64,000 nt of DNA from Streptomyces xanthophaeus (GTDB lineage: Bacteria > Actinomycetota > Actinomycetes > Streptomycetales > Streptomycetaceae), in the NCBI RefSeq assembly GCF_000725805.1, contig NZ_JOFT01000013.1, positions 124,001 to 188,000 on the forward strand, read 5' to 3'. Every line of letters starts with the position of its first letter. Within the stretch, counting starts at the first letter, position 1. Below, piece by piece: positions 1-64,000 of this stretch. Made by a program: the position numbers and the translations under genes. Below the pieces are notes generated by a model that worked only from the letters and a program-made list of their open reading frames with translations, made no database searches and had not been told where the DNA came from.

Positions 1-1492
1 CCTGGCGACGGGTCGGTACCGCGGCACCGGCCGGCAGTGTTCGGACGGCGACGGCCAGGACGCGCATGCCTTCCTGGGCGAGCTCCTCCGCCGCGTCGGC
101 CGCGGACCCCGAACCGCCTTCCAGGGTCTGCAACACCGTCTCCGGCGCTCCTTTGACGACGACGCGCAGACCGTGCACGCCAGCGGCGTGGACGACGGAC
201 ATCAGACGCAGCCGGGGGTCGAAGCGGAAAAGGGCCCGGCGCCCGGTGTCACGGCCTTCGAGGTCGACGGGTGCGGCGTGGGCAGCGGCACCTTCCACCA
301 GGGCCGTTTCCGTCGGGTCGCCGTGAAGTGCGCCTTCTTCGTCGCGGGTGACCGTGGTGCACAGCGCGCTGGTCCGCAGCAGCTCTCCGTCCCAGGGGCC
401 GGGCTCCCTTCCGTGCTCCGGCGTCCACACGGCTTGGAGTCGCATGCGGTTCTGGGTGAGGGTTCCGGTCTTGTCGGTGCAGATGACGTTGGTGGAGCCG
501 AGCGTCTCCACGGCGCTCAGGCGCTTGATCACCGCACCTTGGCGGGCGAGGCCGCGCACGCCGACGGCCAGGGCGAGGGTGATGGTCGGCAGCAGCCCCT
601 CGGGGACGTTGGCGACCAGCAGGCCGATCGCGAACGTCAGGGTGTCCGTCAGCGGCAGGCCCACGGCGACACCGGCCGCCAGGAACACGCCGCCCATGGC
701 GACCGCTACGGCGGCGATGAGCCAGGCAACCTTCTTGACCTGCTGTTCCAGGGGGCTGGGGTCGCGCAGGGTGCGCTGACTCAGTGCGGCGATGCGGCCG
801 AGTTCCGTGTGGTCTCCGGTGGCGAACACGATCGCCTGGGCCTGGCCCCCGGTGCAGACGGTGCCGCTGAACACGAGGTTGGGTTCCTGCAGCAGCGGCG
901 CCCCGACGAGTCCGGGGCCGGCGATGCGTTCGGCAGGGGTGGACTCCCCCGTCAGCATCGACAGGTCGGCCTCGATGCCACCCTCGGTCAGCCGTGCGTC
1001 GGCGGGAACCTTGGCGCCCTCTTCGAGAACGACCAGATCACCCGGCACCAGTCCTCTCGCCTCCACCGCCGAGGACCGGCCGTCGCGGATCACCAGCGCG
1101 TGCTCGGGCAGGTACTTCGCGAGAGTCTCCACCGCCTGTTCGGCCTGCCGCTCCTGGAGGAGCGCGAACGCCGCGTTGACGAGGACCACGGCGATGATGG
1201 CCCACCCGAGCACGGGAATGCCTGCGACGAACGCCAGCGCGGCAGCCGCCCAGAGCAGCATGGCCAGCGGGTGGACGAGCTGGCGGACCAGTTCACGCCC
1301 CAGCGAGGTCCGGGCCTTGCGGCGGACCTCGTTGGGACCGTAGACGGCAAGGCGGCGGGCTGCCTCGCGTGCGGAGAGTCCACTCGGCCCGGTGCCGAGC
1401 TCGCGCCTCAGGAGCGGCAACGGTTCGAGGGGGTCAGGGCTCGCGGGGAGCCCGCCCGCAGGGGACGGGGGCCGGGTCGCTGACTCAGTCAT
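1..1492 (-). CDS. Type II cation-transporting P-type ATPase, N-terminal part (cut by window edge)
   Basis: This membrane pump would couple ATP hydrolysis to cation transport. The visible 497 codons have an N-terminal cation-ATPase domain (about residues 20-85), two membrane hairpins, the actuator motif TGES near residue 180, the membrane motif VPEGL near 297 and the phosphorylation motif DKTGTLT near 339. VPEGL is typical of Ca2+ and Na+/K+ type pumps (family knowledge), so this is not a heavy-metal P1B pump. The ion cannot be told, because membrane helices 5-6 and beyond lie outside the window. The ATG overlaps the stop of the Rv1733c-type gene by 8 bases, so translation is probably coupled. 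In M. tuberculosis the comparable pump CtpF belongs to the dormancy regulon. Confidence 0.9.
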   Translation of the reverse strand, partial: MTESATRPPSPAGGLPASPDPLEPLPLLRRELGTGPSGLSAREAARRLAVYGPNEVRRKARTSLGRELVRQLVHPLAMLLWAAAALAFVAGIPVLGWAIIAVVLVNAAFALLQERQAEQAVETLAKYLPEHALVIRDGRSSAVEARGLVPGDLVVLEEGAKVPADARLTEGGIEADLSMLTGESTPAERIAGPGLVGAPLLQEPNLVFSGTVCTGGQAQAIVFATGDHTELGRIAALSQRTLRDPSPLEQQVKKVAWLIAAVAVAMGGVFLAAGVAVGLPLTDTLTFAIGLLVANVPEGLLPTITLALAVGVRGLARQGAVIKRLSAVETLGSTNVICTDKTGTLTQNRMRLQAVWTPEHGREPGPWDGELLRTSALCTTVTRDEEGALHGDPTETALVEGAAAHAAPVDLEGRDTGRRALFRFDPRLRLMSVVHAAGVHGLRVVVKGAPETVLQTLEGGSGSAADAAEELAQEGMRVLAVAVRTLPAGAAVPTRRQ

Positions 1493-2141
1493 TGCCAGGT
1501 CCCTGTCCGCGCCGCAGCCTGCCGGACCAGCGCGGCTCCACGGCCTCCCACTCGTCCTCCCACTGGGCCAGGGTGCGGGTCTCGACGAGCAGCAGACGAA
1601 GGCGGACCACTGCCCCCGAGACCAGGACGAGCAGCCCGAGGGCTCCGGCCCCCGCCGCTGCGGCCGTCAACGCGCGCTGCGCTTCGGACGAAGGGGCCTG
1701 CGCTTCCGTGCCCGCGTCATCGACCCAGAGCGTGACCGGCCTGCCTGCCGATGTGCCGAGCGGGACGGGTACCGTACCGGCGTGCTGGTGAGCGGGCGGG
1801 TACTCCCAGACGGCTGGAGCAACCGCCCGCAAGTTGCCGCCGGAGCGGCTGGAGACCGCGCGCTCCGCGGGGCCGACCGTCGTCGCCTCGATCTGGTGCC
1901 GGTGGCGGGCCGTTTCCCCGGCAGTGCGGCTCTCGGAGTCCCAGACGGCCGTCGTGACGACGACGCCGCAGAGCACGGCGATCAGGAAGGACAGTGCGAA
2001 GACGGCGTTCCAGCGGCGCCGGGTCCGGTCGGCCGGCCGACGCAGCTCGTTCGGACGTCCGTCGAACAGCCGACGTACCCGGCCGGCTCTCGCCGGACGC
2101 GATCGCGTGGGCCCGTCTCCGGGCGGGCCGGCCTCGGACAT
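1485..2141 (-). CDS. Rv1733c-family two-pass membrane protein
   Basis: This 218-residue protein belongs to the actinobacterial Rv1733c family, whose function is unknown; the M. tuberculosis member is a DosR-regulon antigen. It has an Arg-rich cytoplasmic head (residues 1-45), a first membrane segment near 46-70, an extracytoplasmic middle portion of about 90 residues, a second membrane segment near 150-178, and a cytoplasmic tail with the conserved WEDEWEAVEPRW element. The ATG at 2141 follows a GGAGGTG ribosome site at 7 bases; the frame extends further upstream only as out-of-frame overlap with the flavodoxin. It is the middle gene of a flavodoxin - Rv1733c-type - cation ATPase operon. Confidence 0.85.
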   Translation of the reverse strand: MSEAGPPGDGPTRSRPARAGRVRRLFDGRPNELRRPADRTRRRWNAVFALSFLIAVLCGVVVTTAVWDSESRTAGETARHRHQIEATTVGPAERAVSSRSGGNLRAVAPAVWEYPPAHQHAGTVPVPLGTSAGRPVTLWVDDAGTEAQAPSSEAQRALTAAAAGAGALGLLVLVSGAVVRLRLLLVETRTLAQWEDEWEAVEPRWSGRLRRGQGPGND

Positions 2142-2175
2142 CGTGCACCTCCGCGCTCTGGTCCTGTCCAGCCGC

Positions 2176-2679
2176 TCAGCGGGGAGCGGCGAGTTCGGCG
2201 CTGATGTGGTGGGCCCACGTCCGGATCCGCTCGGGATTGCGGAAGTCCCCGCCCTTCCCCGCACGGACCATGGCCCGGGCGATGAACCCGGGCGTACGGG
2301 AGGTGAGGCTGCCGCCGAAGGTGACGTGCTCGCGTGCGCCGAGGCGCTCCATCTCCCGGGCCACCGCGGGCACCGGCGCGATGTCGTGCCGCTCGGCGGA
2401 GCTGTCGACGGGGCCGCTGCTGAACAGGTACACCGGGCGGTGCTTGAGGAGGTGCTCGTTGCGTTCGGCGCAACGCTTGGCCTTGCCGCTCCAGTGCCCG
2501 GCGTACAGGGCGCCGCCGAGCACCACGGCGTCGTACCCGCGCACGTCGTCCACGTCGTCGGCGGGGACCACGACGGCGTCGAGGCCGTCCTCACGCAGGG
2601 TCCTGCCGATCTCGGAAGCGATTCCGGCGGTCGCACCGTGCTTGGTTCCGTAGGCGACCAGGACGCGCTTGGAAGTCAT
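2176..2679 (-). CDS. Flavodoxin-domain protein (HemG-like)
   Basis: This 167-residue FMN-binding flavodoxin fold probably carries electrons; the family also includes HemG-type protoporphyrinogen oxidases. The phosphate-binding loop YGTKHGATAGIA lies near residues 10-21, the second flavin loop LGGALYAGHW near 54-63, and FSSGPVD near 86. The length is normal. It is the first gene of a three-gene operon ending in the cation ATPase, with 34 bases to the next start. A tandem palindrome about 100 bases upstream (2772-2807) probably drives it. No partner is evident from sequence alone. Confidence 0.85.
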   Translation of the reverse strand: MTSKRVLVAYGTKHGATAGIASEIGRTLREDGLDAVVVPADDVDDVRGYDAVVLGGALYAGHWSGKAKRCAERNEHLLKHRPVYLFSSGPVDSSAERHDIAPVPAVAREMERLGAREHVTFGGSLTSRTPGFIARAMVRAGKGGDFRNPERIRTWAHHISAELAAPR

Positions 2680-2739
2680 GGCGACTCTCCGTTGCTCTCT
2701 GTTGTGGTGCGCTTGAGCGCCTTCACGTGGTGTCTTCCT

Positions 2740-4863
2740 TCACTGTCGTGAGGGGGACGGCTGCTCCGCTTGGGGCCATCGGGTCCCGGATGGGGCCGTT
2801 CGGCCCTCCCCGTACCGGGCCGGTTGCGCGGCGGCCACGTGCTGCTTGACCGCGGCGAAGCTGTCCGGGGCGACGGAGATGGAGTCGATACCGGCGCCCA
2901 GGACCCGGTCGGCTTCTTCGAGGGTGCGGCAGAAGGGGATCATGATGATGACGTTGGTGAGGCCCATCTCGTCGCGGACCCGGCGCAGCGCCCGGCATTC
3001 GAGGGCGAATCCTTCCCGGTATCCGTCGCTGTAGTAGCGGCTCGCACCCCGCCAGCCGATCATCGGGTTGGCCTCGACCGGCTCGAACGGACGGCCGCCG
3101 AGGAGGCGTGCGTACTCGTTGGTCTTGAAGTCGCTGGTCCGTACGACGACGGGAGCGGGCCACCGGGAGGCGGCGATCCGGGCGATGCCGTACGCCAGGC
3201 GGTCCGTGAAGTAACGGGTGCGGTCGAGGTAGCCCTCGGTGAGCTGGTCGACGGCGCAGCGGTCGGCGTGGTCCAGGCGTTCGGGATGCAGCAGGGCCAT
3301 GGGGTGGACCTTGACCTGGTGCGCCACGATGAACTCCAGCCGGGCCAGTCCGACGCCGTCGGCCGGCAGGCGCCACCATCGGAAGGCGGCGGAGGGGTCG
3401 GCGAGGTTGAGCATGATGTGCGTCAGGGTGGAGGGAATGCCGGCGAGGTCGGTCTCGGTCTCCTCGTAGGCGAGCAGCCCGGCGTGGACCTTGCCGCGTC
3501 CGCCCTCGGCGCAGGAGACGGTCACCTTCTGTCCGTCGTGCAGGACGTGAGTCGCCCGCCCGGTGCCGACGACGGCGGGGACGCCGAGTTCACGGCTGAC
3601 GATCGCTGCGTGCGAGGTGCGGCCGCCGTGGTCGGTGACGATGGCGGAGGCACGCTTCATGCTCGGTTCCCAGTCCGGGTCGGTGATGCCGGTGACGAGC
3701 ACCCCGCCGGACGGGAAGCGGTCGAGGTCGACGGGCCAGTCCAGGAGGACGACCGGTCCGCTGCCGATGGCCTCGCCCACGGCGGTGCCGTCCACGAGAG
3801 GTGTACCGGGCAGGGCCGTCAGGCGGCAGCGGCGCAGGGTGGAGGCGGCGCGGCGGGACTGTACGGTCTCGGGCCGGGCCTGCACGATCCACAGGTCTCC
3901 GGTGAGGCCGTCCTTGGCCCATTCCAGGTCCATGGGGCAGCCGTAGTGCCCTTCGACGGTCAGTGCCCAGTCAGCGAGGAGCCGGACCTCGGTGTCGGTC
4001 AGGACCCTTTGCGAGCGCTCCTCGGGGCTGGTGTCGACGGTCCGGGTCAGTCCGTGCTCCGCGTAGACCGCCTTCCGCCGCTTCGCTCCGACGCGCACGT
4101 CGATCAGCGGGTCCAGCTCCGGGTCCTTCAGGCCGGGCTTGAAGACGGTGTACTCGTCGGGGTCGACCTGCCCGCTGACGACCGTCTCACCGAGCCCGAA
4201 CGCCGCGCTGATGACGATGACCTCGGGGAATCCGCTCTCGGGGTCGAGGGTGAAGATCACGCCGGCGCCGGCGAGATCCGAGCGGACCATGGTCTGGACG
4301 CCGACCGAGAGGGCGACCTGGAGGTGGTCGAAGCCCATCCGCTCCCGGTAGTCGATGGCGCGGTCGGTGTAGAGGGACGCGTAGCAGCGGTGCACGGACT
4401 CCAGCAGCCGGGCGGCCCCGCGCACGTTGAGGTAGGTCTCCTGCTGGCCGGCGAAGCTCGCCTCCGGCAGGTCCTCGGCGGTGGCGCTGCTGCGTACGGC
4501 GACCTCCGGATCCGCGCGGCCTTCGTCGCGTCCCAGCTGCTCGTACGCGGAGACGATCTCGGCCCGCAGCTCCGGGGGCAGCGGCTCGGCGAGGGTCATC
4601 GACCGGATCGCGGCCCCGACCTCGTCGAGCGCGGCGCCTTCGCGCAGGCGCGCGATCTGTTCCTCGATCCGCCCGCGCAGTCCGTGTCCGTCCAGCAGCT
4701 CTCCGTACGCGTCGGCGGTCGTGGCGAACCCCGGGGGGACGCGCACACCGGCACCGGCCAGGTGGGCGGTCATCTCCCCCAGGGAGGCGTTCTTGCCCCC
4801 GACACTGCCGACGTCCTGTCGGCCGAGTTCCGCGAACGCGATGACGTGCCGTGTGCGTGCCAT
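2740..4863 (-). pseudogene. ppsA: Phosphoenolpyruvate synthase-like protein with an in-frame catalytic deletion
   Basis: PEP synthase makes PEP from pyruvate and ATP. Residues 1-330 form the ATP-grasp domain (GGKNASLGEM, VRSSATAEDLPEASFAG). The swivelling domain carries the phospho-His motif GGRTSHAAIVSREL near residue 416. The PEP/pyruvate barrel starts normally (MIPFCRTLEEADRVL) but jumps near residue 652 straight to GAGIDSISVAPDS. About 85 residues seen in other family members are missing, including the GSNDLTQ element and the loop with the catalytic Cys (GICGQAPSD). The total is 707 residues against about 790 usually. The last 25 or so residues run through the palindromes upstream of the flavodoxin. 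The frame stays open, so a protein may be made, but PEP synthesis should be lost. The ATG has a GGAGG site. Confidence 0.8.
2772..2807. promoter_or_regulatory. Tandem GGGGCC-type palindromes upstream of the flavodoxin operon
   Basis: GGGGCCATCGGGTCCC (2772-2787) and GGGGCCGTTCGGCCCT (2792-2807) are imperfect inverted repeats exactly 20 bases apart, two helical turns. They lie about 95-130 bases upstream of the flavodoxin start. The same pattern recurs elsewhere in the island. A DevR/OsdR-type response regulator is the likely binder (inference). Confidence 0.5.
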
Positions 4864-4877
4864 GACGGCCTCCGGAC

Positions 4878-4973
4878 TCAGTACGGGAGCGGGCGGCCGG
4901 ACGGCGTGCGGAGGTCCAGCGGCGCGGGCCTGTGGGGCTGCTTCTGGTGGGGCTGGATCCGGATGCGCTGCAT
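4878..4973 (-). CDS. Small ORF (31 aa) directly upstream of the PEP-synthase-like gene
   Basis: This 31-codon frame encodes a basic, Pro- and Gln-rich peptide (begins MQRIRIQPHQKQPH). It has a good ribosome site (GAAGAGGTGG) and ends 14 bases before the PEP-synthase start. It could be an expressed peptide, a leader ORF affecting the downstream gene, or chance. No family is recognised. A longer in-frame ATG exists at 5012 (44 aa) but has a poorer ribosome site. Confidence 0.35.
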   Translation of the reverse strand: MQRIRIQPHQKQPHRPAPLDLRTPSGRPLPY

Positions 4974-5272
4974 CGTGGCCACCTCTTCGGAAAACGGAGC
5001 CTGGATCGACATCCGGATTCCACGGTCACACCTGGAGGTGGCTGCGCCGCAGTGCCGAGTGGGACAGCGGCGAGGGGCGGACCGGTCCGTATCTCGCAGG
5101 GGCCGACCTGCCCATGGCGGGCCGGGCAGGGGACCGCAAGTCTCATGCCCGACATGCGCAGGCCGTGCAGGCGGCGGCAAGTCCGAGACGACCACCGCCG
5201 ACGTCTACGAGGCGACGATGGCGGTGCCGTGCCCGCGAGAGGGTGTGTGCGCTCCTGAACGGTGTTCACTGG
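4974..5272. promoter_or_regulatory. Promoter region of the PEP-synthase-like gene with several GGACC/GGGCC palindromes
   Basis: This gene-free stretch holds CGGACCGGTCCG (5078-5089, perfect), then GGGGCCGACCTGCCC (5099-5113) about 21 bases on, and a weaker GGGCC/GGACC pair near 5119-5134. The spacing matches the tandem pairs elsewhere in the island. Nothing else is recognised here. Confidence 0.45.
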
Positions 5273-7675
5273 TCAGCCGGCTTCCATGTGGAACCACCTC
5301 TGCCGACCTGCGGGCAGGTCCGCAGTCACGCCGTCGGGCAGGCACAGGGGAAGGGGAGACGCTGTTCGGGATGAGGGGACCTCGATGCCCAGCTTTCCTG
5401 GGAGGAACCGAATATGAATGCCGCGGTGACCCAGGCAGTCGACGGTGAAGGAGCAGCGCGGGACCTCCCGGAGCGGGACGGGGTCGATACGCAGTCCGTC
5501 GGGGCCGGCTTCGAGCCCCACGATGCCCCGTTCGATGAGGTCGAGGGTGCCGGCCATCGCTCCGAGGTGGATGCCTTCGCCGGTGGTGCCGCCCTGGATG
5601 TCCATCACGTCGCCGAGCAGGGCTTCCTCGCAGTACCGCCAGGCGTCGGGGCCCTTGTGGCGGGCCAGGACCCAGCCGTGGACGAGACTGCTGAGCGTCG
5701 AACCGTGGCTCGTGCGCTGCAAGTAGTACGCGACGGTCGCCCGCCAGAGGTCATCGTCGAGCCGGTAGCCGAGCCGGGCGAAGATGCCGTGCAGCTCGTC
5801 GGGGCGGAAGAGGTAGCCGAGCATGAGGGTGTCGGCCTGCTTGGACGCCTGGTAACGGTTGACCGTGTCGTCCTCGGACTCCAGGATCCGGTCCAAGCGG
5901 CGGATGTCCCCGTAGCGGGCGCGATAGGCGTCCCAATCCAGCTCGGCCAGATCACCGTAGCCCTCGAACTGGCTGATGACATCGCCGTGCAAGGGGACGT
6001 GGAGACGGCGCGACACGTCCTCCCAGCGGTTCAACGCCTCTGCATCGACGTCCAGTTGTTGCTCAAGTTGACGCATGCGCGTCCTCGGCAGCTCTGCGGC
6101 CAGCTCAAGTGCGCGGGCCAGCACCCATGCGGCGGTCACGTTCGTGTAGGCGTTGTCGTCTATCCCCGGAGTTGCGGCCCCGGGGTAGGCGTCGTGATAT
6201 TCGTCCGGGCCCACGACCCCGCGGATCCGGTAGCGCCCCCGGTCGGTGTCATAGTCGGCGGCCGCTCCCCAGTAGCGGGCGATGCTCATGAGCAGTTCGG
6301 CGCCGGGTCCGTACAGGAAGCCGGTGTCACCGGTGGTCTGCGCATAGCGCCAGACGTTCCAGGCGATCGCGGAGCCCACATGGCGCTGGAGGTGGGAGTG
6401 GTCCGGGAGCCAGCGGCCGGAGCGCGGATTGAGGTGCAACGTCTGCGTTTCCTCGCGCCCCGAACGGGCGCTCTGCCAGGGGAACATCGCGCCCGGCCGC
6501 CCGGCCCGCCGCGCTGCGGCACGGGCCGCGGGCAGGCGCCGGTGGCGGTACATGAGCACCGCGCGTGCCACCTCGGGGAGGTGCAGGGTGAGGTAGGGGG
6601 TGACGAACAGCTCGTCCCAGAAGACGTGACCCCGGTATGCCTCTCCGTGCAGGCCTCTGGCGGGTACGCCAACGTCGAGCTCCGCCGTGTGCGGGGAGAG
6701 GGTCTGCAGGACGTGGAAGGCGTGGAGGCGCAGGATCCGGCCGGCCTCACCGGGCACCTTTACCTCGCCTCGGCTCCACAGGTCTTCCCAGGCGGCCTGG
6801 TGGCCGGCGAGCGCGGTCGCGAAGTCCGGTGCGTGCGTGACGTGTTCGACCGCAGACGTGAGCGGATCGCCCGCGGGTCGATCCAGCGAGCTGTAAAGGG
6901 CGGCTGCCTTGAGGACGACGACGGGACGTCCGCGGGAGATCGGCAACCGGAAGGTCTGCGCGGTCGCCGGCTCCGTGCAGCTCTGGTCCATGGCGGCCAG
7001 GGGGCGGGAGGATGTGCGAACCGCGATGCCGATCCGGGTGCGGAGCGATGTGGTCTCGCAGGAGAGCCAGGCGATGCCGTCCGCGCCGACGCCGGTGCGG
7101 TGGCCCGTGAGGTGGCGCCCGTCGAGGGCCCGGTACCGCGCGACGCCGGCATTGGTGACGTCACCGTCCAGTACGGACTGGATCTCGATGGTTCCGCGCC
7201 ATCCGGACGCGCGGAAGGTGCTCTGCTGAGCGGCGAGGTAGGGGTCCGCCATGGACACGAGCCGGGTGTGGGTGACGCCGAGCCGACGGCCGTGGCCGTC
7301 CTGGAACAGCATGCGGCGGGTGAGGGTCCCCGCGTGCAGGTCCAGGACGGCGCGGTGGTGGCGCAGGCTCGGGTGGTCGGGAGTGAGCCACTCCCCCGCC
7401 GGCCCGTCCTGCGGCAGGCAGCGGTAGCGCAAGCGGGTCCAGTCGGGGAGGTTGACCATGTCCTCGTTGCCGACCTGCTTGCCGGCGACCTGCGAGGGGA
7501 GCCAGTTGTAGCAGCCCGCCGCGTAGGTGCCGGGATAGTGCACGGCGTCGGCGGGTGATTCGGGGGCGGCTCCGCGCGTGGCGAACCGGCCGTTCCCCAG
7601 CGTGCACAGGGCCTCGACGACCCGCTCCGTCTTCGGGTCGTAGCGGTCGAAGGTCCAGGTCCACGCGGTGTTCAC
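5273..7675 (-). CDS. Glycoside hydrolase family 65 phosphorylase (kojibiose/trehalose/maltose phosphorylase type)
   Basis: GH65 enzymes phosphorolyse alpha-glucosides to beta-glucose-1-phosphate in the cytoplasm; the exact disaccharide cannot be read from sequence. The 800 residues comprise an N-terminal beta-sandwich (about 1-270), an (alpha/alpha)6 barrel (about 310-700) with the FWDELF motif and the catalytic-acid motif VVGPDEYHD near residue 490, the phosphate-loop-like TSHGSTLS, and a C-terminal jelly roll. The GTG start at 7675 overlaps the HAD-phosphatase stop by 4 bases (GTGA). A beta-phosphoglucomutase-like partner directly upstream fits: it could convert the beta-glucose-1-phosphate to glucose-6-phosphate. 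In M. tuberculosis Rv2006 similar HAD and GH65 modules are fused in one DosR-regulon protein (from memory). Confidence 0.88.
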   Translation of the reverse strand: MNTAWTWTFDRYDPKTERVVEALCTLGNGRFATRGAAPESPADAVHYPGTYAAGCYNWLPSQVAGKQVGNEDMVNLPDWTRLRYRCLPQDGPAGEWLTPDHPSLRHHRAVLDLHAGTLTRRMLFQDGHGRRLGVTHTRLVSMADPYLAAQQSTFRASGWRGTIEIQSVLDGDVTNAGVARYRALDGRHLTGHRTGVGADGIAWLSCETTSLRTRIGIAVRTSSRPLAAMDQSCTEPATAQTFRLPISRGRPVVVLKAAALYSSLDRPAGDPLTSAVEHVTHAPDFATALAGHQAAWEDLWSRGEVKVPGEAGRILRLHAFHVLQTLSPHTAELDVGVPARGLHGEAYRGHVFWDELFVTPYLTLHLPEVARAVLMYRHRRLPAARAAARRAGRPGAMFPWQSARSGREETQTLHLNPRSGRWLPDHSHLQRHVGSAIAWNVWRYAQTTGDTGFLYGPGAELLMSIARYWGAAADYDTDRGRYRIRGVVGPDEYHDAYPGAATPGIDDNAYTNVTAAWVLARALELAAELPRTRMRQLEQQLDVDAEALNRWEDVSRRLHVPLHGDVISQFEGYGDLAELDWDAYRARYGDIRRLDRILESEDDTVNRYQASKQADTLMLGYLFRPDELHGIFARLGYRLDDDLWRATVAYYLQRTSHGSTLSSLVHGWVLARHKGPDAWRYCEEALLGDVMDIQGGTTGEGIHLGAMAGTLDLIERGIVGLEAGPDGLRIDPVPLREVPRCSFTVDCLGHRGIHIRFLPGKLGIEVPSSRTASPLPLCLPDGVTADLPAGRQRWFHMEAG

Positions 7676-8430
7676 GGCCGCGCTCCGGCAACGGTGCCGA
7701 CGACGGCGGTGAGGTCAGGGAGCACGACATCCGCGCCGCGATCCCGCATGGCCTCTGCGGCGGACATGCCGCCGGACCGGTCGAGGCCGATCACCAGGCC
7801 GAAGTGACCGCGTCGGCCCGCCTCCACCCCGGCCAGAGCGTCTTCGACCATCGCCGCGTCGGCGGGGTCCACGTGCAGCCGGCGTACCGCTTCCAGGAAC
7901 AGGGCTGGGTCCGGCTTGCCCGCCAGGGTCAGCCGGTCGGCGTCCGTGCCGTCCACGAGCACGTCGACGAGGGGGGTGATCGCGGCGCACTCCAGCAAGG
8001 GCCGGGCATGTCTGGATGCCGACACCGCGGCGCACCGCATCCCCTGGGCGCGCAGCGCTTCGAGTGCGGGCCGGACTTCCGGGAACGCCTCGACGGCTCC
8101 GGCCTGAAGCGCTTGGGTGAACGCGCGCTCCTTCCGGGCGGCGACCGCCCACGCCGTACCGCACCCCGGCGGTTCCGCGGCGTCACCCGGCGGCAGTTCG
8201 ATGCCGCGCGCGCTCAGGAAGGCGAGGGCGCCGTCGAGACGGGGTTTGCCGTCCACCAGCTCCCGGTATTCCCGCTGGGCGTCGAAGGGAGGCTGCGCTG
8301 CGTGGCCGGCGGCTGCCGCCCAGGTGTCGAGGCAGCCGTCGAAAGCGGACTTCCACGCAGCAGCGTGCAGCGCGGCGGAGTCGAGGAGGACGCCGTCGGT
8401 GTCCAGGACGACGGCGCGCAGCGTGCTCAC
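7672..8430 (-). CDS. HAD-family phosphatase / beta-phosphoglucomutase-like protein
   Basis: The 252-residue HAD hydrolase has the nucleophile motif LDTDGVLLDS (Asp10, Asp12), a helical cap (about 20-110), the second HAD motif SASRHAR, a Lys in AGKPDPALF and the acidic motif MVEDALAGVEAG. These match beta-phosphoglucomutases and related sugar-phosphate phosphatases. The GTG start at 8430 was chosen because it overlaps the stop of the upstream PNPOx gene by GTGA and sits just before the conserved N-terminus; the open frame continues about 120 codons upstream as a shadow of that gene. It is coupled at both ends (4-base overlaps) between the HTH-PNPOx regulator and the GH65 phosphorylase. Confidence 0.87.
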   Translation of the reverse strand: MSTLRAVVLDTDGVLLDSAALHAAAWKSAFDGCLDTWAAAAGHAAQPPFDAQREYRELVDGKPRLDGALAFLSARGIELPPGDAAEPPGCGTAWAVAARKERAFTQALQAGAVEAFPEVRPALEALRAQGMRCAAVSASRHARPLLECAAITPLVDVLVDGTDADRLTLAGKPDPALFLEAVRRLHVDPADAAMVEDALAGVEAGRRGHFGLVIGLDRSGGMSAAEAMRDRGADVVLPDLTAVVGTVAGARP

Positions 8431-9107
8431 TGCCGGATCACCCGGCGCCCGGTGATCCGGATCTCGGTGACCTTCATCCAGTGGGTCCGCGGACCGCCGG
8501 CCCAGGGCAGCGAGTACGAGACGGCCTCGAGCCGGCCGAGCTCCTCCGCATCGGTGACGCCTTCTGCCTCGCCCACGGCCATGACGCTCCAGCCCAGGCG
8601 CGTGACGTCGTCGATACGGTCGACTTCGAAGGCCACTTCCGTCCCGGCCGCCCCCGCGAGCACCGCGTCGACCGAGGTCCTGAAGGCGATGTCGCGGCCC
8701 GCCACTACGTAATTGACCGGGAAGATCGCCGGGCCGTCCGGGGTGAAGACGGCGATCCTGCCGACGCCGTGCGTGGAAAGCAGCCGCCGGCACTCGCCGT
8801 CGGACAACTCGACCAGCTCGGCGTCCCGGACGGCCGTTCCTCTGCCGGGTGGGTACTCCGTCGTCGCGCCGGAGAGTGCCGCCGTGGTCGTCCCCAGCGC
8901 GTCGGCGAGACGCAGGAGGGAGCCGGTCGCCGGGGCTGCCGCGTGTTCCTCCAGGTAGGTGATGTACGCGCCGTCGGCCCCGCAGCGCTCACCCAGTTGG
9001 TCCCGGGTGAGGCCGAGTTCCTCACGGCGCATGGCGATCCGCCGTCCGAGGTCCGTGCGTCCGGCCGGCGCCTGCGCGGCGCCCGGCCTGTGCTGGGTAC
9101 TGCTCAT
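8427..9107 (-). CDS. HTH (XRE-type) - pyridoxamine 5'-phosphate oxidase-like fusion protein
   Basis: The 226-residue protein has an N-terminal helix-turn-helix (about 18-75: LGRRIAMRREELGLTRDQLG, YITYLEE, LLRLADALGTT) and a C-terminal split-barrel flavin-binding domain (about 95-226: GRIAVFTPDGPAIFPVNYVV, GWSVMAVGEAEGV). Split-barrel proteins of this type bind FMN or F420, so a redox-sensing DNA-binding role is plausible (inference). The ATG at 9107 has GAGGACGTGAAGACG upstream. The open frame continues into the alcohol-dehydrogenase remnant upstream without a stop, so a longer 338-residue fusion starting at 9443 or 9425 is possible. The gene heads a coupled operon with the HAD phosphatase and GH65. 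Confidence 0.85.
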   Translation of the reverse strand: MSSTQHRPGAAQAPAGRTDLGRRIAMRREELGLTRDQLGERCGADGAYITYLEEHAAAPATGSLLRLADALGTTTAALSGATTEYPPGRGTAVRDAELVELSDGECRRLLSTHGVGRIAVFTPDGPAIFPVNYVVAGRDIAFRTSVDAVLAGAAGTEVAFEVDRIDDVTRLGWSVMAVGEAEGVTDAEELGRLEAVSYSLPWAGGPRTHWMKVTEIRITGRRVIRQ

Positions 9108-9425
9108 CGTCTTCACGTCCTCTCGGTGCCACGGCCGGGTGGCCGGGACGGTGACGGCGTCGTGCCGGGACCCACCGAGCGCGACCTTGAGGGCGCCGGT
9201 GTCGCCCGCACGGGCTGTGCCGGCGATCGTGTGGCCCAGCACCCGCCCGCTGCTCCCGCAGCACTGGCCGTAGTGGCTCTCGCGGCAGAAGCGGCAGCGG
9301 CCGCAGGCCGAGATGCAGGAGACGAGCACCCGGTCCCCGGGCCGCACCGCAGGGACGTCGCCGCCCGGGTCCGGTAGGTCCTGCACTGCGGTCTGTCCGG
9401 AACCCTGGAAGACCAGTGCCTCCAT
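9108..9425 (-). pseudogene. Zinc alcohol dehydrogenase remnant with internal deletions
   Basis: Three pieces of a medium-chain zinc dehydrogenase are joined in frame. The N-terminus ([21 protein letters not shown]) is followed directly by the structural-zinc region ([21 protein letters not shown], then HYGQC), then GRVLGHTIAGT and a short tail resembling a dehydrogenase C-terminus (GALKVALGG). The catalytic-zinc motifs and the Rossmann fold are gone; about 106 of roughly 345 residues remain. The start has a ribosome site (GAAAGGGACG), and the frame runs without a stop into the HTH-PNPOx gene. It was probably the first gene of that operon before decay. Confidence 0.7.
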
Positions 9426-9499
9426 GACGTCCCTTTCTTTCATTTCCCACCGCTTGAGGTGTCACCGCCAGGCTGGACCGGACCCGACCGGCCGCGCAT

Positions 9500-9535
9500 G
9501 GGCCGATCGGTCCCCTGCCGGGGCCTGTCGGCCCC
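9500..9535. promoter_or_regulatory. Tandem palindromes in a divergent promoter region
   Basis: GGGCCGATCGGTCCC (9500-9514) and GGGGCCTGTCGGCCCC (9520-9535) are spaced about 20-21 bases apart. They lie between the rightward RNase gene (start 9601) and the leftward dehydrogenase relic/HTH-PNPOx operon (start 9425). The first is a near-perfect inverted repeat. They are the same class as the sites at 2772, 5078, 11031, 24477 and 25383. Confidence 0.55.
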
Positions 9536-9600
9536 CTGCCGGCCCCCGCACCCGGTGCGATGGTGAGAACCGGATCCCCTTACCGAAGGGAGGGCAGGTC

Positions 9601-11028
9601 GTGTCCGAGACAGCCCAGCGCCCCACCACCACCTCGCCCAGACCCGCACTCCTGCGTCTGCTCGGTGCGGTACGCACGGTCACCGGCAGCAAGTTCCTCG
9701 TCGAGAGCGACCACGCCCGCATCCTGGTCGACTGCGGGCTCTTCCAGGGTTTCGCGGACCTGCGCCGTCGCAACTGGGAGAAGCCCGGCTTCGATGCTTC
9801 CGACCTCCACGCCGTGGTCGTCACCCATGCTCACCTGGACCACTGCGGCTATCTGCCGCGCCTGGTCCGGCACGGCTTCCGTGGTCCGATCCTGAGCACC
9901 GCCCCTACCGCCCGGCTCGCCGAGATCGTGCTGCGCGACAGCGCCCGCCTCCAGATGGAGGCAGCCGAGCACGCCAACAGCCACGGCTGGTCCAAGCACC
10001 GCCCCGCCAAGCCGCTCTACGACGACACGGACGTCGAGAACACGCTGAAGTTCTTCGACCCGGTCGAGATCGGCAGCGAAATCGAGATCATGGCCGGAAC
10101 GAAGCTGAGGCTGCACCACGGCGGGCACATCCTCGGCTCCGCCTGGGCCCACCTCACGCTGGAGGACGGCCACACCCTGGCCGTCAGCGGCGACCTGGGC
10201 CGCCCCGGGCACCCCCTGCTGCTGCCCCCGGAGCCGTTCTCCGGCGCCGACGTGCTACTCATGGAGTCCACCTACGGCGACCGCCGCCACGACCACGAGA
10301 CGGCGCGGCGCGAGTTCGCTGCCGTGGTCACCAGAACGCTGTCGCGGGGCGGAACCGTGGTCATCCCGTCGTTCGCGATCGACCGGACCGAGGTCGTCCT
10401 GCACGAGCTGGCCGGGCTGCGCCGCGACGGCACCTTGCCCCGGAGCGTACCCGTGTACGTCGACAGTCCCATGGCCTTGGCCGCCCTGGACGTCTACCGG
10501 GACGCCCTGCGCTCCCACTCTCCCGAGCTGAGGCCCGAGATCCTGGCCCAGGGCGAGGCGGCGTTCAGCCCGGAGCCGTTCCTGGCCGCCCGTACCGTCC
10601 AGGAGTCGATCGACATCAACAGCACCACCGGGCCGGCAGTCATCGTCTCCTCCGCCGGCATGGCCACCGGTGGTCGGGTCCTGCACCACCTCCACCGACT
10701 CCTGCCCGACCCCCGCAACGCCGTAGTCATCGTCGGCTTCGCCGCCGCCGGTACGCGGGCGCGTGACCTCGTCGACGGCGCCCGCACCCTGAAGATGTTC
10801 GGCGAGTACACCCCCGTACGTGCCGAGGTGGCCGACGTACCCCACTTCTCCGCCCACGCCGACGCCGACCAGATCATCGACTGGCTGCGCGCCGCCCCCG
10901 CCCCGCACACCACCTACCTCGTCCACGGCGAGGAGGCCGCGGCCGAGACTCTCCGGGACCGCATCGACCGCGAGCTGGGCTGGACGGCCGTCGTACCCAA
11001 GCCCGGGGAGGCCGTCCTGGTCCGCTGA
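9601..11028 (+). CDS. Metallo-beta-lactamase / beta-CASP RNase-type hydrolase
   Basis: This cytoplasmic Zn-dependent nuclease-type protein (475 residues) belongs to the YSH1/CPSF73-like beta-CASP family, which usually processes RNA. The zinc motif [12 protein letters not shown] lies near residues 76-87. Further metal ligands are in [11 protein letters not shown] and SGDLGRPG. The beta-CASP motifs [19 protein letters not shown], and [17 protein letters not shown] then [11 protein letters not shown] follow, ending in the C-terminal [13 protein letters not shown]...VHGEE segment. The GTG at 9601 follows GAAGGGAGGGCAG; an in-frame extension upstream lacks family similarity and overlaps the operator region. 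It is divergently transcribed from the HTH-PNPOx operon across the tandem palindromes. Confidence 0.88.
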
Positions 11029-11030
11029 CC

Positions 11031-11045
11031 GGGCCGGATGGGCCC
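11031..11045. promoter_or_regulatory. Single GGGCC palindrome upstream of the cNMP-fold relic and CBS gene
   Basis: GGGCCGGATGGGCCC is an inverted repeat just after the RNase stop and about 75 bases before the ATG of the decayed cNMP-fold gene. It matches the island motif. No second copy at 20 bases is clear. Confidence 0.4.
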
Positions 11046-11121
11046 TGCGGTATGCACCGCGAGGCCCTCCCGCACCCCGAGGACCGGCGCGAACCTGAAG
11101 GGGAAGGGCTGGAGGCACACC

Positions 11122-11372
11122 ATGAACACTCTCCCGGGCGACATGGAACCCGAAGCGCGTGAGGCCCTGTGCTCGCCCACGCCCATCGCATGGACGTCCC
11201 CGCCGGCGCGGTGGCCGTACGGAAGCTCTGCGAAGAGAACCCGCCCGTGGGCCGTTGCATATCCACCGCTGTTGCCGCGGTCATCGCCCGTCGGCTCGGC
11301 TCGGCCCGCACCCGGATCCTCGACCTGTTCGCACCCCACCACAGCGACATGCCACTCGCCTACGCCCGCTGA
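11122..11372 (+). pseudogene. Remnant of a cyclic-nucleotide-binding-fold regulator (deleted and frameshifted)
   Basis: The first 16 or so codons (MNTLPGDMEPEAREAL) match the N-terminal start of the Crp-like cNMP-fold family. The frame then changes, and from about 11169 another frame reads a family-like C-terminus (VRKLCEENPPVG, then SARTRILDLFAPHHS). The intact paralogue at 25454-25918 has DADPAFG and AARIRLLDLYAPHGS at the same place. The core beta-barrel of about 85 residues is missing, so this is an internally deleted copy. It sits 9 bases upstream of the CBS-BON gene, probably once in its operon. Confidence 0.65.
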
Positions 11373-11381
11373 GGACCAGCC

Positions 11382-12035
11382 ATGACCTCCACCCCGTACA
11401 CCGTCAACGACGTCATGACGAAGACCGTCGTCAGCGTCACGCCCGCCGCCGAATTCAAGGAGATCGCCACCGCGATGGAGCGCTGGAAGGTCACCGCGGT
11501 CCCGGTCATCGAAGGCGAAGGCCATGTCGTCGGCGTCGTCTCCGAGGCCGACCTCCTCACCAAGGAGGAGTTCCACGAACACGGACCGAGCCTGATCGAG
11601 CAGATGCGCCGCCTCGGCGACACAGCGAAGGCCGGATCGGTCCGCGCCGAGGAGCTGATGACGAGCCCGGCCGTCACCATCCGCCCCGACGCCACGCTCC
11701 CCCAGGCCGCCCGGCTGATGGCCGACCGCCGCATCAAGCGTCTCCCGGTCGTGGATGCCGACGGCACTCTCCTCGGCGTCGTCAGCCGCGCCGACCTCCT
11801 GAAGGTCTTCCTCCGCACCGACGACGACCTGGCCGCCGAAGTCCGCCGCGAGGTCGTCGAGCGCCTGTTCCCGCTCTCCCGCCATGACATCACGGTTGAG
11901 GTGACGCACGGCGTCGTCACCCTGAGGGGAAGGACCCGCGACCCCCACCTCATCCCCGTGGCCACTCGCCTCGCCCGGGCTGTCGAAGGGGTGGTCGGTG
12001 TGCACTCCCGCCTCGAAGGCCCCGCATCCCCCTGA
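11382..12035 (+). CDS. CBS-pair and BON domain protein
   Basis: The 217-residue protein has two CBS motifs (about residues 8-65 and 88-145; VMTKTVVSV..VPVIEGEGHVVGVVSEADLL and ELMTSPAVTI..LPVVDADGTLLGVVSRADLL) and a C-terminal BON domain (about 150-212, VEVTHGVVTLRGRTRD). CBS pairs usually sense adenosine ligands or redox state; BON domains contact membranes or other proteins (family knowledge). The arrangement resembles the hypoxia-response CBS proteins of actinobacteria such as Rv2626c, but with an added BON domain. The start follows 9 bases after the cNMP relic. Its 3' end faces the ABC transporter genes. Confidence 0.9.
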   Translation: MTSTPYTVNDVMTKTVVSVTPAAEFKEIATAMERWKVTAVPVIEGEGHVVGVVSEADLLTKEEFHEHGPSLIEQMRRLGDTAKAGSVRAEELMTSPAVTIRPDATLPQAARLMADRRIKRLPVVDADGTLLGVVSRADLLKVFLRTDDDLAAEVRREVVERLFPLSRHDITVEVTHGVVTLRGRTRDPHLIPVATRLARAVEGVVGVHSRLEGPASP

Positions 12036-12049
12036 CCGCTGTCCCTCCG

Positions 12050-12871
12050 CTACGGGGCCAGGTCCCGCCTCATCAGCAACGCGTGGCCCAGGATGAGCCC
12101 CACTGCTCCGACCCCGACCAGAACGCCCAACTGCGGCCACAGCACGTGGCCCTGTGCCAGTGCGTCACCCGGTGTGTAGTAGTGGAAGGGACTGATGAAC
12201 CGCAGGGGTGCCGCCTTGGACCAGGCCAGCGCGATGAAGTTCAGCGCGAAGCCGACCGCCCCGATCGCGATCGTCGCACCGATCACCTGCGCGCGTCGGC
12301 TCCCCCATGCGGACACGGCCAGGGCCGGTCCGGCCAGGCACAGCGCGAAGCCGCACCCCATCAACCCGGCGGCGAAGACACCGCTGAGCGGCACGTCCCG
12401 GTGGATGTCCGGCGACAGCCAGACGCCTGCCGCCACGGTCAGCGTCGCCGCGGCGTTGAGGGCGAGAGCGGCAATCACCACGGCGGCCGTCCGCTCGGCG
12501 AGCAGCCGGTTGCGGCTCACGGGACGCACCATGATCAGCTCGATCGTCCCGGATTCCACGTCGGCCGCCACCGCCGCCGCGGCCAGGGCGCCGATCGCGG
12601 TCAGCTGCATGGCGATCCAGAACGGATGCACCAGTCCGGCCCCGAGCAGCCCCGGATAGCTCGCGATCGACACGTCCCCGCCCGACCCGCTGAACGCGCG
12701 GTACGCCGACGGCGTGCCCTTTCCGCCCGCCGAGAACAGCGTTCCCGGCGCGATCGTGTTCGCCACCACCACGATCAGCGCCTCGAAGACGACCATCCCC
12801 ACCACCAGGGCCATCAGCATCCGCCGGCGCCGGTGCAGCGCCAGCCACAGCAGGGGCCACCGCGTCTTCAC
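12050..12871 (-). CDS. ABC transporter permease (ABC-2 type)
   Basis: The 273-residue integral membrane protein has about six hydrophobic segments and the ABC-2 signature region VESGTIELIMVRPVSRNRLLAERTAAVV near residues 105-135. It ends with FHYYTPGDAL followed by a last membrane helix and RRDLAP. The GTG start overlaps the ATPase stop by GTGA. It partners with the ATPase at 12868-13788 as an exporter; the cargo is unknown. Confidence 0.87.
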   Translation of the reverse strand: MKTRWPLLWLALHRRRRMLMALVVGMVVFEALIVVVANTIAPGTLFSAGGKGTPSAYRAFSGSGGDVSIASYPGLLGAGLVHPFWIAMQLTAIGALAAAAVAADVESGTIELIMVRPVSRNRLLAERTAAVVIAALALNAAATLTVAAGVWLSPDIHRDVPLSGVFAAGLMGCGFALCLAGPALAVSAWGSRRAQVIGATIAIGAVGFALNFIALAWSKAAPLRFISPFHYYTPGDALAQGHVLWPQLGVLVGVGAVGLILGHALLMRRDLAP

Positions 12872-13788
12872 GGCGCCGCCCCCTCCGCCTTGCCGTTGCG
12901 GTACAGGTCCAGGAACGCCTCGCCCAGCCCCGCCTCCTCCACGAAGACGTCGGCCACCCCCAGGGTCAGCAGCTCGCGCAGTGCCCCCACCACCTCGCTC
13001 GGGGGTACGAGCAGCTCCACCCGGTCGCCTTCCCAGTGGGGCGCCCACTGCTCCGCGCGCCCCAGAGGGCGTGCCCCCTTCCCGTCGCCGAAGGTCAGGC
13101 GGATCCGCCGCGCACGCGCCTCCCGCAGGGCGGCCACGCTCTCCACCGTCACCAGGCGCCCGTCCCGGACGATCGCCACGCGTCCGCAGGCCCGCTGCAC
13201 CTCCGGGAGGACATGGCTGGACAACAGCACGGTGCGGCCGTCGGCCGCCGCCTGCTCCATCAGCTCGAAGAACGTCTCCTGCACCAGGGGATCCAGCCCC
13301 TCGGTCGGCTCGTCCAGTACCACCAGCCGGGGATCGTGCTGCAGCGCCTGCACCAGGCCCAGCTTCTGCTTCATGCCGCGCGAGTACCCGCCCACCGTGC
13401 GACGCAGGACCGCCGGCGTCAGTCCCAGCCGCTCGCACAGTTCGGCCCGCCGTGTGCAGGACCGGCCCTGGAGGGAACACAGCAGGTCGAGGGTCTGTGC
13501 CCCGGTGAGTTCGGGGTACAGCCGCAGCTCACCCGGGAGATAGCCGAGTTCCCGAGCCACCCGGCGGTGATCGGCGAGCGGGTCCATCCCCAGCACCCGC
13601 ACGTGCCCGGCCGTCGGGCGCAGCAAGCCGGTCAGGCACCTGAGGGTGGTGGTCTTGCCCGCCCCGTTCGGCCCGAGGAAGCCGAACACCTCGCCCGGAC
13701 CGATGCCGAGTGTGAGTTCCTCCACCCCGACCACGGCCCCGTACCGCTTGGTCAGTCCTATGAGCTCGATCGCGTCCATGGCGCCCAC
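12868..13788 (-). CDS. ABC transporter ATP-binding protein
   Basis: The 306-residue ATPase has Walker A GPNGAGKTT near residues 40-48, the signature region GGYSRGMKQKLG, Walker B LVVLDEPTEGLDP and the switch His in SSHVLPE. A C-terminal extension of about 80 residues (from about 225) is typical of DrrA/CcmA-like exporters. Translation may start at this ATG or at a second ATG four codons later (MDAIELIGLTKRYG). It is coupled by a 4-base overlap to the permease. The pair points away from the sulfur operon, sharing the intergenic region with the CstR-type operators at 13862-13909. Confidence 0.9.
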   Translation of the reverse strand: MGAMDAIELIGLTKRYGAVVGVEELTLGIGPGEVFGFLGPNGAGKTTTLRCLTGLLRPTAGHVRVLGMDPLADHRRVARELGYLPGELRLYPELTGAQTLDLLCSLQGRSCTRRAELCERLGLTPAVLRRTVGGYSRGMKQKLGLVQALQHDPRLVVLDEPTEGLDPLVQETFFELMEQAAADGRTVLLSSHVLPEVQRACGRVAIVRDGRLVTVESVAALREARARRIRLTFGDGKGARPLGRAEQWAPHWEGDRVELLVPPSEVVGALRELLTLGVADVFVEEAGLGEAFLDLYRNGKAEGAAP

Positions 13789-13861
13789 CCCACCAGTCTG
13801 TGCCCTGGCCCGGACCGACGCGCAGTGAGCCGAGAACGGGCCCCACGGCGCCGGCCGAAAA

Positions 13862-13909
13862 TACCCCCGGGGGTACTACTGCTACGCTCGAGATATACCC
13901 CCGGGGGTA
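13862..13909. promoter_or_regulatory. Two CstR/CsoR-type operators with a -10 box between them
   Basis: Two perfect copies of TACCCCCGGGGGTA lie at 13862-13875 and 13896-13909, 34 bases apart, on either side of a likely -10 hexamer TACGCT (13883-13888). A third variant is in front of the repressor gene at 17128. C/G-tract palindromes flanked by TA are typical of the CsoR/CstR family. Binding would block the promoter of the persulfide operon that starts at 13934. Confidence 0.85.
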
Positions 13910-13933
13910 ATTCTCACGAGAAGGAGCGACAGC

Positions 13934-15310
13934 GTGTTCTTCATCGACACCCTTGAACTGGAAGGGCTCGGCAACCGCAGCTACCTGGCGGGTGGCGCCC
14001 ACACGGCCGTGGCAGTGGATCCACCGCGCGACGTCGACCAGGTGCTCGCCATGGCGGCACGGCGAGGGGTGCGGATCTCCCACGTCGTGGAGACGCACGT
14101 CCACAACGACTACGTCACCGGCGGCCTGGACCTGGCCCGCCTCACCGGCGCGGCCTACCTGGTGCCCGCCGCGGCCCGGGTGTCCTTCGACCGCACCCCC
14201 GTCCATGACGGAGACACCTTCGCCGTGGACGACGGCATCACGCTGCGGGCCCTTGCCACCCCCGGCCACACCCCGCACCACACCTCCTACGTTCTGGAGG
14301 AGTGGGGTTCGGCCGTCGCCGTTTTCACCGGAGGCTCCCTGCTGATCGGGACGGTCGGACGGCCCGACCTGGTCGAGCCGCGACTGACCGAGGAGCTCGC
14401 CCGCGCCCAGCACGCCTCCGCACGCCGGCTGGCCGCTGAACTGCCTGACGAAGCCCAGGTACTGCCCACCCACGGGTTCGGAAGCTTCTGCTCCTCGGCC
14501 CAGGCCGACGGGGTCGCCACCACCATCGGCAAGGAAAAGGCCGGCAACGACGCCCTGGTCCAGGACGTCGACTCCTTCGTCTCCGCCCTGCTGGCCGGAC
14601 TCGACGACGTGCCTGCCTACTACACCCACATGGGCCCGGCCAACGCCGCAGGTCCGGCTCCGGTGGACCTCACCGCACCTCCCGTGGCGGACGCCGCCGA
14701 CATCGCCGCCCGCCTGGCCGCCGGGGAGTGGGTGGTCGACCTGCGCAACCGCATCGCCTTCGCCCAGGGACACGTAGCGGGATCGTTCAATTTCGAGGCC
14801 GACGGGAAGATCGCGACCTACCTCGCGTGGCTGATCCCCTGGAGCAAGCCCGTCACGCTCCTCGCGGAATCCCCCGAGCAGCTGGCGAAGGCGCAGCGCG
14901 AACTGACCCGTGTCGGGATCGACCGCCCGGCCGCCGCGGCCACCGGGGAGCCGGCCGGTTGGATCTCCGCGCACGAACAGCTGCGGAGCTTCCCACGGGC
15001 CACGTTCGCCGACCTCGCCGCCCTCGATCCCTACGAGCACCGGATCGTGCTGGACGTACGGCGGGACTCCGAACGCGCCGAGGGCTGGATCAAGGACTCG
15101 GTTCACATCCCGATCCACCAGCTCCACCGACGCCAGGACGAGGTGCCGGCCGGAGCGGTGTGGGTGCACTGCGCGGGCGGCATGCGCGCGGGGATCGCGG
15201 CCTCCCTGCTCGACGCGGCCGGACGCGATGTCGTGGCCGTCGACGACTCCTTCGACGCCGCCCGGAGCGCGGGCCTCCCGATGACCGCCGGACCCCGTTC
15301 CGACAGCTGA
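13934..15310 (+). CDS. Persulfide dioxygenase-like (ETHE1-type) metallo-hydrolase fused to two rhodanese domains
   Basis: The N-terminal domain (about 1-240) is a metallo-beta-lactamase fold of the persulfide-dioxygenase type, with ETHVHNDYVTGG near residues 52-63, the metal His in ATPGHTPHHTSYVL and the late LPTHGFGSFC motif. Enzymes of this type oxidise glutathione or other low-molecular-weight persulfides to sulfite (family knowledge). The first rhodanese domain (about 255-340) lacks a catalytic Cys; the second (about 360-455) has HCAGGMRAG with Cys near 412. The GTG start follows AAGGAG. It is the first gene of a sulfane-sulfur detoxification operon under the TACCCCCGGGGGTA operators. Mycothiol persulfide is the likely substrate in an actinomycete (inference). 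Confidence 0.88.
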   Translation: MFFIDTLELEGLGNRSYLAGGAHTAVAVDPPRDVDQVLAMAARRGVRISHVVETHVHNDYVTGGLDLARLTGAAYLVPAAARVSFDRTPVHDGDTFAVDDGITLRALATPGHTPHHTSYVLEEWGSAVAVFTGGSLLIGTVGRPDLVEPRLTEELARAQHASARRLAAELPDEAQVLPTHGFGSFCSSAQADGVATTIGKEKAGNDALVQDVDSFVSALLAGLDDVPAYYTHMGPANAAGPAPVDLTAPPVADAADIAARLAAGEWVVDLRNRIAFAQGHVAGSFNFEADGKIATYLAWLIPWSKPVTLLAESPEQLAKAQRELTRVGIDRPAAAATGEPAGWISAHEQLRSFPRATFADLAALDPYEHRIVLDVRRDSERAEGWIKDSVHIPIHQLHRRQDEVPAGAVWVHCAGGMRAGIAASLLDAAGRDVVAVDDSFDAARSAGLPMTAGPRSDS

Positions 15311-15346
15311 CCGCTCGCCCCCCGTTCCCCACAAGAGAAGGACCCG

Positions 15347-15705
15347 ATGATGTTCCTCTTCCGGCGCGGCCCCGCCCGCGTGACTCCAGCCGATGCCCAT
15401 CAGCGCACCCGCGACGAGGGCGCCGTCCTGCTCGACGTACGCGAGCGGGCGGAATGGACGGCCGGGCACGCGCCCGGCGCCGTGCACGCCCCGCTCTCCG
15501 CCCTGCTGGCCGGCGCCGACCTGCCCCCGGCTGCCAAGGGACGGCCGCTGATGGTGATCTGCCGCTCCGGGCACCGGTCCCGGCAAGCGGCGAAGATCCT
15601 GACGGAACGCGGAACCGGGGCTGTCGACGTCAAGGGCGGCATGAACGCCTGGGCGGCGGCGGGACTGCCGGTCGTCGACGGCCACGGAAGCAGCGGCTCG
15701 ACAGC

Positions 15706-15709
<4 letters not shown>
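15347..15709 (+). CDS. Single-domain rhodanese sulfurtransferase
   Basis: The 120-residue rhodanese domain has DVRERAEWTAGHAPGAVH and the active-site loop ICRSGHRSRQA (Cys near residue 71). The RSGHRS loop is typical of thiosulfate or persulfide sulfurtransferases. It starts with two adjacent ATG codons after AAGAGAAGG. Its TGA overlaps the GTG of the TauE-type gene, so the two are coupled. In the cluster it probably passes sulfane sulfur to or from the upstream dioxygenase. Confidence 0.9.
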
Positions 15710-17446
<1,737 letters not shown>

Positions 17447-17675
17447 CACCCGTCCGGAAGACGCGCGGGCCGTTCTTCCGCCATGGCCCCGGACCCGACG
17501 GAGGTCGCGCCGGCCGGACTCCTCGAACCCACTCGCCGGGTCGGCCACGTGCCGCTGTCCCCCGCCGACTGCGCCCACCGGCTCCCAGCGCGGCAACAGC
17601 CGTTGCGGCACCCTCACCAGGAGCGCAGGCTTCTGTACAGGCGGAGCCGAACCCATCCGGGAGGCGAACGGGAGC

Positions 17676-20090
17676 ATGGCGCACCCCGCAGACCATCGCA
17701 CCACGGCGGTGCTGGATGTGCGGGGCATGGTGCGCGCGAGCCAGCAGAGCACCGTCGCGGCCGTACTGGGCCGGCGGCCCGGCGTGCTCGACGTCGAGGT
17801 CAACCCGGTGGCGCAGTCGGCCACGGTCGTCTTCGACCCTCGCCGGACCTCGCTCGCCGAGCTGCGCGCATGGGTGACCGAATGCGGATACCACTGCGCC
17901 GGCCAGTCGGTTCCCTCGCACCTCTGCGATCCGATGCAGGAACCGGACCCTCCCGGTTCCACGGCTGCGCCGGAGCGCCCTCGCGCGACGCCCGGGACGG
18001 CAGCAGGCACACGCGCGCCCGACGAGGCGAGGGGGCACGGGGGCCACGGGGGCCACGGGGGCCACGGCGAGATGTCGATGGCCGCGATGGTCGCCGACAT
18101 GCGCAACCGCTTCCTGGTCGCGGTGGCGTTCTCCGTCCCGATCGTGGTCTGGTCGCCGATCGGCGAGGAGGTCTTCGGCTGGCACGCGCCCGTTCCGTTC
18201 GGCTTGCGCCAGGACGTGTGGGCACTGTTGCTGAGCCTGCCGGTGATCCTCTACTCGTGCTCGGTCTTCTTCGTCGGCGCTGTCCGGGCCCTGCGTGCCC
18301 GGACGTTGGACATGATGGTGCTCGTGGCGGTCGCCGTCGGTGCCGGCTGGCTGTACTCCCTGATCGTCACCCTGACCGGGGGCGGGGACGTCTTCTACGA
18401 GGCGGCCACCGTGCTGGCCTCCTTCGTCCTGCTGGGCCACTGGTTCGAGATGCGTGCCCGCGGCGGTGCCAACGATGCCGTGCGCACGCTCCTGGACCTC
18501 GCCCCGTCGAAAGCCGTGGTTCTGCGGGACGGCGTGCCCGTCGAGGTCGCCACCGCCGAGGTGCTCGTCGGGGATCTGCTGCTCGTACGCCCCGGGACGA
18601 AGATCGCCGCGGACGGGATCGTGGAGGAGGGCGAGAGCGAGGTCGACGAGTCGACCGTGACCGGGGAGAGCATGCCCGTGCACAAGGGCCCCGGATCCCC
18701 GGTCGTCGGCGCCACCCTCAACGCCAACGGCACGCTGCGGGTGCGGGCGACCAAGGTCGGTGCGGACACGGCGCTGGCCCAGATCGTCAAGCTCGTCCAG
18801 GAGGCCCAGAACTCCAAGGCTCCCGGTCAGCGGCTCGCCGACCGGGCCGCCTTCTGGCTCGTCCTCGTCGCCCTCGTCGGCGGCGCCCTCACCCTGGCCG
18901 TATGGCTGCTCGCCACCGACCGCCCCTTCGGCGAGGCCATGCTCTTCGCCATCACCGTGGTCGTCATCACCTGCCCTGACGCACTGGGCCTGGCCACCCC
19001 CACCGCCATCATGGTCGGGACCGGGCTGGGCGCGCAGCGGGGCGTGCTGTTCAAGAACGCCATGGCCCTGGAGGCGTCCGCAGGCATCCGCATCGTGGTC
19101 ATGGACAAGACCGGCACCCTCACCAAAGGCGAACCCGAAGTCACCGACGTGATCAGCGTTCGCGGCGGCGACGAGGACGAGGTGCTGCGGCTGATCGCAG
19201 CCGTCGAGCAGGAATCCGAGCATCCCCTGGCTGCTGCGGTCGTACGGTACGCCGCCGCGCGCGGCGTCGCCGCCGCTCAGGCCCGCCACTTCGAGAACGT
19301 ACCGGGCCACGGCGCGACGGCCGTGGTCGACGGCCGCCGGGTCGCGGTCGGCAACCGCCGCCTGATCGAACGTGAAGGCGTCGACCTCGGGCCCCTGAGC
19401 GGCCGGCGCGAGGAGCTGGTCGCCACCGGCCGCACCGTCGTCATCGCCGCCGTCGACGGCCGGGTGGCGGCCCTCATCGGGATCGCCGACGCCCTTCGGG
19501 AGACCTCCCCCGCAGCGGTGGCCGACCTCCGCAGCCTCGGTGTCGAGGTCGTCATGCTCACGGGCGACAACCGGGCAACCGCCGAACGGATCGCGCAGCG
19601 CCTGGGCATCACCACCGTCATCGCCGACGTCCTCCCCGGCGACAAGGCCGCCAAGATCAGCGAACTTCAGCAGGGCGGCCGCACAGTCGCCATGGTCGGT
19701 GACGGTGTCAACGACGCGCCCGCCCTCGCCCAGGCCGACCTGGGCATCGCGATCGGAGCCGGCACCGACGTCGCCATCGAGACCGCCGACCTCGTTCTGA
19801 TGCGCTCCGACCCCCTGGACGTCCCCACCGCCCTGCGTATCGGCCGGGGCACCCTGCGCAAGATGCGCCAGAACCTGGGCTGGGCCATCGGCTACAACGC
19901 CATCGCCCTGCCCATCGCCGCCGGGGTCTTCGAACCCGCCACGGGCCTGATCCTCCGCCCCGAGATCGCCGCCCTGTCCATGTCCGGCTCCAGCATCATC
20001 GTCGCCGTCAACGCCCTGGCGCTCAAGCGCCTCCACCTGCCCCGCCCTCAGCGGACACATCCGGCGGGCGGAGACGGCGAGCGGGGCTGA
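17676..20090 (+). CDS. Heavy-metal P1B-type ATPase with atypical metal motifs
   Basis: The 804-residue pump has a degenerate N-terminal HMA-like domain (about 8-75), a His-rich linker (GHGGHGGHGGHGEM near 118-131), membrane helices, TGES near 330, the phosphorylation motif DKTGTLTKGEPEV near 477, HP in ESEHPLAAAV and GDGVNDAPAL. Two metal-site motifs are unusual. The HMA loop reads GMVRASQQST where GMxCxxC is expected, and the membrane-6 motif is TCPDALGLATP instead of CPC or CPH. Copper, silver or another ion is possible; the motif does not settle it. The ATG follows GGGAGGCGAACGGGAGC. No metal-responsive regulator adjoins it other than the CstR-like gene upstream. Confidence 0.88.
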   Translation: MAHPADHRTTAVLDVRGMVRASQQSTVAAVLGRRPGVLDVEVNPVAQSATVVFDPRRTSLAELRAWVTECGYHCAGQSVPSHLCDPMQEPDPPGSTAAPERPRATPGTAAGTRAPDEARGHGGHGGHGGHGEMSMAAMVADMRNRFLVAVAFSVPIVVWSPIGEEVFGWHAPVPFGLRQDVWALLLSLPVILYSCSVFFVGAVRALRARTLDMMVLVAVAVGAGWLYSLIVTLTGGGDVFYEAATVLASFVLLGHWFEMRARGGANDAVRTLLDLAPSKAVVLRDGVPVEVATAEVLVGDLLLVRPGTKIAADGIVEEGESEVDESTVTGESMPVHKGPGSPVVGATLNANGTLRVRATKVGADTALAQIVKLVQEAQNSKAPGQRLADRAAFWLVLVALVGGALTLAVWLLATDRPFGEAMLFAITVVVITCPDALGLATPTAIMVGTGLGAQRGVLFKNAMALEASAGIRIVVMDKTGTLTKGEPEVTDVISVRGGDEDEVLRLIAAVEQESEHPLAAAVVRYAAARGVAAAQARHFENVPGHGATAVVDGRRVAVGNRRLIEREGVDLGPLSGRREELVATGRTVVIAAVDGRVAALIGIADALRETSPAAVADLRSLGVEVVMLTGDNRATAERIAQRLGITTVIADVLPGDKAAKISELQQGGRTVAMVGDGVNDAPALAQADLGIAIGAGTDVAIETADLVLMRSDPLDVPTALRIGRGTLRKMRQNLGWAIGYNAIALPIAAGVFEPATGLILRPEIAALSMSGSSIIVAVNALALKRLHLPRPQRTHPAGGDGERG

Positions 20091-20165
20091 GGGCTGTCCC
20101 GGAGCGCCCTTGGCGGGCGCGTCCTACGCTGGAAGACATGTCCGGCCGCGAGCCCCGCACCACGG

Positions 20166-20936
20166 GTGCTGATGCGGTTCACCACGATGCTCGTCCTGGC
20201 CCTCACCGTGGGGCTGCTCGGTATGCACGCCCTGGGCCCTGCGGCCGCTCTGCCGTCGCCGGTCACCGTCGAGCGCACGTCCCACCACGTGGCGACGACA
20301 GATGCCGGTCAGCACTGCCCGTGCCCCGACGACGACCACGACACGGGCCGCCACATCAGCCACACAGACATGATGTGCGCCTCCGCGTCCCTGCCCAGTG
20401 CCCCCGGCAACACCGCACCGGACAACGTTCCCGTCACCGGCGCAGAGCACGACGACGCCGATGCCTTTGCCCCTGCGCCGAACCTGCCCTCGGCAGCCTG
20501 CGAAGCCGTCGGAAAGCGGGCGCCGCCCTCGCTGGCGGACGTCGCCTTCGCGCAAGGGATGATCCCCCACCACCGTCAAGCCGTCGTCATGTCCGACATG
20601 GCCCGGCCGCACGGCGCGTCCAATGCGGTCAAGGCCCTCGCCGAGAGGATCAAGAAGGCGCAGCAGCCGGAAATCGACGCCATGGCCGACTGGCTGAGGG
20701 CATGGGGCGAGAGAGTCCCCTCCTGCATGGGAGGCATGGACGGCATGGGACACCGCGATGGTGCTGCACAGAACAGCACAAGTCCGGACCGGGACGCCGC
20801 CGGTCCGGGGCCACCCGGTGCGCGCACGCCTCGCACGCCGGCAGACCCGGCCACCCGCGTCCGGTGTCACTTGCCCACCACGCCAGCTGACGCCAATGAC
20901 GCGAACCACCACACAGAGTGTCATCCTGGCGGGTAG
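20166..20936 (+). pseudogene. DUF6153-DUF305 chimera (probable deletion fusion)
   Basis: Residues 1-100 look like a DUF6153 secreted protein (signal segment MLVLALTVGLLGMHALGP, then a His/Cys/Asp-rich region). Residues from about 118 switch to a DUF305 domain (DVAFAQGMIPHHRQAVVMSDMA, IKKAQQPEIDAMADWL). DUF305 proteins normally carry a second HH repeat; here the frame after GMDGMGH has no family similarity and runs on to a chance stop. The start is uncertain: GTG at 20166 or ATG at 20172, or an ATG at 20138 that sits 7 bases after a TACGCT -10 box but would need a frameshift. Both parent families are linked to metal stress in Streptomyces (inference). Confidence 0.6.
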
Positions 20937-21135
20937 GGATCCGGTGATCGAAGCCCCGCGGGCTGTGCTGGAGTGCGCGGACGAGCACTCGATCATGAAG
21001 GCCCACGGCCGGCCGCGTGTGCGGTAGCAGGTCGCGTACTTGCGGCCGGAAGAGCCCAGGGCTCTGAGCATGTCGACGTGCGCTGACGCGCAAGACCGCG
21101 ACCGTGTACCGCCTTTCGTCGACCGGGAGAGAAGT
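20937..21135. promoter_or_regulatory. Upstream region of the cupin gene with a perfect palindrome
   Basis: AGAGCCCAGGGCTCT (21051-21065) is a 7-bp perfect inverted repeat with a one-base centre, about 70 bases upstream of the cupin ATG. The rest of this short gene-free stretch shows nothing recognisable. Confidence 0.4.
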
Positions 21136-21612
21136 ATGACCATCAAGGACATCGGGCCGGAGCCTCAGAGCTTCGACCTGGAGAAGGCGACGCTCGACAA
21201 CACGAACTATCGCGCCGTCGCCTGGTCCGGGAAGTACCTTCAGCTGACCCTCATGTCGATCCCGGTGGGTGAGGACATCGGATTGGAAGCGCACCCGGAG
21301 ACCGACCAGTTCCTACGACTCGACGCGGGCCGGGGCCGCGTCCAGATGGGCCGCACGAAGGATCGACTCGACTTCGACCAGGAGGTCGAGGATGGTTGGG
21401 CCGTGTGCGTACCCGCCGGTACTTGGCACAACATCACCAACATCGGCGACGAGCCCCTCCGGCTCTACGCCGTATACGCACCGGTCCACCACGCGTCGGG
21501 CAAGATTCATGCGACGGCCGCCGACGCTGAGCGCGACGAGGACTCGGGCGGTGACGAGCCGGCGAGCTGGTCGGCCCAGCCTGACCAGCAGCCATCGGAC
21601 GAGCACGCCTGA
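21136..21612 (+). CDS. Cupin-domain protein
   Basis: The 158-residue small beta-barrel protein has a cupin motif 1-like segment (IPVGEDIGLEAHPETDQFLRLDAGRG) and a motif 2-like segment (VPAGTWHNITNIGDEPLRLYAVYAP). The His and Glu metal ligands are present. Close relatives in Bacteria are annotated as mannose-6-phosphate isomerase-like or general stress cupins; the substrate is unknown. The ATG at 21136 was chosen because family similarity begins there and GGGAGAGAAG precedes it. The acidic C-terminal 30 residues are low complexity. Confidence 0.85.
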   Translation: MTIKDIGPEPQSFDLEKATLDNTNYRAVAWSGKYLQLTLMSIPVGEDIGLEAHPETDQFLRLDAGRGRVQMGRTKDRLDFDQEVEDGWAVCVPAGTWHNITNIGDEPLRLYAVYAPVHHASGKIHATAADAERDEDSGGDEPASWSAQPDQQPSDEHA

Positions 21613-22402
21613 CCGGCGGGGGCATACCGCGAATGCAGTTCCTGGCCCCGAGGTGAGCCGGGAGAATCACGATCCCTGACAGGCATGGACGTCCCTCCGC
21701 GGCAGACAGCGACCGGCTCGGTGCCCGGCCTGTCCGCACAGTCCGGGACGGACGACGAGATTGCCCAGGGGCGCACGTTCTTGCCCCGGGCGCCGCAGCC
21801 GTCACCGTCTGCCCGATGCTCCTGTAGATCCACATGCCGAGGAACAGGACCAGCCGTGGGCCGGCATGCAGGTGACGTCAGGCTGTTCCAGTATGGAAGT
21901 CGGGGTCGGACGTGTCGCAGTCCACGGAGGTGAGTGCGATGACCCATCCCCCGCGGCGCCGGACCGGTGCCCCGGCGGAGCCGGACGCGTTCTTCGGCCG
22001 CACCCACCAGCTTTCTGGCGCGACACAGGCGCGGCACACGCCGCTCCAGCCGATGCGGGTACCCGGCCATGCTCCCCTCGGCGGTGAAGAGCGAGGACAC
22101 CGGCACGGCTCCGGCCGACGGTGCGCTCACGCTCACCGTCCCCAAGGCCCGGACAGCCACGGCACGGGGCGGGAAACGGCCTCCGTGAATCCGTGCGAGA
22201 GGACAGCGGGCATTGTCAGGCCCCACGCGTTCCACGGTCGGCACCGTGATCAGGAGCCGAAGCTGTTCCTGGCAGCGGCCGGGACCGGGATCGACCGCAG
22301 CGCGTGGGAACAGGCCCTGATCTCCTCAGGCTGCAGGGGGCGGGGCCGTGCCCAGCGGGCGGTGCGCCGGGAAAGGGCCGGCGCGACCGCCTGGGCTCCG
22401 CG
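21613..22402. other. Gene-free stretch before the PfkB gene, with an Hsp20 relic
   Basis: No intact gene is seen. The only recognisable part is an Hsp20-like C-terminal piece (see 22027-22188). A weak GGGC-N-GGCCCC inverted repeat lies near 22208-22224. Overlapping open frames on both strands have no family features. Confidence 0.5.
22027..22188 (+). pseudogene. Small heat-shock protein (Hsp20) remnant
   Basis: One frame reads AMLPSAVKSED followed by DGALTLTVPKARTA, which matches the conserved Hsp20 C-terminal pattern (LP..V..ED...DGVLTLTVPKA). The upstream alpha-crystallin core and the N-terminus cannot be found in any frame. Hsp20/HspX is a hallmark of dormancy regulons, so its loss fits decay of such an island. 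Confidence 0.45.
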
Positions 22403-23446
22403 ATGAGGACGGCCGCGACGCCGGAACCCACCACAGCCAGGAGTGCCGACGGTGCAGGAGGATCGGAGGGCGCGGCCAAGCCGCCGATCCTCACCTTGAC
22501 GATGAATCCTGCGGTCGACCTCTGCTGGGAGGTCGGGCACCTTGAGGACATCGGCAAGAACCGCGCCCGGGTCAGGTCGGTGGCCGCCGGGGGCGGAGGG
22601 ATCAACGTCGCCCGTCATGTCGTGCGGCTCGGAGGCCGAGCCACCGCCGTCCACACCGCCGGAGGCGAGGTCGGGCTGCGCCTGAACCGGCTGCTGGACG
22701 AAGAGGGCGTCGACCACGTCGCCGTGGACATCGACGACGACACCCGCGAAGCACTCGTGCTGTTCGAGGCCGAATCGCGCCGCGGCTACCACATCGTGCC
22801 ACCCGGGCCTCACCTGCACGACCACGAGGGGCGGCGATCCCTGGATGCTCTGGTGCAGGCCGTTGGCGGTTGTCCGTACGTCGTGGCCAGTGGCAGCCTG
22901 CCCGGCGGCTTGCCCGACGACTTCTACGCGGCCGTCTCCCGCCGCGTCAGGGAAGCCGGATCCCGACTGGTCCTGGACACCTCCGGTCCGGCGCTTCGCG
23001 GAGCACTCGGGGAGGGCGTGTTCCTGCTCAGGTGCAACCGCACAGAGGCCGAGAGCCTGACCGGTCGGCCGGTCCGCGGCTTCGACGACGCCCGGGCCCT
23101 CAACGAGCACCTGATCGCCACAGGGGCCGCCGAGATCGCCGTCACCACCCTCGGAGAACTGGGCGCACTGTGCTCCACCGGCCACGGCCACACCGAGCTC
23201 TACGCGCCGCCGCTGCCCGGCGAGCCCCTGAGCGACGCCGGGGCGGGAGACAGCATGGTCGCCGCCCTCATCACACAGCTGACCGCCGGAGAGGATCCCG
23301 TCAGCGCCTCCGCGTCGGGGGTGGCCGCAGCCGCCGCAGCGATGCTCACCCCCAGCACCGAGCCCTTCGACCTGGACGTGGCCCGATCCCTCCGCTCCCA
23401 GGTGAGGATCAGGTTGCAGACCGATGCTCGACGCCGAGGCGTTTGA
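22403..23446 (+). CDS. pfkB: PfkB-family carbohydrate kinase (1-phosphofructokinase / 6-phosphofructokinase-like)
   Basis: The 347-residue ribokinase-fold protein has the N-terminal family signature (LTMNPAVDLCWEV, then GGGGINVARHVVRLGG), an ASGSLPGGLPDDFY strand-loop and the catalytic loop DAGAGDSMVAALI with the base Asp near residue 281. Members phosphorylate fructose-6-phosphate, fructose-1-phosphate or tagatose-6-phosphate. It resembles the M. tuberculosis dormancy-regulon PfkB. The ATG at 22403 is preferred; the frame extends further upstream but without family similarity, and the ribosome site is weak. The first 30 residues are probably disordered. Confidence 0.85.
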   Translation: MRTAATPEPTTARSADGAGGSEGAAKPPILTLTMNPAVDLCWEVGHLEDIGKNRARVRSVAAGGGGINVARHVVRLGGRATAVHTAGGEVGLRLNRLLDEEGVDHVAVDIDDDTREALVLFEAESRRGYHIVPPGPHLHDHEGRRSLDALVQAVGGCPYVVASGSLPGGLPDDFYAAVSRRVREAGSRLVLDTSGPALRGALGEGVFLLRCNRTEAESLTGRPVRGFDDARALNEHLIATGAAEIAVTTLGELGALCSTGHGHTELYAPPLPGEPLSDAGAGDSMVAALITQLTAGEDPVSASASGVAAAAAAMLTPSTEPFDLDVARSLRSQVRIRLQTDARRRGV

Positions 23447-23517
23447 CCCTGCCCATTCCCTGCTGTTCGGCCGGCCCCTCAACCGCATTGCGTACCCCGC
23501 GCCCACGAGCCGGCCCT

Positions 23518-23543
23518 GCCCCGTCACCGCGTCGGGACGGGGC
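23518..23543 (+). terminator. GC-rich hairpin after the PfkB gene
   Basis: GCCCCGTC (23518-23525) pairs with GACGGGGC (23536-23543) across a 10-base loop, 72 bases after the PfkB stop. There is no T-run, as is usual for Streptomyces terminators. Confidence 0.4.
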
Positions 23544-23618
23544 GCTGCCGGTGGGTGCTGAGCAGCGCCGGTGCCGAGTCGTGATGCGAGCGGGCCTGCG
23601 GTTGGGAAGACTGGAAAC

Positions 23619-23819
23619 ATGGAGACCAAGGGAGTGCTTGAGGGCGGCCCGGACGATCTGCCCGAGCGGATCGTTCCGATCTCCGACCCCGGACAAGACC
23701 TGAAGATTCCACACCGCGGCGGGTACGAGCATTTCAAGATCACGTCGCGGCACCAGGACAGCGCGGAGGGACGACTCGCGGTCTACGAGTGGTGGGAACG
23801 GACAGAGATCGCCGAGTAG
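23619..23819 (+). CDS. DUF5988-family small protein
   Basis: The 66-residue acidic protein has the conserved order VLEGGPDDLPERIV ... KIPHRGGYEHFKIT ... VYEWWERTEIAE, which matches the Streptomyces DUF5988 family. Function is unknown. It sits alone between the PfkB gene and the leftward flavodoxin gene; the start at METKGV follows GGGAAGACTGGAAAC. Confidence 0.8.
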   Translation: METKGVLEGGPDDLPERIVPISDPGQDLKIPHRGGYEHFKITSRHQDSAEGRLAVYEWWERTEIAE

Positions 23820-23859
23820 CACGGACGGTCACCTTCGGAGCCGGTGAGAGAGTCACCGA

Positions 23860-24396
23860 TCAGCCCAGGGCCGCGCCCCAGGCCTTGGCTCGGTCCAGCT
23901 CCCCTTCACGGAGGGGTCCCTCGGCATCCTCGGTGATGAAGCCCTCCGGTTCCGCGACGAGTCGGTAGCCGTGGACACGCAGCCGGCGAGCAATGGCGGG
24001 TGCCGCGCCGCCGGCGAGCCGGAAATCCCCTCGCGTGTCGAACGCGGCAGCGGGCACGTCCCCTCGCGTCCGGAGCAGCTCGTGGAACCAGTCACGAAGC
24101 CCAGGCCCCTCCGCGCCCTCCTCAGCTTCGTGCCGCCTCTCCGGTTCGTCCTCGGCCTGCCTCTTCTCCGACTGCAGTCCGATCTTCCGCGACAGGCCCG
24201 ATGGCATGCCACGCATGTGGGTGGGGCCACCCACGATGAGCAGGTCGGCCGAGCCGACGCGTTCCCGATCGGCCTTGTCCACCCGCACGCAGTCGACCGT
24301 GGCATCCGGGCGGGCCTCCCGTACGCCGGCCCCGATCGCCTCGGCCACCTGGCGCGTGTTCCCGAACAGGCTCTCGTACACGATCACGACGCGCAT
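23860..24396 (-). CDS. Flavodoxin-domain protein
   Basis: The 178-residue FMN-binding fold has the N-terminal phosphate loop [15 protein letters not shown] near residues 7-21 and the second flavin loop [13 protein letters not shown] near 56-68. A charged insertion of about 25 residues ([20 protein letters not shown]) follows, as in other Streptomyces flavodoxins near universal stress genes. The ATG at 24396 is chosen for its AAGGAG site six bases away; an ATG 14 codons upstream has none. It is divergent from the slipin remnant, with an island-type palindrome (24477) between them. Confidence 0.87.
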
Positions 24397-24476
24397 CACA
24401 TCTCCTTGGGGGCTTGGCGCCTCTGCAGACAGGATCACGGCACCCGGCCGCCCATGCGACGAGCCGTGCGGGATTG

Positions 24477-24492
24477 TGGACCGTTCGGCCCC
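24477..24492. promoter_or_regulatory. GGACC/GGCCC palindrome between flavodoxin and slipin remnant
   Basis: TGGACCGTTCGGCCCC lies about 80 bases upstream of the flavodoxin ATG and just before the slipin remnant. It is another copy of the island motif. Confidence 0.4.
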
Positions 24493-24516
24493 TGTCCGGC
24501 ACCTGGGGGGCGCGCA

Positions 24517-25094
24517 ATGCAGGCGGACACGTCGACGCCTACTTCCGCGTCGTCGACGCCGTGAAATCGGTCATCGCCGTCGAGAACGTCGAAGCGGCGA
24601 TCAACCAGATCGCCCAGACCACCCTGCGCAAGGTCGTCGGCCAGCACACCCTCGACGAGACCCTCTCGGAGACCGACCGCATCAACATCGACATCCGCGA
24701 GATCCTCGACATCACCACCACCGACTGGGGCGTCGAGGTCACCCTGGTCGAGCTGAAGGACATCCAGCTGCCCGACAGCATGAAGCGCGCCATGGCCCGC
24801 CAGGCAGAAGCCGAACGCGAGAAGAGGGCCAAGATCATCAGCGCCGAGGGAGAGTCGATGGCCGGAGCAGCGCTCGGTGATGCCTCCGACATCATGATGG
24901 CCCACCCGCTCGCCCTGCAGCTGCGCAATCCGCAGAGCCTGGTGGAGATCGGCGTGGACAAGAACAGCACCGTCCTCTTCCCCGCGCCCCTCATGAGCAC
25001 CATCGGTGAGCTCGGCGCCTTCCTCGCCCGCAAATCGGCCGCTGCTGCACACGAGACCACCACACCGGTGGACATCAGCACGATGGTTTCCTGA
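24517..25094 (+). pseudogene. Slipin / SPFH (band 7) protein, N-terminally truncated
   Basis: From about position 24525 the frame matches the C-terminal two thirds of a bacterial slipin ([79 protein letters not shown]). Slipins are membrane-anchored scaffold proteins. The N-terminal membrane anchor and the first half of the SPFH domain are missing. The upstream in-frame codons (from 24414) have no family features and cross the flavodoxin promoter. No convincing start with a ribosome site exists. The truncation was probably caused by a deletion that joined the promoter region to the middle of the gene. Confidence 0.75.
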
Positions 25095-25453
25095 TCGGGC
25101 ATCACCAGGTCCGGCGGCGCCCCGCCCTCCTCCGGCATGGTGGTGCCCGGCGTCCGCACCGCGTCCACAAGGGTGGACAACGCGCAGACGGATGCCTCCT
25201 CATTGCCTGCACAGACGGCCGATCGCAGGTCGGAATCCCGCTCGTTGAGCCGGCGGGTAAGCCCAGGCGCGGGATCGTGTCATCGAGGTCGGGAGGGCCT
25301 CGAGCGTCGCAGGGGTCTGATCATCGTGTCATCGAGGTCGGGAGGGCCTCGAGCGTCGCAGGGGTCTGATCGGGCCATATGTGGGACCGGTCGGCCCATG
25401 CCCGCCGAGGAGGCGCGGGGCGAGACTGGACACGGAATCGAACGGAGACCGCC
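25095..25453. promoter_or_regulatory. Upstream region of the cNMP-fold gene with 49-bp tandem repeat and island motif
   Basis: No gene is seen. It holds a 49-bp direct tandem repeat (25274-25371), immediately followed by a degenerate GGGGTCTGATCGGGCC (25361-25376) and the good palindrome GGGACCGGTCGGCCC (25383-25397), about 21 bases apart. The latter is 56 bases upstream of the cNMP-fold ATG. Confidence 0.5.
25274..25371. repeat. 49-bp direct repeat, two tandem copies
   Basis: Two identical 49-bp units (25274-25322 and 25323-25371) are directly adjacent. Each holds a small inverted repeat, CGAGG ... CCTCG with a 9-base loop. The end of the second unit overlaps the first half of an operator-like sequence. 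Confidence 0.95.
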
Positions 25454-25918
25454 ATGAGCACCCCTTCCCCCCTCCGGATCTCGGCCGCACTCTCGGCGGA
25501 GTACCGGGCACGGATGATGAGCGTCTCCCACCAGGTGAACTTCGAGGAGGGAGCACGGATCTTCACCGAAGGAGGCCGTGCCGACCGCTTCTGGATCGTG
25601 CGGACGGGCACCGTCACCCTCGACGTTCTCGTACCGGGCAGCAAGCCGGCGGTGATCGAGAGTCTCGGTGCCGGTGAGCTGGTCGGCTGGTCGTGGCTGT
25701 TCCCCCCGTTCACCTGGCACTTCGGCGCTGAGGCGATGACCCCGGTGCGCACCGACGAGTTCGACGCCGCGGCCGTGCGGATGATGATGGACGCCGACCC
25801 GGCCTTCGGGTCCGCGATCGGCCACTGGGTGGGCCAGGTGCTCGCCCACCGGCTTCTCGCCGCCAGGATCCGTCTGCTCGACCTCTACGCTCCCCACGGG
25901 AGCGGCAGCAGGCTGTGA
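25454..25918 (+). CDS. Cyclic-nucleotide-binding-fold (Crp-like) protein without DNA-binding domain
   Basis: The 154-residue protein has one cNMP-binding beta-barrel (VNFEEGARIFTEGGRADRFWIVRTGTVTL near 25-53; phosphate-cassette-like LGAGELVGWSWLFPPFTWHF near 73-92) and a C-terminal helix, but no helix-turn-helix. The cassette differs from the canonical cAMP-binding RxA motif, so a cyclic nucleotide ligand is doubtful. It is the intact paralogue of the relic at 11122. The start is set by GGAGACCGCC before the ATG. An island palindrome lies just upstream. Confidence 0.82.
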   Translation: MSTPSPLRISAALSAEYRARMMSVSHQVNFEEGARIFTEGGRADRFWIVRTGTVTLDVLVPGSKPAVIESLGAGELVGWSWLFPPFTWHFGAEAMTPVRTDEFDAAAVRMMMDADPAFGSAIGHWVGQVLAHRLLAARIRLLDLYAPHGSGSRL

Positions 25919-26314
25919 GCCGCCCGATGGCGTCGCGCCCGGTCCGGGAGTGGTCATGCCGGATACAGCGCCATGACTTGTCCACCGCCGCAGGTTCGGC
26001 ACGAGGTGGCGCAAACAGCGACGGCTGCGATTGGGCCGGATACGTGAATTCCGTGGGGATATCGCGCCGCAACCGGGGTGATCGCAGGCCAGACGCGGTG
26101 CCGCCCGCCGAGCCTGCGGGCCAGAGAGGCCGACTGCCCGGCATGTCCAGGTTGTCGGCTAGTGGCCACAGGCGCGAGATCGGTGGAGGATGGAAGCAGC
26201 CCCAGGGCGGGCGGACAGGCGCGCTCCCTTGCCTCGTCCCGCCCCGGCACCGTCACGGCAGTCTGCCGCTCGCGGATCACACGCCTACCGGACGCACGGA
26301 ACCAGGCGTCTCCC
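25919..26314. other. Gene-free stretch, nothing recognised
   Basis: About 400 bases between the cNMP-fold gene and a small conserved gene. Open frames on both strands show no family features, and no clear palindrome or repeat is seen. Confidence 0.5.
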
Positions 26315-26716
26315 ATGGCCGGCATCTACGCGGTGATCCATTGCGACGGGCATCTGGAATTCCGCGACAGCGTCCCCGACCCGGTGGAACAGGACGGCCG
26401 CCCGCTGTACGCCGACAGCTTCATCATCCAGCATGCCGGCTGGGGCGGTCCCGGCCTTCACGGAGACACGGGTACTGCCCACGGCCCCTCCTCTGCCGCC
26501 CTGTTCAACGGCACCGCCGCCTCGGTCGTCTCCGCGCTGGGAGGCCCCGAGCAGAACATCCTCGGCAGCCTGGTCATCGGCGGCGACCACGATCAGCCCG
26601 GCCACGGAGAAACCGTCGCCTGCGGCCTTACCACCGCACAACAGCACCTCATCCAGGACGTACACCGAGCTGTCCTCGCCCATGCCGAGGCAGACTTCCA
26701 TGGAGACGGGAAGTGA
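26315..26716 (+). CDS. Conserved hypothetical protein (133 aa)
   Basis: I do not recognise a named family. The protein is cytoplasmic and soluble, without signal or membrane segment. It begins IYAVIHCDGHLEFRDSVPDP, contains a Gly/His-rich centre and ends HLIQDVHRAVLAHAEADFHGDG. The codon usage is normal for this genome, with strong GC at third positions, which supports coding. The ribosome site is poor. It lies alone between an empty stretch and the DUF1214 relic. Confidence 0.6.
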   Translation: MAGIYAVIHCDGHLEFRDSVPDPVEQDGRPLYADSFIIQHAGWGGPGLHGDTGTAHGPSSAALFNGTAASVVSALGGPEQNILGSLVIGGDHDQPGHGETVACGLTTAQQHLIQDVHRAVLAHAEADFHGDGK

Positions 26717-26839
26717 TGTGAGGGCCATCCAGCGACGTAGTGAGCATCCCGCGACCTCCCCCGGCCAAAGGTGGCCGGCCCGGGCAACCCCGCCGACATC
26801 GCCGAAGCCAGCGCTGTGCAGGCGGTCTGATGCTGTCCG

Positions 26840-27110
26840 CGGGATCGGCTGAACCGCTCGTCGTACCCGATGACGGCGAGAATTCCCTCAGCACCGTGCG
26901 GGACGCTCTGGCCGTGCTCGGCCGGACCCTGCCCGGGACCGAGCGCATGTTCGGCCGCCGCGATGACGCCGACCCGTCCGGCACCTCATCGGTACCGCGG
27001 TGGGCTGGGCCGGCCTCCCCGAGTTCGAGGCGCTCTGCCTGCTGGTCGAGTCTGGCCCGTCCGTCGAGAAGTACCGGATCGCGGTCGGCGACGTACCCGT
27101 CATCGGCCCA
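26840..27110 (+). pseudogene. DUF1214-type protein remnant (frameshifted)
   Basis: Two frames together give a family-like sequence. The first reads [29 protein letters not shown]; one base missing near 26981 shifts it to [20 protein letters not shown] and [13 protein letters not shown]. This matches the remembered DUF1254/DUF1214 pattern ([24 protein letters not shown]). The C-terminal half, which would begin with DGFWSVSVYN, is absent. Both ends are truncated. Confidence 0.5.
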
Positions 27111-27292
27111 TACGCAGCGCCCGGGGATCGGTGTGTCTCGTCCCCTTCGGGGGGGGCCGCGTCGGGCCGAGCCGCGTTGGGCCGACCGGGCCGAGCCGGG
27201 CGCGTTCGGAGCACGGTTCCCACAGGTCTGACCGGCGCCGCCATAGGGTCGGGCTTCGCCCCTCTGCGTGAGGCGGGTGTGAAGGAGTGCGG

Positions 27293-28330
27293 ATGAACGG
27301 CTGGGCCGTCGTGGTCGCCGGGGCTGTGGTCCTCGGCTACGGGCGCTCTCACGCCGTTTGTCGACCACGGTCCTCTCGGGGCCGCTGGTGTTCATGCTCG
27401 TCGGTCTGGCCATCGGTCCGCTGGGCCTGGACCTGATGGACCGGGCGAAGGATCCCGAAGTCACGCGCACGCTCCTGGAGAGCGCACTGGTGCTCCCGTT
27501 GTTCGCGGACGCGTCCGGAATCAGGGCCCGGGACCTGCGCCGGGAGGAGTTCCTGCCGCTGCGGCTGCCCGCGGTCGGCCTGCCGGTCACCATGGCCCTG
27601 GGGTGGCTGGCGGCCTGGCCGCTGCTGCCCGGCCCGGGCGTGTGGGAGCTGGCCCTGGCCGCCATCATCCTCGCGCCGACGGACGCCGCGCTCGGGCAGC
27701 AGGCCTTCTCCGACAAGCGGGTGCCGCCGCTGATCCGCGGCGGCCTGACCGCCGAATCCGGTCCGAACGACGGCCTGGCCCTTCCGTTCTTCGTCCTGGC
27801 ACCCGCCGCAGCGGGTGAGGGGCCATGGCCATCCGGGCGTCGCCGAGACGTTCCTGCGCGCCTTGCTGCTGAGCGGCGCGATCGGAATCGCGGCCGGCTG
27901 GAGCGGGGCGAGCCTGTTGCGCCGGTCGCTTGCCCGAGGGTGGAGCAGCTCCGACCGGCGGCAGTTCCTGGTACTCGTCGTCCCGGTCGTCGCCTACGTC
28001 TTGTGCGCCATGGCGGAGGGCAGCGGCTTCATCGGCGCCTGGGGCGCCGGCCTGGCCTTCGGTATCCACCTGCGCCGCACCCCCGCCGACCTCGGCATCC
28101 CTTCCCAGGACTCGGACCCCGCGCAGAGCACCAGGTTCACCGACCGCCTCGTCCTCGCCTCGCTCAGCTTCCTCGTCTTCGGCTCCGTGATCCTGGGACC
28201 GGCACTCCAGCACCTGACGTGGCACCCGGTCGTCTACGGGCTGCTCAGCCTCACCGTCATCCGGATGCTGCCCGTCGCACTCGCCCTGGCCGGCACCGGG
28301 CCGCAACGCCCCGCCCCACCCATGGCAATG
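27293..28330 (+). pseudogene. Cation:proton antiporter (CPA1-type), two frameshifts and truncated 3' end
   Basis: A good ribosome site (GAAGGAG) and an ATG at 27293 begin [17 protein letters not shown]. One base appears to be missing near 27344, after which the frame from 27350 reads ALSRRLSTT, then LVFMLVGLAIGPLGLDLMD and LAAIILAPTDAALGQ. A second shift near 27815 moves to a frame reading HPGVAETFLRALLLS, then FIGAWGAGLAFG and LSLTVIRMLPVALALAGTG. After that, about 100 residues of the usual C-terminus are missing. The gene is dead. The PAS-phosphatase gene starts shortly after. Confidence 0.8.
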
Positions 28331-28373
28331 AGGAGTACAAGATCGAAGCGGTCTCGCGCCGGGCAGGTGAAAA

Positions 28374-29606
28374 GTGAGCAACATCGACTTCGAGGCGGTC
28401 TTCCACGCCCTGCCGGGCGCCGTCGCCCTGATGACCCCGGACCTGTTGTTCGCCGAAGCCAACGAGTCCTACTTGTCGCTCTCCGGCCGCACGCGCGAGC
28501 AGGTGATGGGCCGCTACCTGTTCGATGTCTTCCCCGACAACCCCGACGACCCCGCCGCGAGCGGCATGCGCAACCTGCACGCCTCCCTGCGCAGAGTCGC
28601 CTCCACCGGGGAAAGCGACACCATGGCACTGCAGCGCTACGACGTGGAGGACCCCGACCGGCCAGGGGTGTGGGAGGAGCGTTACTGGAGCCCCATCAAC
28701 GTCCCGGTGCCCGGTCCGGACGGCGCCGTGGCGCTGGTGCTCCACCGGGTGGAGGAGGTCACCGAACTCATCCGTGCCCGCGGCACCCGCAGCGGAGGTG
28801 ACGGTGCCCGCGTCCTGGAAGCAGAGCTCTACACCCGCGCCCGGGAACTCCAGGACCTCAACCAGCGCTTGCGCGACGCCCACGCCCGCGAACGCGAAAT
28901 CGCACTCCACCTCCAGCAGGCGATGCTGCCCGCCCCCGGCCCGCTCAGCCACCGCGCAGCAGTGCGCTACCGGCCCGCCACCGGCTCCCTCAACGTCTGC
29001 GGCGACTGGTACGACCTGATCGACCTGACCGACCTGCCCCACCGCGACCATACCGCCGTCGCCGTCGGCGACGTCGTCGGCCACGGACTGCAGGCCGCCG
29101 GCGTCATGGGCCAGCTCCGCAGCGCCCTGTCCGCCGCCTCCCGGGTAGCAGCCGGGCCCGCCCAGGCCCTTGAAGTCCTCGGCCTGTACGCCCGCCACGT
29201 CGACGGCGCGGAGTCCGCCACCGCCGTCTCGGTGTTCGTCGACTGGGCCGGCCACACCCTCACCTACAGCAGCGCCGGTCACCCGCCGCCCCTGCTCTGC
29301 CACCCGGACGGCACCATCACGTTCCTCGACCAGGCGACCGACCCCCCACTGGGAGCCCGCCCCGAACACGTACCCCGCCCCCAGAGCCAGGCCGCCTTCA
29401 CCAACGGCTCCACTCTCGTCCTCTATACCGACGGACTCATCGAGCGCCGCCACGAGGACATCGACACCGGCCTCCACCGGCTCGCCGACTCCCTCACCCG
29501 CCACCGCACCGCCGACCCCGACCAGCTCGCCGACGCCCTCCTGACCGACCTGATCCCACCCGCCGGCATCACCGACGACACCGCCCTGGTCATCCTCCGC
29601 CTCTGA
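28374..29606 (+). CDS. PAS domain - PP2C/SpoIIE-type serine phosphatase
   Basis: The 410-residue cytoplasmic signalling protein has an N-terminal PAS sensor (about 8-125; ALMTPDLLFAEANESYLSLSG), a helical linker (about 140-185; LQDLNQRLRDAHAREREIALHLQQAMLP) and a SpoIIE/RsbU phosphatase domain (about 195-408) with the metal motifs CGDWYDL, VGDVVGHG, SSAGHPPPLL, LVLYTDGLIE and DDTALVILRL. Such proteins usually act on anti-anti-sigma factors in Streptomyces stress networks. The GTG follows GGCAGGTGAAAA. It is intact although its neighbours on both sides are decayed. Confidence 0.9.
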   Translation: MSNIDFEAVFHALPGAVALMTPDLLFAEANESYLSLSGRTREQVMGRYLFDVFPDNPDDPAASGMRNLHASLRRVASTGESDTMALQRYDVEDPDRPGVWEERYWSPINVPVPGPDGAVALVLHRVEEVTELIRARGTRSGGDGARVLEAELYTRARELQDLNQRLRDAHAREREIALHLQQAMLPAPGPLSHRAAVRYRPATGSLNVCGDWYDLIDLTDLPHRDHTAVAVGDVVGHGLQAAGVMGQLRSALSAASRVAAGPAQALEVLGLYARHVDGAESATAVSVFVDWAGHTLTYSSAGHPPPLLCHPDGTITFLDQATDPPLGARPEHVPRPQSQAAFTNGSTLVLYTDGLIERRHEDIDTGLHRLADSLTRHRTADPDQLADALLTDLIPPAGITDDTALVILRL

Positions 29607-29689
29607 CCACACAGCAGCCAACAGAACCAGCACTCGTACCAGTCGGGCTCAGGGCGGGCAGTCCCGCAACGCGCATCACCTGGCCACCG

Positions 29690-30240
29690 ATCCGGTAGCC
29701 CGTAAACAGACGTATGAGGCGTTTGCGGTGGGCGATCTGGTCGTCAGGCTGCGGGACCACGGCACGGATCTTGCGCTTGCGGAGGTGTTCGCGGATCGCG
29801 CGGGACGAGTACCCCTCGTCGGCCAGCACGGTCGTGGGCCGGGTCCGGGGCCTGCCCTTCGGCCGGCCCACCCGGATGGCGGCCATGACCTGCGGGAAGG
29901 CGGGGGCGTCACCGGCCTGGCCGGGAGTGAGAACGAACGCGAGTGGCCGGCACCGGCCGTCGGCGGCGAGGTGGATCTCCGTGGTCAGTCCGCCGCGGGA
30001 CCGGCCGAGGGCATGGTGGAGCGGCCCGCCCGGCGGGGCCCCTACTGACGGGCCCCGGCGGCGTGCTGAGGGGCACGGACGATGGTGGAGTCCACCGAGA
30101 CGACCCGGTCAGGTCCTCTTCCGTGTCGGCCTGGGCGAGCAGGGCGGCGAAGACGCACTCCCACGCGCCGTCGACCGCCCACATCCGCAGCCGGCTGCGG
30201 GCGCCCTTCCATGAACCGGACCGCTCGCGCAAGTCCATCC
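29690..30240 (-). mobile_element. IS5-family transposase remnant
   Basis: Fragments in different frames give a DDE transposase. They read RSGSWKGARSRLRMWAVDG with FAALLAQADTEEDL (near 30110-30235), then VVSVDSTIVRAPQHAAGA (first Asp, near 30050), and finally VLADEGYSSRAIREHLRKR with AVVPQPDDQIAHRKR (near 29720-29840, second Asp). The N-terminus and the last 60 or so residues with the catalytic Glu are missing. Frameshifts separate the parts. No terminal inverted repeats are recognised. Confidence 0.75.
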
Positions 30241-30374
30241 AACTACTCGGCCCGACCGCGCAAGCAACACGGCCCGCTCACAGTCACTCACTGCCCGGCT
30301 CACCCCTGCCCGTCCGGGCTCCCAGCACGGACCGGCACCGCGGGTCCCGGGATATGGATCCGGCCATCGCTGAT

Positions 30375-30460
30375 CACCCAGACCCCGTAGTCCCTTCAGC
30401 TCTCCCCGCCACCCAGACCCCGTGGCCGCGCAGAGCAGCTCACCGATCACCCAGACCCCG
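30375..30460. repeat. Three copies of CACCCAGACCCCG
   Basis: The 13-mer occurs at 30375-30387, 30410-30422 and 30448-30460, spaced 35 and 38 bases apart; the first and third share a longer match (GATCACCCAGACCCCG). It lies between the IS remnant and a secreted-protein gene. It could be a regulator site set, scraps of a larger repeat, or remains of the IS-flanking region. Confidence 0.6.
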
Positions 30461-30540
30461 CGATCTCCCCCGTACCGATGCACGGCCCGACGGCTGCGGA
30501 TCTTCCGCTCCGGGCCGCGGCCATGCCCAGGGAGAATCCC

Positions 30541-31020
30541 ATGCCCCTTCACACCCAGCTCCGCACCGCCGCGATCGGCGCCTGTACGGCGGCACTGCTC
30601 GCCGGTTCCGGCCTGCTCGCACTCCCCGTCCAGGCCCAGGGCCAGCAGCCTGCAGCCGCCGCCAGCGCGCGGACGGGGCGGGCGGAAATGCAGGTCGCCA
30701 GCTTCTTCCAGGAGTACGAATTCGCCACGGAAGGTAAGCAAGGCGAAGGCAAGAGCAACCTCCAGCTCCGCGAGGAATTCCTCACCACCGAACTCGACGA
30801 AGCGCTCACCGTCTGGGGCTCCGAGCACCAGGCGGACCCGGTCTTCCGCGAGCAAGAGATGCCCAAGTCCTACTCGACAGCGGAAGGCGCGAGCACCGCG
30901 ACCCACACCAGGATCATCCTCACCGAGAACTGGGCAGACGGCACCAGCCAGCAGGTCTGGTACCAGGTCCGGCTCTCCGACCTGCTCATCGACGGCCTGA
31001 CCGACGCCCCGGCCGAGTAG
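30541..31020 (+). CDS. Secreted protein of unknown function
   Basis: The 159-residue protein has a Sec signal peptide (Arg-containing n-region, hydrophobic stretch GACTAALLAGSGLLALP, cleavage near AQGQQPAAAASA, about residue 33-45). The mature part is mixed alpha/beta with no Cys and no recognised family (ASFFQEYEFATEGK, LREEFLTTELDEAL, ILTENWADGTSQQVWYQVRL). The CAGGGAGAATCCC ribosome site sets the ATG at 30541. The three 13-mer repeats lie just upstream. Confidence 0.75.
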   Translation: MPLHTQLRTAAIGACTAALLAGSGLLALPVQAQGQQPAAAASARTGRAEMQVASFFQEYEFATEGKQGEGKSNLQLREEFLTTELDEALTVWGSEHQADPVFREQEMPKSYSTAEGASTATHTRIILTENWADGTSQQVWYQVRLSDLLIDGLTDAPAE

Positions 31021-31126
31021 TCCGCCTCCGGGCCACCGCGACCGGCGCGTGGCTCGAATCGGCCCTCGGCAACGGGGAAGGCCACCAGCACGAGGGCGGG
31101 CCGCACTCGTTAACGACAAGTCGAAC

Positions 31127-31489
31127 TCAGCCGGAGCTGAGAAGGAACCTCACCGAGCGGAAGTGGTACTCGTTCCCCCGCGTGTCACCCGGGTGGAGCA
31201 GGACCTCCTTGCCGTCCTCACCAGGGTCCTCACATGCGGCGTCGAGGAACATCGCCGCATCCGCATTGCTGCGGTTCTCGGGCGCGTAGGCGTCTACGTA
31301 CGCTCCGTCCACCTTGGGGACCGCGTAGCACTCGTTGAGGTTCGGGAACTGAATCTGCCACTCGGTGGGATCGGCCACGTCGCCGTACTTGAAGTCGAGA
31401 GACCCGGTGGCCGCCGATGCGGAGCCGGGCATGGCGACGATGAGTACGGCCGCACCGAGAGCGGCAGCCAGGGCATTGCGAAGACGCAC
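31127..31489 (-). CDS. Small secreted protein of unknown function
   Basis: The 120-residue protein has a clear signal peptide (RLRNALAAALGAAVLIVAMP, cleavage near GSASA|A, about residue 25). Two Cys in the mature part (NECYAVPK and AACEDPG) could form a disulfide. It ends HFRSVRFLLSSG. The GTG at 31489 is preferred over an upstream ATG because the signal peptide starts there. It resembles generic small exported Streptomyces proteins; no family name is justified. Confidence 0.7.
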   Translation of the reverse strand: MRLRNALAAALGAAVLIVAMPGSASAATGSLDFKYGDVADPTEWQIQFPNLNECYAVPKVDGAYVDAYAPENRSNADAAMFLDAACEDPGEDGKEVLLHPGDTRGNEYHFRSVRFLLSSG

Positions 31490-31825
31490 GGTTTCAGATC
31501 CTTTGGATTCGGGAGCCCCGAACCTCTGCCTTTGCTCAGGTGAGCAACGTGCTTGGGGGCCTGAGTAAGAGTTCCCGGTCACGCCGCAGAAGTAGCACCC
31601 ATAGGGGGCGAATCACCCTATGGACGGACGAAGAACCGTTCACTCTTAGCCCGTTCGGACAGCGCTCCCGCAGCCGAAGGCAAGTTCCCTTTAGTCAAAG
31701 GTCCATTGACCAGGCCGCTGCTCCGGACCACCACGGGCCGGAGCAGCGACAGGCCTGCCGTCAGAGCCCCCGCACGAACTCCGCGAAGGCGGCCGGGCTC
31801 ACGGTGAAGGCGTGCAGCTAGCTGG
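31490..31825. other. Gene-free stretch, nothing recognised
   Basis: About 330 bases upstream of the small secreted-protein gene and before the second IS remnant. It must hold the promoter of the leftward gene, but no clear -35/-10 pair, repeat or hairpin stands out. Confidence 0.4.
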
Positions 31826-32195
31826 GGGTTCTTGGAGTCCCGCACGGCGATCCGGTGCAGCTGCACGGCGACCTCGACGCAATCGCCATCGGTGCGCCCA
31901 CATCTGGCGGGAGTCGGACCTGCCGGCCGCGGCGGCCGGGACGACGGTCATCGCGGACGGCGCCTACCTGGGCACCGGCCTGATCGTCCCGCACCGCAGA
32001 AGGCCGGGACGGCCCCTCCTGCGCGGCCAGGAGGAGGACAACGCCGAACACCGACGCGTTCGTGCCCGCGTCGAGCACACCTTCACCCGCATGAAGAACT
32101 GGAAGATCCTCCGCGACTGCCGCCAGAAAGGAGACGGCCTCCACCACGCCGTCCAGGCCGTCGCCGCCATGCACAACCTCGCCATGGCCGAATGA
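31826..32195 (+). mobile_element. Second IS5-like transposase remnant (3' part)
   Basis: The C-terminal half of a transposase is readable: IWRESDLPAAAAGTTVIADGAYLGTGLIVPHRR (Asp in ADGAY), then EHRRVRARVEHTFTRMKNWKILRDCR (catalytic Glu in RVEH) and AVQAVAAMHNLAMAE. It ends in a normal stop. The 5' half is missing. The sequence is of a different IS5 subgroup (GTVVIADGAY type) from the remnant at 29690-30240, so two separate insertions occurred. Confidence 0.75.
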
Positions 32196-32267
32196 ACCAG
32201 CAGGTCAGCCAGCCGCGCAGCCCTGCCCGCGACGGACCTTCTGCAACAACCTCTAGACAACTGAGAC

Positions 32268-32615
32268 AAGCCCGGGTTCACCGACGAGCACACCGGACGT
32301 CGCAGGCTCTGCCTCAACCTCGGCCCCGGAACGCGGTACATCATCCTGGGTGGAATCGACGCCCAGGCGGCCTGCCGAGCCGTCCACCCCGACGACCACG
32401 TCCACCGCTACCCACACTCCCAGGGCTACCGCGACTACGTCGCCAGTGGCCGCCCCATCGGCACCATCCGAATACGCCTAGCCCCCGGCGAGGGCTACAT
32501 GGCTCCCACTGAATACCTGCTGCACGACGGTTCCACGGAGGCCCAAGACCGGCCCTCGGCAGCCGCGTTCTGGCTCGGGCATTGGCCGCGCGGCATCCCG
32601 CCCTCCCTCATCTGA
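32268..32615 (+). pseudogene. 5'-truncated conserved gene adjoining the IS remnant
   Basis: A continuous frame without an early start codon reads FTDEHTGRRRLCLNLGPGTRYIILG, then CRAVHPDDHVHRYPHSQGYRDY and YLLHDGSTEAQDRPSAAAFWLGHWPRGIPPSLI, followed by TGA. The composition and regularity suggest real coding sequence. The first start codon is an ATG deep inside (MAPTEYLL). The 5' end was probably removed by the IS event next to it. I do not recognise the family. Confidence 0.55.
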
Positions 32616-32767
32616 CCCGTCACGACGATCCCCCCTTCTCCACCACCTGCAGAAGGCAGCGTCAGATGCCAGCGCAGTCACCACGGCGACCGGTGCGGTC
32701 ATATGCCCGATGAAGGTGCAGTCGGCGCGTAACGGGGGATAACCAAGGTGAGACGGAGGGTGCACTG

Positions 32768-33650
32768 ATGAAAGAGAAGCCCCTGAAGCAGCTCCCCGAA
32801 GAGCCGCGCCGCCACATCGAGGTCACCGGAGACGAACTCGTCGAGGCGAAGCGTCGAAGACAGCTCGTGGCCAACGCACTTGAACGCGCGTTCCCCGGTT
32901 CCACCATCTACTTCAACGGGAGCGTTGCCCACGGTGACGCCAATACACCGCTGACCGATGTGGACCTGGGCGCAAAGCTCAGCCCGCTCTACGCCGAGGG
33001 GTTCGGCCCTGACGGAAGCGACGCGCTGCCCCTGATGGAGCGCGCCCGAGACGCGATCCGGGAGGGATCTCGCCGACGCGTTCCCGAAGCTGAGCCGTGG
33101 AAGTGGCCGGGCGTCGGCGAGCCGTGCTCGTCAGGTTCGGCGACCCGGTGACGGCAGGCCAACCGGATTTCACAGCCGACGCCATGACGGCGATCCCGCA
33201 CCCCTCCGGCGAGGGTCTTTACATCCCGAACATGGACATCGCCGATGAGTGGGACCGCGCCGACCCAATCGCGCACACCGAGATGGTCCTGGAGGTCATC
33301 GACAAGACGGAGAATACGTTCGCTCGGGCGGTCCGGCTGCTGAAGCATTGGAACTGCACTCACAGCAAGCCGCTTTGTTCCTGGAACATCAAGGCGCTCG
33401 CGTTGGAGTCCATCACCACGCCTATGCCGCTGATCGATGCTCTCCAGACCTTCTTCGCGCACGCGGCACGGGAGTTCAAGTCCGGACAGACACAGGACCC
33501 CTCCGGGGTCGCCGGCCCCTATCCCCCTCAACCTGCCGATCAGCGAAGTCCGCAAACGCCTGGACACGGCCCGGGATTACATCGACCTCGCAATCCAACA
33601 CGAAGCAGAGGGCCGTCCAGTCAGTGCGCAGCACGCACTCAGCCGGGTCA
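32768..33650 (+). pseudogene. CD-NTase-like (SMODS-type) nucleotidyltransferase, three frameshifts
   Basis: Read through three single-base insertions (near 33064, 33096 and 33520), the locus gives a nucleotidyltransferase. It has IYFNGSVAHGDANTPLTDVDLG (GS ... DxD catalytic motif), AVLVRFGDPV, a third acidic position in PDFTADAMTA, then FARAVRLLKHWNCTHSKPLCSWNIKALAL and PLNLPISEVRKRLDTARDYIDLAI. Enzymes with this layout make cyclic oligonucleotide signals in CBASS anti-phage systems. The ATG at 32768 has GGAGGG upstream. The 3' end runs in frame into the E2-like remnant without its own stop, so a deletion also removed the gene junction. Confidence 0.7.
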
Positions 33651-33654
33651 AGCC

Positions 33655-33882
33655 CGGCGCGACATCGAAGCACCGCTACAGCACGGACGGCGCCTTGTGT
33701 CTCTGGTATCCGTACGATCCTGAGGAGTGCCGGTGGACGAGCCCGAAGGGCCTCCTCCACCTGCTCGAGATCGTCCGGACGCACCTGTTCCTGGAACACT
33801 ACTGGCGCCTCACCGACGGAGAGAACGGCGGCGAATGGCTCGTCGAGGACGCACCACACGGTCTGCCGGGGAACAGCGGGTG
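33655..33882 (+). pseudogene. E2-like CBASS-associated protein remnant
   Basis: The frame continues from the nucleotidyltransferase into HRYSTDGALCLWYPYDPEECRWT and LLHLLEIVRTHLFLEHYWRLTDGENGGEWL. This matches the remembered E2-like fold found beside CD-NTases in short type II CBASS (H-x-DGSLCLYYP ... W ... EW ... WL.TGEWLG). The Cys of LCLWYP corresponds to the expected active Cys. The N-terminal half is missing. Assignment is by pattern only. Confidence 0.55.
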
Positions 33883-34466
33883 GGTACCGGCTTCGTCATC
33901 TCGACCGCGGCGCAGGCGAGCGGCTGGACGTGGGCCCAGACGACCGCCCTGATCGTTCCCGTCATCGCGCTGGTCGGCGTCTACGTCACGTACTCGTTGA
34001 ATCAGCGTGCGCTGCGACGCGAGCGGCGTTCCAAGGCGTTCGCGGAAGCACTGACGGCAGTCGAGGAGTATCTGGAGATGCCGTACCGCATCCGCCGGCG
34101 GCCGTCTTCTGCGGACATCCGCCGGGGGCTGACCGACGAGGCCATCTCCCTTCTCGCCCGCATGGCCTTCCACCACGCTTGGCTCCAGATCGAAGCTCGA
34201 CGGTTGCCGAACCCTACGCCGCACTCGTGGCAGCCGCGCGCTCCGAGGCCGGCGTCCACATGAGCGGGACCTGGCAGCAGCCCCCGATCGACACCGACAG
34301 CGGCATGAACCTCGGCGCCGCCTATCCCCGGGACCGCTCGAGCGCCGCACGCACCGTCTGCATCCACGCCTGCGACGAAACCTCTGACGACTACGCTCCG
34401 TCCAACCTGACGCAACGAGCCCGAGGACCTCATCCCCGGCGCCGTCGCGACCATCGGAAGCCATGA
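33880..34466 (+). pseudogene. Single-pass membrane protein of the decayed CBASS-like locus, frameshifted
   Basis: A GTG at 33880 opens a frame with one membrane helix (WAQTTALIVPVIALVGVYVTY), then a charged cytoplasmic part (LNQRALRRERRSKAFAEALTAVEEYLEMPYRIRRRPS, then ARMAFHHAWLQIE). Near 34200 the frame shifts, and the continuation (TVAEPYAALVAAARSEAGVHMSG, then GAAYPRDRSSAARTVC) lies in another frame to about 34466. A membrane protein as third gene would suit a CBASS effector (inference). Confidence 0.55.
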
Positions 34467-34678
34467 CCTGATCTGACGAACCATCACCAAAGTCAGCATG
34501 GGGTCAGCATTGATCCTGGCAAAGCTGACCTCAGCTGGTCATACCTGGGAAACGCCGAGGGCCCGGAGAGGGCCTCCCGGAGCCTCCCGTCGCTCGCCCC
34601 GCCGGGATGATCTCCGCCAGGGATACGCCCCCTCCCGGGCCGAGCTCGACCGATCGACCTACTTCACAAAAGTGCAGG

Positions 34679-35644
34679 TCAGCGCACCCGTCCGCGCGCC
34701 TTCAGGGGCACCGGCGGGAGTTGCGGAGCGGGGATCGGGGGGCCGTCGTAGCCCTTTACCTCGCCGTAGCGGGTGCCTTCCATCCAGTCCTTGCGGAACT
34801 GGACGATCTCCTCGTTGCTCCGGCCGATCCAGTTCCAGAACATGACGATCTCCTCCTCGAACGGTTCGCCGCCCAGGAGCATCAGGCCTGCGTCCGAGCT
34901 TGCCCGCAAGGGGAGTTCCGTGCGGCCGCAGCCGAGGTAGAGCATCGAACCCGGGAGGACCGGGACGCCGTCCACGTGGGCCTCGCCCGACATCGACAGG
35001 ACCGCGTATTCGAAGTCCGGGTCGAGCGGGAGCCGGGTCTCGGTGCCCGCCGCGAGGGTCAGGTCCGCGCCGACGATCGGGCTGTACGCCGTACCGGGCG
35101 AGGTCGCCCCGTCCAGGGAGCCCAGGATGACCGTCGCCGTCAGCCCCGGGGCCGTGACCTGCGGGAGCTCGGCGTGGTGCTGGAAGTGCGGAGCCACGTC
35201 CCGGTGGGCGTCGGGCAGGGCCACCCACAGCTGGGCCCCGTGCAGCAGGCGCGCGTGCGGGCGCGGGCTCTCCTCGGAGTGGCTGATTCCGCGGCCGGAG
35301 GTCATCAGGCCCAGCTCGCGGGGCCTGATCGTCTCCAGGCTGCCGACGCTGTCGCGGTGCAGGACCTCGCCCTCGTGCAGCCAGCTCACCGTCTGGAGCC
35401 CGGAGTGCGGATGCGGGGCGACCTGCATGCCCGGCTCGTCGGCGATGTCGTCGGGGCCGTAGTGGTCCACGAAGCACCAGGCGCCCACCATGCGGCGGCC
35501 CAGGTTCGGCAGGAGTCGGCGGACCTCGGTGGATTCCCCGAGCTTGACGGTGCGCGGGCTCAGGAGCTCGCGCACCGGTTCGGCCACGACGAATCCGCGG
35601 CCGCCGCAGGCGGAGAGAGCGGGCTGGCGATCGAGATTGCTCAT
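34679..35644 (-). CDS. Pirin family protein
   Basis: The 321-residue bicupin of the pirin family has the N-terminal metal-binding pattern FVDHYGPDD..., APHPHSGLQTVSWLHEGEVLHRDS (His ligands near 80-100), the GRGISHSEES motif near 120 and a C-terminal pirin domain with PFEEEIVMFWNWIGRSNEEI. Pirins act as quercetinases or regulators of metabolism; the Streptomyces member interacts with acyl-CoA dehydrogenase in oxidative-stress tuning (literature, from memory). The ATG is the only good start. It is the first intact core-type gene right of the decayed region. Confidence 0.9.
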   Translation of the reverse strand: MSNLDRQPALSACGGRGFVVAEPVRELLSPRTVKLGESTEVRRLLPNLGRRMVGAWCFVDHYGPDDIADEPGMQVAPHPHSGLQTVSWLHEGEVLHRDSVGSLETIRPRELGLMTSGRGISHSEESPRPHARLLHGAQLWVALPDAHRDVAPHFQHHAELPQVTAPGLTATVILGSLDGATSPGTAYSPIVGADLTLAAGTETRLPLDPDFEYAVLSMSGEAHVDGVPVLPGSMLYLGCGRTELPLRASSDAGLMLLGGEPFEEEIVMFWNWIGRSNEEIVQFRKDWMEGTRYGEVKGYDGPPIPAPQLPPVPLKARGRVR

Positions 35645-35750
35645 GCGGACAACCTAGTCCTGCCGCGGCAGCCGCGTGAGGCGGAATGTTCCGCCTCAGA
35701 AGCGTGTTGGAGCCACCGGAACACAGCACCCGGACGGCGGAAGGAACGCG

Positions 35751-36101
35751 ATGGACACGGCGACGGCGTACTTCGGGCACGGGACGCCCGCCGAGCGGTG
35801 GGAACGTGCCCAGCTCTTCTTCGAGGCGAAGGAGTACGCGACGGCCGCCCGCATCCTGGACCCGCTCGCGGGCGAAGCCCCGGAGCAGCTGGCGCCCCGG
35901 CTGCTGCTGGCCCGCGCCTACTACCACTCGGCGCAGCTCACAAGGGCGGAGCGCGAGCTGCGCGCCATCCTGGAGCGCTGGCCGGTGGAGGACTACGCGC
36001 AGCTGATGCTCGGCCGGACCCTGGAGCGCAGCGGCCGGGCGGACGAGGCGCGCCCGTTCCTGCGGGTCGCCGCGGCGATGGCCGGGGAGTTCCCCGAGTA
36101 G
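35751..36101 (+). CDS. Tetratricopeptide-repeat protein
   Basis: The 116-residue protein is built of TPR-like helix pairs (ERWERAQLFFEAKEYATAARILDPL, LLLARAYYHSAQLTRAERELRAIL, AQLMLGRTLERSGRADEARPFLRV), about three repeats, and is probably an adaptor. The ATG at 35751 follows GGAAGGAACGCG; an upstream in-frame start lies in the pirin promoter region. It is divergent from the pirin gene. Confidence 0.88.
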   Translation: MDTATAYFGHGTPAERWERAQLFFEAKEYATAARILDPLAGEAPEQLAPRLLLARAYYHSAQLTRAERELRAILERWPVEDYAQLMLGRTLERSGRADEARPFLRVAAAMAGEFPE

Positions 36102-36191
36102 GTCCCGGGGTGCGCCCGGCGATCGACCTGAGCGCGGCTCGGCCCCGCCCATGCGGGGTCGGGCCGCCGCCTCGGTTAGCCTGGGGCCACG

Positions 36192-37394
36192 ATGAACCGT
36201 CTGACCACGCCTTACGGCTCCTACGAGCTCACCCGCTTCCCCGAGGACCCGCGCGACCGGCTCCGCGCCTGGGACGCCGCCGACGAGTACCTCCTGCGCC
36301 ACCTCGAATCCGGTACCGGGGAGCGTGGTCCGGTGGACCTCGCGGCGGCCGGCCAGATCACCGTGCTCGGGGACCGGTGGGGGGCGCTGACGACGGCGCT
36401 CGCCGCCTTCCGGCCGACGCAGATCACCGACTCCTCCCTGGCCCGCTCCGCCACCGCGGCGAACCTGGACCGGGCCGGGATCGGGACGTCCAAGGCCACG
36501 GTGACCCTGCTGACCTCGCAGGACCCGCCGCCCGAGCGGATCGACGTCCTGCTGGTCCGCGTACCGAAGAGCCTGGCGCTGCTGGAGGACCAGCTGTACC
36601 GGCTGGCGCCGCACGTGCACGCGGGCACGGTCGTCATCGGTACCGGCATGGTCAAGGAGATCCACACCTCCACGCTGCGCCTCTTCGAGAAGATCCTCGG
36701 GCCGACGAAGACCTCCCTCGCGGACAAGAAGGCCCGGCTGATCTTCTGCACCCCCGGTGCTCCGGGCGCGGTCCGCCCCACGGGTGCCGGGCCCTGGCCC
36801 GTGACGTACACGGTGGACGAGGACGGGGGCTCGGGTGCCGGGCTGACCGTCGTCAACCACGCCGGGATCTTCTGCGCGGACCGCCTCGACGTCGGCACCC
36901 GGTTCTTCCTGCAGAACATCCCGACCAACACCGACGGCGCCCGGGTCGTGGACCTCGGCTGCGGCAACGGTGTCGTCGGTACGGCGGTCGCGGTCGCCGA
37001 CCCGGACGCCGAGGTCGTCTTCACCGACGAGTCCTACCAGGCGGTCGCCTCCGCTCGGGCGACGTACAAGGCGAACGTGCGCGAGGGCCGGCGGACCGCC
37101 GAGTTCCATGTCGGCGACGGGGTGGCCATGCTGGATCCCGGTTCGGTGGACCTGGTGCTGTGCAACCCGCCGTTCCACTCCCACCAGGCCACGACCGACG
37201 CGACGGCGCTGCGGATGTTCGCCCAGTCGCGCAAGGTGCTGCGGCCCGGCGGCGAGCTGTGGGTGGTCGCCAACCGGCACATGGGCTACCACACGCACCT
37301 GCGGCGGCTCTTCGGCAACAGTGAAGTCACCGCCAGCGAGCCGAAGTTCGTGGTCCTGCGCGCGGTCAAGCAGGAGCGTCCGCGCCCTATGTGA
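36192..37394 (+). CDS. RlmG/RsmC-type class I SAM-dependent rRNA methyltransferase
   Basis: The 400-residue protein has two halves as in RsmC/RlmG: an N-terminal degenerate methyltransferase-like domain (about 1-195) and a C-terminal catalytic domain with the SAM motif VVDLGCGNGVVG near residue 250 and the N2-guanine methyltransferase motif LCNPPFHSH near 320. It probably methylates a guanine of ribosomal RNA; which one is not certain. A TAGCCT -10 box ends about 9 bases before the ATG, so the leader is very short or absent. Confidence 0.87.
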   Translation: MNRLTTPYGSYELTRFPEDPRDRLRAWDAADEYLLRHLESGTGERGPVDLAAAGQITVLGDRWGALTTALAAFRPTQITDSSLARSATAANLDRAGIGTSKATVTLLTSQDPPPERIDVLLVRVPKSLALLEDQLYRLAPHVHAGTVVIGTGMVKEIHTSTLRLFEKILGPTKTSLADKKARLIFCTPGAPGAVRPTGAGPWPVTYTVDEDGGSGAGLTVVNHAGIFCADRLDVGTRFFLQNIPTNTDGARVVDLGCGNGVVGTAVAVADPDAEVVFTDESYQAVASARATYKANVREGRRTAEFHVGDGVAMLDPGSVDLVLCNPPFHSHQATTDATALRMFAQSRKVLRPGGELWVVANRHMGYHTHLRRLFGNSEVTASEPKFVVLRAVKQERPRPM

Positions 37395-37409
37395 CCTGCC
37401 GGTACGTCC

Positions 37410-37415
37410 TACACT
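37410..37415 (+). promoter_or_regulatory. -10 box (TACACT) of a leaderless MerR-type gene
   Basis: TACACT ends 7 bases before the GTG start at 37423, the usual distance from -10 box to transcription start. The mRNA should therefore begin at or within a base of the start codon. No ribosome site exists upstream of the GTG. Confidence 0.65.
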
Positions 37416-37422
37416 CTGCCGC

Positions 37423-38232
37423 GTGAGCAGCCAGGCGGAGCATGACGGGGACCGAGCAGTCGGATCGAGCGGGGACGGGAGCGGTGGCGTCGGTCCGGGC
37501 GGGGACGTCGGCGGGCGCTACCGCCGGGAGGACGTGGCCCGGGCGGCCGGGGTCAAGGTGCGCAACCTGCGCTACTACCAGGAGCGCGGGCTGCTCCCGC
37601 CGCCCCGCCGCGAGGGCCGGATCGCCTGGTACTCCGACGACCACCTCACCCGGCTGCGCCTGATCAGCGACCTGCTGGGGCGCGGTTACACCGTGAACGG
37701 CATCGCGGAGCTGCTGCACGCCTGGGAAGAGGGCGGCGGCCTGTCCCGACTGCTGGGCCTGGAACGGGAGATGACCCGGGACTGGGTGCAGGAGGAACCG
37801 GTCACGATGACCCGCGCGCAGCTGCGGGAGCTGTTCGGCCCGACCGCCACGGCCGCGGACACCCGGCGGGCGGCGGAGCTGGGGTACGTGACGGTCGACG
37901 GGGACCTGGTCACCTATTCGAGCCGGCGGCTGCTGGAGGCGACGCTCACGCTGGTGCGGCAGGGGGTGCCGCTCGCGGAGATCCTGGACGCGGGGGACTT
38001 CCTGCAGACGCAGGCGGCTGCGCTCGCGGACCGCTTCGTGGGGCTGTTCAGGCGGCATGTGATCGGTGCGGAGGGGCTGGAGCAGCTTTCGGCCAGCCAA
38101 CTCCAGCACGTCACGCGGGCGGTGGCCGCCCTGCGTCCGGTGGCCGGCGAGGTCGTGGCCACGGAGTTCGCGCGGGCGATGGCCCGGCGGGTCGACGAGG
38201 AAGTCGCGGAACTGCTGCGTACGGAGCAGTAG
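37423..38232 (+). CDS. MerR family transcriptional regulator
   Basis: The 269-residue protein has a Gly/Ser-rich N-terminus (about 30 residues) and then a MerR winged HTH (YRREDVARAAGVKVRNLRYYQERGLLPPPRR, about 34-65, and WYSDDHLTRLRLISDLLGRGYTV). A large C-terminal helical domain (about 110-265) is not the short Cys-containing metal domain. It resembles MerR-like regulators with an unknown effector domain (DUF-type) common in Streptomyces. The GTG start is set by the leaderless promoter. It ends 110 bases before the DUF6230 operon, which it might control. Confidence 0.88.
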   Translation: MSSQAEHDGDRAVGSSGDGSGGVGPGGDVGGRYRREDVARAAGVKVRNLRYYQERGLLPPPRREGRIAWYSDDHLTRLRLISDLLGRGYTVNGIAELLHAWEEGGGLSRLLGLEREMTRDWVQEEPVTMTRAQLRELFGPTATAADTRRAAELGYVTVDGDLVTYSSRRLLEATLTLVRQGVPLAEILDAGDFLQTQAAALADRFVGLFRRHVIGAEGLEQLSASQLQHVTRAVAALRPVAGEVVATEFARAMARRVDEEVAELLRTEQ

Positions 38233-38263
38233 GAGTCGGCCGAAAAGGTGCGCTCGCACAACC

Positions 38264-38292
38264 TTGCCAACCGCCATTGGCACTCTTACATT
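38264..38292 (+). promoter_or_regulatory. Promoter with overlapping palindrome for the DUF6230 operon
   Basis: A -35-like TTGCCA (38264-38269) and -10-like TACATT (38287-38292) are 17 bases apart. An inverted repeat TGCCAA-N6-TTGGCA (38265-38270 and 38277-38282) covers the -35 and spacer, a typical operator position. The operon start is at 38343. Confidence 0.65.
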
Positions 38293-38342
38293 CAACTCGT
38301 CGGTAACAACAAAGGTGCACAGCCGAAATAAGGGACGATCTC

Positions 38343-40146
<1,804 letters not shown>

Positions 40147-40175
40147 CCGGTCCGCCCGTCAGCCGGCTGCGCAAA

Positions 40176-40213
40176 GGCCCGCCGGTCCCGGAGGTTTCCG
40201 GGACCGGCGGGCC
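40176..40213. terminator. Strong bidirectional hairpin terminator
   Basis: GGCCCGCCGGTCCCGGA (40176-40192) pairs perfectly over 17 bp with 40197-40213 across a GGTT loop. It lies between the convergent secreted-protein gene (stop at 40146) and penicillin acylase gene (stop at 40230), so it can stop both. Confidence 0.9.
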
Positions 40214-40229
40214 CCCGCGCGTGCACGCC

Positions 40230-42989
40230 TCAGCGGTGGGACGGGAACTCCACCACCTGCTGGTAGGTGGGCCGGTTCTGCCAGTTGATCTGCGGGTGGG
40301 CCAGTCCGCCGACCGGCCGCTGCACGACCGAGTCGGCGCACCACTGGTTGCCCGCCGCGCAGGTCCCGTCCGCGGGGTAGACGGCGGCGGGGGTGGCCGC
40401 CGCGGCCTGCTTCAGGGTCACCGTCATCGCCTCGCGGCAGGCGATGAGCGCTCCGCCCCCGCAGAACACCTGGGGCGGCGGGTCGGCGACCGGGCGTCCG
40501 AGCACCATGCGCAGGTCCTCGTCGACGTAGCTCCACCAGCCGTACTGAAAGGCGGACCCGGCGTGCGAACCGGTGGGCCCATGACCCGCGTTGGGAGCCT
40601 CGTCGACGCTCAGTGAGGCGCGCAGGGCGTCGTAGAGCGGGACGCCGAGGCCCGGTCGGAAGGCGGCCTCGACGAGCAGCGGCCACCAGGCGTCCATGAT
40701 CCTGACGGCGTCGGCGTGCGCGTACGTCTTCGAGCCCCGGGCGGTCTCCTTGCGCTGGGCGCCGCCCGCCAGCCAGGCGGCGAGCTTGTCGGCCGCCGCC
40801 GTCACCGCGGGATCGGTGCCGGGACCGCTGCGGAGCACGTCGAGCAGCTCGGGGAGCAGGTTCTCGGCCCGCAGGTCGGTGACCGCCGCTTCGGCCATGG
40901 CCCGGGTGAGCCCGGCCCGGGTCACCCCGCTCGCCGCGACCAGCTGCTTGACCCGGCGGTCGAGGAGGTCGCCGCGGTGGACGGCGCCCATGCCGAAGCC
41001 GGCCGCGCTGTAGTCCTTGGCCTGCTTGTTGTTCCAGCTGACGTAGTAGTCCTGGCCGACGGACTGCGGGTGCTCGGCGGTTGGGGTGTACGCGGCGGTG
41101 TTCGCGGCGGGGTCGAAGCCCTGCCACTCGTACGGCTGGCGGGCGTGCACGGGCAGGGCCGCGTCGACACCGGCGGGGCGGACCGGGTTGAGCCCGCTGT
41201 TGTAGTAGGCGGCCTCCCGCGAGTCGGCGTAGAACCAGTTGAAGGCGTAGCCGATGTGCTCGGCGGCCTGCTGGAAGCTGCGGGCGTCCTTGACGTGGGA
41301 CGGGTCGTTCAGCATCTGGAAGCCGATGATCGAGTCGGCCTCGTGGCGGTAGGTGGAGCGCAGCGAGGTGTAGGCGACGGGCTTGCCCGCGACCCTGGCG
41401 CGGTGGGTGACGACGCCGTAGTGGGTGCGCAGGACCTGCATCCGGTAGGAGCCGGCCGGGGTGGCGTCGGCGACCGACGGCTTCCAGGCGTTGGTGCGCT
41501 CCAGCTTCTCCATCGGCGTGCAGGTGCCGCGGTAGAGGTAGGAGGCGCTGGCCTTGGTGGGCGTGGCGCCGCCGGGCTCGCACAGTTCGACGGCGAAGGT
41601 GTCGGTGATGTCCTGGCCGGCGGAGGTGGCGCTCCAGGCGTAGTCCTGGCCGCGGCCGAGCTGGACGTACATGCTGACGCCCGCGAAGGAGGCCCCGCGG
41701 GCGCTGATGCCCGGTCCCTGCAGCTCCTGGAGCATGAGCAGCTGAGGTGCGAGGTAGCCGGTCTGCGGGCCGAAGACGGCTACGGGGTGGCCGCTCGCGG
41801 TGTGCGCGCCGGAGACGAGCAGGGCGTTGGACATGCTCTGCTTGACCGGCTTCGGGGGGTCGGCCGCGGCGGGTGCGGTGGCGGCCCCCGTACGGTCGTG
41901 GACGAGCTGCTCGGCGGTGACCGAGCCGGCGTCGGGCAGGGCCGTGCCCTGCGGGTCCGCGGGCTTCTGGGCGTACGGGAAGCTGGTGCCGTCGTGGACG
42001 GTGAGGACGGCCTCGGGGTCGTTGCGCTGGCGGAAGGACTCCCAGACCCGGGTGCCCTCCTCGACCCCGTACCGCTGCTGCGCGGCGAGCAGGGACAGCG
42101 CGGCCTGCACCTCGCCGCCTCCGCCGCCGCCGAAGAGGCCGCCGACGACGGAGGCCAGTGCGATCAGGTCGGTGAGCTTGAAGGGCTGGATCTCACCGGC
42201 GTTGGTGATCGAGTTGATGTGCCCGGTGAGCACGTACTCGCCGGGGAAGTAGCGGCCGTTCTTGGACTGGGTGCGGTAGGTGTTGATGCCGTCGATGTAG
42301 GCCTGCGCGTCCTCCATGGCCAGGCGTCCGCGCTCGCCGCCGGTGGTGCGGATCCGGTCCACCTGGGCCTGGAGGTCGGCCTCGGTGTACGGGGCCTGCG
42401 GCCAGAACTGCTGCTCCAGGCCCTGGTTGGCGAGGGCGCCGCCCGCGAAGGGGGTCAGGTCGCCGCGGCCGACGTGCCGGAAGAGGTCCATCTGCCAGAG
42501 CCGGTCCTGGGCGGCGGCGTAGCCCGCGCCGAAGGAGGTGCCGTAGCGGGTGGTGCCCTTGATGTGGGGGACACCGGTCTTCTTGTCACGGGTGATGGTG
42601 ACGTCGGGGCGGGGGCTGGTGGTGGACTCGACCTGGTCGGCGGGGACTCCGAACGAGGCCGTGTTGAAGAAGTCGTTGATCTTGGCGTCGGTGAGACCGG
42701 GGTAGCCGGCCACGAGGGAGTCGTAGCGGGCCAGTTGGTCGGAGGCGTGGGCGGGCATGGTGCCGAACGCCTTGTGCGCCAGGATCTGGGCGAGGGTGGC
42801 GTTGCCGTTCTGGCCGGGCGGCAGGATGTCCGAGCACTGTCCGCCGCAGTGGTCGGCCACGGGCAGCGGTACGGGGTCGGCCGCGCCGAGGGCGGCGGCC
42901 GAGGGGGACAGGGGTGACAGCAGGGCGGCGCCGAGGGCGACCAGCCCGGCGGCGACGGCTGTTCTCAGGCGAGCGGTGGGGCGTCGCAT
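40230..42989 (-). CDS. Penicillin acylase family (Ntn-hydrolase) exported amidase
   Basis: The 919-residue precursor has a signal peptide (about 1-33: VAAGLVALGAALLSPLSPSAAA), an alpha chain (RPDVTITRDKKTGVPHIKGTTRYGTSFGAGYAAAQDRLWQMD near 130-170), and a linker ending before the nucleophile Ser of QSMSNALLVSG (near residue 384), where autocatalytic cleavage would release the beta chain. Relatives cleave penicillins, cyclic lipopeptides or acyl-homoserine lactones; the substrate is open. The ATG at 42989 follows GGAGGAGCACGC. It stands alone and faces the DUF6230 operon. Confidence 0.9.
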   Translation of the reverse strand: MRRPTARLRTAVAAGLVALGAALLSPLSPSAAALGAADPVPLPVADHCGGQCSDILPPGQNGNATLAQILAHKAFGTMPAHASDQLARYDSLVAGYPGLTDAKINDFFNTASFGVPADQVESTTSPRPDVTITRDKKTGVPHIKGTTRYGTSFGAGYAAAQDRLWQMDLFRHVGRGDLTPFAGGALANQGLEQQFWPQAPYTEADLQAQVDRIRTTGGERGRLAMEDAQAYIDGINTYRTQSKNGRYFPGEYVLTGHINSITNAGEIQPFKLTDLIALASVVGGLFGGGGGGEVQAALSLLAAQQRYGVEEGTRVWESFRQRNDPEAVLTVHDGTSFPYAQKPADPQGTALPDAGSVTAEQLVHDRTGAATAPAAADPPKPVKQSMSNALLVSGAHTASGHPVAVFGPQTGYLAPQLLMLQELQGPGISARGASFAGVSMYVQLGRGQDYAWSATSAGQDITDTFAVELCEPGGATPTKASASYLYRGTCTPMEKLERTNAWKPSVADATPAGSYRMQVLRTHYGVVTHRARVAGKPVAYTSLRSTYRHEADSIIGFQMLNDPSHVKDARSFQQAAEHIGYAFNWFYADSREAAYYNSGLNPVRPAGVDAALPVHARQPYEWQGFDPAANTAAYTPTAEHPQSVGQDYYVSWNNKQAKDYSAAGFGMGAVHRGDLLDRRVKQLVAASGVTRAGLTRAMAEAAVTDLRAENLLPELLDVLRSGPGTDPAVTAAADKLAAWLAGGAQRKETARGSKTYAHADAVRIMDAWWPLLVEAAFRPGLGVPLYDALRASLSVDEAPNAGHGPTGSHAGSAFQYGWWSYVDEDLRMVLGRPVADPPPQVFCGGGALIACREAMTVTLKQAAAATPAAVYPADGTCAAGNQWCADSVVQRPVGGLAHPQINWQNRPTYQQVVEFPSHR

Positions 42990-43193
42990 GCGTGCTCCTC
43001 CGTGGGGGGCAGGAACCGGTCACGGGGAGGGTACTGGCGGGAACTACCACTCAGTAAGATGAACGACCGTCACTTTTCCGGCGGGGGTGCGGGGTGGGTG
43101 CGGGTGCGGTTCTCCGACCGGCTGGACCGGCCGGACCGGTGCGCCGGGGAAATTGCGTTGCCCGGGCCGCGGCGCCGGGAGAGGCTTCCCGAC

Positions 43194-43499
43194 ATGTCAC
43201 AGAGCACCGTGCAGTCCCCCACCGCAATTCCCGCTACGCAGCGGGACGTCGCCGACCTCTTCTCCGGCGGCCGCCTCAAGGCGATCCCGCGCAGGGCCGC
43301 CCGGCGCGAGCAGTTGCTCGTCCACCTCGCGCAGACCCTCTTCGCGACGGACCGCGACTACACCGAGCCCGAGGTGAACGACGCGCTGCGCACGGTGCAC
43401 GAGGACTGCTCCGCCCTGCGGCGCTATCTGATCACCTCGGGCCTGTTGACCCGCACCCGCGACGGCAGCAGCTACCGGCGGGCCGTCACCACCCGGTAG
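43194..43499 (+). CDS. DUF2087 domain protein
   Basis: The 101-residue protein contains a DUF2087 domain (about 22-97): GGRLKAIPRRAARREQLLVHLA, then DYTEPEVNDALRTVHEDCSALRRYLI and LLTRTRDGSSYRR. The fold is a winged-helix type, so nucleic-acid binding is likely. The ATG at 43194 matches the family start. Its last 28 bases overlap, tail to tail, the end of the metallophosphoesterase gene. Confidence 0.88.
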   Translation: MSQSTVQSPTAIPATQRDVADLFSGGRLKAIPRRAARREQLLVHLAQTLFATDRDYTEPEVNDALRTVHEDCSALRRYLITSGLLTRTRDGSSYRRAVTTR

Positions 43500-44251
43500 T
43501 GGGTCGTCAGCCGCCCCTCCTCCCCCAGCACGTGGAAGGCGACGGCGGGCGGCTCGTCCAGGTGCACGTGGTGGTCGGGCCCCTCCTGGGCCTCCCACGG
43601 GAGCCGTAGCGTGGAGACCACCCCCGGCGCCACGAGCAGCGGCCGCCCCGCGAAGGTGGTGGCCGCGGCGGTGTGGGCGTGCCCGCACAGGAACGCCGTC
43701 AGGTGCGGGTGCCGCTGCGCCAGCTCCGCGAGCCGTTCCTCCCCGAACATCCTGATCTCGTCGACGTAGGGCGTGTGCAGCGGTACGGGCGGGTGGTGGA
43801 AGCCGACCAGGACCGGGGTCCGGTGCGGGGTGCCGGCCAGGACCTCCTCCAGCCAGGCCAGCGTGGAGTCGGCGAGGAGGCCCTGGTGTTCACCGGGGAC
43901 CGAGGAGTCGCAGACCGCGAGGACGAAGCCCTCGCCGCGCAGCACCTGGTCGACGGGCTCCGCCGACGGTGCGCCCGAGGGGTCCGGTTCCTCCCCCAGC
44001 AGGACCCGGCGGAAGGCCGCGCGTTCGTCGTGGTTGCCGGGGCAGAGGACCAGCGGGTGCCGCGAGACCAGCAGTTCGCGCGCCTCCTCGTACTCTGCGG
44101 CCTTGCCGTTGTCGGCTATGTCCCCGCTCACCAGGACTGCGTCCAGGTCGTACGGCAGGGCGTCCAGGTACTCCATCACGGCGCGGGTGCGGTCGGCTGC
44201 CCGCCCGTCGCCGTCGAGGTGGACATCGCTGAGGTGGGCGATCACGATCAC
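43472..44251 (-). CDS. Calcineurin-like metallophosphoesterase (cyclic-nucleotide phosphodiesterase type)
   Basis: The 259-residue protein has the full motif set: HLSDVHLDG (near 6), SGDIADNG (near 41), PGNHDERAAF (near 71), GFHHPP (near 150) and CGHAHTA (near 190). The pattern resembles CpdA/Rv0805-type 3',5'-cyclic nucleotide phosphodiesterases, although other phosphoesters are possible. GTG 44251 follows GGAGAGAGG; a second GTG two codons later is an alternative. Divergent from the WGR/DUF4132 operon with 139 bases between starts. Confidence 0.88.
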   Translation of the reverse strand: MIVIAHLSDVHLDGDGRAADRTRAVMEYLDALPYDLDAVLVSGDIADNGKAAEYEEARELLVSRHPLVLCPGNHDERAAFRRVLLGEEPDPSGAPSAEPVDQVLRGEGFVLAVCDSSVPGEHQGLLADSTLAWLEEVLAGTPHRTPVLVGFHHPPVPLHTPYVDEIRMFGEERLAELAQRHPHLTAFLCGHAHTAAATTFAGRPLLVAPGVVSTLRLPWEAQEGPDHHVHLDEPPAVAFHVLGEEGRLTTHYRVVTARR

Positions 44252-44390
44252 GGTGCGGCCTCTCTCCGGGAATGTGTACGCCCCATTCAACAGGGCCCGG
44301 CCGGCCCGCTCCCCGACACCCGGCGACCCGTTGTCAGAGCCGCCGTCTACCCTTCGGACAACTGATCGCACGGGGACAAGGGGAGGCAGC

Positions 44391-47300
44391 GTGCAGCGCT
44401 GGGAGTACGTCGGCGAGAGCTCTGCGAAGTTCTGGGAGGCGCAGGCCGAGGGCGCCTCGGTCACCCTGCGCTTCGGCCGCTCCGGTGCCGCCGGCCGCAC
44501 GCAGGTCAAGGAGTTCGCCTCCCCGGCCGAAGCCACGTCCTACCTGGTCAAGGCCATAGCGGAGAAGGAGCGCAAGGGGTACGGGAAGACCGGCGAGCAG
44601 GCCGCCCCCGCGCGTGCGGCCGAGGCTGCCGAGACGGCCGGGGTCACGGCAGCCTCCGGCGCCGCTGCCCCCGAACTGCCCGACGAGGACTCCTTCACCC
44701 TGCCCGCGGCCTGGAAGCGGAATCTGTACCCGCGGCGCGGGGGTGTGCCGCGCACCGTGCCCGCGGCCTCCGAGGACGCCCCGCAGGAGATGGACCGCCT
44801 GCTGCGCAACCACCGCGACACCGTCGAGCGCGTCCTGACGTCCCGTCGGAGCGAGCCGTCCCTGGTCGAAGCGGCCCGGGCGCACCAGGGCGGCAGCCCC
44901 GACACGGTCGGCGCCGCGGTCCTCGCGACCCTGCTCACGTCCCGGCAGGGCGGACCCGAGCTGATCGCCGACGCCTGGACCGTTGCCTTCGGGCTGCCCT
45001 TCGCCGCCTGCGCCGCGGTCGAACTCCTGGAGGTCCAGGGCTCCTGGCACTCCCACGGCAGCAAGAACACCCTCGAGGCCGTGGCCGTCTGCCCCGAGAA
45101 CCCGATGTACGCGCACCGCAACCACCTCAAGGTCACCCTGGACCGGATCCGCGCCCTGCTGTCCGCAGCCGACCAGGTGACGTACGAGGCCGCGGTGACC
45201 GCCCTCGGCCGGCACCGCACCAGCCCGCGCCGACGGGTCAGCGTGTCCTTCCTCGTCCCTGCCGAGCAGGACTGGGTCGACGACTGCTGCGCCGATCCGG
45301 GAACGCGCGAGCACCCCCACTACCTCGTACGGGAGATGCTCGTCTGCTCGCTCGGCAGGCCGGAGCAGGTCAAGGCGTACGGCGGCCGGGCCGAGATCGG
45401 CTGGCCCGGCTGGTCGGCGGCCGTCATCGCGACCGTGGCCGAGGGCGTGGGCGCAGCGATGGCTCCGCTGCTGAACGGCGAGCTGGACGGGGCCTACGTC
45501 GGCACCGACGAGGTCAGGACGCTGGCGGGCGCACTGGCCGAACTGCCCACCGACGAGGCCTTCGGCCTGCTCCTGAAGCGGTCCGGCAACAAGCACGTGC
45601 GGCCGCCGCTCGTCACGGCCTCCCGCCGATTCCCGGTCCGCTCCCTGCGCATGCTGGCACGTGCCTCGCAAGGGACCGACAATGCCGCCTCGCTGGCGCG
45701 GCAGCTCCTGAACACCCATGTCGCCGCCCACCGGGACCTCGCCCTCGCCGTGCTGCCCACCCTGCCCGAGGACGTCGCCCCGGTCGTGGCCCCGCTCGCC
45801 CACCGGGAAGGGACCGTCGCGGAGGCGTCCCCGGACGCGCTGCCGGAACTGCTGACCAGCCCGCCGTGGACGCGTAAGCGCCGCGCCGTGTCCCCGCCGC
45901 GCGTGGTCGAGGGGCTCACCGCACCGGCCGTGGGGAAGGTGGAATGGCGGCCGGGCGAGCGGGAGGCCTGGGCCGCCACCGACTCGTGGGTCGCCCAATG
46001 GGAGCCCTACCGCCACCCGCTGGAGCACTTCCTCAACGGGCTGCGCAACGGAGTCCGGCTCCCGGCGTGGGACGCGCTGGGCGCGCTCACCCACGGCCCC
46101 GCCGCACTGGTGCGCCCGGTCCTCCTCCACTGGCAGGGCACCGAGCACCTCTACGACGGGCCGAGGAGCTTCAAACCCCTCGTCGCCGCCCACGGACTGG
46201 CGGCCCTGCCGGTCTGCCTGCGCATGGTGGACCGCAATCCCACGACCATGGCCCAGGTCCTGCTGCCCTTCCTCGACGCCCGGGTGGCCCGGGTGATGGC
46301 CGACTGCCTCGTACGGCTGAAGACGGCGGGCCAGACCGCCCGGACCTGGTTCGCCCGGCACGGCGCCGAAGCAGCCGGGCTGCTCGTCCCCGACGCACTC
46401 GGCACGCCCGGGGAAGTACGTACGGCCGCCGAGCGGGCGCTGACCCTGATCGCGGCGAACCACGGACCGGACACGGTCCGCCAGGCCGCCTCTGAGTACG
46501 GGACGGAGGCGGCCGAGGCCATCGAGGTGCTGCTCTCCTGCGACCCCCTGGAGACGGCGCTGCCCGCCCGCCTGCCCAAGGTGGCCGACTGGGCGGTCCC
46601 GCACGCCCTGCCGCAGATCAGGCTGGTGGCCGGCGGCGCCGCGCTCCCCGCCTCCGCGGCCGCGCACGTCATCACGATGCTGGCGCTCTCCAAGCCGGGC
46701 GCGGCCTACCCGGGGCTCGCCTTCGTCCGGGAGCTGTGCACGAAGGAGTCCCTGGCCGCCTTCGTCCAGGCCCTGTTCGGGGAGTGGCAGCTCGCGGGCA
46801 TGCCCCCGAAGGAGGCGTGGACGCTGCACGCGCTCGGCTGGTTCGGCGACGACGACACCGTGCGGTCCCTGACCCCGGTGATCCGCTCCTGGCCCGGGGA
46901 GGGCGCACACCAGCGGGCCGTCGAAGGGCTCGACGTCCTGGCGTCCATCGGCACCGACGTGGCCCTGATGCACCTGCACGGGATCTCCCAGCGGGTGAAG
47001 TTCAAGGCGCTCAAGCTCCGCGCCCAGGAGAAGATCACCGAAGTCGCGGCCGAACTCGGCCTGAGCGGCGAGCAGTTGTCCGACCGGCTGGTCCCGGACC
47101 TCGGTCTCGACGCCGACGGGAGCACCGTCGTCGATTACGGCACGCGCAGCTTCACCGTCGGCTTCGACGAACGGCTGGCCCCGTACGTGCGCGATGCGAC
47201 GGGCCGCGCACTGAAGGACCTGCCCAAGCCGGGTGCACGCGACGACGCCGAGCTGGCCCCGGCCGAGCGCAAGCGCTTCATGGCGCTGAAGAAGGACGTC

Positions 47301-48017
47301 AGGACGATCGCCTCGGACCAGGTGCGGCGCCTGGAGTCCGCGATGGTCGAGGGGCGCACGTGGACGGGCGAGGAGTTCCGCCGGCTGTTCGTCGAGCACC
47401 CGCTCGTCTGGCACCTGGTGCGGCGCCTCGTGTGGCTGGCGGCCGACGCGGACGGCGCCGTGACGGCCTTCCGGGTGGCCGAGGACCGTACGTACGCCGA
47501 CGCCGAGGACGAGGCGGTCACCGTCCCGGACGCGGCGACCGTCAGCCTGGCGCACCCCCTGCACCTATCGGAGGCCGAACTGGCCTCGTGGTCCGGGCTG
47601 TTCGCCGACTACGAGATCCTCCAGCCCTTCCCCCAGCTGGGCCGGCCGGTGTTCGCGGTCACCGAGGAGGAGGCGGGCGGGGCCCGGCTCACCCGCTTCG
47701 AGGGCGTCAAGGTGCCGGTCGGCAAGCTCCTCGGGATGCAGAAGCGCGGCTGGGAACGCGGGGAGCCGCAGGACGCCGGTGTGGAACGCTGGTTCTCCCG
47801 CCGGCTGGGTCCGCAGTGCCACCTGGTGATCGCGCTCGACGAGGGCATCGCGGTGGGCATGGTCCAGGAATTCCCCGACCAGACGCTGGAGACGATCTGG
47901 CTGGACCGGCAGCCCTGCGACCACTGGCCCTCCCGGACCTACCCGCTGAAGTTCGCCGACCTGGACCCGGTCATCGTCTCCGAGGTGCTCGCCGACCTGA
48001 CGGAGCTGACCTCATGA
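44391..48017 (+). CDS. WGR domain - DUF4132 protein (YehI/MolR-like)
   Basis: The 1208-residue protein has an N-terminal WGR domain (about 1-75; YVGESSAKFWEAQAEGASVTLRFGRSG), often a DNA-end or nucleic-acid contact in PARP-like proteins. A long helical, HEAT-like middle region follows (about 120-880; repeated ALAELPTDEAFGLLL, VAAHRDLALAVLPTLPEDVAP type helices). The C-terminal DUF4132 domain is at about 930-1200 (RKFMALKKDVRTIA type helices, EEFRRLFVEHPLVWHLVRRLVW, LPLKFADLDPVIVSEVLADL-like end). The GTG follows GGGGAGGCAGC. It is the first of five genes joined by overlapping stops and starts. E. coli YehI is the recognised counterpart. Confidence 0.88.
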   Translation: MQRWEYVGESSAKFWEAQAEGASVTLRFGRSGAAGRTQVKEFASPAEATSYLVKAIAEKERKGYGKTGEQAAPARAAEAAETAGVTAASGAAAPELPDEDSFTLPAAWKRNLYPRRGGVPRTVPAASEDAPQEMDRLLRNHRDTVERVLTSRRSEPSLVEAARAHQGGSPDTVGAAVLATLLTSRQGGPELIADAWTVAFGLPFAACAAVELLEVQGSWHSHGSKNTLEAVAVCPENPMYAHRNHLKVTLDRIRALLSAADQVTYEAAVTALGRHRTSPRRRVSVSFLVPAEQDWVDDCCADPGTREHPHYLVREMLVCSLGRPEQVKAYGGRAEIGWPGWSAAVIATVAEGVGAAMAPLLNGELDGAYVGTDEVRTLAGALAELPTDEAFGLLLKRSGNKHVRPPLVTASRRFPVRSLRMLARASQGTDNAASLARQLLNTHVAAHRDLALAVLPTLPEDVAPVVAPLAHREGTVAEASPDALPELLTSPPWTRKRRAVSPPRVVEGLTAPAVGKVEWRPGEREAWAATDSWVAQWEPYRHPLEHFLNGLRNGVRLPAWDALGALTHGPAALVRPVLLHWQGTEHLYDGPRSFKPLVAAHGLAALPVCLRMVDRNPTTMAQVLLPFLDARVARVMADCLVRLKTAGQTARTWFARHGAEAAGLLVPDALGTPGEVRTAAERALTLIAANHGPDTVRQAASEYGTEAAEAIEVLLSCDPLETALPARLPKVADWAVPHALPQIRLVAGGAALPASAAAHVITMLALSKPGAAYPGLAFVRELCTKESLAAFVQALFGEWQLAGMPPKEAWTLHALGWFGDDDTVRSLTPVIRSWPGEGAHQRAVEGLDVLASIGTDVALMHLHGISQRVKFKALKLRAQEKITEVAAELGLSGEQLSDRLVPDLGLDADGSTVVDYGTRSFTVGFDERLAPYVRDATGRALKDLPKPGARDDAELAPAERKRFMALKKDVRTIASDQVRRLESAMVEGRTWTGEEFRRLFVEHPLVWHLVRRLVWLAADADGAVTAFRVAEDRTYADAEDEAVTVPDAATVSLAHPLHLSEAELASWSGLFADYEILQPFPQLGRPVFAVTEEEAGGARLTRFEGVKVPVGKLLGMQKRGWERGEPQDAGVERWFSRRLGPQCHLVIALDEGIAVGMVQEFPDQTLETIWLDRQPCDHWPSRTYPLKFADLDPVIVSEVLADLTELTS

Positions 48018-49108
48018 GCGCGCCCGGGGAACTGCTCCAGCGGCCGCCCGCCGAGGTGCGCTACGCCGAGGAGCTCGCCGCGCTGCGCGCCCAGGACGCC
48101 GACCACCGGCCGCCGGGCTGGCAGCTGAGCCTGCGGGCGGCCCTCCGCTTCGTCGTCGGGGACGAGGCGGCCGGCATCAGCCGCAAGTTCGTCGGCGACA
48201 CGGCCCTGGTCGAACGGGCGCTGGTGACGCTGGCGACCAACCGGGGCCTGATGCTCGTCGGCGAACCCGGCACGGCCAAGTCCCTGCTGTCCGAGCTGAT
48301 CTCGGCGGCCGTCAGCGGCGAGTCCACCCTGGTCGTCCAGGGCGGGGCGGCCACCACCGAGGACCAGATCAAGTACTCCTGGAACTACGCCCTGCTCGTC
48401 GCCGAGGGGCCCTCGCAGCGCTCCCTGGTGCCCGCGCCGATGCTCACGGGCATGCGCGAGGGCCGCCTCGTGCGGTTCGAGGAGATCACCCGCTGCCCGC
48501 TGGAGGTACAGGACTCGCTGCTGTCCCTGCTCTCCGAACGGGTGGTGTCCATACCCGAGCTGGAGGGACCCGAGGGCATGGCCTTCGCCCGCCAGGGGTT
48601 CAATGTGATCGCGACGGCCAACACCCGCGACCGCGGGGTCAACGAGATGAGCGCCGCCCTCAAGCGGCGGTTCAACTACGAGACCGTCTTCCCGATCGCC
48701 GACCCGGACACCGAGACCGCCCTGGTCGAGGCCGAGGCCACGGCCCTGCTGCGCCGCTCGGGCGTGCCCGCGGCGCCGGACCGCGACGTCCTGGAGGTCC
48801 TGGTGACCACCTTCCGCGAACTGCGTTCCGGGGTCGCCCACGACGGCGCGGGCATGGACCGCCTCACCTCGGTGATGAGCACCGCCGAGGCCGTGTCGGT
48901 CGCGCACGCGGTCGGCGTACGGGGCTGGTTCCTGCGCGGCGAGCCCGGCAACGCCGCCGACGTGGTCACCTGCCTGGCCGGCACTGCGGCCAAGGACAGC
49001 CCGGAGGACCTGGCCCGGCTGCGCCGCTACCTCGAACAGCGCGTGGCCGGGCGGGGCGGCGCCCAGTGGAAGGCCCTGCACGCCGCCCGTCACCTGCTGG
49101 CGGGCTGA
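48014..49108 (+). CDS. MoxR-type AAA+ ATPase (YehL-like)
   Basis: The 364-residue ATPase has Walker A GEPGTAKS near residues 83-90, Walker B LVRFEEITR near 153 (Asp replaced by Glu-Glu, as in MoxR relatives), sensor 1 IATANTRD near 200 and arginine-finger region SAALKRRFNYET near 215. MoxR ATPases work with VWA proteins as chaperones that load metals or remodel complexes. ATGA overlap with the DUF4132 gene. Its VWA partner is two genes downstream. Confidence 0.92.
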   Translation: MSAPGELLQRPPAEVRYAEELAALRAQDADHRPPGWQLSLRAALRFVVGDEAAGISRKFVGDTALVERALVTLATNRGLMLVGEPGTAKSLLSELISAAVSGESTLVVQGGAATTEDQIKYSWNYALLVAEGPSQRSLVPAPMLTGMREGRLVRFEEITRCPLEVQDSLLSLLSERVVSIPELEGPEGMAFARQGFNVIATANTRDRGVNEMSAALKRRFNYETVFPIADPDTETALVEAEATALLRRSGVPAAPDRDVLEVLVTTFRELRSGVAHDGAGMDRLTSVMSTAEAVSVAHAVGVRGWFLRGEPGNAADVVTCLAGTAAKDSPEDLARLRRYLEQRVAGRGGAQWKALHAARHLLAG

Positions 49109-51465
49109 TGGTGGTCACCTTCCTGGGCGTGCGCCACCACTCCCCCGCCTGTGCCCGGCTGGTGGCGCGCACGATCTCCGAACTGCGGCCCGCCCACGTG
49201 CTGATCGAGGGCCCGGCGGACCTGGGCGGCAGACTGGACGAGCTGCTGCTGGGCCACGAGCTGCCGGTCGCGGTGTTCAGCCACTACCGGGACGAGGAGC
49301 GGTCCGCCACGTCCTGGGCCCCGTTCTGCGACTACTCGCCCGAGTGGGTCGCGCTCACCGCCGGGCGGGCGGCGGGGGCGCAGGTCCACTTCATCGACCT
49401 GCCCGCCTGGCACCCGGCCTTCGACGGGCGCACCAACCGGTACGCCGACGCCGAGGCCCGGTACGAGCAGGCCACCGCCCTGCTGTGCCGCCGCTTCGAG
49501 GTGGACTCGGTGGACGCCCTGTGGGACCGCCTCTTCGAGGCCGGGCCGCAGGACGGCGGGGCCGCGGCGGACGGGCCGGCCGAGCGGCTCGCGGCGTACT
49601 TCGACGTCGTGCGCGGGGACACGGAGGCGGACGAGGGCGACCGGGCCCGCGAGGCGTACATGGCCTCCTGGGTACGGGCCGCGGTGGCCGCGGCCGGGCA
49701 GCGGCCCGTCCTCGTCGTGACGGGCGGCTTCCACCGGCCCGCCCTGCGGGCCCTCGTGGAGGCCGGCGGGCCCGTCCCGGACGGCTGGCCGGAGGTACCC
49801 CCTCCGCCGCCCGGCGCGGTGGGCGGCAGCTTCCTCGTCCCCTACTCCTTCCGGCAGCTCGACGCCTTCTGCGGCTACCAGTCCGGGATGCCCTCGCCCG
49901 CGTACTACCAGCAGCTGTGGGAGGAAGGAGCACGCGCGGCGGGCGAGGGCCTGGTGCGCGCCGTGACGGGGCGGCTGCGCGAGCGCGGCCATCCGGTCTC
50001 CACGGCCGCCCTGGTCGCCGCCCGGAGCACCGCGCTCGGCCTGGCCGCCCTGCGCGGCCACCCCGAGCCGACCCGGCTCGACCTGCTGGACGGGCTGGCC
50101 GGGGCACTGGTCACCGACGCGCTCGACGAGCCTCTGCCGTGGACCCGGCGCGGCCCGCTCGGCCCCGGGGCGCACCCCGCCGTCGTGGAGATGGTGGCGG
50201 CCTGTGGCGGCGACCGCGTCGGCCGGCTGCACCCCGACACCCCCGCGCCGCCGCTCGTGCACGACGTCGAGGCCGCACTGGCCGGGCTGGGCCTGGACTC
50301 CGGGCGCCCCGTCACCCTGCGCCTGACCGATCCGGCGGACCTGGGACGCAGTCAGGTGCTGCACCGGCTGCGGGTGCTGGGCGTGCCCGGCTTCGAGCGG
50401 GTCTTGGGACCCGCCGACGGCAGCGACCCGGTCTTCACCGAGCGCTGGGAACCCCGTTCGGGGACGCCCCGCGAGGCCGCGCTGATCGAGGCGGGCGGCT
50501 TCGGAGCGACCCTCGCCGAGGCGGCGGCCGTCGCGCTCGGCGACCGGGCGCGGGCTGCGGGGGCCGCGCCCGGGGCGCTTGCGGGGGTGCTGTTCGATGC
50601 CGTCGTGTGCGGGGCCGCGGACCTCTCGGGCCGGCTGGTGGCCGAGCTCGGCGCGGGCCTCGGCCGGGCGAGCACGCTGGGGCCGCTGGGCGAGGCGCTG
50701 AGCACGGCGCTGGGCCTGTGGCGGCACGACAGGGTGTACTGCGTGGCGCGCGATCCGCTGCTCGCGGCCGTGGTCGACAGCGCGGTGACCCGCGTGCTGT
50801 GGCTCGCCGAGGGGGCGGGCGGCGCGGGCGGGCCCGATGCCGGGCGGCTGCAGGCGCTGGCCGCCGTACGGGATGCGCTGCTGCACGCCGAGGGACTGCT
50901 GTCGGTGTCCCGCGAGACGGCGGCCGGGATCTGCGGGCGGATCAGCGCGGACCGGTCGGCCCCGGCCTCCCTGCGGGGCGCGGCGTTCGGCCTGTGCCGC
51001 GTCCTGTCGGAGGCGGCCCCCGCGCCCGCGGGCGCATCCGGCAGCGCGGGGGCCGCGGCCCGGGCGGTGGCGGGTCCGCAGGAGCTCGGGGACTGGCTGG
51101 CGGGCCTGTTCGCCCTCGCCCGTGCGGAACTGACCGGTGGCGGTGGCCCCGAGCCGCTGATCGACGTGCTGGACGAGCTGCTCGCCGCCATGACCGAGAC
51201 GGACTTCCTGGTGGGCCTGCCCTCGCTGCGTCAGGCGTTCGCGTACTTCCCGCCCCGCGAGCGCGAGCAGATCGCCGCCCGCCTGATCGAACGGCGCGGT
51301 CTGCGCGGCTCGGCCCGGTCCCTGCTGCGGACCACCGCCGACCCGCTGCTGATCGCCCGCGCCCGAGCCCTGGAGGACCACGTGGGGCGCACGCTCGACC
51401 GTTACGGCCTGGGGGCGCCCCCTCGGCACGGCGCGGTCCCGACGACGACCGGAGGCCCGGCATGA
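49108..51465 (+). CDS. DUF5682 family protein (YehM-like)
   Basis: The 785-residue protein begins VVTFLGVRHHSPACARLVA and has LIEGPADLGGRLDELL near 35, SHYRDEERSATSWAPFCDYSPEWVAL near 60-85 and FIDLPAWHPAF near 98. It ends with FAYFPPREREQIAARLIERRG. The N-terminal part (about 1-270) resembles EreA/TraB-type folds (HH...E pattern), suggesting a metal-dependent hydrolase (inference). The A of its ATG is the last base of the MoxR stop (TGATG). A GTG one codon later is an equal alternative start. E. coli YehM is the counterpart. Confidence 0.85.
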   Translation: MVVTFLGVRHHSPACARLVARTISELRPAHVLIEGPADLGGRLDELLLGHELPVAVFSHYRDEERSATSWAPFCDYSPEWVALTAGRAAGAQVHFIDLPAWHPAFDGRTNRYADAEARYEQATALLCRRFEVDSVDALWDRLFEAGPQDGGAAADGPAERLAAYFDVVRGDTEADEGDRAREAYMASWVRAAVAAAGQRPVLVVTGGFHRPALRALVEAGGPVPDGWPEVPPPPPGAVGGSFLVPYSFRQLDAFCGYQSGMPSPAYYQQLWEEGARAAGEGLVRAVTGRLRERGHPVSTAALVAARSTALGLAALRGHPEPTRLDLLDGLAGALVTDALDEPLPWTRRGPLGPGAHPAVVEMVAACGGDRVGRLHPDTPAPPLVHDVEAALAGLGLDSGRPVTLRLTDPADLGRSQVLHRLRVLGVPGFERVLGPADGSDPVFTERWEPRSGTPREAALIEAGGFGATLAEAAAVALGDRARAAGAAPGALAGVLFDAVVCGAADLSGRLVAELGAGLGRASTLGPLGEALSTALGLWRHDRVYCVARDPLLAAVVDSAVTRVLWLAEGAGGAGGPDAGRLQALAAVRDALLHAEGLLSVSRETAAGICGRISADRSAPASLRGAAFGLCRVLSEAAPAPAGASGSAGAAARAVAGPQELGDWLAGLFALARAELTGGGGPEPLIDVLDELLAAMTETDFLVGLPSLRQAFAYFPPREREQIAARLIERRGLRGSARSLLRTTADPLLIARARALEDHVGRTLDRYGLGAPPRHGAVPTTTGGPA

Positions 51466-52685
51466 ACGGAGCCGGAACCACACCACCCGGGTCCTCCCCC
51501 GGGTCCACGCCCGGATCCGCCCCCGTCCCCGCTCCCTCTCCCGTCCCCGTCCCCGCCCCGGATCCCACGCTGGAGCGGTGGCGGCTCGTCCTCGGTACCC
51601 CCGCCGAGCGGTGCACCGGCCCGCTCTCCGCCCAGGCCGCGGCCCGCGACGCCGCCCTGGACTGGCTCTACGGCCGCGACGCCGAACAGGCCCGGCGCGG
51701 AGTGCGGCCCGGGGCGCACGCGCGTCCCGGCGGAGACGGGCCCTCCGCGGTCACCACCGTCGACTGGCTCGACGACGTCCACCGCCTCTTCCCCAAGGAG
51801 ACCGTCGAGCGGCTGGAGCGGGACGCCGTGGAGCTGTACGAGATCCACGAGATCGTCACCGACCCGGCGGTGCTGGAACGCGTGGAGCCCAACGCCACCT
51901 TGCTGCGCGCCGTACTGCGGACCAAGCACCTGATGAACCCCGAGGTCCTGCGGCTGGCGCGGCGGATCGTGGAGGCGGTGGTGCGCCGTCTCCTCGCACA
52001 GCTGACCCCCGAGGTCCGGCGTTCCTTCACCGGCAGCCGCTCCCGGCGCCCGAGCCGCCTGCCGCTGGCCCGCGACTTCGACTTCCGCGGTACCGTCCGC
52101 GCCAACCTGGCCCACTACCAGCCCGCCGAGCGGCGCGTCCTCATCGAGAGGCCGCGCTTCCACTCGCGCACCCGCGCGCATCTGGAGCAGTGGCAGCTGA
52201 TCCTGCTGGTGGACCAGTCCGGCTCCATGGCCGGTTCGGTCATCCACTCCGCGGTGACGGCGGCCTGCCTGTGGGGGCTGCCGGGCCTGAAGACCCATCT
52301 GGTCTGCTTCGACACCGACGTGGTGGACCTGAGCGGCGAGGTCACCGACCCGGTGGAGGTGCTGATGCGCGTCCAGCTCGGCGGCGGCACCGACATCGCC
52401 AGGGCCGTCGACTACGGGGCCTCCCTCGTGGAGAACCCGCGCCGCTCCGTCGTCGTTCTGATCACCGACTTCTACGAGGGCGGCGACCCCTACCGTCTGG
52501 TGCGCGGCGTACGGGCGCTCGTCGAGCAGGGCAGCACCGTGCTCGGCCTCGCCGCGCTCGACGAGGAGGCGGATCCGGCGTACGACCGCCAGGTCGCCCA
52601 GCGGCTGGCCGACGCCGGCGCGCACGTCGGGGCGATGACCCCGGGCGAGCTGGCCGCGTTCGTGGCCGAGCGGCTGGGCCGATGA
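51462..52685 (+). CDS. VWA domain protein (YehP-like)
   Basis: The 407-residue protein has a Pro/Ser/Gly-rich linker (residues 5-38), a helical middle region (about 50-235; HRLFPKETVERLERDAVELYEIHEI) and a von Willebrand A domain (about 245-400). The metal site DQSGSMAGS (MIDAS) lies near residue 250, with GGGTDIARA near 308 and ITDFYEGG near 333, so the MIDAS is complete. It partners with the MoxR ATPase in this family. Its ATG overlaps the DUF5682 stop (ATGA). Confidence 0.9.
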   Translation: MNGAGTTPPGSSPGSTPGSAPVPAPSPVPVPAPDPTLERWRLVLGTPAERCTGPLSAQAAARDAALDWLYGRDAEQARRGVRPGAHARPGGDGPSAVTTVDWLDDVHRLFPKETVERLERDAVELYEIHEIVTDPAVLERVEPNATLLRAVLRTKHLMNPEVLRLARRIVEAVVRRLLAQLTPEVRRSFTGSRSRRPSRLPLARDFDFRGTVRANLAHYQPAERRVLIERPRFHSRTRAHLEQWQLILLVDQSGSMAGSVIHSAVTAACLWGLPGLKTHLVCFDTDVVDLSGEVTDPVEVLMRVQLGGGTDIARAVDYGASLVENPRRSVVVLITDFYEGGDPYRLVRGVRALVEQGSTVLGLAALDEEADPAYDRQVAQRLADAGAHVGAMTPGELAAFVAERLGR

Positions 52686-54814
52686 CGGCCCGCGCCGACC
52701 TGCTCGCCCTGGACACCGGCACCCTCGCCGAGCTGGCCAACCGCGGCCTCGTCAAACGTGCCGCGAAGGAGCTCGACGCGGGCGCCGGGGCGGTGGTCTC
52801 CACGGACGGGGACGGCGCCCTCCAGGGCCGTTTCCCCGACGGCACCCTGGCCTGCCTGCCGCCGGGTGCGGGCCTCGGGCAGGGCTCCTGCACCTGCGGG
52901 GCGCCCGGAATCTGCCGCCACCTGATCGGCCTGGTGCTCGCCCACCAGCGGGCGGCCGGGGCGCATGCGGCAGGGGAAGAGGGCGAGGCACGGGGACCGG
53001 CAGGGACCGCGATACGAGCCGGGGACGCAGACGCAGATGCAGATGCCGCCCGGGCCGGAGCCGGGGCCGGAGCCGGAGCCCGGGTCGGAGCCGGACCTCT
53101 GGGCTGGTCCCCCGGCGACCTCGACGACGAGCTGCTGTCCGCCGCCGTGGGTGCGCGGGCGCTCACCGCGGCGCGGCGGGTGCTGGCGCGCGGCTACACC
53201 GCGCGGCTGCACCGGCCGAGCGCGGCGGACCCCGTCGCCCGGGCCGAACTCCCCACCTGCACCGTACGGTTCCCGGTCCCGGCACCGGACGGGGTCGCCC
53301 ACGCGGTCACCGACGCCGCCGCCGACCGCCGCGGGGAGATGATCGCGTTGGCCGTCTGGGCGTTCCGCGCGGCCGCCGGGGCGGATTGCGCGGACCCACC
53401 CACCCAGGTCGACGTGGGAGGTCCCGCCGCCCGGTCCCGTACCGGCGGCCCCGAACTGGCCACGGCGGCCGCACTCCTGGACGACCTGCTGCTGGACGGC
53501 GCCGCACACGCCGGACCGGTGCTGGCCACGGCCCTGCGCCGGGTCCGGGACGAACTGGCCGGCCGGGCCCTGCACTGGCCGGCCGACACCCTCACCGAGC
53601 TGATCGAACAGCTCGACGACCACGCGGCCCGCGGGGCCCGCTACCGCACCGAGCGGCACGCCCTGCTGATCACCGAGTTCCATGCCCGGGTCCGCGCCGC
53701 CGCCGCGGCGGCCGGGGCCGACGGCGCACCGCGCGGCCCGCTCTCCGTGTCCCAGGTGCTGGGCTCCGGCGAACGGGGCGACACCGCGCTGCGCCGGGTG
53801 CGGCTGACCGCGCTCGGCTGCCGGATCGGCGGCACCCCGCAGGAGCGGACCGCCGAGGTGTTCCTCGCACACGGCGCGGCCGGCACCGCCCTGGTGCTGC
53901 GGCGGCGCTGGGAGCTCGCGGAGGGCCAGGAACCGACGGGTCCGGAACTGGCGGCCCGGCGGCTGGCGGGAACCACCCTGGGGGCGGTGGCCCGGGGCAA
54001 TCTGGTGAGCGACAGTGCGTCCCGTACGCCCGCCCGGTCCGTCCGCATCGCCGGTACCCGCCTGGCGTCGACCGGCGTGACTCCGGTCGGTTCCGCATGG
54101 ACGGAGCTGCCGGAGCCTCTGCTGCTGCGGGACTTCGCCGCGCACGCGCGGGCGCTGGAGCAGCTTCCGCCGTTCCTGGTGCGGCCCCGGATCGAGGCCG
54201 ACTCCGTGCACGTGGTGGAGGTGCACGGGGTGGCGGAGATCGGCTACGACCCGGCCCAGCAGCGGCTGGAGGCGAGGGTCCGCGATGCGCGGGGCGCATG
54301 GGCGACGGTGTCCGCGGCGTACAACCCGTACAGTCCGGGCGCGCTGGACGTGCTCGCCGAGGCGCTGGCCGGAGGGAGCGGCGAGGTCCGCTACCTGAGC
54401 GCCTTCGTCCGCGGCACGGGCCACGGCCTCTGCCTCGACCCGATCGCCGTCATGACGGACGGCGGCGTGAGCGTGCCGGACCTCGCGGCGCCGCCCGTCG
54501 GCGGCTCCCGGGTCGTGTCGGCCGTGGGTACGGGCCCCCGCGATCCGCTGGCCGGGGCGTTGGAGGCCGCGCTCGCGGCTCTCGCGGAGGCGGCCGGCCG
54601 GGGTCTGCGCCACCTGCCGGAGGGTGCCCGGGCCGAGCTGGAGGAAGCCGCGGCCGCGCTGGCCCGGACGGGCCTGGCCACCGCCGCCGCACGGGTCCGC
54701 GCCTTCCTCGCCGCCCACCGGCAGGCGGGCCCGCGGGCAGCCGTCGGCCCGTGGCTGGAGGCGCAGGTGCAGCTGCTGACCGCGCTCGAACTGCGCGGAC
54801 GTCAGCCCCGGTAG
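52682..54814 (+). CDS. SWIM zinc-finger protein (YehQ-like)
   Basis: The 710-residue protein has a SWIM zinc finger near residues 69-85 (GSCTCGAPGICRHLIGLVLAHQ; the CxC...CxH ligands are complete), typical of DNA or protein binding. A low-complexity Ala/Gly/Glu linker (about 95-140, GAGAGAGARVGAG) and a large unassigned C-terminal region (about 145-710) follow. The ATG overlaps the VWA stop by ATGA. It is the last gene of the operon; a hairpin covers its stop codon. Confidence 0.88.
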   Translation: MTARADLLALDTGTLAELANRGLVKRAAKELDAGAGAVVSTDGDGALQGRFPDGTLACLPPGAGLGQGSCTCGAPGICRHLIGLVLAHQRAAGAHAAGEEGEARGPAGTAIRAGDADADADAARAGAGAGAGARVGAGPLGWSPGDLDDELLSAAVGARALTAARRVLARGYTARLHRPSAADPVARAELPTCTVRFPVPAPDGVAHAVTDAAADRRGEMIALAVWAFRAAAGADCADPPTQVDVGGPAARSRTGGPELATAAALLDDLLLDGAAHAGPVLATALRRVRDELAGRALHWPADTLTELIEQLDDHAARGARYRTERHALLITEFHARVRAAAAAAGADGAPRGPLSVSQVLGSGERGDTALRRVRLTALGCRIGGTPQERTAEVFLAHGAAGTALVLRRRWELAEGQEPTGPELAARRLAGTTLGAVARGNLVSDSASRTPARSVRIAGTRLASTGVTPVGSAWTELPEPLLLRDFAAHARALEQLPPFLVRPRIEADSVHVVEVHGVAEIGYDPAQQRLEARVRDARGAWATVSAAYNPYSPGALDVLAEALAGGSGEVRYLSAFVRGTGHGLCLDPIAVMTDGGVSVPDLAAPPVGGSRVVSAVGTGPRDPLAGALEAALAALAEAAGRGLRHLPEGARAELEEAAAALARTGLATAAARVRAFLAAHRQAGPRAAVGPWLEAQVQLLTALELRGRQPR

Positions 54815-54850
54815 GCCGCCAGGGGCGCAGGAGCTCCGCCGGGCGGCCTA
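54812..54850. terminator. Hairpin at the end of the five-gene operon
   Basis: TAGGCCGCC (54812-54820) pairs with GGCGGCCTA (54842-54850) across a 21-base loop. The left arm contains the TAG stop of the SWIM gene and the right arm contains the stop of the leftward DHFR-like remnant, so it can serve both strands. Confidence 0.6.
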
Positions 54851-55110
54851 CTTCACGAAGCGGTACTTCTGGTGGGTGGCGAGGGGCGTGCCGATCGCGC
54901 TGACCGGCTCCAGGTTCCTCGGCCCGGCGCCCGGTCCCTCGAAGAGCCGCAGCCCCGCTCCGAGGAGCGCGGGCACCACGTGGCTCCGAGGAGCGCGGGC
55001 ACCACGTGCAGCTGCAGCTCGTCGATGAGCCCCTCCGCGAGGTACTGCTGCACGGTGCTCGCTCCGCCCGCGATGCCGACGTTCCTGTGCCCGGCGGCGC
55101 CGCCTGTCAT
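54848..55110 (-). pseudogene. RibD C-terminal / dihydrofolate-reductase-family remnant, broken by a 26-bp duplication
   Basis: The frame from 55110 reads VGIAGGASTVQQYLAEGLIDELQLHVVPALLGA, the conserved C-terminal part of RibD_C/DHFR-family proteins. A 26-bp tandem duplication (54957-55008) then shifts the frame; the continuation GLRLFEGPGAG is in the next frame and ends normally at 54848. The N-terminal 100 or so residues are gone, so this was broken twice. Confidence 0.8.
54957..55008. repeat. 26-bp tandem duplication in the DHFR-family remnant
   Basis: Two identical 26-bp units (54957-54982, 54983-55008) are adjacent. Since 26 is not a multiple of three, the second copy caused the frameshift. 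Confidence 0.95.
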
Positions 55111-55188
55111 GCCCTGGCGCTCCCTCCTGCGTCGAACGGCAGCCCCCGCATTCGACAGGGCTTGCAGACGGACCTCCGCCGTCGCTCC

Positions 55189-56619
55189 TCAGCCGCGGTA
55201 GGCCTCCAGCAGCCGCAGCCAGACCTCGCTGATCGTGGGGAAGGCCGGGACGGCGTGCCACAGGCGGGCGATCGGGACCTCCGCCGCGACGGCAATCGTG
55301 GCGGCGTGCAGCATTTCCGCCGCGCCCGGGCCGACGAACGTCACCCCGAGCAGGACCTCGCGGTCCAGGTCGACGACCATCCGGGCGCGGCCCCGGTAGC
55401 CGTCGGCGTACAGGCCCGCGCCGGAGACCTTGGACAGGTCGTAGTCGACGGCGCGCACCCGGTGACCGGCCCGTTCCGCCTCGGCCAGGCTGAGGCCCAC
55501 CGCTGCGGCCTCCGGGTCGGTGAAGACCACCTGCGGGAGGGCTCCGGTGTCGGCGGTGGCCGCGTACGGGCCCCAGCGGTCCGGGTCTGCCGGGTCCGTG
55601 CCGGCGGCCCGGGCGGCGATCGCGGCGCCCGCGATCCGGGCCTGGTACTTGCCCTGGTGGGTGAGGAGCGCGCGGTGGTTGACGTCCCCGACGGCGTACA
55701 GCCAGTCGTGCCCCGGGACCCGGCAGCCGTCGTCCACGCCGATCCAGTCCCCGGGGGTCAGGCCGACGGTCTCCAGTCCGATGTCCTCGGTCCGCGGTGA
55801 GCGGCCCGTCGCCATCAGCAGTTCGTCGCCCTGGATGATCTCGCCGCCCTCCAGCACCACCGAGACGGGCCCGGTGGAACCGTCCCGTACGACGGCCTCG
55901 ACGGCCACGCCGGTACGGACCACCGCGCCGGCCTCCGTCAGCGCCTCGGCGACCAGCTCACCGGCGAACGGTTCCATCCTCGGCAGCATCCGCGGCCCCC
56001 GGACCAGGACGGTCACCTGGGAGCCGAGCGCCTGCCAGGCGGTGGCCATCTCCGCGGCCACCACGGAACCCCCGACGATCAGCAGCCGACCCGGCGCCTC
56101 CTGCGCGGAGGTGGCCTCGCGGCTCGTCCACGGCCGGGCCCCCTCGATCCCGGGCAGGGCGGGGATCACGGCCCGGGTACCCGTGGCGACGACCACCGCG
56201 TGCCGGGCGGCGAGCACGTGGTGCTCGCCCTCGGGACTCGTCACGGCGACCTTGCGGACCCCGTAGAGCCTGCCGTGGCCCCGGTACACATGGGCACCGG
56301 TGGACTCCAGCCAGTCGATCTGGCCGTCGTCCTTCCAGTGGCCGGTCCAGTAGTCCCGGTGCGCGAACACCGCCGCCGTGTCCAGCGGCCCGGCGACGGC
56401 CTCCGCCAGCCCGGGCACCCGGCGCGCGTCCGCCCGGGCCAGGGCCGGCCGCAGCAGGGCCTTGCTCGGGACGCAGGCCCAGTACGAGCATTCGCCGCCG
56501 ACGAGTTCGCTCTCCACCAGGGCCGTGCTCAGCCCTGCCGCGCGCGTCCGGTCGACGATGTTCTCGCCGGCGGGACCCCCGCCGAGCACCACGACGTCGT
56601 ACTCCACCGCTTCAGTCAT
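55189..56619 (-). CDS. Pyridine nucleotide-disulfide oxidoreductase (dihydrolipoamide/mercuric reductase type)
   Basis: The 476-residue flavoprotein has an FAD-binding GGGPAGENIVDRTRAAG near residues 12-28 and the redox-active disulfide motif GGECSYWACVPSKALLRP with Cys near 43 and 48. The NAD(P) site LLIVGGSVVAAEMA lies near 175, the FAD motif YAVGDVNHRALLTHQGKYQA near 315-335, and the dimerisation domain ends FPTISEVWLRLLEAY. The C-terminal His-Glu pair of lipoamide dehydrogenase (HPT.SE) is here FPTISE, so the catalytic His is absent, as in some mycothione- or SthA-like relatives. The ATG at 56619 is placed by the leaderless promoter. Confidence 0.9.
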   Translation of the reverse strand: MTEAVEYDVVVLGGGPAGENIVDRTRAAGLSTALVESELVGGECSYWACVPSKALLRPALARADARRVPGLAEAVAGPLDTAAVFAHRDYWTGHWKDDGQIDWLESTGAHVYRGHGRLYGVRKVAVTSPEGEHHVLAARHAVVVATGTRAVIPALPGIEGARPWTSREATSAQEAPGRLLIVGGSVVAAEMATAWQALGSQVTVLVRGPRMLPRMEPFAGELVAEALTEAGAVVRTGVAVEAVVRDGSTGPVSVVLEGGEIIQGDELLMATGRSPRTEDIGLETVGLTPGDWIGVDDGCRVPGHDWLYAVGDVNHRALLTHQGKYQARIAGAAIAARAAGTDPADPDRWGPYAATADTGALPQVVFTDPEAAAVGLSLAEAERAGHRVRAVDYDLSKVSGAGLYADGYRGRARMVVDLDREVLLGVTFVGPGAAEMLHAATIAVAAEVPIARLWHAVPAFPTISEVWLRLLEAYRG

Positions 56620-56626
56620 GCGGGTC

Positions 56627-56632
56627 AGTGTC
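56627..56632 (-). promoter_or_regulatory. -10 box (GACACT) of the leaderless disulfide-oxidoreductase gene
   Basis: On the minus strand, GACACT ends 7 bases before the ATG at 56619 and no ribosome site is present, which indicates a leaderless transcript. Confidence 0.55.
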
Positions 56633-56660
56633 ACCGCTGCCCGGGGGCCGCGTCACGCAC

Positions 56661-57098
56661 TCAGGCCTCCGGCGTGCCGGGCTCCTTCGGAGCCGGGTCC
56701 GCCGCGCCCGGCTGCGGGGCGTCCGGCTGTGCGCCCGGCTGCTGGGTTTCGGCGATCTTGGCGCGCACCTCGTCCATGTCCAGGGCGCGGGCCTGCTGGA
56801 TGAGGTCCGTCAGGGCGGCCTCCGGCAGGGCTCCCGGCTGGGCGAAGATGGCCACCTGGTCGCGGACGATCATCAGCGTCGGGATCGAGGTGATCTGGAA
56901 GGCCCCGGCGAGCTCCTGCTGCGCCTCGGTGTCCACCTTGGCGAAGACCAGGTCCGGGTGGGCCTCCGAGGCCTTCTCGTAGACCGGGGCGAACTGGAGG
57001 CACGGCCGGCACCAGCCCGCCCAGAAATCGATCAGCACGAACGGGTTCTCGCTGACCGTCTGGTCGAAGTTGTCCTTGGTGAGCTCGACTGTAGCCAC
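56661..57098 (-). CDS. Thioredoxin with WCRPC active site and Pro/Ala tail
   Basis: The 145-residue thioredoxin has the active site FWAGWCRPCLQFAPVYEKA (Cys30, Cys33; WCRPC instead of WCGPC), the cis-Pro motif ITSIPTLMIV near 70-79, and a C-terminal extension (about 110-145) rich in Pro, Ala and Gln. WCRPC changes the redox potential slightly but is seen in other thioredoxins. The GTG start follows GGAGGACTGCACACC. It lies downstream of the aldehyde dehydrogenase and just upstream of the disulfide oxidoreductase, all leftward. Confidence 0.92.
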   Translation of the reverse strand: MATVELTKDNFDQTVSENPFVLIDFWAGWCRPCLQFAPVYEKASEAHPDLVFAKVDTEAQQELAGAFQITSIPTLMIVRDQVAIFAQPGALPEAALTDLIQQARALDMDEVRAKIAETQQPGAQPDAPQPGAADPAPKEPGTPEA

Positions 57099-57192
57099 GG
57101 TGTGCAGTCCTCCTGTGTTGAGCGGTCTGCTCCTTGAACGAACGACCCGCCCCCAGGATTCCGCCTCGGCGGCCGGGGGCGCTCCGAACGCC

Positions 57193-58632
57193 CTAGAACG
57201 GGTGCCCGGCGGGGTCGGTACGGGCCGTGGTCCAGCGGAGTTCCGTGAAGGCGTCCAGATTCGCCTCGCCGCCGAAGCGGGAGCCGTTCCCGGAGGCGCC
57301 GACCCCGCCGAAGGGGGCCACGGCCTCGTCGTTCACCGTCTGGTCGTTGATGTGGACGATCCCGGTCGGGATGCGCTCGGACAGGTCCAGGGCGCGGCCC
57401 ACGTCCCGGGTCACGATGCCGAGGGAGAGGCCGTAGGGGCCCGCCGCGGCCAGCGCCACCGCCTCCTCCTCCGTCGCGAAGGACCGTACGGGGGCGACCG
57501 GGCCGAAGACCTCCTCCGTGTAGCAGGGGGTGTCGTCGGCGGCCCCGGCCAGCACGGTCGGCCGGTAGAACAGGTCCCGGTGACTGCCGCCCGTGACGAG
57601 CTTGGCACCCTGCGCGGTGCTGGCCTCGACCAGGGCGTGCACGCGTTCCACCTGGCTGGCGTCGATCAGCGGGCCCAGGTGCACCTGCTCGCGGTACGGG
57701 TCCCCCACGGCGAGGGCATCGGCCCGCGCGGCGAGCCGCTCGACGTACTCGTCGTAGAGCGAGGCGTGCACGAGGTGGCGGCCGGCCGTCATGCAGATCT
57801 GGCCCTGGTGGAAGAAGGAACCCCAGGAGGCCTGGGCCACGGCGGCCTCGACGTCGGCGTCACGCAGCACGAGGAGGGCGGAGTTGCCGCCCAGCTCCAG
57901 ATGGACGCGCTTGAGGTGACGGCCCGCCAGTTCGCCGACGGCCCGCCCGCTGGCGGTGGACCCGGTGAACGACACCACCCGGACCCGGGGGTCCTCCACC
58001 ACGGCGGCTCCGGTCGCGGCGCCGCCGGGCAGTACGTGCAGCAGTCCGGCCGGAAGGCCCGCGGCGGCGAAGACGGCCGCGAGCGCCAGGCCGCCGCAGA
58101 CGGCGGTGCGCCGGTCGGGCTTGAGCAGGACCGCGTTGCCCAGCGCGAGCGCCGGCGCGACCGAGCGGATCGCGAGGATCAGCGGGGCGTTGAAGGGGGC
58201 CACGACGCCCACCACCCCGGCCGGGACCCGGCGGGTGAAGGACAGCCGCGGCGATTCGCTCGCCAGCACCTGCCCGGTGGGCCGCGAGGCCAGGGCGGCG
58301 GCCTCGTAGCACTCCTGTGCGGCGACGTGCAGCTCGAAGTCGCCCTTGCCGGGGATGGAGCCGGATTCCCGCACCAGCCAGTCCCGCAGTTCACCGGCGT
58401 GGGCCGAGAACAGGTCCCCGGCGCGGCGCAGTACGGCCGCCCGCTCGAGGTGGGTGGACCGCGCCCAGTCGCGCTGCGCCGCCGCGGCGCGGACCGCGGC
58501 GTCGGCCACGTCGCCGGGCGAGGCCAGGTCGAGGGTGGCGAGGGTGTGTCCGGTGGCGGGTTCGAGGACCGGTGCGGTGCCTCCGGTCAGGGTGGGTCCG
58601 TCCTGCCAGAACGTCGGGTCGAGGAGCGGCAT
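57193..58632 (-). CDS. Aromatic aldehyde dehydrogenase (benzaldehyde/vanillin type)
   Basis: The 479-residue NAD(P)-dependent dehydrogenase has the cofactor motif FTGSTASGRAVGE near 220-232, the general base Glu in LELGGNSALLVL near 245 and the catalytic Cys in GQICMTAGRH near 279. VAPFNAPLILAIRSVAPALALGNAVLLKPD matches the benzaldehyde/vanillin dehydrogenase branch (family memory). The ATG at 58632 gives the normal family start; an earlier in-frame start only adds a Pro/Arg-rich stretch. With the thiolase upstream it suggests use of aromatic compounds. Confidence 0.88.
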   Translation of the reverse strand: MPLLDPTFWQDGPTLTGGTAPVLEPATGHTLATLDLASPGDVADAAVRAAAAQRDWARSTHLERAAVLRRAGDLFSAHAGELRDWLVRESGSIPGKGDFELHVAAQECYEAAALASRPTGQVLASESPRLSFTRRVPAGVVGVVAPFNAPLILAIRSVAPALALGNAVLLKPDRRTAVCGGLALAAVFAAAGLPAGLLHVLPGGAATGAAVVEDPRVRVVSFTGSTASGRAVGELAGRHLKRVHLELGGNSALLVLRDADVEAAVAQASWGSFFHQGQICMTAGRHLVHASLYDEYVERLAARADALAVGDPYREQVHLGPLIDASQVERVHALVEASTAQGAKLVTGGSHRDLFYRPTVLAGAADDTPCYTEEVFGPVAPVRSFATEEEAVALAAAGPYGLSLGIVTRDVGRALDLSERIPTGIVHINDQTVNDEAVAPFGGVGASGNGSRFGGEANLDAFTELRWTTARTDPAGHPF

Positions 58633-58804
58633 GACGCGGGGCCTCCGGGTGGGGATGGGCGGGGTGCCGGACGGGGTGCCGGGCACGGGGACCCGGCGGG
58701 GGGGAGCGGCAGCACGCGCCATCGTGCCAGACCGGAGGCGCCACTTCTGTTCAGTTATTGGGCAGTTGACGCGGGGCGGTGACCGGAAACGATCGCCGTA
58801 CGGC

Positions 58805-60004
58805 TCAGCGTTCGAGGACGAGCGCGATGCCCTGCCCGACTCCGATGCACAGCGCCGCCAGACCGGTCCCGGAGCCCGCCGCGGCCAGCTGGTGCGCGAC
58901 CGAGCCGGCCAGCCGGGCTCCCGAGGCGCCGAGCGGGTGGCCGATCGCGATGGCGCCGCCCCGCGGGTTCACCACGGCCGGGTCGAGCTCCGGCCAGGCC
59001 GCGAGGCAGCCCAACGCCTGAGCGGCGAAGGCCTCGTTGAGCTCGAAGGCGGTGAGGTCGCCGAGGCCCCGCCCGGCCTTGGCCAGCGCCCGCTGGACGG
59101 CGTCCACCGGGCCGAGGCCGAAGAACTGGGGCTCGATCCCGGTGACGGCGGAGGTGCTGATCCGGGCGAGCGGCTCGCGCCCGGTGGCCGCCAGCCCCTC
59201 CTCGTCGGTCAGCAGCAGGGCGGCGGCCCCGTCGTTGAGCGGGGAGGCGTTGCCGGCCGTGACCGTGCCGCGGCCGTCCGTCCGGAAGGCGGGCTTCAGC
59301 CGGGCCAGCGCCTCGGGGGTGGAGCCCTCGCGGATGCTCTCGTCGCGCAGCAGGTCCGCGCCGGGGTAGGGGACCACCTCGGCGTCGTAGTGCCCGGCCG
59401 CCCAGGCGGCGGCCGCCTTGCGGTGGCTCTCCAGGGCGAAGGCGTCCTGCGCCTCGCGGGTGATGCCGTACTTGTCGGCGACGAGCTCGGCGCCCTCCCC
59501 CAGCGAGCCGGTCCACTCCTCGGGCATCCGCGGGTTGGTCATCCGCCAGCCGAGGGTGGTGGACCACATCTGCTGGTGGGCGGCGGGGAAGGCCCGTTCG
59601 GGCTTCTGCACCACCCAGGGCGCGCGGGTCATCGACTCGACCCCGCCCGCGATGGCCACGGAGGCATCGCCGAGGGCGATGGCCCGGGCGGCCTGCACCA
59701 CGGCTTCGAGCCCGGACCCGCAGAGCCGGTTCACGGTGACCCCGGGCACCGTCACGGGCAGGCCGGCCAGCAGCACGGCCATGCGGGCCACGTCGCGGTT
59801 GTCCTCGCCGGCGCCGTTGGCGTCACCGAAGACGACGTCGTCGATGCGGGCCGGGTCGAGGGCGGGCGTACGGTCCACGAGCGCGCGGACCACGTGCGCG
59901 GCGAGGTCGTCCGGCCGGACCCCGGCGAAGGCACCGCCGAACTTGCCGATCGGGGTACGGACGGCGTCGACCACGTAGACGTCGCGGACGGTGCGGATGC
60001 TCAT
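58805..60004 (-). CDS. Thiolase (acetyl-CoA C-acyltransferase, PcaF/PaaJ-like)
   Basis: The 399-residue thiolase has the nucleophile Cys in NRLCGSGLEAV near residue 92, NEAFAAQALGCL near 327, the His in GGAIAIGHPLGASGAR near 351 and the final Cys motif CIGVGQGIALVLER near 385. It starts with VYVVDAVRTPIGKFGGAFAGVRPDDLAA, typical of beta-ketoadipyl-CoA thiolases. The ATG at 60004 is preferred over one 20 codons upstream that has only Arg/Pro-rich sequence. It is one of two linked leftward catabolic genes downstream of the LacI gene. Confidence 0.9.
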   Translation of the reverse strand: MSIRTVRDVYVVDAVRTPIGKFGGAFAGVRPDDLAAHVVRALVDRTPALDPARIDDVVFGDANGAGEDNRDVARMAVLLAGLPVTVPGVTVNRLCGSGLEAVVQAARAIALGDASVAIAGGVESMTRAPWVVQKPERAFPAAHQQMWSTTLGWRMTNPRMPEEWTGSLGEGAELVADKYGITREAQDAFALESHRKAAAAWAAGHYDAEVVPYPGADLLRDESIREGSTPEALARLKPAFRTDGRGTVTAGNASPLNDGAAALLLTDEEGLAATGREPLARISTSAVTGIEPQFFGLGPVDAVQRALAKAGRGLGDLTAFELNEAFAAQALGCLAAWPELDPAVVNPRGGAIAIGHPLGASGARLAGSVAHQLAAAGSGTGLAALCIGVGQGIALVLER

Positions 60005-60241
60005 CGGGGCTCTCCTGGGCGGATCCGTACGGGAGGCGGCGCGTCGGTGCGCGGGTGTCGGCACGGCCGCACCGCCGGGTGCGCCCGGTGGGGCGCGCCC
60101 GCAGTCTCCGTCCGAGCGTCACCGCCTGTCAACGGCCCCCGGGACCCGGCCCGGCCCCCCACGGGGACGAGGAGCCCGGGTGCGGGCGCCGGGGCAGGTC
60201 CGGCGGCACCGCCGGGCCCGGCAGCCCGGCGCGCCGCCGCG

Positions 60242-61288
60242 TCAGGTCGACTCGCGGGGGACGGCCCTGGCCGCCATCAGGTCGTGCCGCTCGGTGACCT
60301 CGGAGGGTTCGCGCACGGCACGGTCCACCAGGGACGCCAGGTGGTCCCCGGTCGGCATCTCGATCTGCACCGTGCTCAGCCGGGGCCGCAGCAGCCGTCC
60401 GATCAGCAGGTCGTCGGCCCCGATGACGGCGACGTCCTCGGGGATGCGCAGGCCCTCGTCCTGCAGGGCGCGCATCAGCAGCATGGCGTACTCGTCGTTG
60501 TACGCGAAGACGCCGTCCAGGCCGAGACCGCGCCAGCGGGCCGCCAGCGCCGCGGCCGACTCCTCCGTGTAGGCCATCGGCACCGGCTCGATCAGGGCCC
60601 CCTCGACCGAACGGGCACCCGCGAGCCGGGGGTCGGAGAAGAGCCCCATCCCCTCCTCCTGCGGAACGACCACGCCGATCCGGCGGTGGCCCCGTTCGAC
60701 GAGGTGCGCGGCGGCCCGGGCGCCCACCTCCTGCTGATCCATGACGAGCGCGTGCGCCCCGGGCACGCTGACCGGCCCCATCGTTATCACCGCGCGGGCC
60801 CCGGCCCGTTTGAGCGTGGCGACGTTGTGCGCGGAGAGCGTGATCTCGCCGAGCGAGATGACCGCCACCGGGCGCAGCTCCGCCCAGGCGCGCGCAGCCT
60901 CGTCGCCGCTGAGGCCGAGGCTGCCGTACTGGACGACGGTGTAGTCGAGGCGGCGCAGCCCCCACTGGAGTTCGTTGAGGAAGGTGCTGTAGAGCGGTCC
61001 GACCGGCACGTGCGAGGTCGGCAGCAGCACGATCCGGGTGTGCCCGGCCCGCAGGCTGCGCGCCGCGGCGTGCGGCACGTAGCCGAGTTCCTCGGCGGCC
61101 TCGCGGACCTTGCGGCGGGTCGGCTCGCTGATCCGCACGGCTTCGGCGTTGTTCAGCACGTACGAGACCGTCGCGCGCGAGACGCCCGCGAGGCGGGCCA
61201 CGTCCGCGCTGGTCGCCGCGGTGGGCGGCTGCGTGGGGGACCCGGAGGCCGGGGTGGGCGGCTTCGGCGATTTCGATGACTGAGGCAT
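60242..61288 (-). CDS. LacI family transcriptional regulator
   Basis: The 348-residue regulator has an N-terminal disordered stretch (about 25 residues), a LacI HTH (TSADVARLAGVSRATVSYVLNNAEAVRISEPTRRKV, about 27-62), hinge helix (VPHAAARSLRAG) and periplasmic-binding-protein-like effector domain (about 85-348; GVFAYNDEYAMLLMRAL, VAVIGADDLLIGRLLRPRLSTV). The ATG at 61288 begins MPQSSKSP. It is divergent from the alpha/beta hydrolase gene and sits above tandem operators at 61361-61385, so it probably regulates both directions. Effector unknown. Confidence 0.92.
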   Translation of the reverse strand: MPQSSKSPKPPTPASGSPTQPPTAATSADVARLAGVSRATVSYVLNNAEAVRISEPTRRKVREAAEELGYVPHAAARSLRAGHTRIVLLPTSHVPVGPLYSTFLNELQWGLRRLDYTVVQYGSLGLSGDEAARAWAELRPVAVISLGEITLSAHNVATLKRAGARAVITMGPVSVPGAHALVMDQQEVGARAAAHLVERGHRRIGVVVPQEEGMGLFSDPRLAGARSVEGALIEPVPMAYTEESAAALAARWRGLGLDGVFAYNDEYAMLLMRALQDEGLRIPEDVAVIGADDLLIGRLLRPRLSTVQIEMPTGDHLASLVDRAVREPSEVTERHDLMAARAVPREST

Positions 61289-61360
61289 TGCCGTGGCATC
61301 TTTCCAGACCTGTGTCCCCCGGTGACCGGCGGATGGCCGGAACCGCATGCTACACAGCAG

Positions 61361-61385
61361 TGACACGTTTCATTGACACGTGTCA
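61361..61385. promoter_or_regulatory. Two adjacent LacI-type operators
   Basis: TGACACGTGTCA (61374-61385) is a perfect 12-bp palindrome. TGACACGTTTCA (61361-61372) is the same with one mismatch, 13 bases upstream. They lie between the LacI gene (start 61288) and the hydrolase gene (start 61537). Confidence 0.8.
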
Positions 61386-61536
61386 CGAAGGCCTCGCGCG
61401 CCGCCCACCTGGTGCGACGCACCCCCTCCGCACCCCCTCCGCACTCCCGGCGCCGAAGTGTGACCGCCCGGCCGGCACCGGGAGCACGACACAGCCCGCC
61501 GACCCCGTACCGCACCTCATCGAGAAGGGCACCACC

Positions 61537-62250
61537 GTGCAGCTCCACACACGTACCTGGGGCGAGGGCGACCGCGTCGCGCTCCTGGTCCACGGCATGA
61601 TGGCCGACCACCGGACCTGGCGCCGGGTCGGTCCCGCCCTCGCCGCCCTCGGCTACCGCGTCATCGCGGTCGACCTCCGCGGCCACGGCACCAGCGGCCG
61701 GGGCGAGTACACCCCCGCCCACTACGCCGACGACCTGGTCGAGACCCTCCCGGCCGGGGCCGAACTCGCCCTCGGCCACTCCCTCGGCGGCCTGGCCCTC
61801 TCCCTCGCCGTGGAGCGCCTGGCCCCGCGCCGGGCCGTGTTCAGCGACCCGGCATGGCACCTGGCCGGCCCTGCGGAGGGCATCGGGCCGGAGGTCCTGG
61901 CGCAGTTCAAGTCGGCGCCGAAGGAGCAGATCCGAGTCCTGAACCCGCGCTGGGAGGAGGCGGACGTCGACATCGAGCTGCTGACCCTCGCCCTGTGGGA
62001 CGAGACGACCGCCCTGGGCCTGCGCCCGCTGCTCGGCTCGGACCTGATGCCGGCCGCGCCGGTGGTGCCCTCGCTGGTCCAGCTCGCCGACCCCAGCATG
62101 CTGATCGACGCGGAGCGGGCGGCCCTGCTGAAGCGGCGCGGCTTCGAGGTCCGCCCGGTACCCGGCGCCGGACACACCATCCACCGGGACGACTTCGACG
62201 GCTTCATGGCCTCCCTGGAAGGCTGGATCCAGGCGCCTCCTGTCCCCTAG
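61537..62250 (+). CDS. Alpha/beta hydrolase
   Basis: The 237-residue hydrolase has the oxyanion-hole motif LVHGMMADHRTW near 17-28, DLRGHGTSG near 49, the nucleophile elbow LGHSLGGLA near 76-84 (Ser), an acid near 195 and the His in GAGHTIHRDDFDG near 215. It is a general esterase or hydrolase without a specific substrate call. The GTG at 61537 follows GAGAAGGGCACCACC; upstream in-frame codons lack family similarity and cross the operators. Confidence 0.88.
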   Translation: MQLHTRTWGEGDRVALLVHGMMADHRTWRRVGPALAALGYRVIAVDLRGHGTSGRGEYTPAHYADDLVETLPAGAELALGHSLGGLALSLAVERLAPRRAVFSDPAWHLAGPAEGIGPEVLAQFKSAPKEQIRVLNPRWEEADVDIELLTLALWDETTALGLRPLLGSDLMPAAPVVPSLVQLADPSMLIDAERAALLKRRGFEVRPVPGAGHTIHRDDFDGFMASLEGWIQAPPVP

Positions 62251-62308
62251 CCCGTACGACCGCTGCCCGCTACCGTCGACCTACCGAGCGGTAACGGGGA
62301 GGTCGCGG

Positions 62309-63790
62309 GTGTCGGATTCTTCAGCGTCAACGGTCCCGAGGGGCCCGGCAGGCGCGGCGGCCGCCTCGCTGACCCCGCCCTGCGGGCTGGTCGAGATGGC
62401 CGCCGCCCTCGCCGAAGGAAGCGTCACGGCACGGCAGTTGACCGAGGACGCGCTGCGCCGGATCACCGCGGCGCAGCCCGGGCTCAACGCCTTCCGGATC
62501 GTCCGCGGCGAGGCCGCGCTCGCGGAGGCGGACGCGGCGGACCGGCGGCTCGCCGCCGGGGAACGCCTGCCGCTGCTGGGCGTGCCCCTCGCCGTCAAGG
62601 ACGACATGGACGTGGCCGGTGAGCCCACCGCCTTCGGCTGCGCCGGGGCGTTCGCACCGAAGGCCGCCGACGGCGAGGCGGTACGCAGGCTCCGCGCGGC
62701 CGGTGCGGTGATCGTCGGCAAGACCCAGACTCCCGAGCTGGGCCAGTGGCCCTTCACCGAGGGCGAGGCCTTCGGTGCGACCCGCAACCCGTGGAACCCG
62801 GCCTACACGCCCGGCGGTTCGTCGGGCGGTTCGGCGGCCGCCGTGGCGGCGGGGCTGGTCCCGGCGGCGCTCGGGTCGGACGGCGCGGGCTCCGTCCGGA
62901 TCCCCGCGGCCTGGACCCACCTGGTGGGGGTGAAACCGCAGCGCGGGCGCATCTCCACCTGGCCGGCGCCCGAGTCCTTCCACGGCCTCACCGTCAACGG
63001 GGTGCTGGCCCGCAGCGTCGCGGACGCCGCACTGCTGCTGGACGCGGCGAGCGGCCCGCACCCGCAGGACCTGCACCGGCCGGAGCCGATCTCGGCGCGG
63101 GAGGCGGCCCGGCGGGCACCGCGCCGGCTGCGGATCGCCCTGTCCTTCGGTACAGCCTTCACCGCCACGGCCAAGTCCGTGGACCCGCAGGTCCGTTCGG
63201 CGGTGGAGGGGCTGGCGGCGCGGCTGGAGTCGCTGGGCCACGAGGTGGTCCCGGAGGATCCCCGGTACGGCCCGGTCGGGCTGGCCTTCGTACCCCGCGC
63301 GACCAGCGGCGTACGGGACCTGGCGGCCCTGGTGCCGGACCGTTCGCTGCTGGACCCGCGCACCCACGAGGCGGTGCGCACGGGCCGGCTGCTGGGCGGG
63401 CCGGCGCTGCGGATCTCCCGCCGGGCCGAGGCGGCCCTGCAGCGGCGGGTCGGGGAGGTCTTCGGCCGCTTCGACGTGGTGCTGACGCCGACGACGGCCA
63501 CGCCCCCGCTGCGGATCGGGGCCCTGGCCGGTCTGGGGGCGCTGGCCACGGACCGGGCGATGATCGCCGCCTGCCCGTACGCCTGGACGTGGAACGTCCT
63601 GGGCTGGCCGGGCGTGAGCGTCCCGGCGGGCTTCACGGCCGGCGGTCTCCCGCTGGGGGCGCAGCTGCTGGGCCCGGCGGAAGCGGAGCCGCTGCTGCTG
63701 TCGCTGGCCGCGCAGCTGGAGGCGGAGGGCGGCTGGGCCGCGCACTGGCCTCCGGGATTCGGCGGCGGCGCGGCGGGCGGCGCACCCTAG
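62309..63790 (+). CDS. Amidase (amidase signature family)
   Basis: The 493-residue amidase has the signature Lys in PLAVKDDMDVAG near 96 and the Gly/Ser-rich signature GGSSGGSAAAVAAG near 168-181 holding the cis-Ser and nucleophile Ser. ALGSDGAGSVRIPAAW follows, and the end is VSVPAGFTAGGLPLGAQLLGP. Substrate not predictable. The GTG is preceded by GGGGAGGTCGCG. A 12-bp inverted repeat TACCGAGCGGTA (62282-62293) lies just upstream and could be an operator. Confidence 0.9.
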   Translation: MSDSSASTVPRGPAGAAAASLTPPCGLVEMAAALAEGSVTARQLTEDALRRITAAQPGLNAFRIVRGEAALAEADAADRRLAAGERLPLLGVPLAVKDDMDVAGEPTAFGCAGAFAPKAADGEAVRRLRAAGAVIVGKTQTPELGQWPFTEGEAFGATRNPWNPAYTPGGSSGGSAAAVAAGLVPAALGSDGAGSVRIPAAWTHLVGVKPQRGRISTWPAPESFHGLTVNGVLARSVADAALLLDAASGPHPQDLHRPEPISAREAARRAPRRLRIALSFGTAFTATAKSVDPQVRSAVEGLAARLESLGHEVVPEDPRYGPVGLAFVPRATSGVRDLAALVPDRSLLDPRTHEAVRTGRLLGGPALRISRRAEAALQRRVGEVFGRFDVVLTPTTATPPLRIGALAGLGALATDRAMIAACPYAWTWNVLGWPGVSVPAGFTAGGLPLGAQLLGPAEAEPLLLSLAAQLEAEGGWAAHWPPGFGGGAAGGAP

Positions 63791-63831
63791 GCCGCCTCCG
63801 GGGCACGTCGTGCCGGGGCCGCGCGAACCGC

Positions 63832-63837
63832 TAATCT
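63832..63837 (+). promoter_or_regulatory. -10 box (TAATCT) of a leaderless gene at the right edge
   Basis: TAATCT ends 7 bases before the ATG at 63845, with no ribosome site. This is the standard spacing for a leaderless transcript. Confidence 0.6.
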
Positions 63838-63844
63838 CGCCCGG

Positions 63845-64000
63845 ATGACGGCACTTTCGCATCACGGCAACGGCCACATCGCGCAGCCCGGACGGGACGG
63901 GGCCACGGCGACCACCGAGGCCGATCCGCGCGCCATCGGCCCGGTGCGCACCGAGTACGCACCCGACCCCGACGGGGATCCGGATCCGGGCGAGATCGTG
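63845..64000 (+). CDS. PemK/MazF-like protein, N-terminus only (cut by window edge)
   Basis: The 52 visible codons read MTALSHHGNGHIAQPG and later RAIGPVRTEYAPDPDGDPDPGEIV, where the frame leaves the window. PDPGEIV is the usual beginning of a PemK/MazF endoribonuclease fold, and a His/Pro-rich head of this kind is known from Streptomyces PemK-family proteins. The conserved catalytic parts are outside. No antitoxin gene is seen upstream in this window. Confidence 0.6.
   Translation, partial: MTALSHHGNGHIAQPGRDGATATTEADPRAIGPVRTEYAPDPDGDPDPGEIV

Follow-up and report, generated by a model that had tools for sequence, protein, structure and literature searches.

A conserved five-gene MoxR-VWA operon in Streptomyces xanthophaeus and the candidate hydrolase domain of its DUF5682 protein

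The locus and its five coupled genes

The window, which is the whole 64,000-nucleotide stretch of Streptomyces xanthophaeus DNA analysed here, carries five consecutive genes whose features are collected in Table 1. Their junctions read, in gene order, ATGA, TGATG (with one base in common), ATGA and ATGA, and the first-pass annotation, which had placed five overlapping genes at 44391-54814, was exact in its coordinates and overlaps, with the domains it named in the order it gave. In relatives of this locus, a start codon that shares 4 nt or 1 nt with the stop of the preceding gene is possible at 40 of 72 DUF4132/MoxR junctions, 55 of 78 MoxR/DUF5682 junctions, 59 of 74 DUF5682/VWA junctions and 65 of 76 VWA/SWIM junctions. 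Because these overlaps recur and the gene order is also kept, the five-gene arrangement is probably no accident. Promoter and terminator scans of the locus found none.

Table 1. Features of the five-gene locus (positions in the window)
Feature	Position	Residues	Strand	Basis
WGR/DUF4132 protein	44391..48017	1208 aa	+	GTG start preceded by GGGGAGG; Pfam
WGR domain	44412-44594	8-68	+	Pfam
HEAT-like helical repeats		about 600-900	+	model, helical-repeat matches
DUF4132 domain	47202-47753	938-1121	+	Pfam
MoxR AAA+ ATPase (YehL type)	48014..49108	364 aa	+	Pfam, alignments
Walker A	48260-48283	GEPGTAKS	+	
Walker B-like	48473-48484	RFEE	+	
Sensor and arginine residues		Asn203, Arg218/219	+	alignments of 79 and 28 sequences
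DUF5682 protein (YehM type)	49108..51465	785 aa	+	Pfam, structure model
N-terminal alpha/beta domain, Tiki/TraB/ChaN-like (predicted)	49108..49782		+	invariant residues, fold matches, sub-threshold ChaN/TraB matches
Key residues	49135; 49207; 49648; 49732	H10; E34; R181-E182; H209	+	
C-terminal mostly helical, HEAT-like region	49897..51402	264-765	+	model, fold matches
VWA (CoxE-like) protein	51462..52685	407 aa	+	Pfam, alignments
MIDAS	52212-52226 (D251-S255)	D251-x-S-x-S255, T310, D336	+	alignments of 77 and 28 sequences
SWIM zinc-finger protein	52682..54814	710 aa	+	motif; Pfam score below cut-off
Single SWIM finger	52889-52921	C70-x-C72-x5-C78-x-H80	+	ligand motif

Five of the domains score well above their Pfam cut-offs, namely WGR (46.6 bits, cut-off 22), DUF4132 (215.5, cut-off 27), the AAA_5 domain of MoxR (124.7, cut-off 22), DUF5682 (339.6, cut-off 26) and VWA_CoxE (187.4, cut-off 26.4). 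A structure model of residues 600-1208 of the WGR/DUF4132 protein reached a pLDDT of 95.1, and the first 300 of these residues match helical repeats. The SWIM finger called earlier stands as to its ligand motif, present in the window protein, but its Pfam score of 14.2 lies under the cut-off of 19.6, and SWIM is replaceable across the architectures described below. Counting the window protein, 73 of 75 SWIM proteins from these loci show the pattern C-x-C-x(4-9)-C-x-H, and the two misses are partial matches; a second such motif is carried by 16 of the 75, YehQ among them, and not by the window protein.

In MoxR, the residues that we take to be the Walker A motif, the Walker B glutamate, the sensor asparagine and the arginines are present across both alignments (79 and 28 sequences), with the Walker B pair being E-E, rather than D-E, in 28/28. 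The sole solved relatives of this ATPase at E <= 0.001 are midasins. The MIDAS residues of the VWA protein are likewise kept, except in one type D VWA having Asn at the position of T310. With both the ATPase motifs and the MIDAS intact, the complete MoxR-VWA pair that had been proposed is borne out, and to judge by these motifs the two proteins would form a functional pair.

Gene order, distribution and the E. coli yeh operon

The order DUF4132 - MoxR - DUF5682 - VWA - SWIM is retained in 64 of 68 relatives with flanks of 5 kb or more on either side, out of 80 loci picked by similarity to the window DUF5682, 12 of which were left out for short flanks. This neighbourhood survey, in which loss of the linkage would have counted against a single conserved unit, came out in favour of that unit. 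In a phylum sample, MoxR, DUF5682 and VWA were all present in 27 of 27 loci, and this trio is the invariant core common to four architectures, in which SWIM and DUF4132 are replaceable. Three of the four are found in the window's own genome, and in type C, DUF5682 and VWA are fused in a single open frame. In the trees, 19 type A loci group with E. coli and the window, apart from their same-genome paralogues (branch support of 96/93 for MoxR and 100/99 for DUF5682), the exception being a long-branched type A locus, L128, that falls with type C in the MoxR tree.

The E. coli K-12 order is yehI-yehK-yehL-yehM-yehP-yehQ, and the suggested match to yehI/L/M/P/Q proved correct, with the five families common to both and in identical order, so that the set remains linked in both Streptomyces and E. 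coli. Identity with the window amounts to 63% for MoxR, 58% for VWA, 38% for DUF5682, 28% for DUF4132 and 27% for SWIM, and the E. coli MoxR and DUF5682 belong with those of the window in the type A group; what sets E. coli apart is an additional gene, yehK, a WGR protein encoded separately by yehF, and the second SWIM motif of YehQ. The yehQ frame of K-12 is not as long as that of another strain. Although 5162 of 5426 complete E. coli genomes (95%) retain yehLMPQ, we found no function for it in the literature: a search with the yeh gene names, DUF4132 and Tiki, covering few subscription papers, showed no functional study of the yeh operon among the papers listed, and no paper using the name DUF5682. 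The E. coli yehF-H-I genes were presumably once tied to the name molR, and a role in molybdate metabolism could be read from it. MolR and molybdate are indeed mentioned in PMC8533742, but the named molybdate genes are unchanged in the available part of that report, and among the neighbours listed no gene is named for molybdenum metabolism, which leaves this reading barely credible.

The first-pass annotation gave weight to WGR, a nucleic-acid-associated domain, as a contact of the system with nucleic acids, and this weight is not sustained, given that WGR sits on 36 of 113 full-length DUF4132 frames and occurs at all in 32 of 78 loci with room for it (window and E. coli included in both counts); WGR is optional in the family. 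A machine for DNA damage or repair, working on DNA-bound protein complexes via WGR, which PMC7824862 terms DNA-binding in the part available, therefore has to contend with the 77 of 113 frames that do without the domain. In its favour, the available text of PMC8533742 reports that in Deinococcus radiodurans the DUF4132 operon drA0165-drA0166 and the WGR gene dr2173 go up on depletion of the damage repressor DdrO, but that text draws no link between these genes and a DUF5682 operon. LexA-type boxes numbered 0 in 61 upstream regions, a count of little power and uninformative with 0.4 expected. For the repair role proposed for this operon the sequences offered nothing, although the Deinococcus report keeps it in view, and we hold it to be very unlikely.

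A somewhat better alternative, though still an unlikely one, is that the operon is a biological conflict system of the MoxR-vWA ternary type, in which DUF4132 would be the variable sensor and DUF5682 the effector. As described in the available part of PMC7159879, those systems likewise combine a MoxR ATPase with a vWA that bears a MIDAS and with one or more further constant proteins, and the operon shares their two switch parts. Type A is also patchy in the genus (8 of 121 genomes); yehI, the DUF4132 gene, is the fastest evolving of four E. coli genes tested (omega of 0.20 vs. 0.03 for yehL, in one strain pair); and DUF4132 is present in two or more copies, as tandem arrays, in 28 of 68 loci. 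Matches occur in 28 plasmid records, and the five examined comprise a block of E. coli chromosome surrounded by IS26 copies, three type B operons, of which one is without a listed VWA, and one type A operon adjoining a type I restriction system, the last also in keeping with conflict. Against this, and unlike the ternary systems as far as PMC7159879 describes them in the part available, the third component of the window is DUF5682, its bpMoxR score is 22.4, under the cut-off of 27 (other models of such systems being covered as far as Pfam includes them), no effector domain was recognised in the five proteins by Pfam or PADLOC, and the yeh set is kept in most E. coli genomes. Moreover, a high-scoring copy, type-B-like by score alone, is found in 111 of 121 genomes of the genus, 50,697 phage records held no copy and a viral contig scan confirmed none. 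PADLOC gave no match to the five proteins at E <= 0.001 (best E 0.01), and its sole match among ten flanking proteins was a metallophosphatase (E 2e-6). With yehLMPQ so widely kept in E. coli, the operon bears little likeness to the usual mobile defence systems, and the mobile conflict role entertained earlier is not favoured.

The DUF5682 protein and its predicted active site

DUF5682 had been noted as a large protein, which it is, but size alone misses its probable role as the enzyme of the system. Its structure model (pLDDT 88.2, pTM 0.85) places an invariant His/Glu/Asp/Arg set on the predicted N-terminal alpha/beta domain, where the key residues are unchanged in 45 of 45 aligned proteins and H10, E34, R181 and H209 in all 28 proteins that represent the four architectures. 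Two G-x-x-H motifs are present (the first G replaced by Pro in 3/28), and we take this motif, also present in YbaP, to be that of the Tiki/TraB/ChaN superfamily. Like the Tiki/TraB/ChaN/EreA hydrolases, DUF5682 combines the two motifs with a Glu on strand 2 and an Arg on the helix that precedes the final core strand; unlike them, it has a long HEAT-like C-terminal region and adjoins MoxR and VWA. A fold comparison of the model also gave a match to HopBA1. The N-terminal domain likely belongs to this superfamily.

Sequence comparison gave less. Matches of DUF5682 to PF01963 (TraB; 4/37, best E 0.0087) and PF04187 (ChaN; 8/37, best E 0.0043) are below the curated cut-offs, with the window protein scoring 13.9 bits against ChaN (cut-off 27.7), and hhalign of the N-terminal alignments against a YbaP/TraB alignment was negative twice, a weak test given the shallow profiles. 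Therefore, DUF5682 is filed in neither TraB nor ChaN. Searches of solved structures for sequence proof of a Tiki link returned nothing significant. No richer profile can be drawn from the phylum because both families are almost absent there, ChaN being in 0 of 60 genomes of the phylum sample and TraB in 1 of 60, with its single match lacking the first His. The 2His/2Glu set seen in RRSP, with its E-x-H, is absent in DUF5682, which has V8-R9-H10 instead and no assigned second Glu.

A possible ATP-driven remodelling complex

With one conserved unit and a complete MoxR-VWA pair, the earlier term "remodelling machine" is apt. Our main reading, to which we give a probability of about 0.45, is that the five genes specify a protein-remodelling complex driven by ATP, with DUF5682 as its hydrolase. 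In such a complex, the MoxR ring and VWA would pull a client held at the VWA metal site, as in midasin, RavA-ViaA or CoxD-CoxE, and either present it to the active site of the Tiki/TraB/ChaN-superfamily hydrolase domain or open up that site, after which DUF5682 would cut a peptide or ester bond. The SWIM and HEAT/DUF4132 proteins, the latter with its optional WGR, would be the adaptors picking the client, and other modules would replace them in the sister architectures. Midasin, RavA-ViaA, CoxD-CoxE and NorQ-NorD likewise couple an AAA+ motor to a VWA co-chaperone, but the available parts of PMC3893208 and PMC7159879 do not mention a DUF5682 or Tiki-type partner for them. Another likeness is the jumbo-phage MoxR with a peptidase-vWA fusion (PMC7824862, as far as available), where a predicted peptidase is joined to VWA much as DUF5682 is in type C, although there it is a metallopeptidase domain in a phage, and the DUF5682 family yielded no viral copy.

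Alternatively, and with clearly lower probability, DUF5682 may be the client and not the tool, with MoxR-VWA activating or metal-loading it and the mature enzyme acting on a small molecule or non-protein bond, as with CoxD-CoxE and NorQ-NorD. Many characterised MoxR-VWA pairs aid the maturation of one partner enzyme or complex, according to the parts of PMC3893208 and PMC7159879 available, DUF5682 adjoins the MoxR and VWA genes or is fused to VWA, and its conserved His/Glu/Asp set could bind metal, with SWIM being a zinc-type finger. However, maturation leaves the DUF4132, SWIM and DUF5691 partners without a clear role, and the tandem DUF4132 copies suggest a diversified client-binding part.

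Going beyond our main reading of a remodelling complex, it is a doubtful extension that MoxR, VWA and DUF5682 together make up an unrecognised class of machine that spends ATP to cleave proteins. Where Clp, Lon, HslUV, FtsH and the proteasome rely on serine, threonine or zinc-metalloprotease sites, this one would use a Tiki-type His/Glu active site, and interchangeable SWIM/HEAT proteins would serve as its client adaptors. Most E. coli genomes would have such a machine, and one Streptomyces would have three parallel versions of it. Should the trio prove to be an ATP-driven hydrolase, it would bring new active-site chemistry to the energy-dependent processing machines and would account for the YehL subfamily of MoxR, which is named but for which we found no characterisation. 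The candidate active site and the invariant trio lend themselves to point mutants and reconstitution as a direct test of function, and the four architectures offer a natural experiment, in which swaps of SWIM, DUF4132 and DUF5691 should shift the choice of client.

The window operon and its close relatives

When the coordinates were re-checked, the five genes and their end overlaps proved to be exactly as the first-pass annotation had described them (Table). In the window proteins, WGR, DUF4132, AAA_5, DUF5682 and VWA_CoxE all score far over their Pfam cut-offs; the SWIM score lies under its own, with the C-x-C-x5-C-x-H ligands present. Among the best 80 listed relatives, all type A, a ligand motif of this kind, C-x-C-x(4-9)-C-x-H, occurs in 73 of 75 SWIM proteins, the window counted, both misses being partial hits. 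A second C-x-C...C-x-H motif is found in 16 of those 75, namely E. coli and 15 loci from Pseudomonadota, Acidobacteriota, Myxococcota or unassigned MAGs (including L078, a MAG labelled Propionibacteriaceae), and a single motif in the window and the remaining actinobacterial SWIM proteins examined. The closest relative of the window DUF5682, at 98% identity, is labelled Streptomyces xanthophaeus. The operon's upstream neighbour is a metallophosphatase gene read in the opposite direction; on the downstream side a short frame, possibly a gene remnant, is followed by pyridine nucleotide-disulphide oxidoreductase and thioredoxin genes.

Table. Window features and architectures around the MoxR-DUF5682-VWA core
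Feature	Position	Strand	Loci (phylum sample)	Content
Operon	44391-54814	plus		WGR/DUF4132, MoxR, DUF5682, VWA, SWIM
Short frame after operon	54848-55261	minus		without Pfam match; C-terminus RibD/dihydrofolate-reductase-like (by eye)
Duplication inside short frame	54957-55008			perfect 26-base tandem
Other neighbourhood	2700-29600			PPDK-type enzyme, GH65 enzyme, CBS-BON protein, rhodanese, metal P-type ATPase, flavodoxin, PAS-SpoIIE phosphatase
Type C protein, own-genome locus	L006:1869-6851			~1660 residues
Type A			3 (window, L128, L134); also E. coli	DUF4132, core, SWIM
Type B			16	SWIM + core; DUF5691 clear in 10, weak in 5, undetectable in 1
Type C			6	short DUF4132 protein, ~1660-residue protein, MoxR, DUF5682+VWA as single uninterrupted frame
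Type D			2	VWA, MoxR, DUF5682; SWIM, DUF4132, DUF5691 undetected

The best 80 listed loci with close DUF5682 relatives, hence of a single type by choice, had their open frames searched with iterated profiles, and gene order was counted in the 68 with at least 5 kb on either side of DUF5682 (12 of 80 excluded). The order DUF4132(n)-MoxR-DUF5682-VWA-SWIM is kept in 64 of these 68, one with an extra DUF4132 downstream, which upholds the proposal that the five genes form one conserved unit; in the four exceptions DUF4132 stands between DUF5682 and VWA (2), on the opposite strand (1), or was not found within the flanks (1). Those placed in the tree belong to Actinomycetota, Pseudomonadota, Acidobacteriota and Myxococcota, or to bacteria without an assigned phylum. 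Across 70 loci with all five proteins, correlations between the matrices of pairwise identity run from 0.83 to 0.96, a level reached in 0 of 500 permutations for every protein pair; such correlations would be expected from common descent of the operon and do not prove physical contact. The operon is real and ancient.

DUF4132 copies scoring over 400 bits number one in 39 of the same 68 loci, two in 19, three in 8, four in 1 and none in 1. In the multi-copy loci among these relatives, the closest relative of 48 of 66 copies lies in another locus, and the tandem arrays are therefore old. The WGR profile matches 36 of 113 full-length DUF4132 frames, and any WGR is seen in 32 of 78 loci with room for it (window and E. 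coli counted); WGR is an optional part of the system. A model of DUF4132 residues 600-1208 (pLDDT 95.1) has a HEAT-like stack and then a conserved strand-and-helix part, for which model comparison found no clear relative.

An invariant core in four architectures

To get round this selection by similarity, the DUF5682 Pfam family was searched in 198 genomes of the phylum; it was present in 17, giving 27 profile-read loci, and MoxR, DUF5682 and VWA are adjacent in all 27. Judged by annotation, plasmids from Deinococcus, Rhizobium and Methylosinus carry type B as well, the Methylosinus region having no VWA gene listed. In the MoxR and DUF5682 trees (44 rows each), types B, C and D are set apart with full support; type A forms a single, weakly supported group (90/48) for DUF5682, and stays together for MoxR save L128, on a long branch grouping with type C. 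Types A, B and C co-occur in the window genome, where the type A DUF5682 shares 39% identity with E. coli YehM versus 31% with the type B copy; the architectures are thus old parallel systems and not recent duplicates.

The own-genome type B cluster (L005, contig C32) is flanked by divergent SWIM/DUF5691 genes and by two genes that, by eye, resemble sucC-sucD, and the type C cluster (L006, contig C8) carries the ~1660-residue protein and the DUF5682-VWA frame. This protein, lying between the short DUF4132 gene and MoxR in 6 of 6 type C loci, gave no Pfam match at E <= 0.01 in L006.

DUF5682 and the proposed mechanism

It is likely, with a probability that we judge to be about 0.75, that DUF5682 belongs to the Tiki superfamily. 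Against this, TraB/ChaN Pfam hits are all below the curated cut-off, no Foldseek match to the whole DUF5682 model came in under E 0.001, comparing profiles with YbaP relatives gave a negative result, and DUF5682 lacks the E-x-H element of RRSP; we therefore do not file it under TraB or ChaN.

The MoxR motifs (Walker A, Glu-Glu Walker B, sensor Asn and Arg residues) are present in all four types, and the VWA MIDAS is complete in all but one protein, a type D VWA. Walker B reads Glu-Glu in 28 of 28 MoxR sequences of all types, Asp-Glu being usual in MoxR and most AAA+ proteins. The solved-structure relatives of the window MoxR are midasins, whose MIDAS domain and AAA+ ring remove a protein from pre-ribosomes; the midasin system is among those listed in section 8 of PMC7159879. 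The MoxR ring and VWA would work on a client peptide that DUF5682 would hydrolyse; alternatively, the MoxR-VWA pair may open or mature DUF5682. The type C fusion argues that enzyme and client-binding VWA act as one piece, and can be likened to a MoxR pair of jumbo phages whose VWA is joined to a predicted peptidase, according to an excerpt of PMC7824862. SWIM, DUF4132 and DUF5691 vary between architectures in the phylum sample, and SWIM and DUF4132 diverge fastest in type A (median identities: MoxR 0.78, VWA 0.69, DUF5682 0.57, SWIM 0.45, DUF4132 0.41), as would be expected of adaptors.

The YehL subfamily of MoxR has been named in print (introduction of PMC3893208), and MoxR-vWA ternary systems are described in the sections available of PMC7159879. 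The name DUF5682 was not found in the literature searched, nor, among the matches listed, any paper joining Tiki enzymes to MoxR. Four points appear to be new: that the trio is invariant, that it is set in four architectures, that WGR is optional, and the prediction of an active site. An uncharacterised gene set that E. coli widely retains is now made directly testable.

Retention and probable physiological role

Of 5426 E. coli genomes, 5162 match the yehL-Q query over at least 80% of its length, and one pair of strains indicates purifying selection (omega 0.03 for yehL, 0.11 for yehM, 0.08 for yehP and 0.20 for yehI). The DUF5682 family is present in 117 of 121 genomes of the window's genus, 111 of them with a listed match of at least 755 bits, type-B-like as typed by score only. 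Searching phage records turned up no copy, and a viral contig scan yielded no confirmed one. Altogether, the balance is in favour of the family having a physiological role. A conflict role still fits the type A system in part, given its patchiness within the genus (8 of 121 genomes, tracked via the SWIM protein). The system may also serve in stress, since a Deinococcus DUF4132 operon rises on damage-repressor depletion in the extract of PMC8533742. As a side observation, we read the neighbourhood at 2700-29600 (Table) as stress- or dormancy-like.

In K-12, yehH is a pseudogene and yehQ is 53 codons shorter than in cS53a, which carries a DUF4132 gene upstream of yehI; longer copies exist (compared loci L007 and L151). 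PMC9334617 reports ST131 isolates with a resistance transposon within the DUF4132 region, and the conjugative E. coli plasmid p11A_p2 (L152) carries a chromosomal yehI-mlrA block amid IS26 copies and resistance genes.
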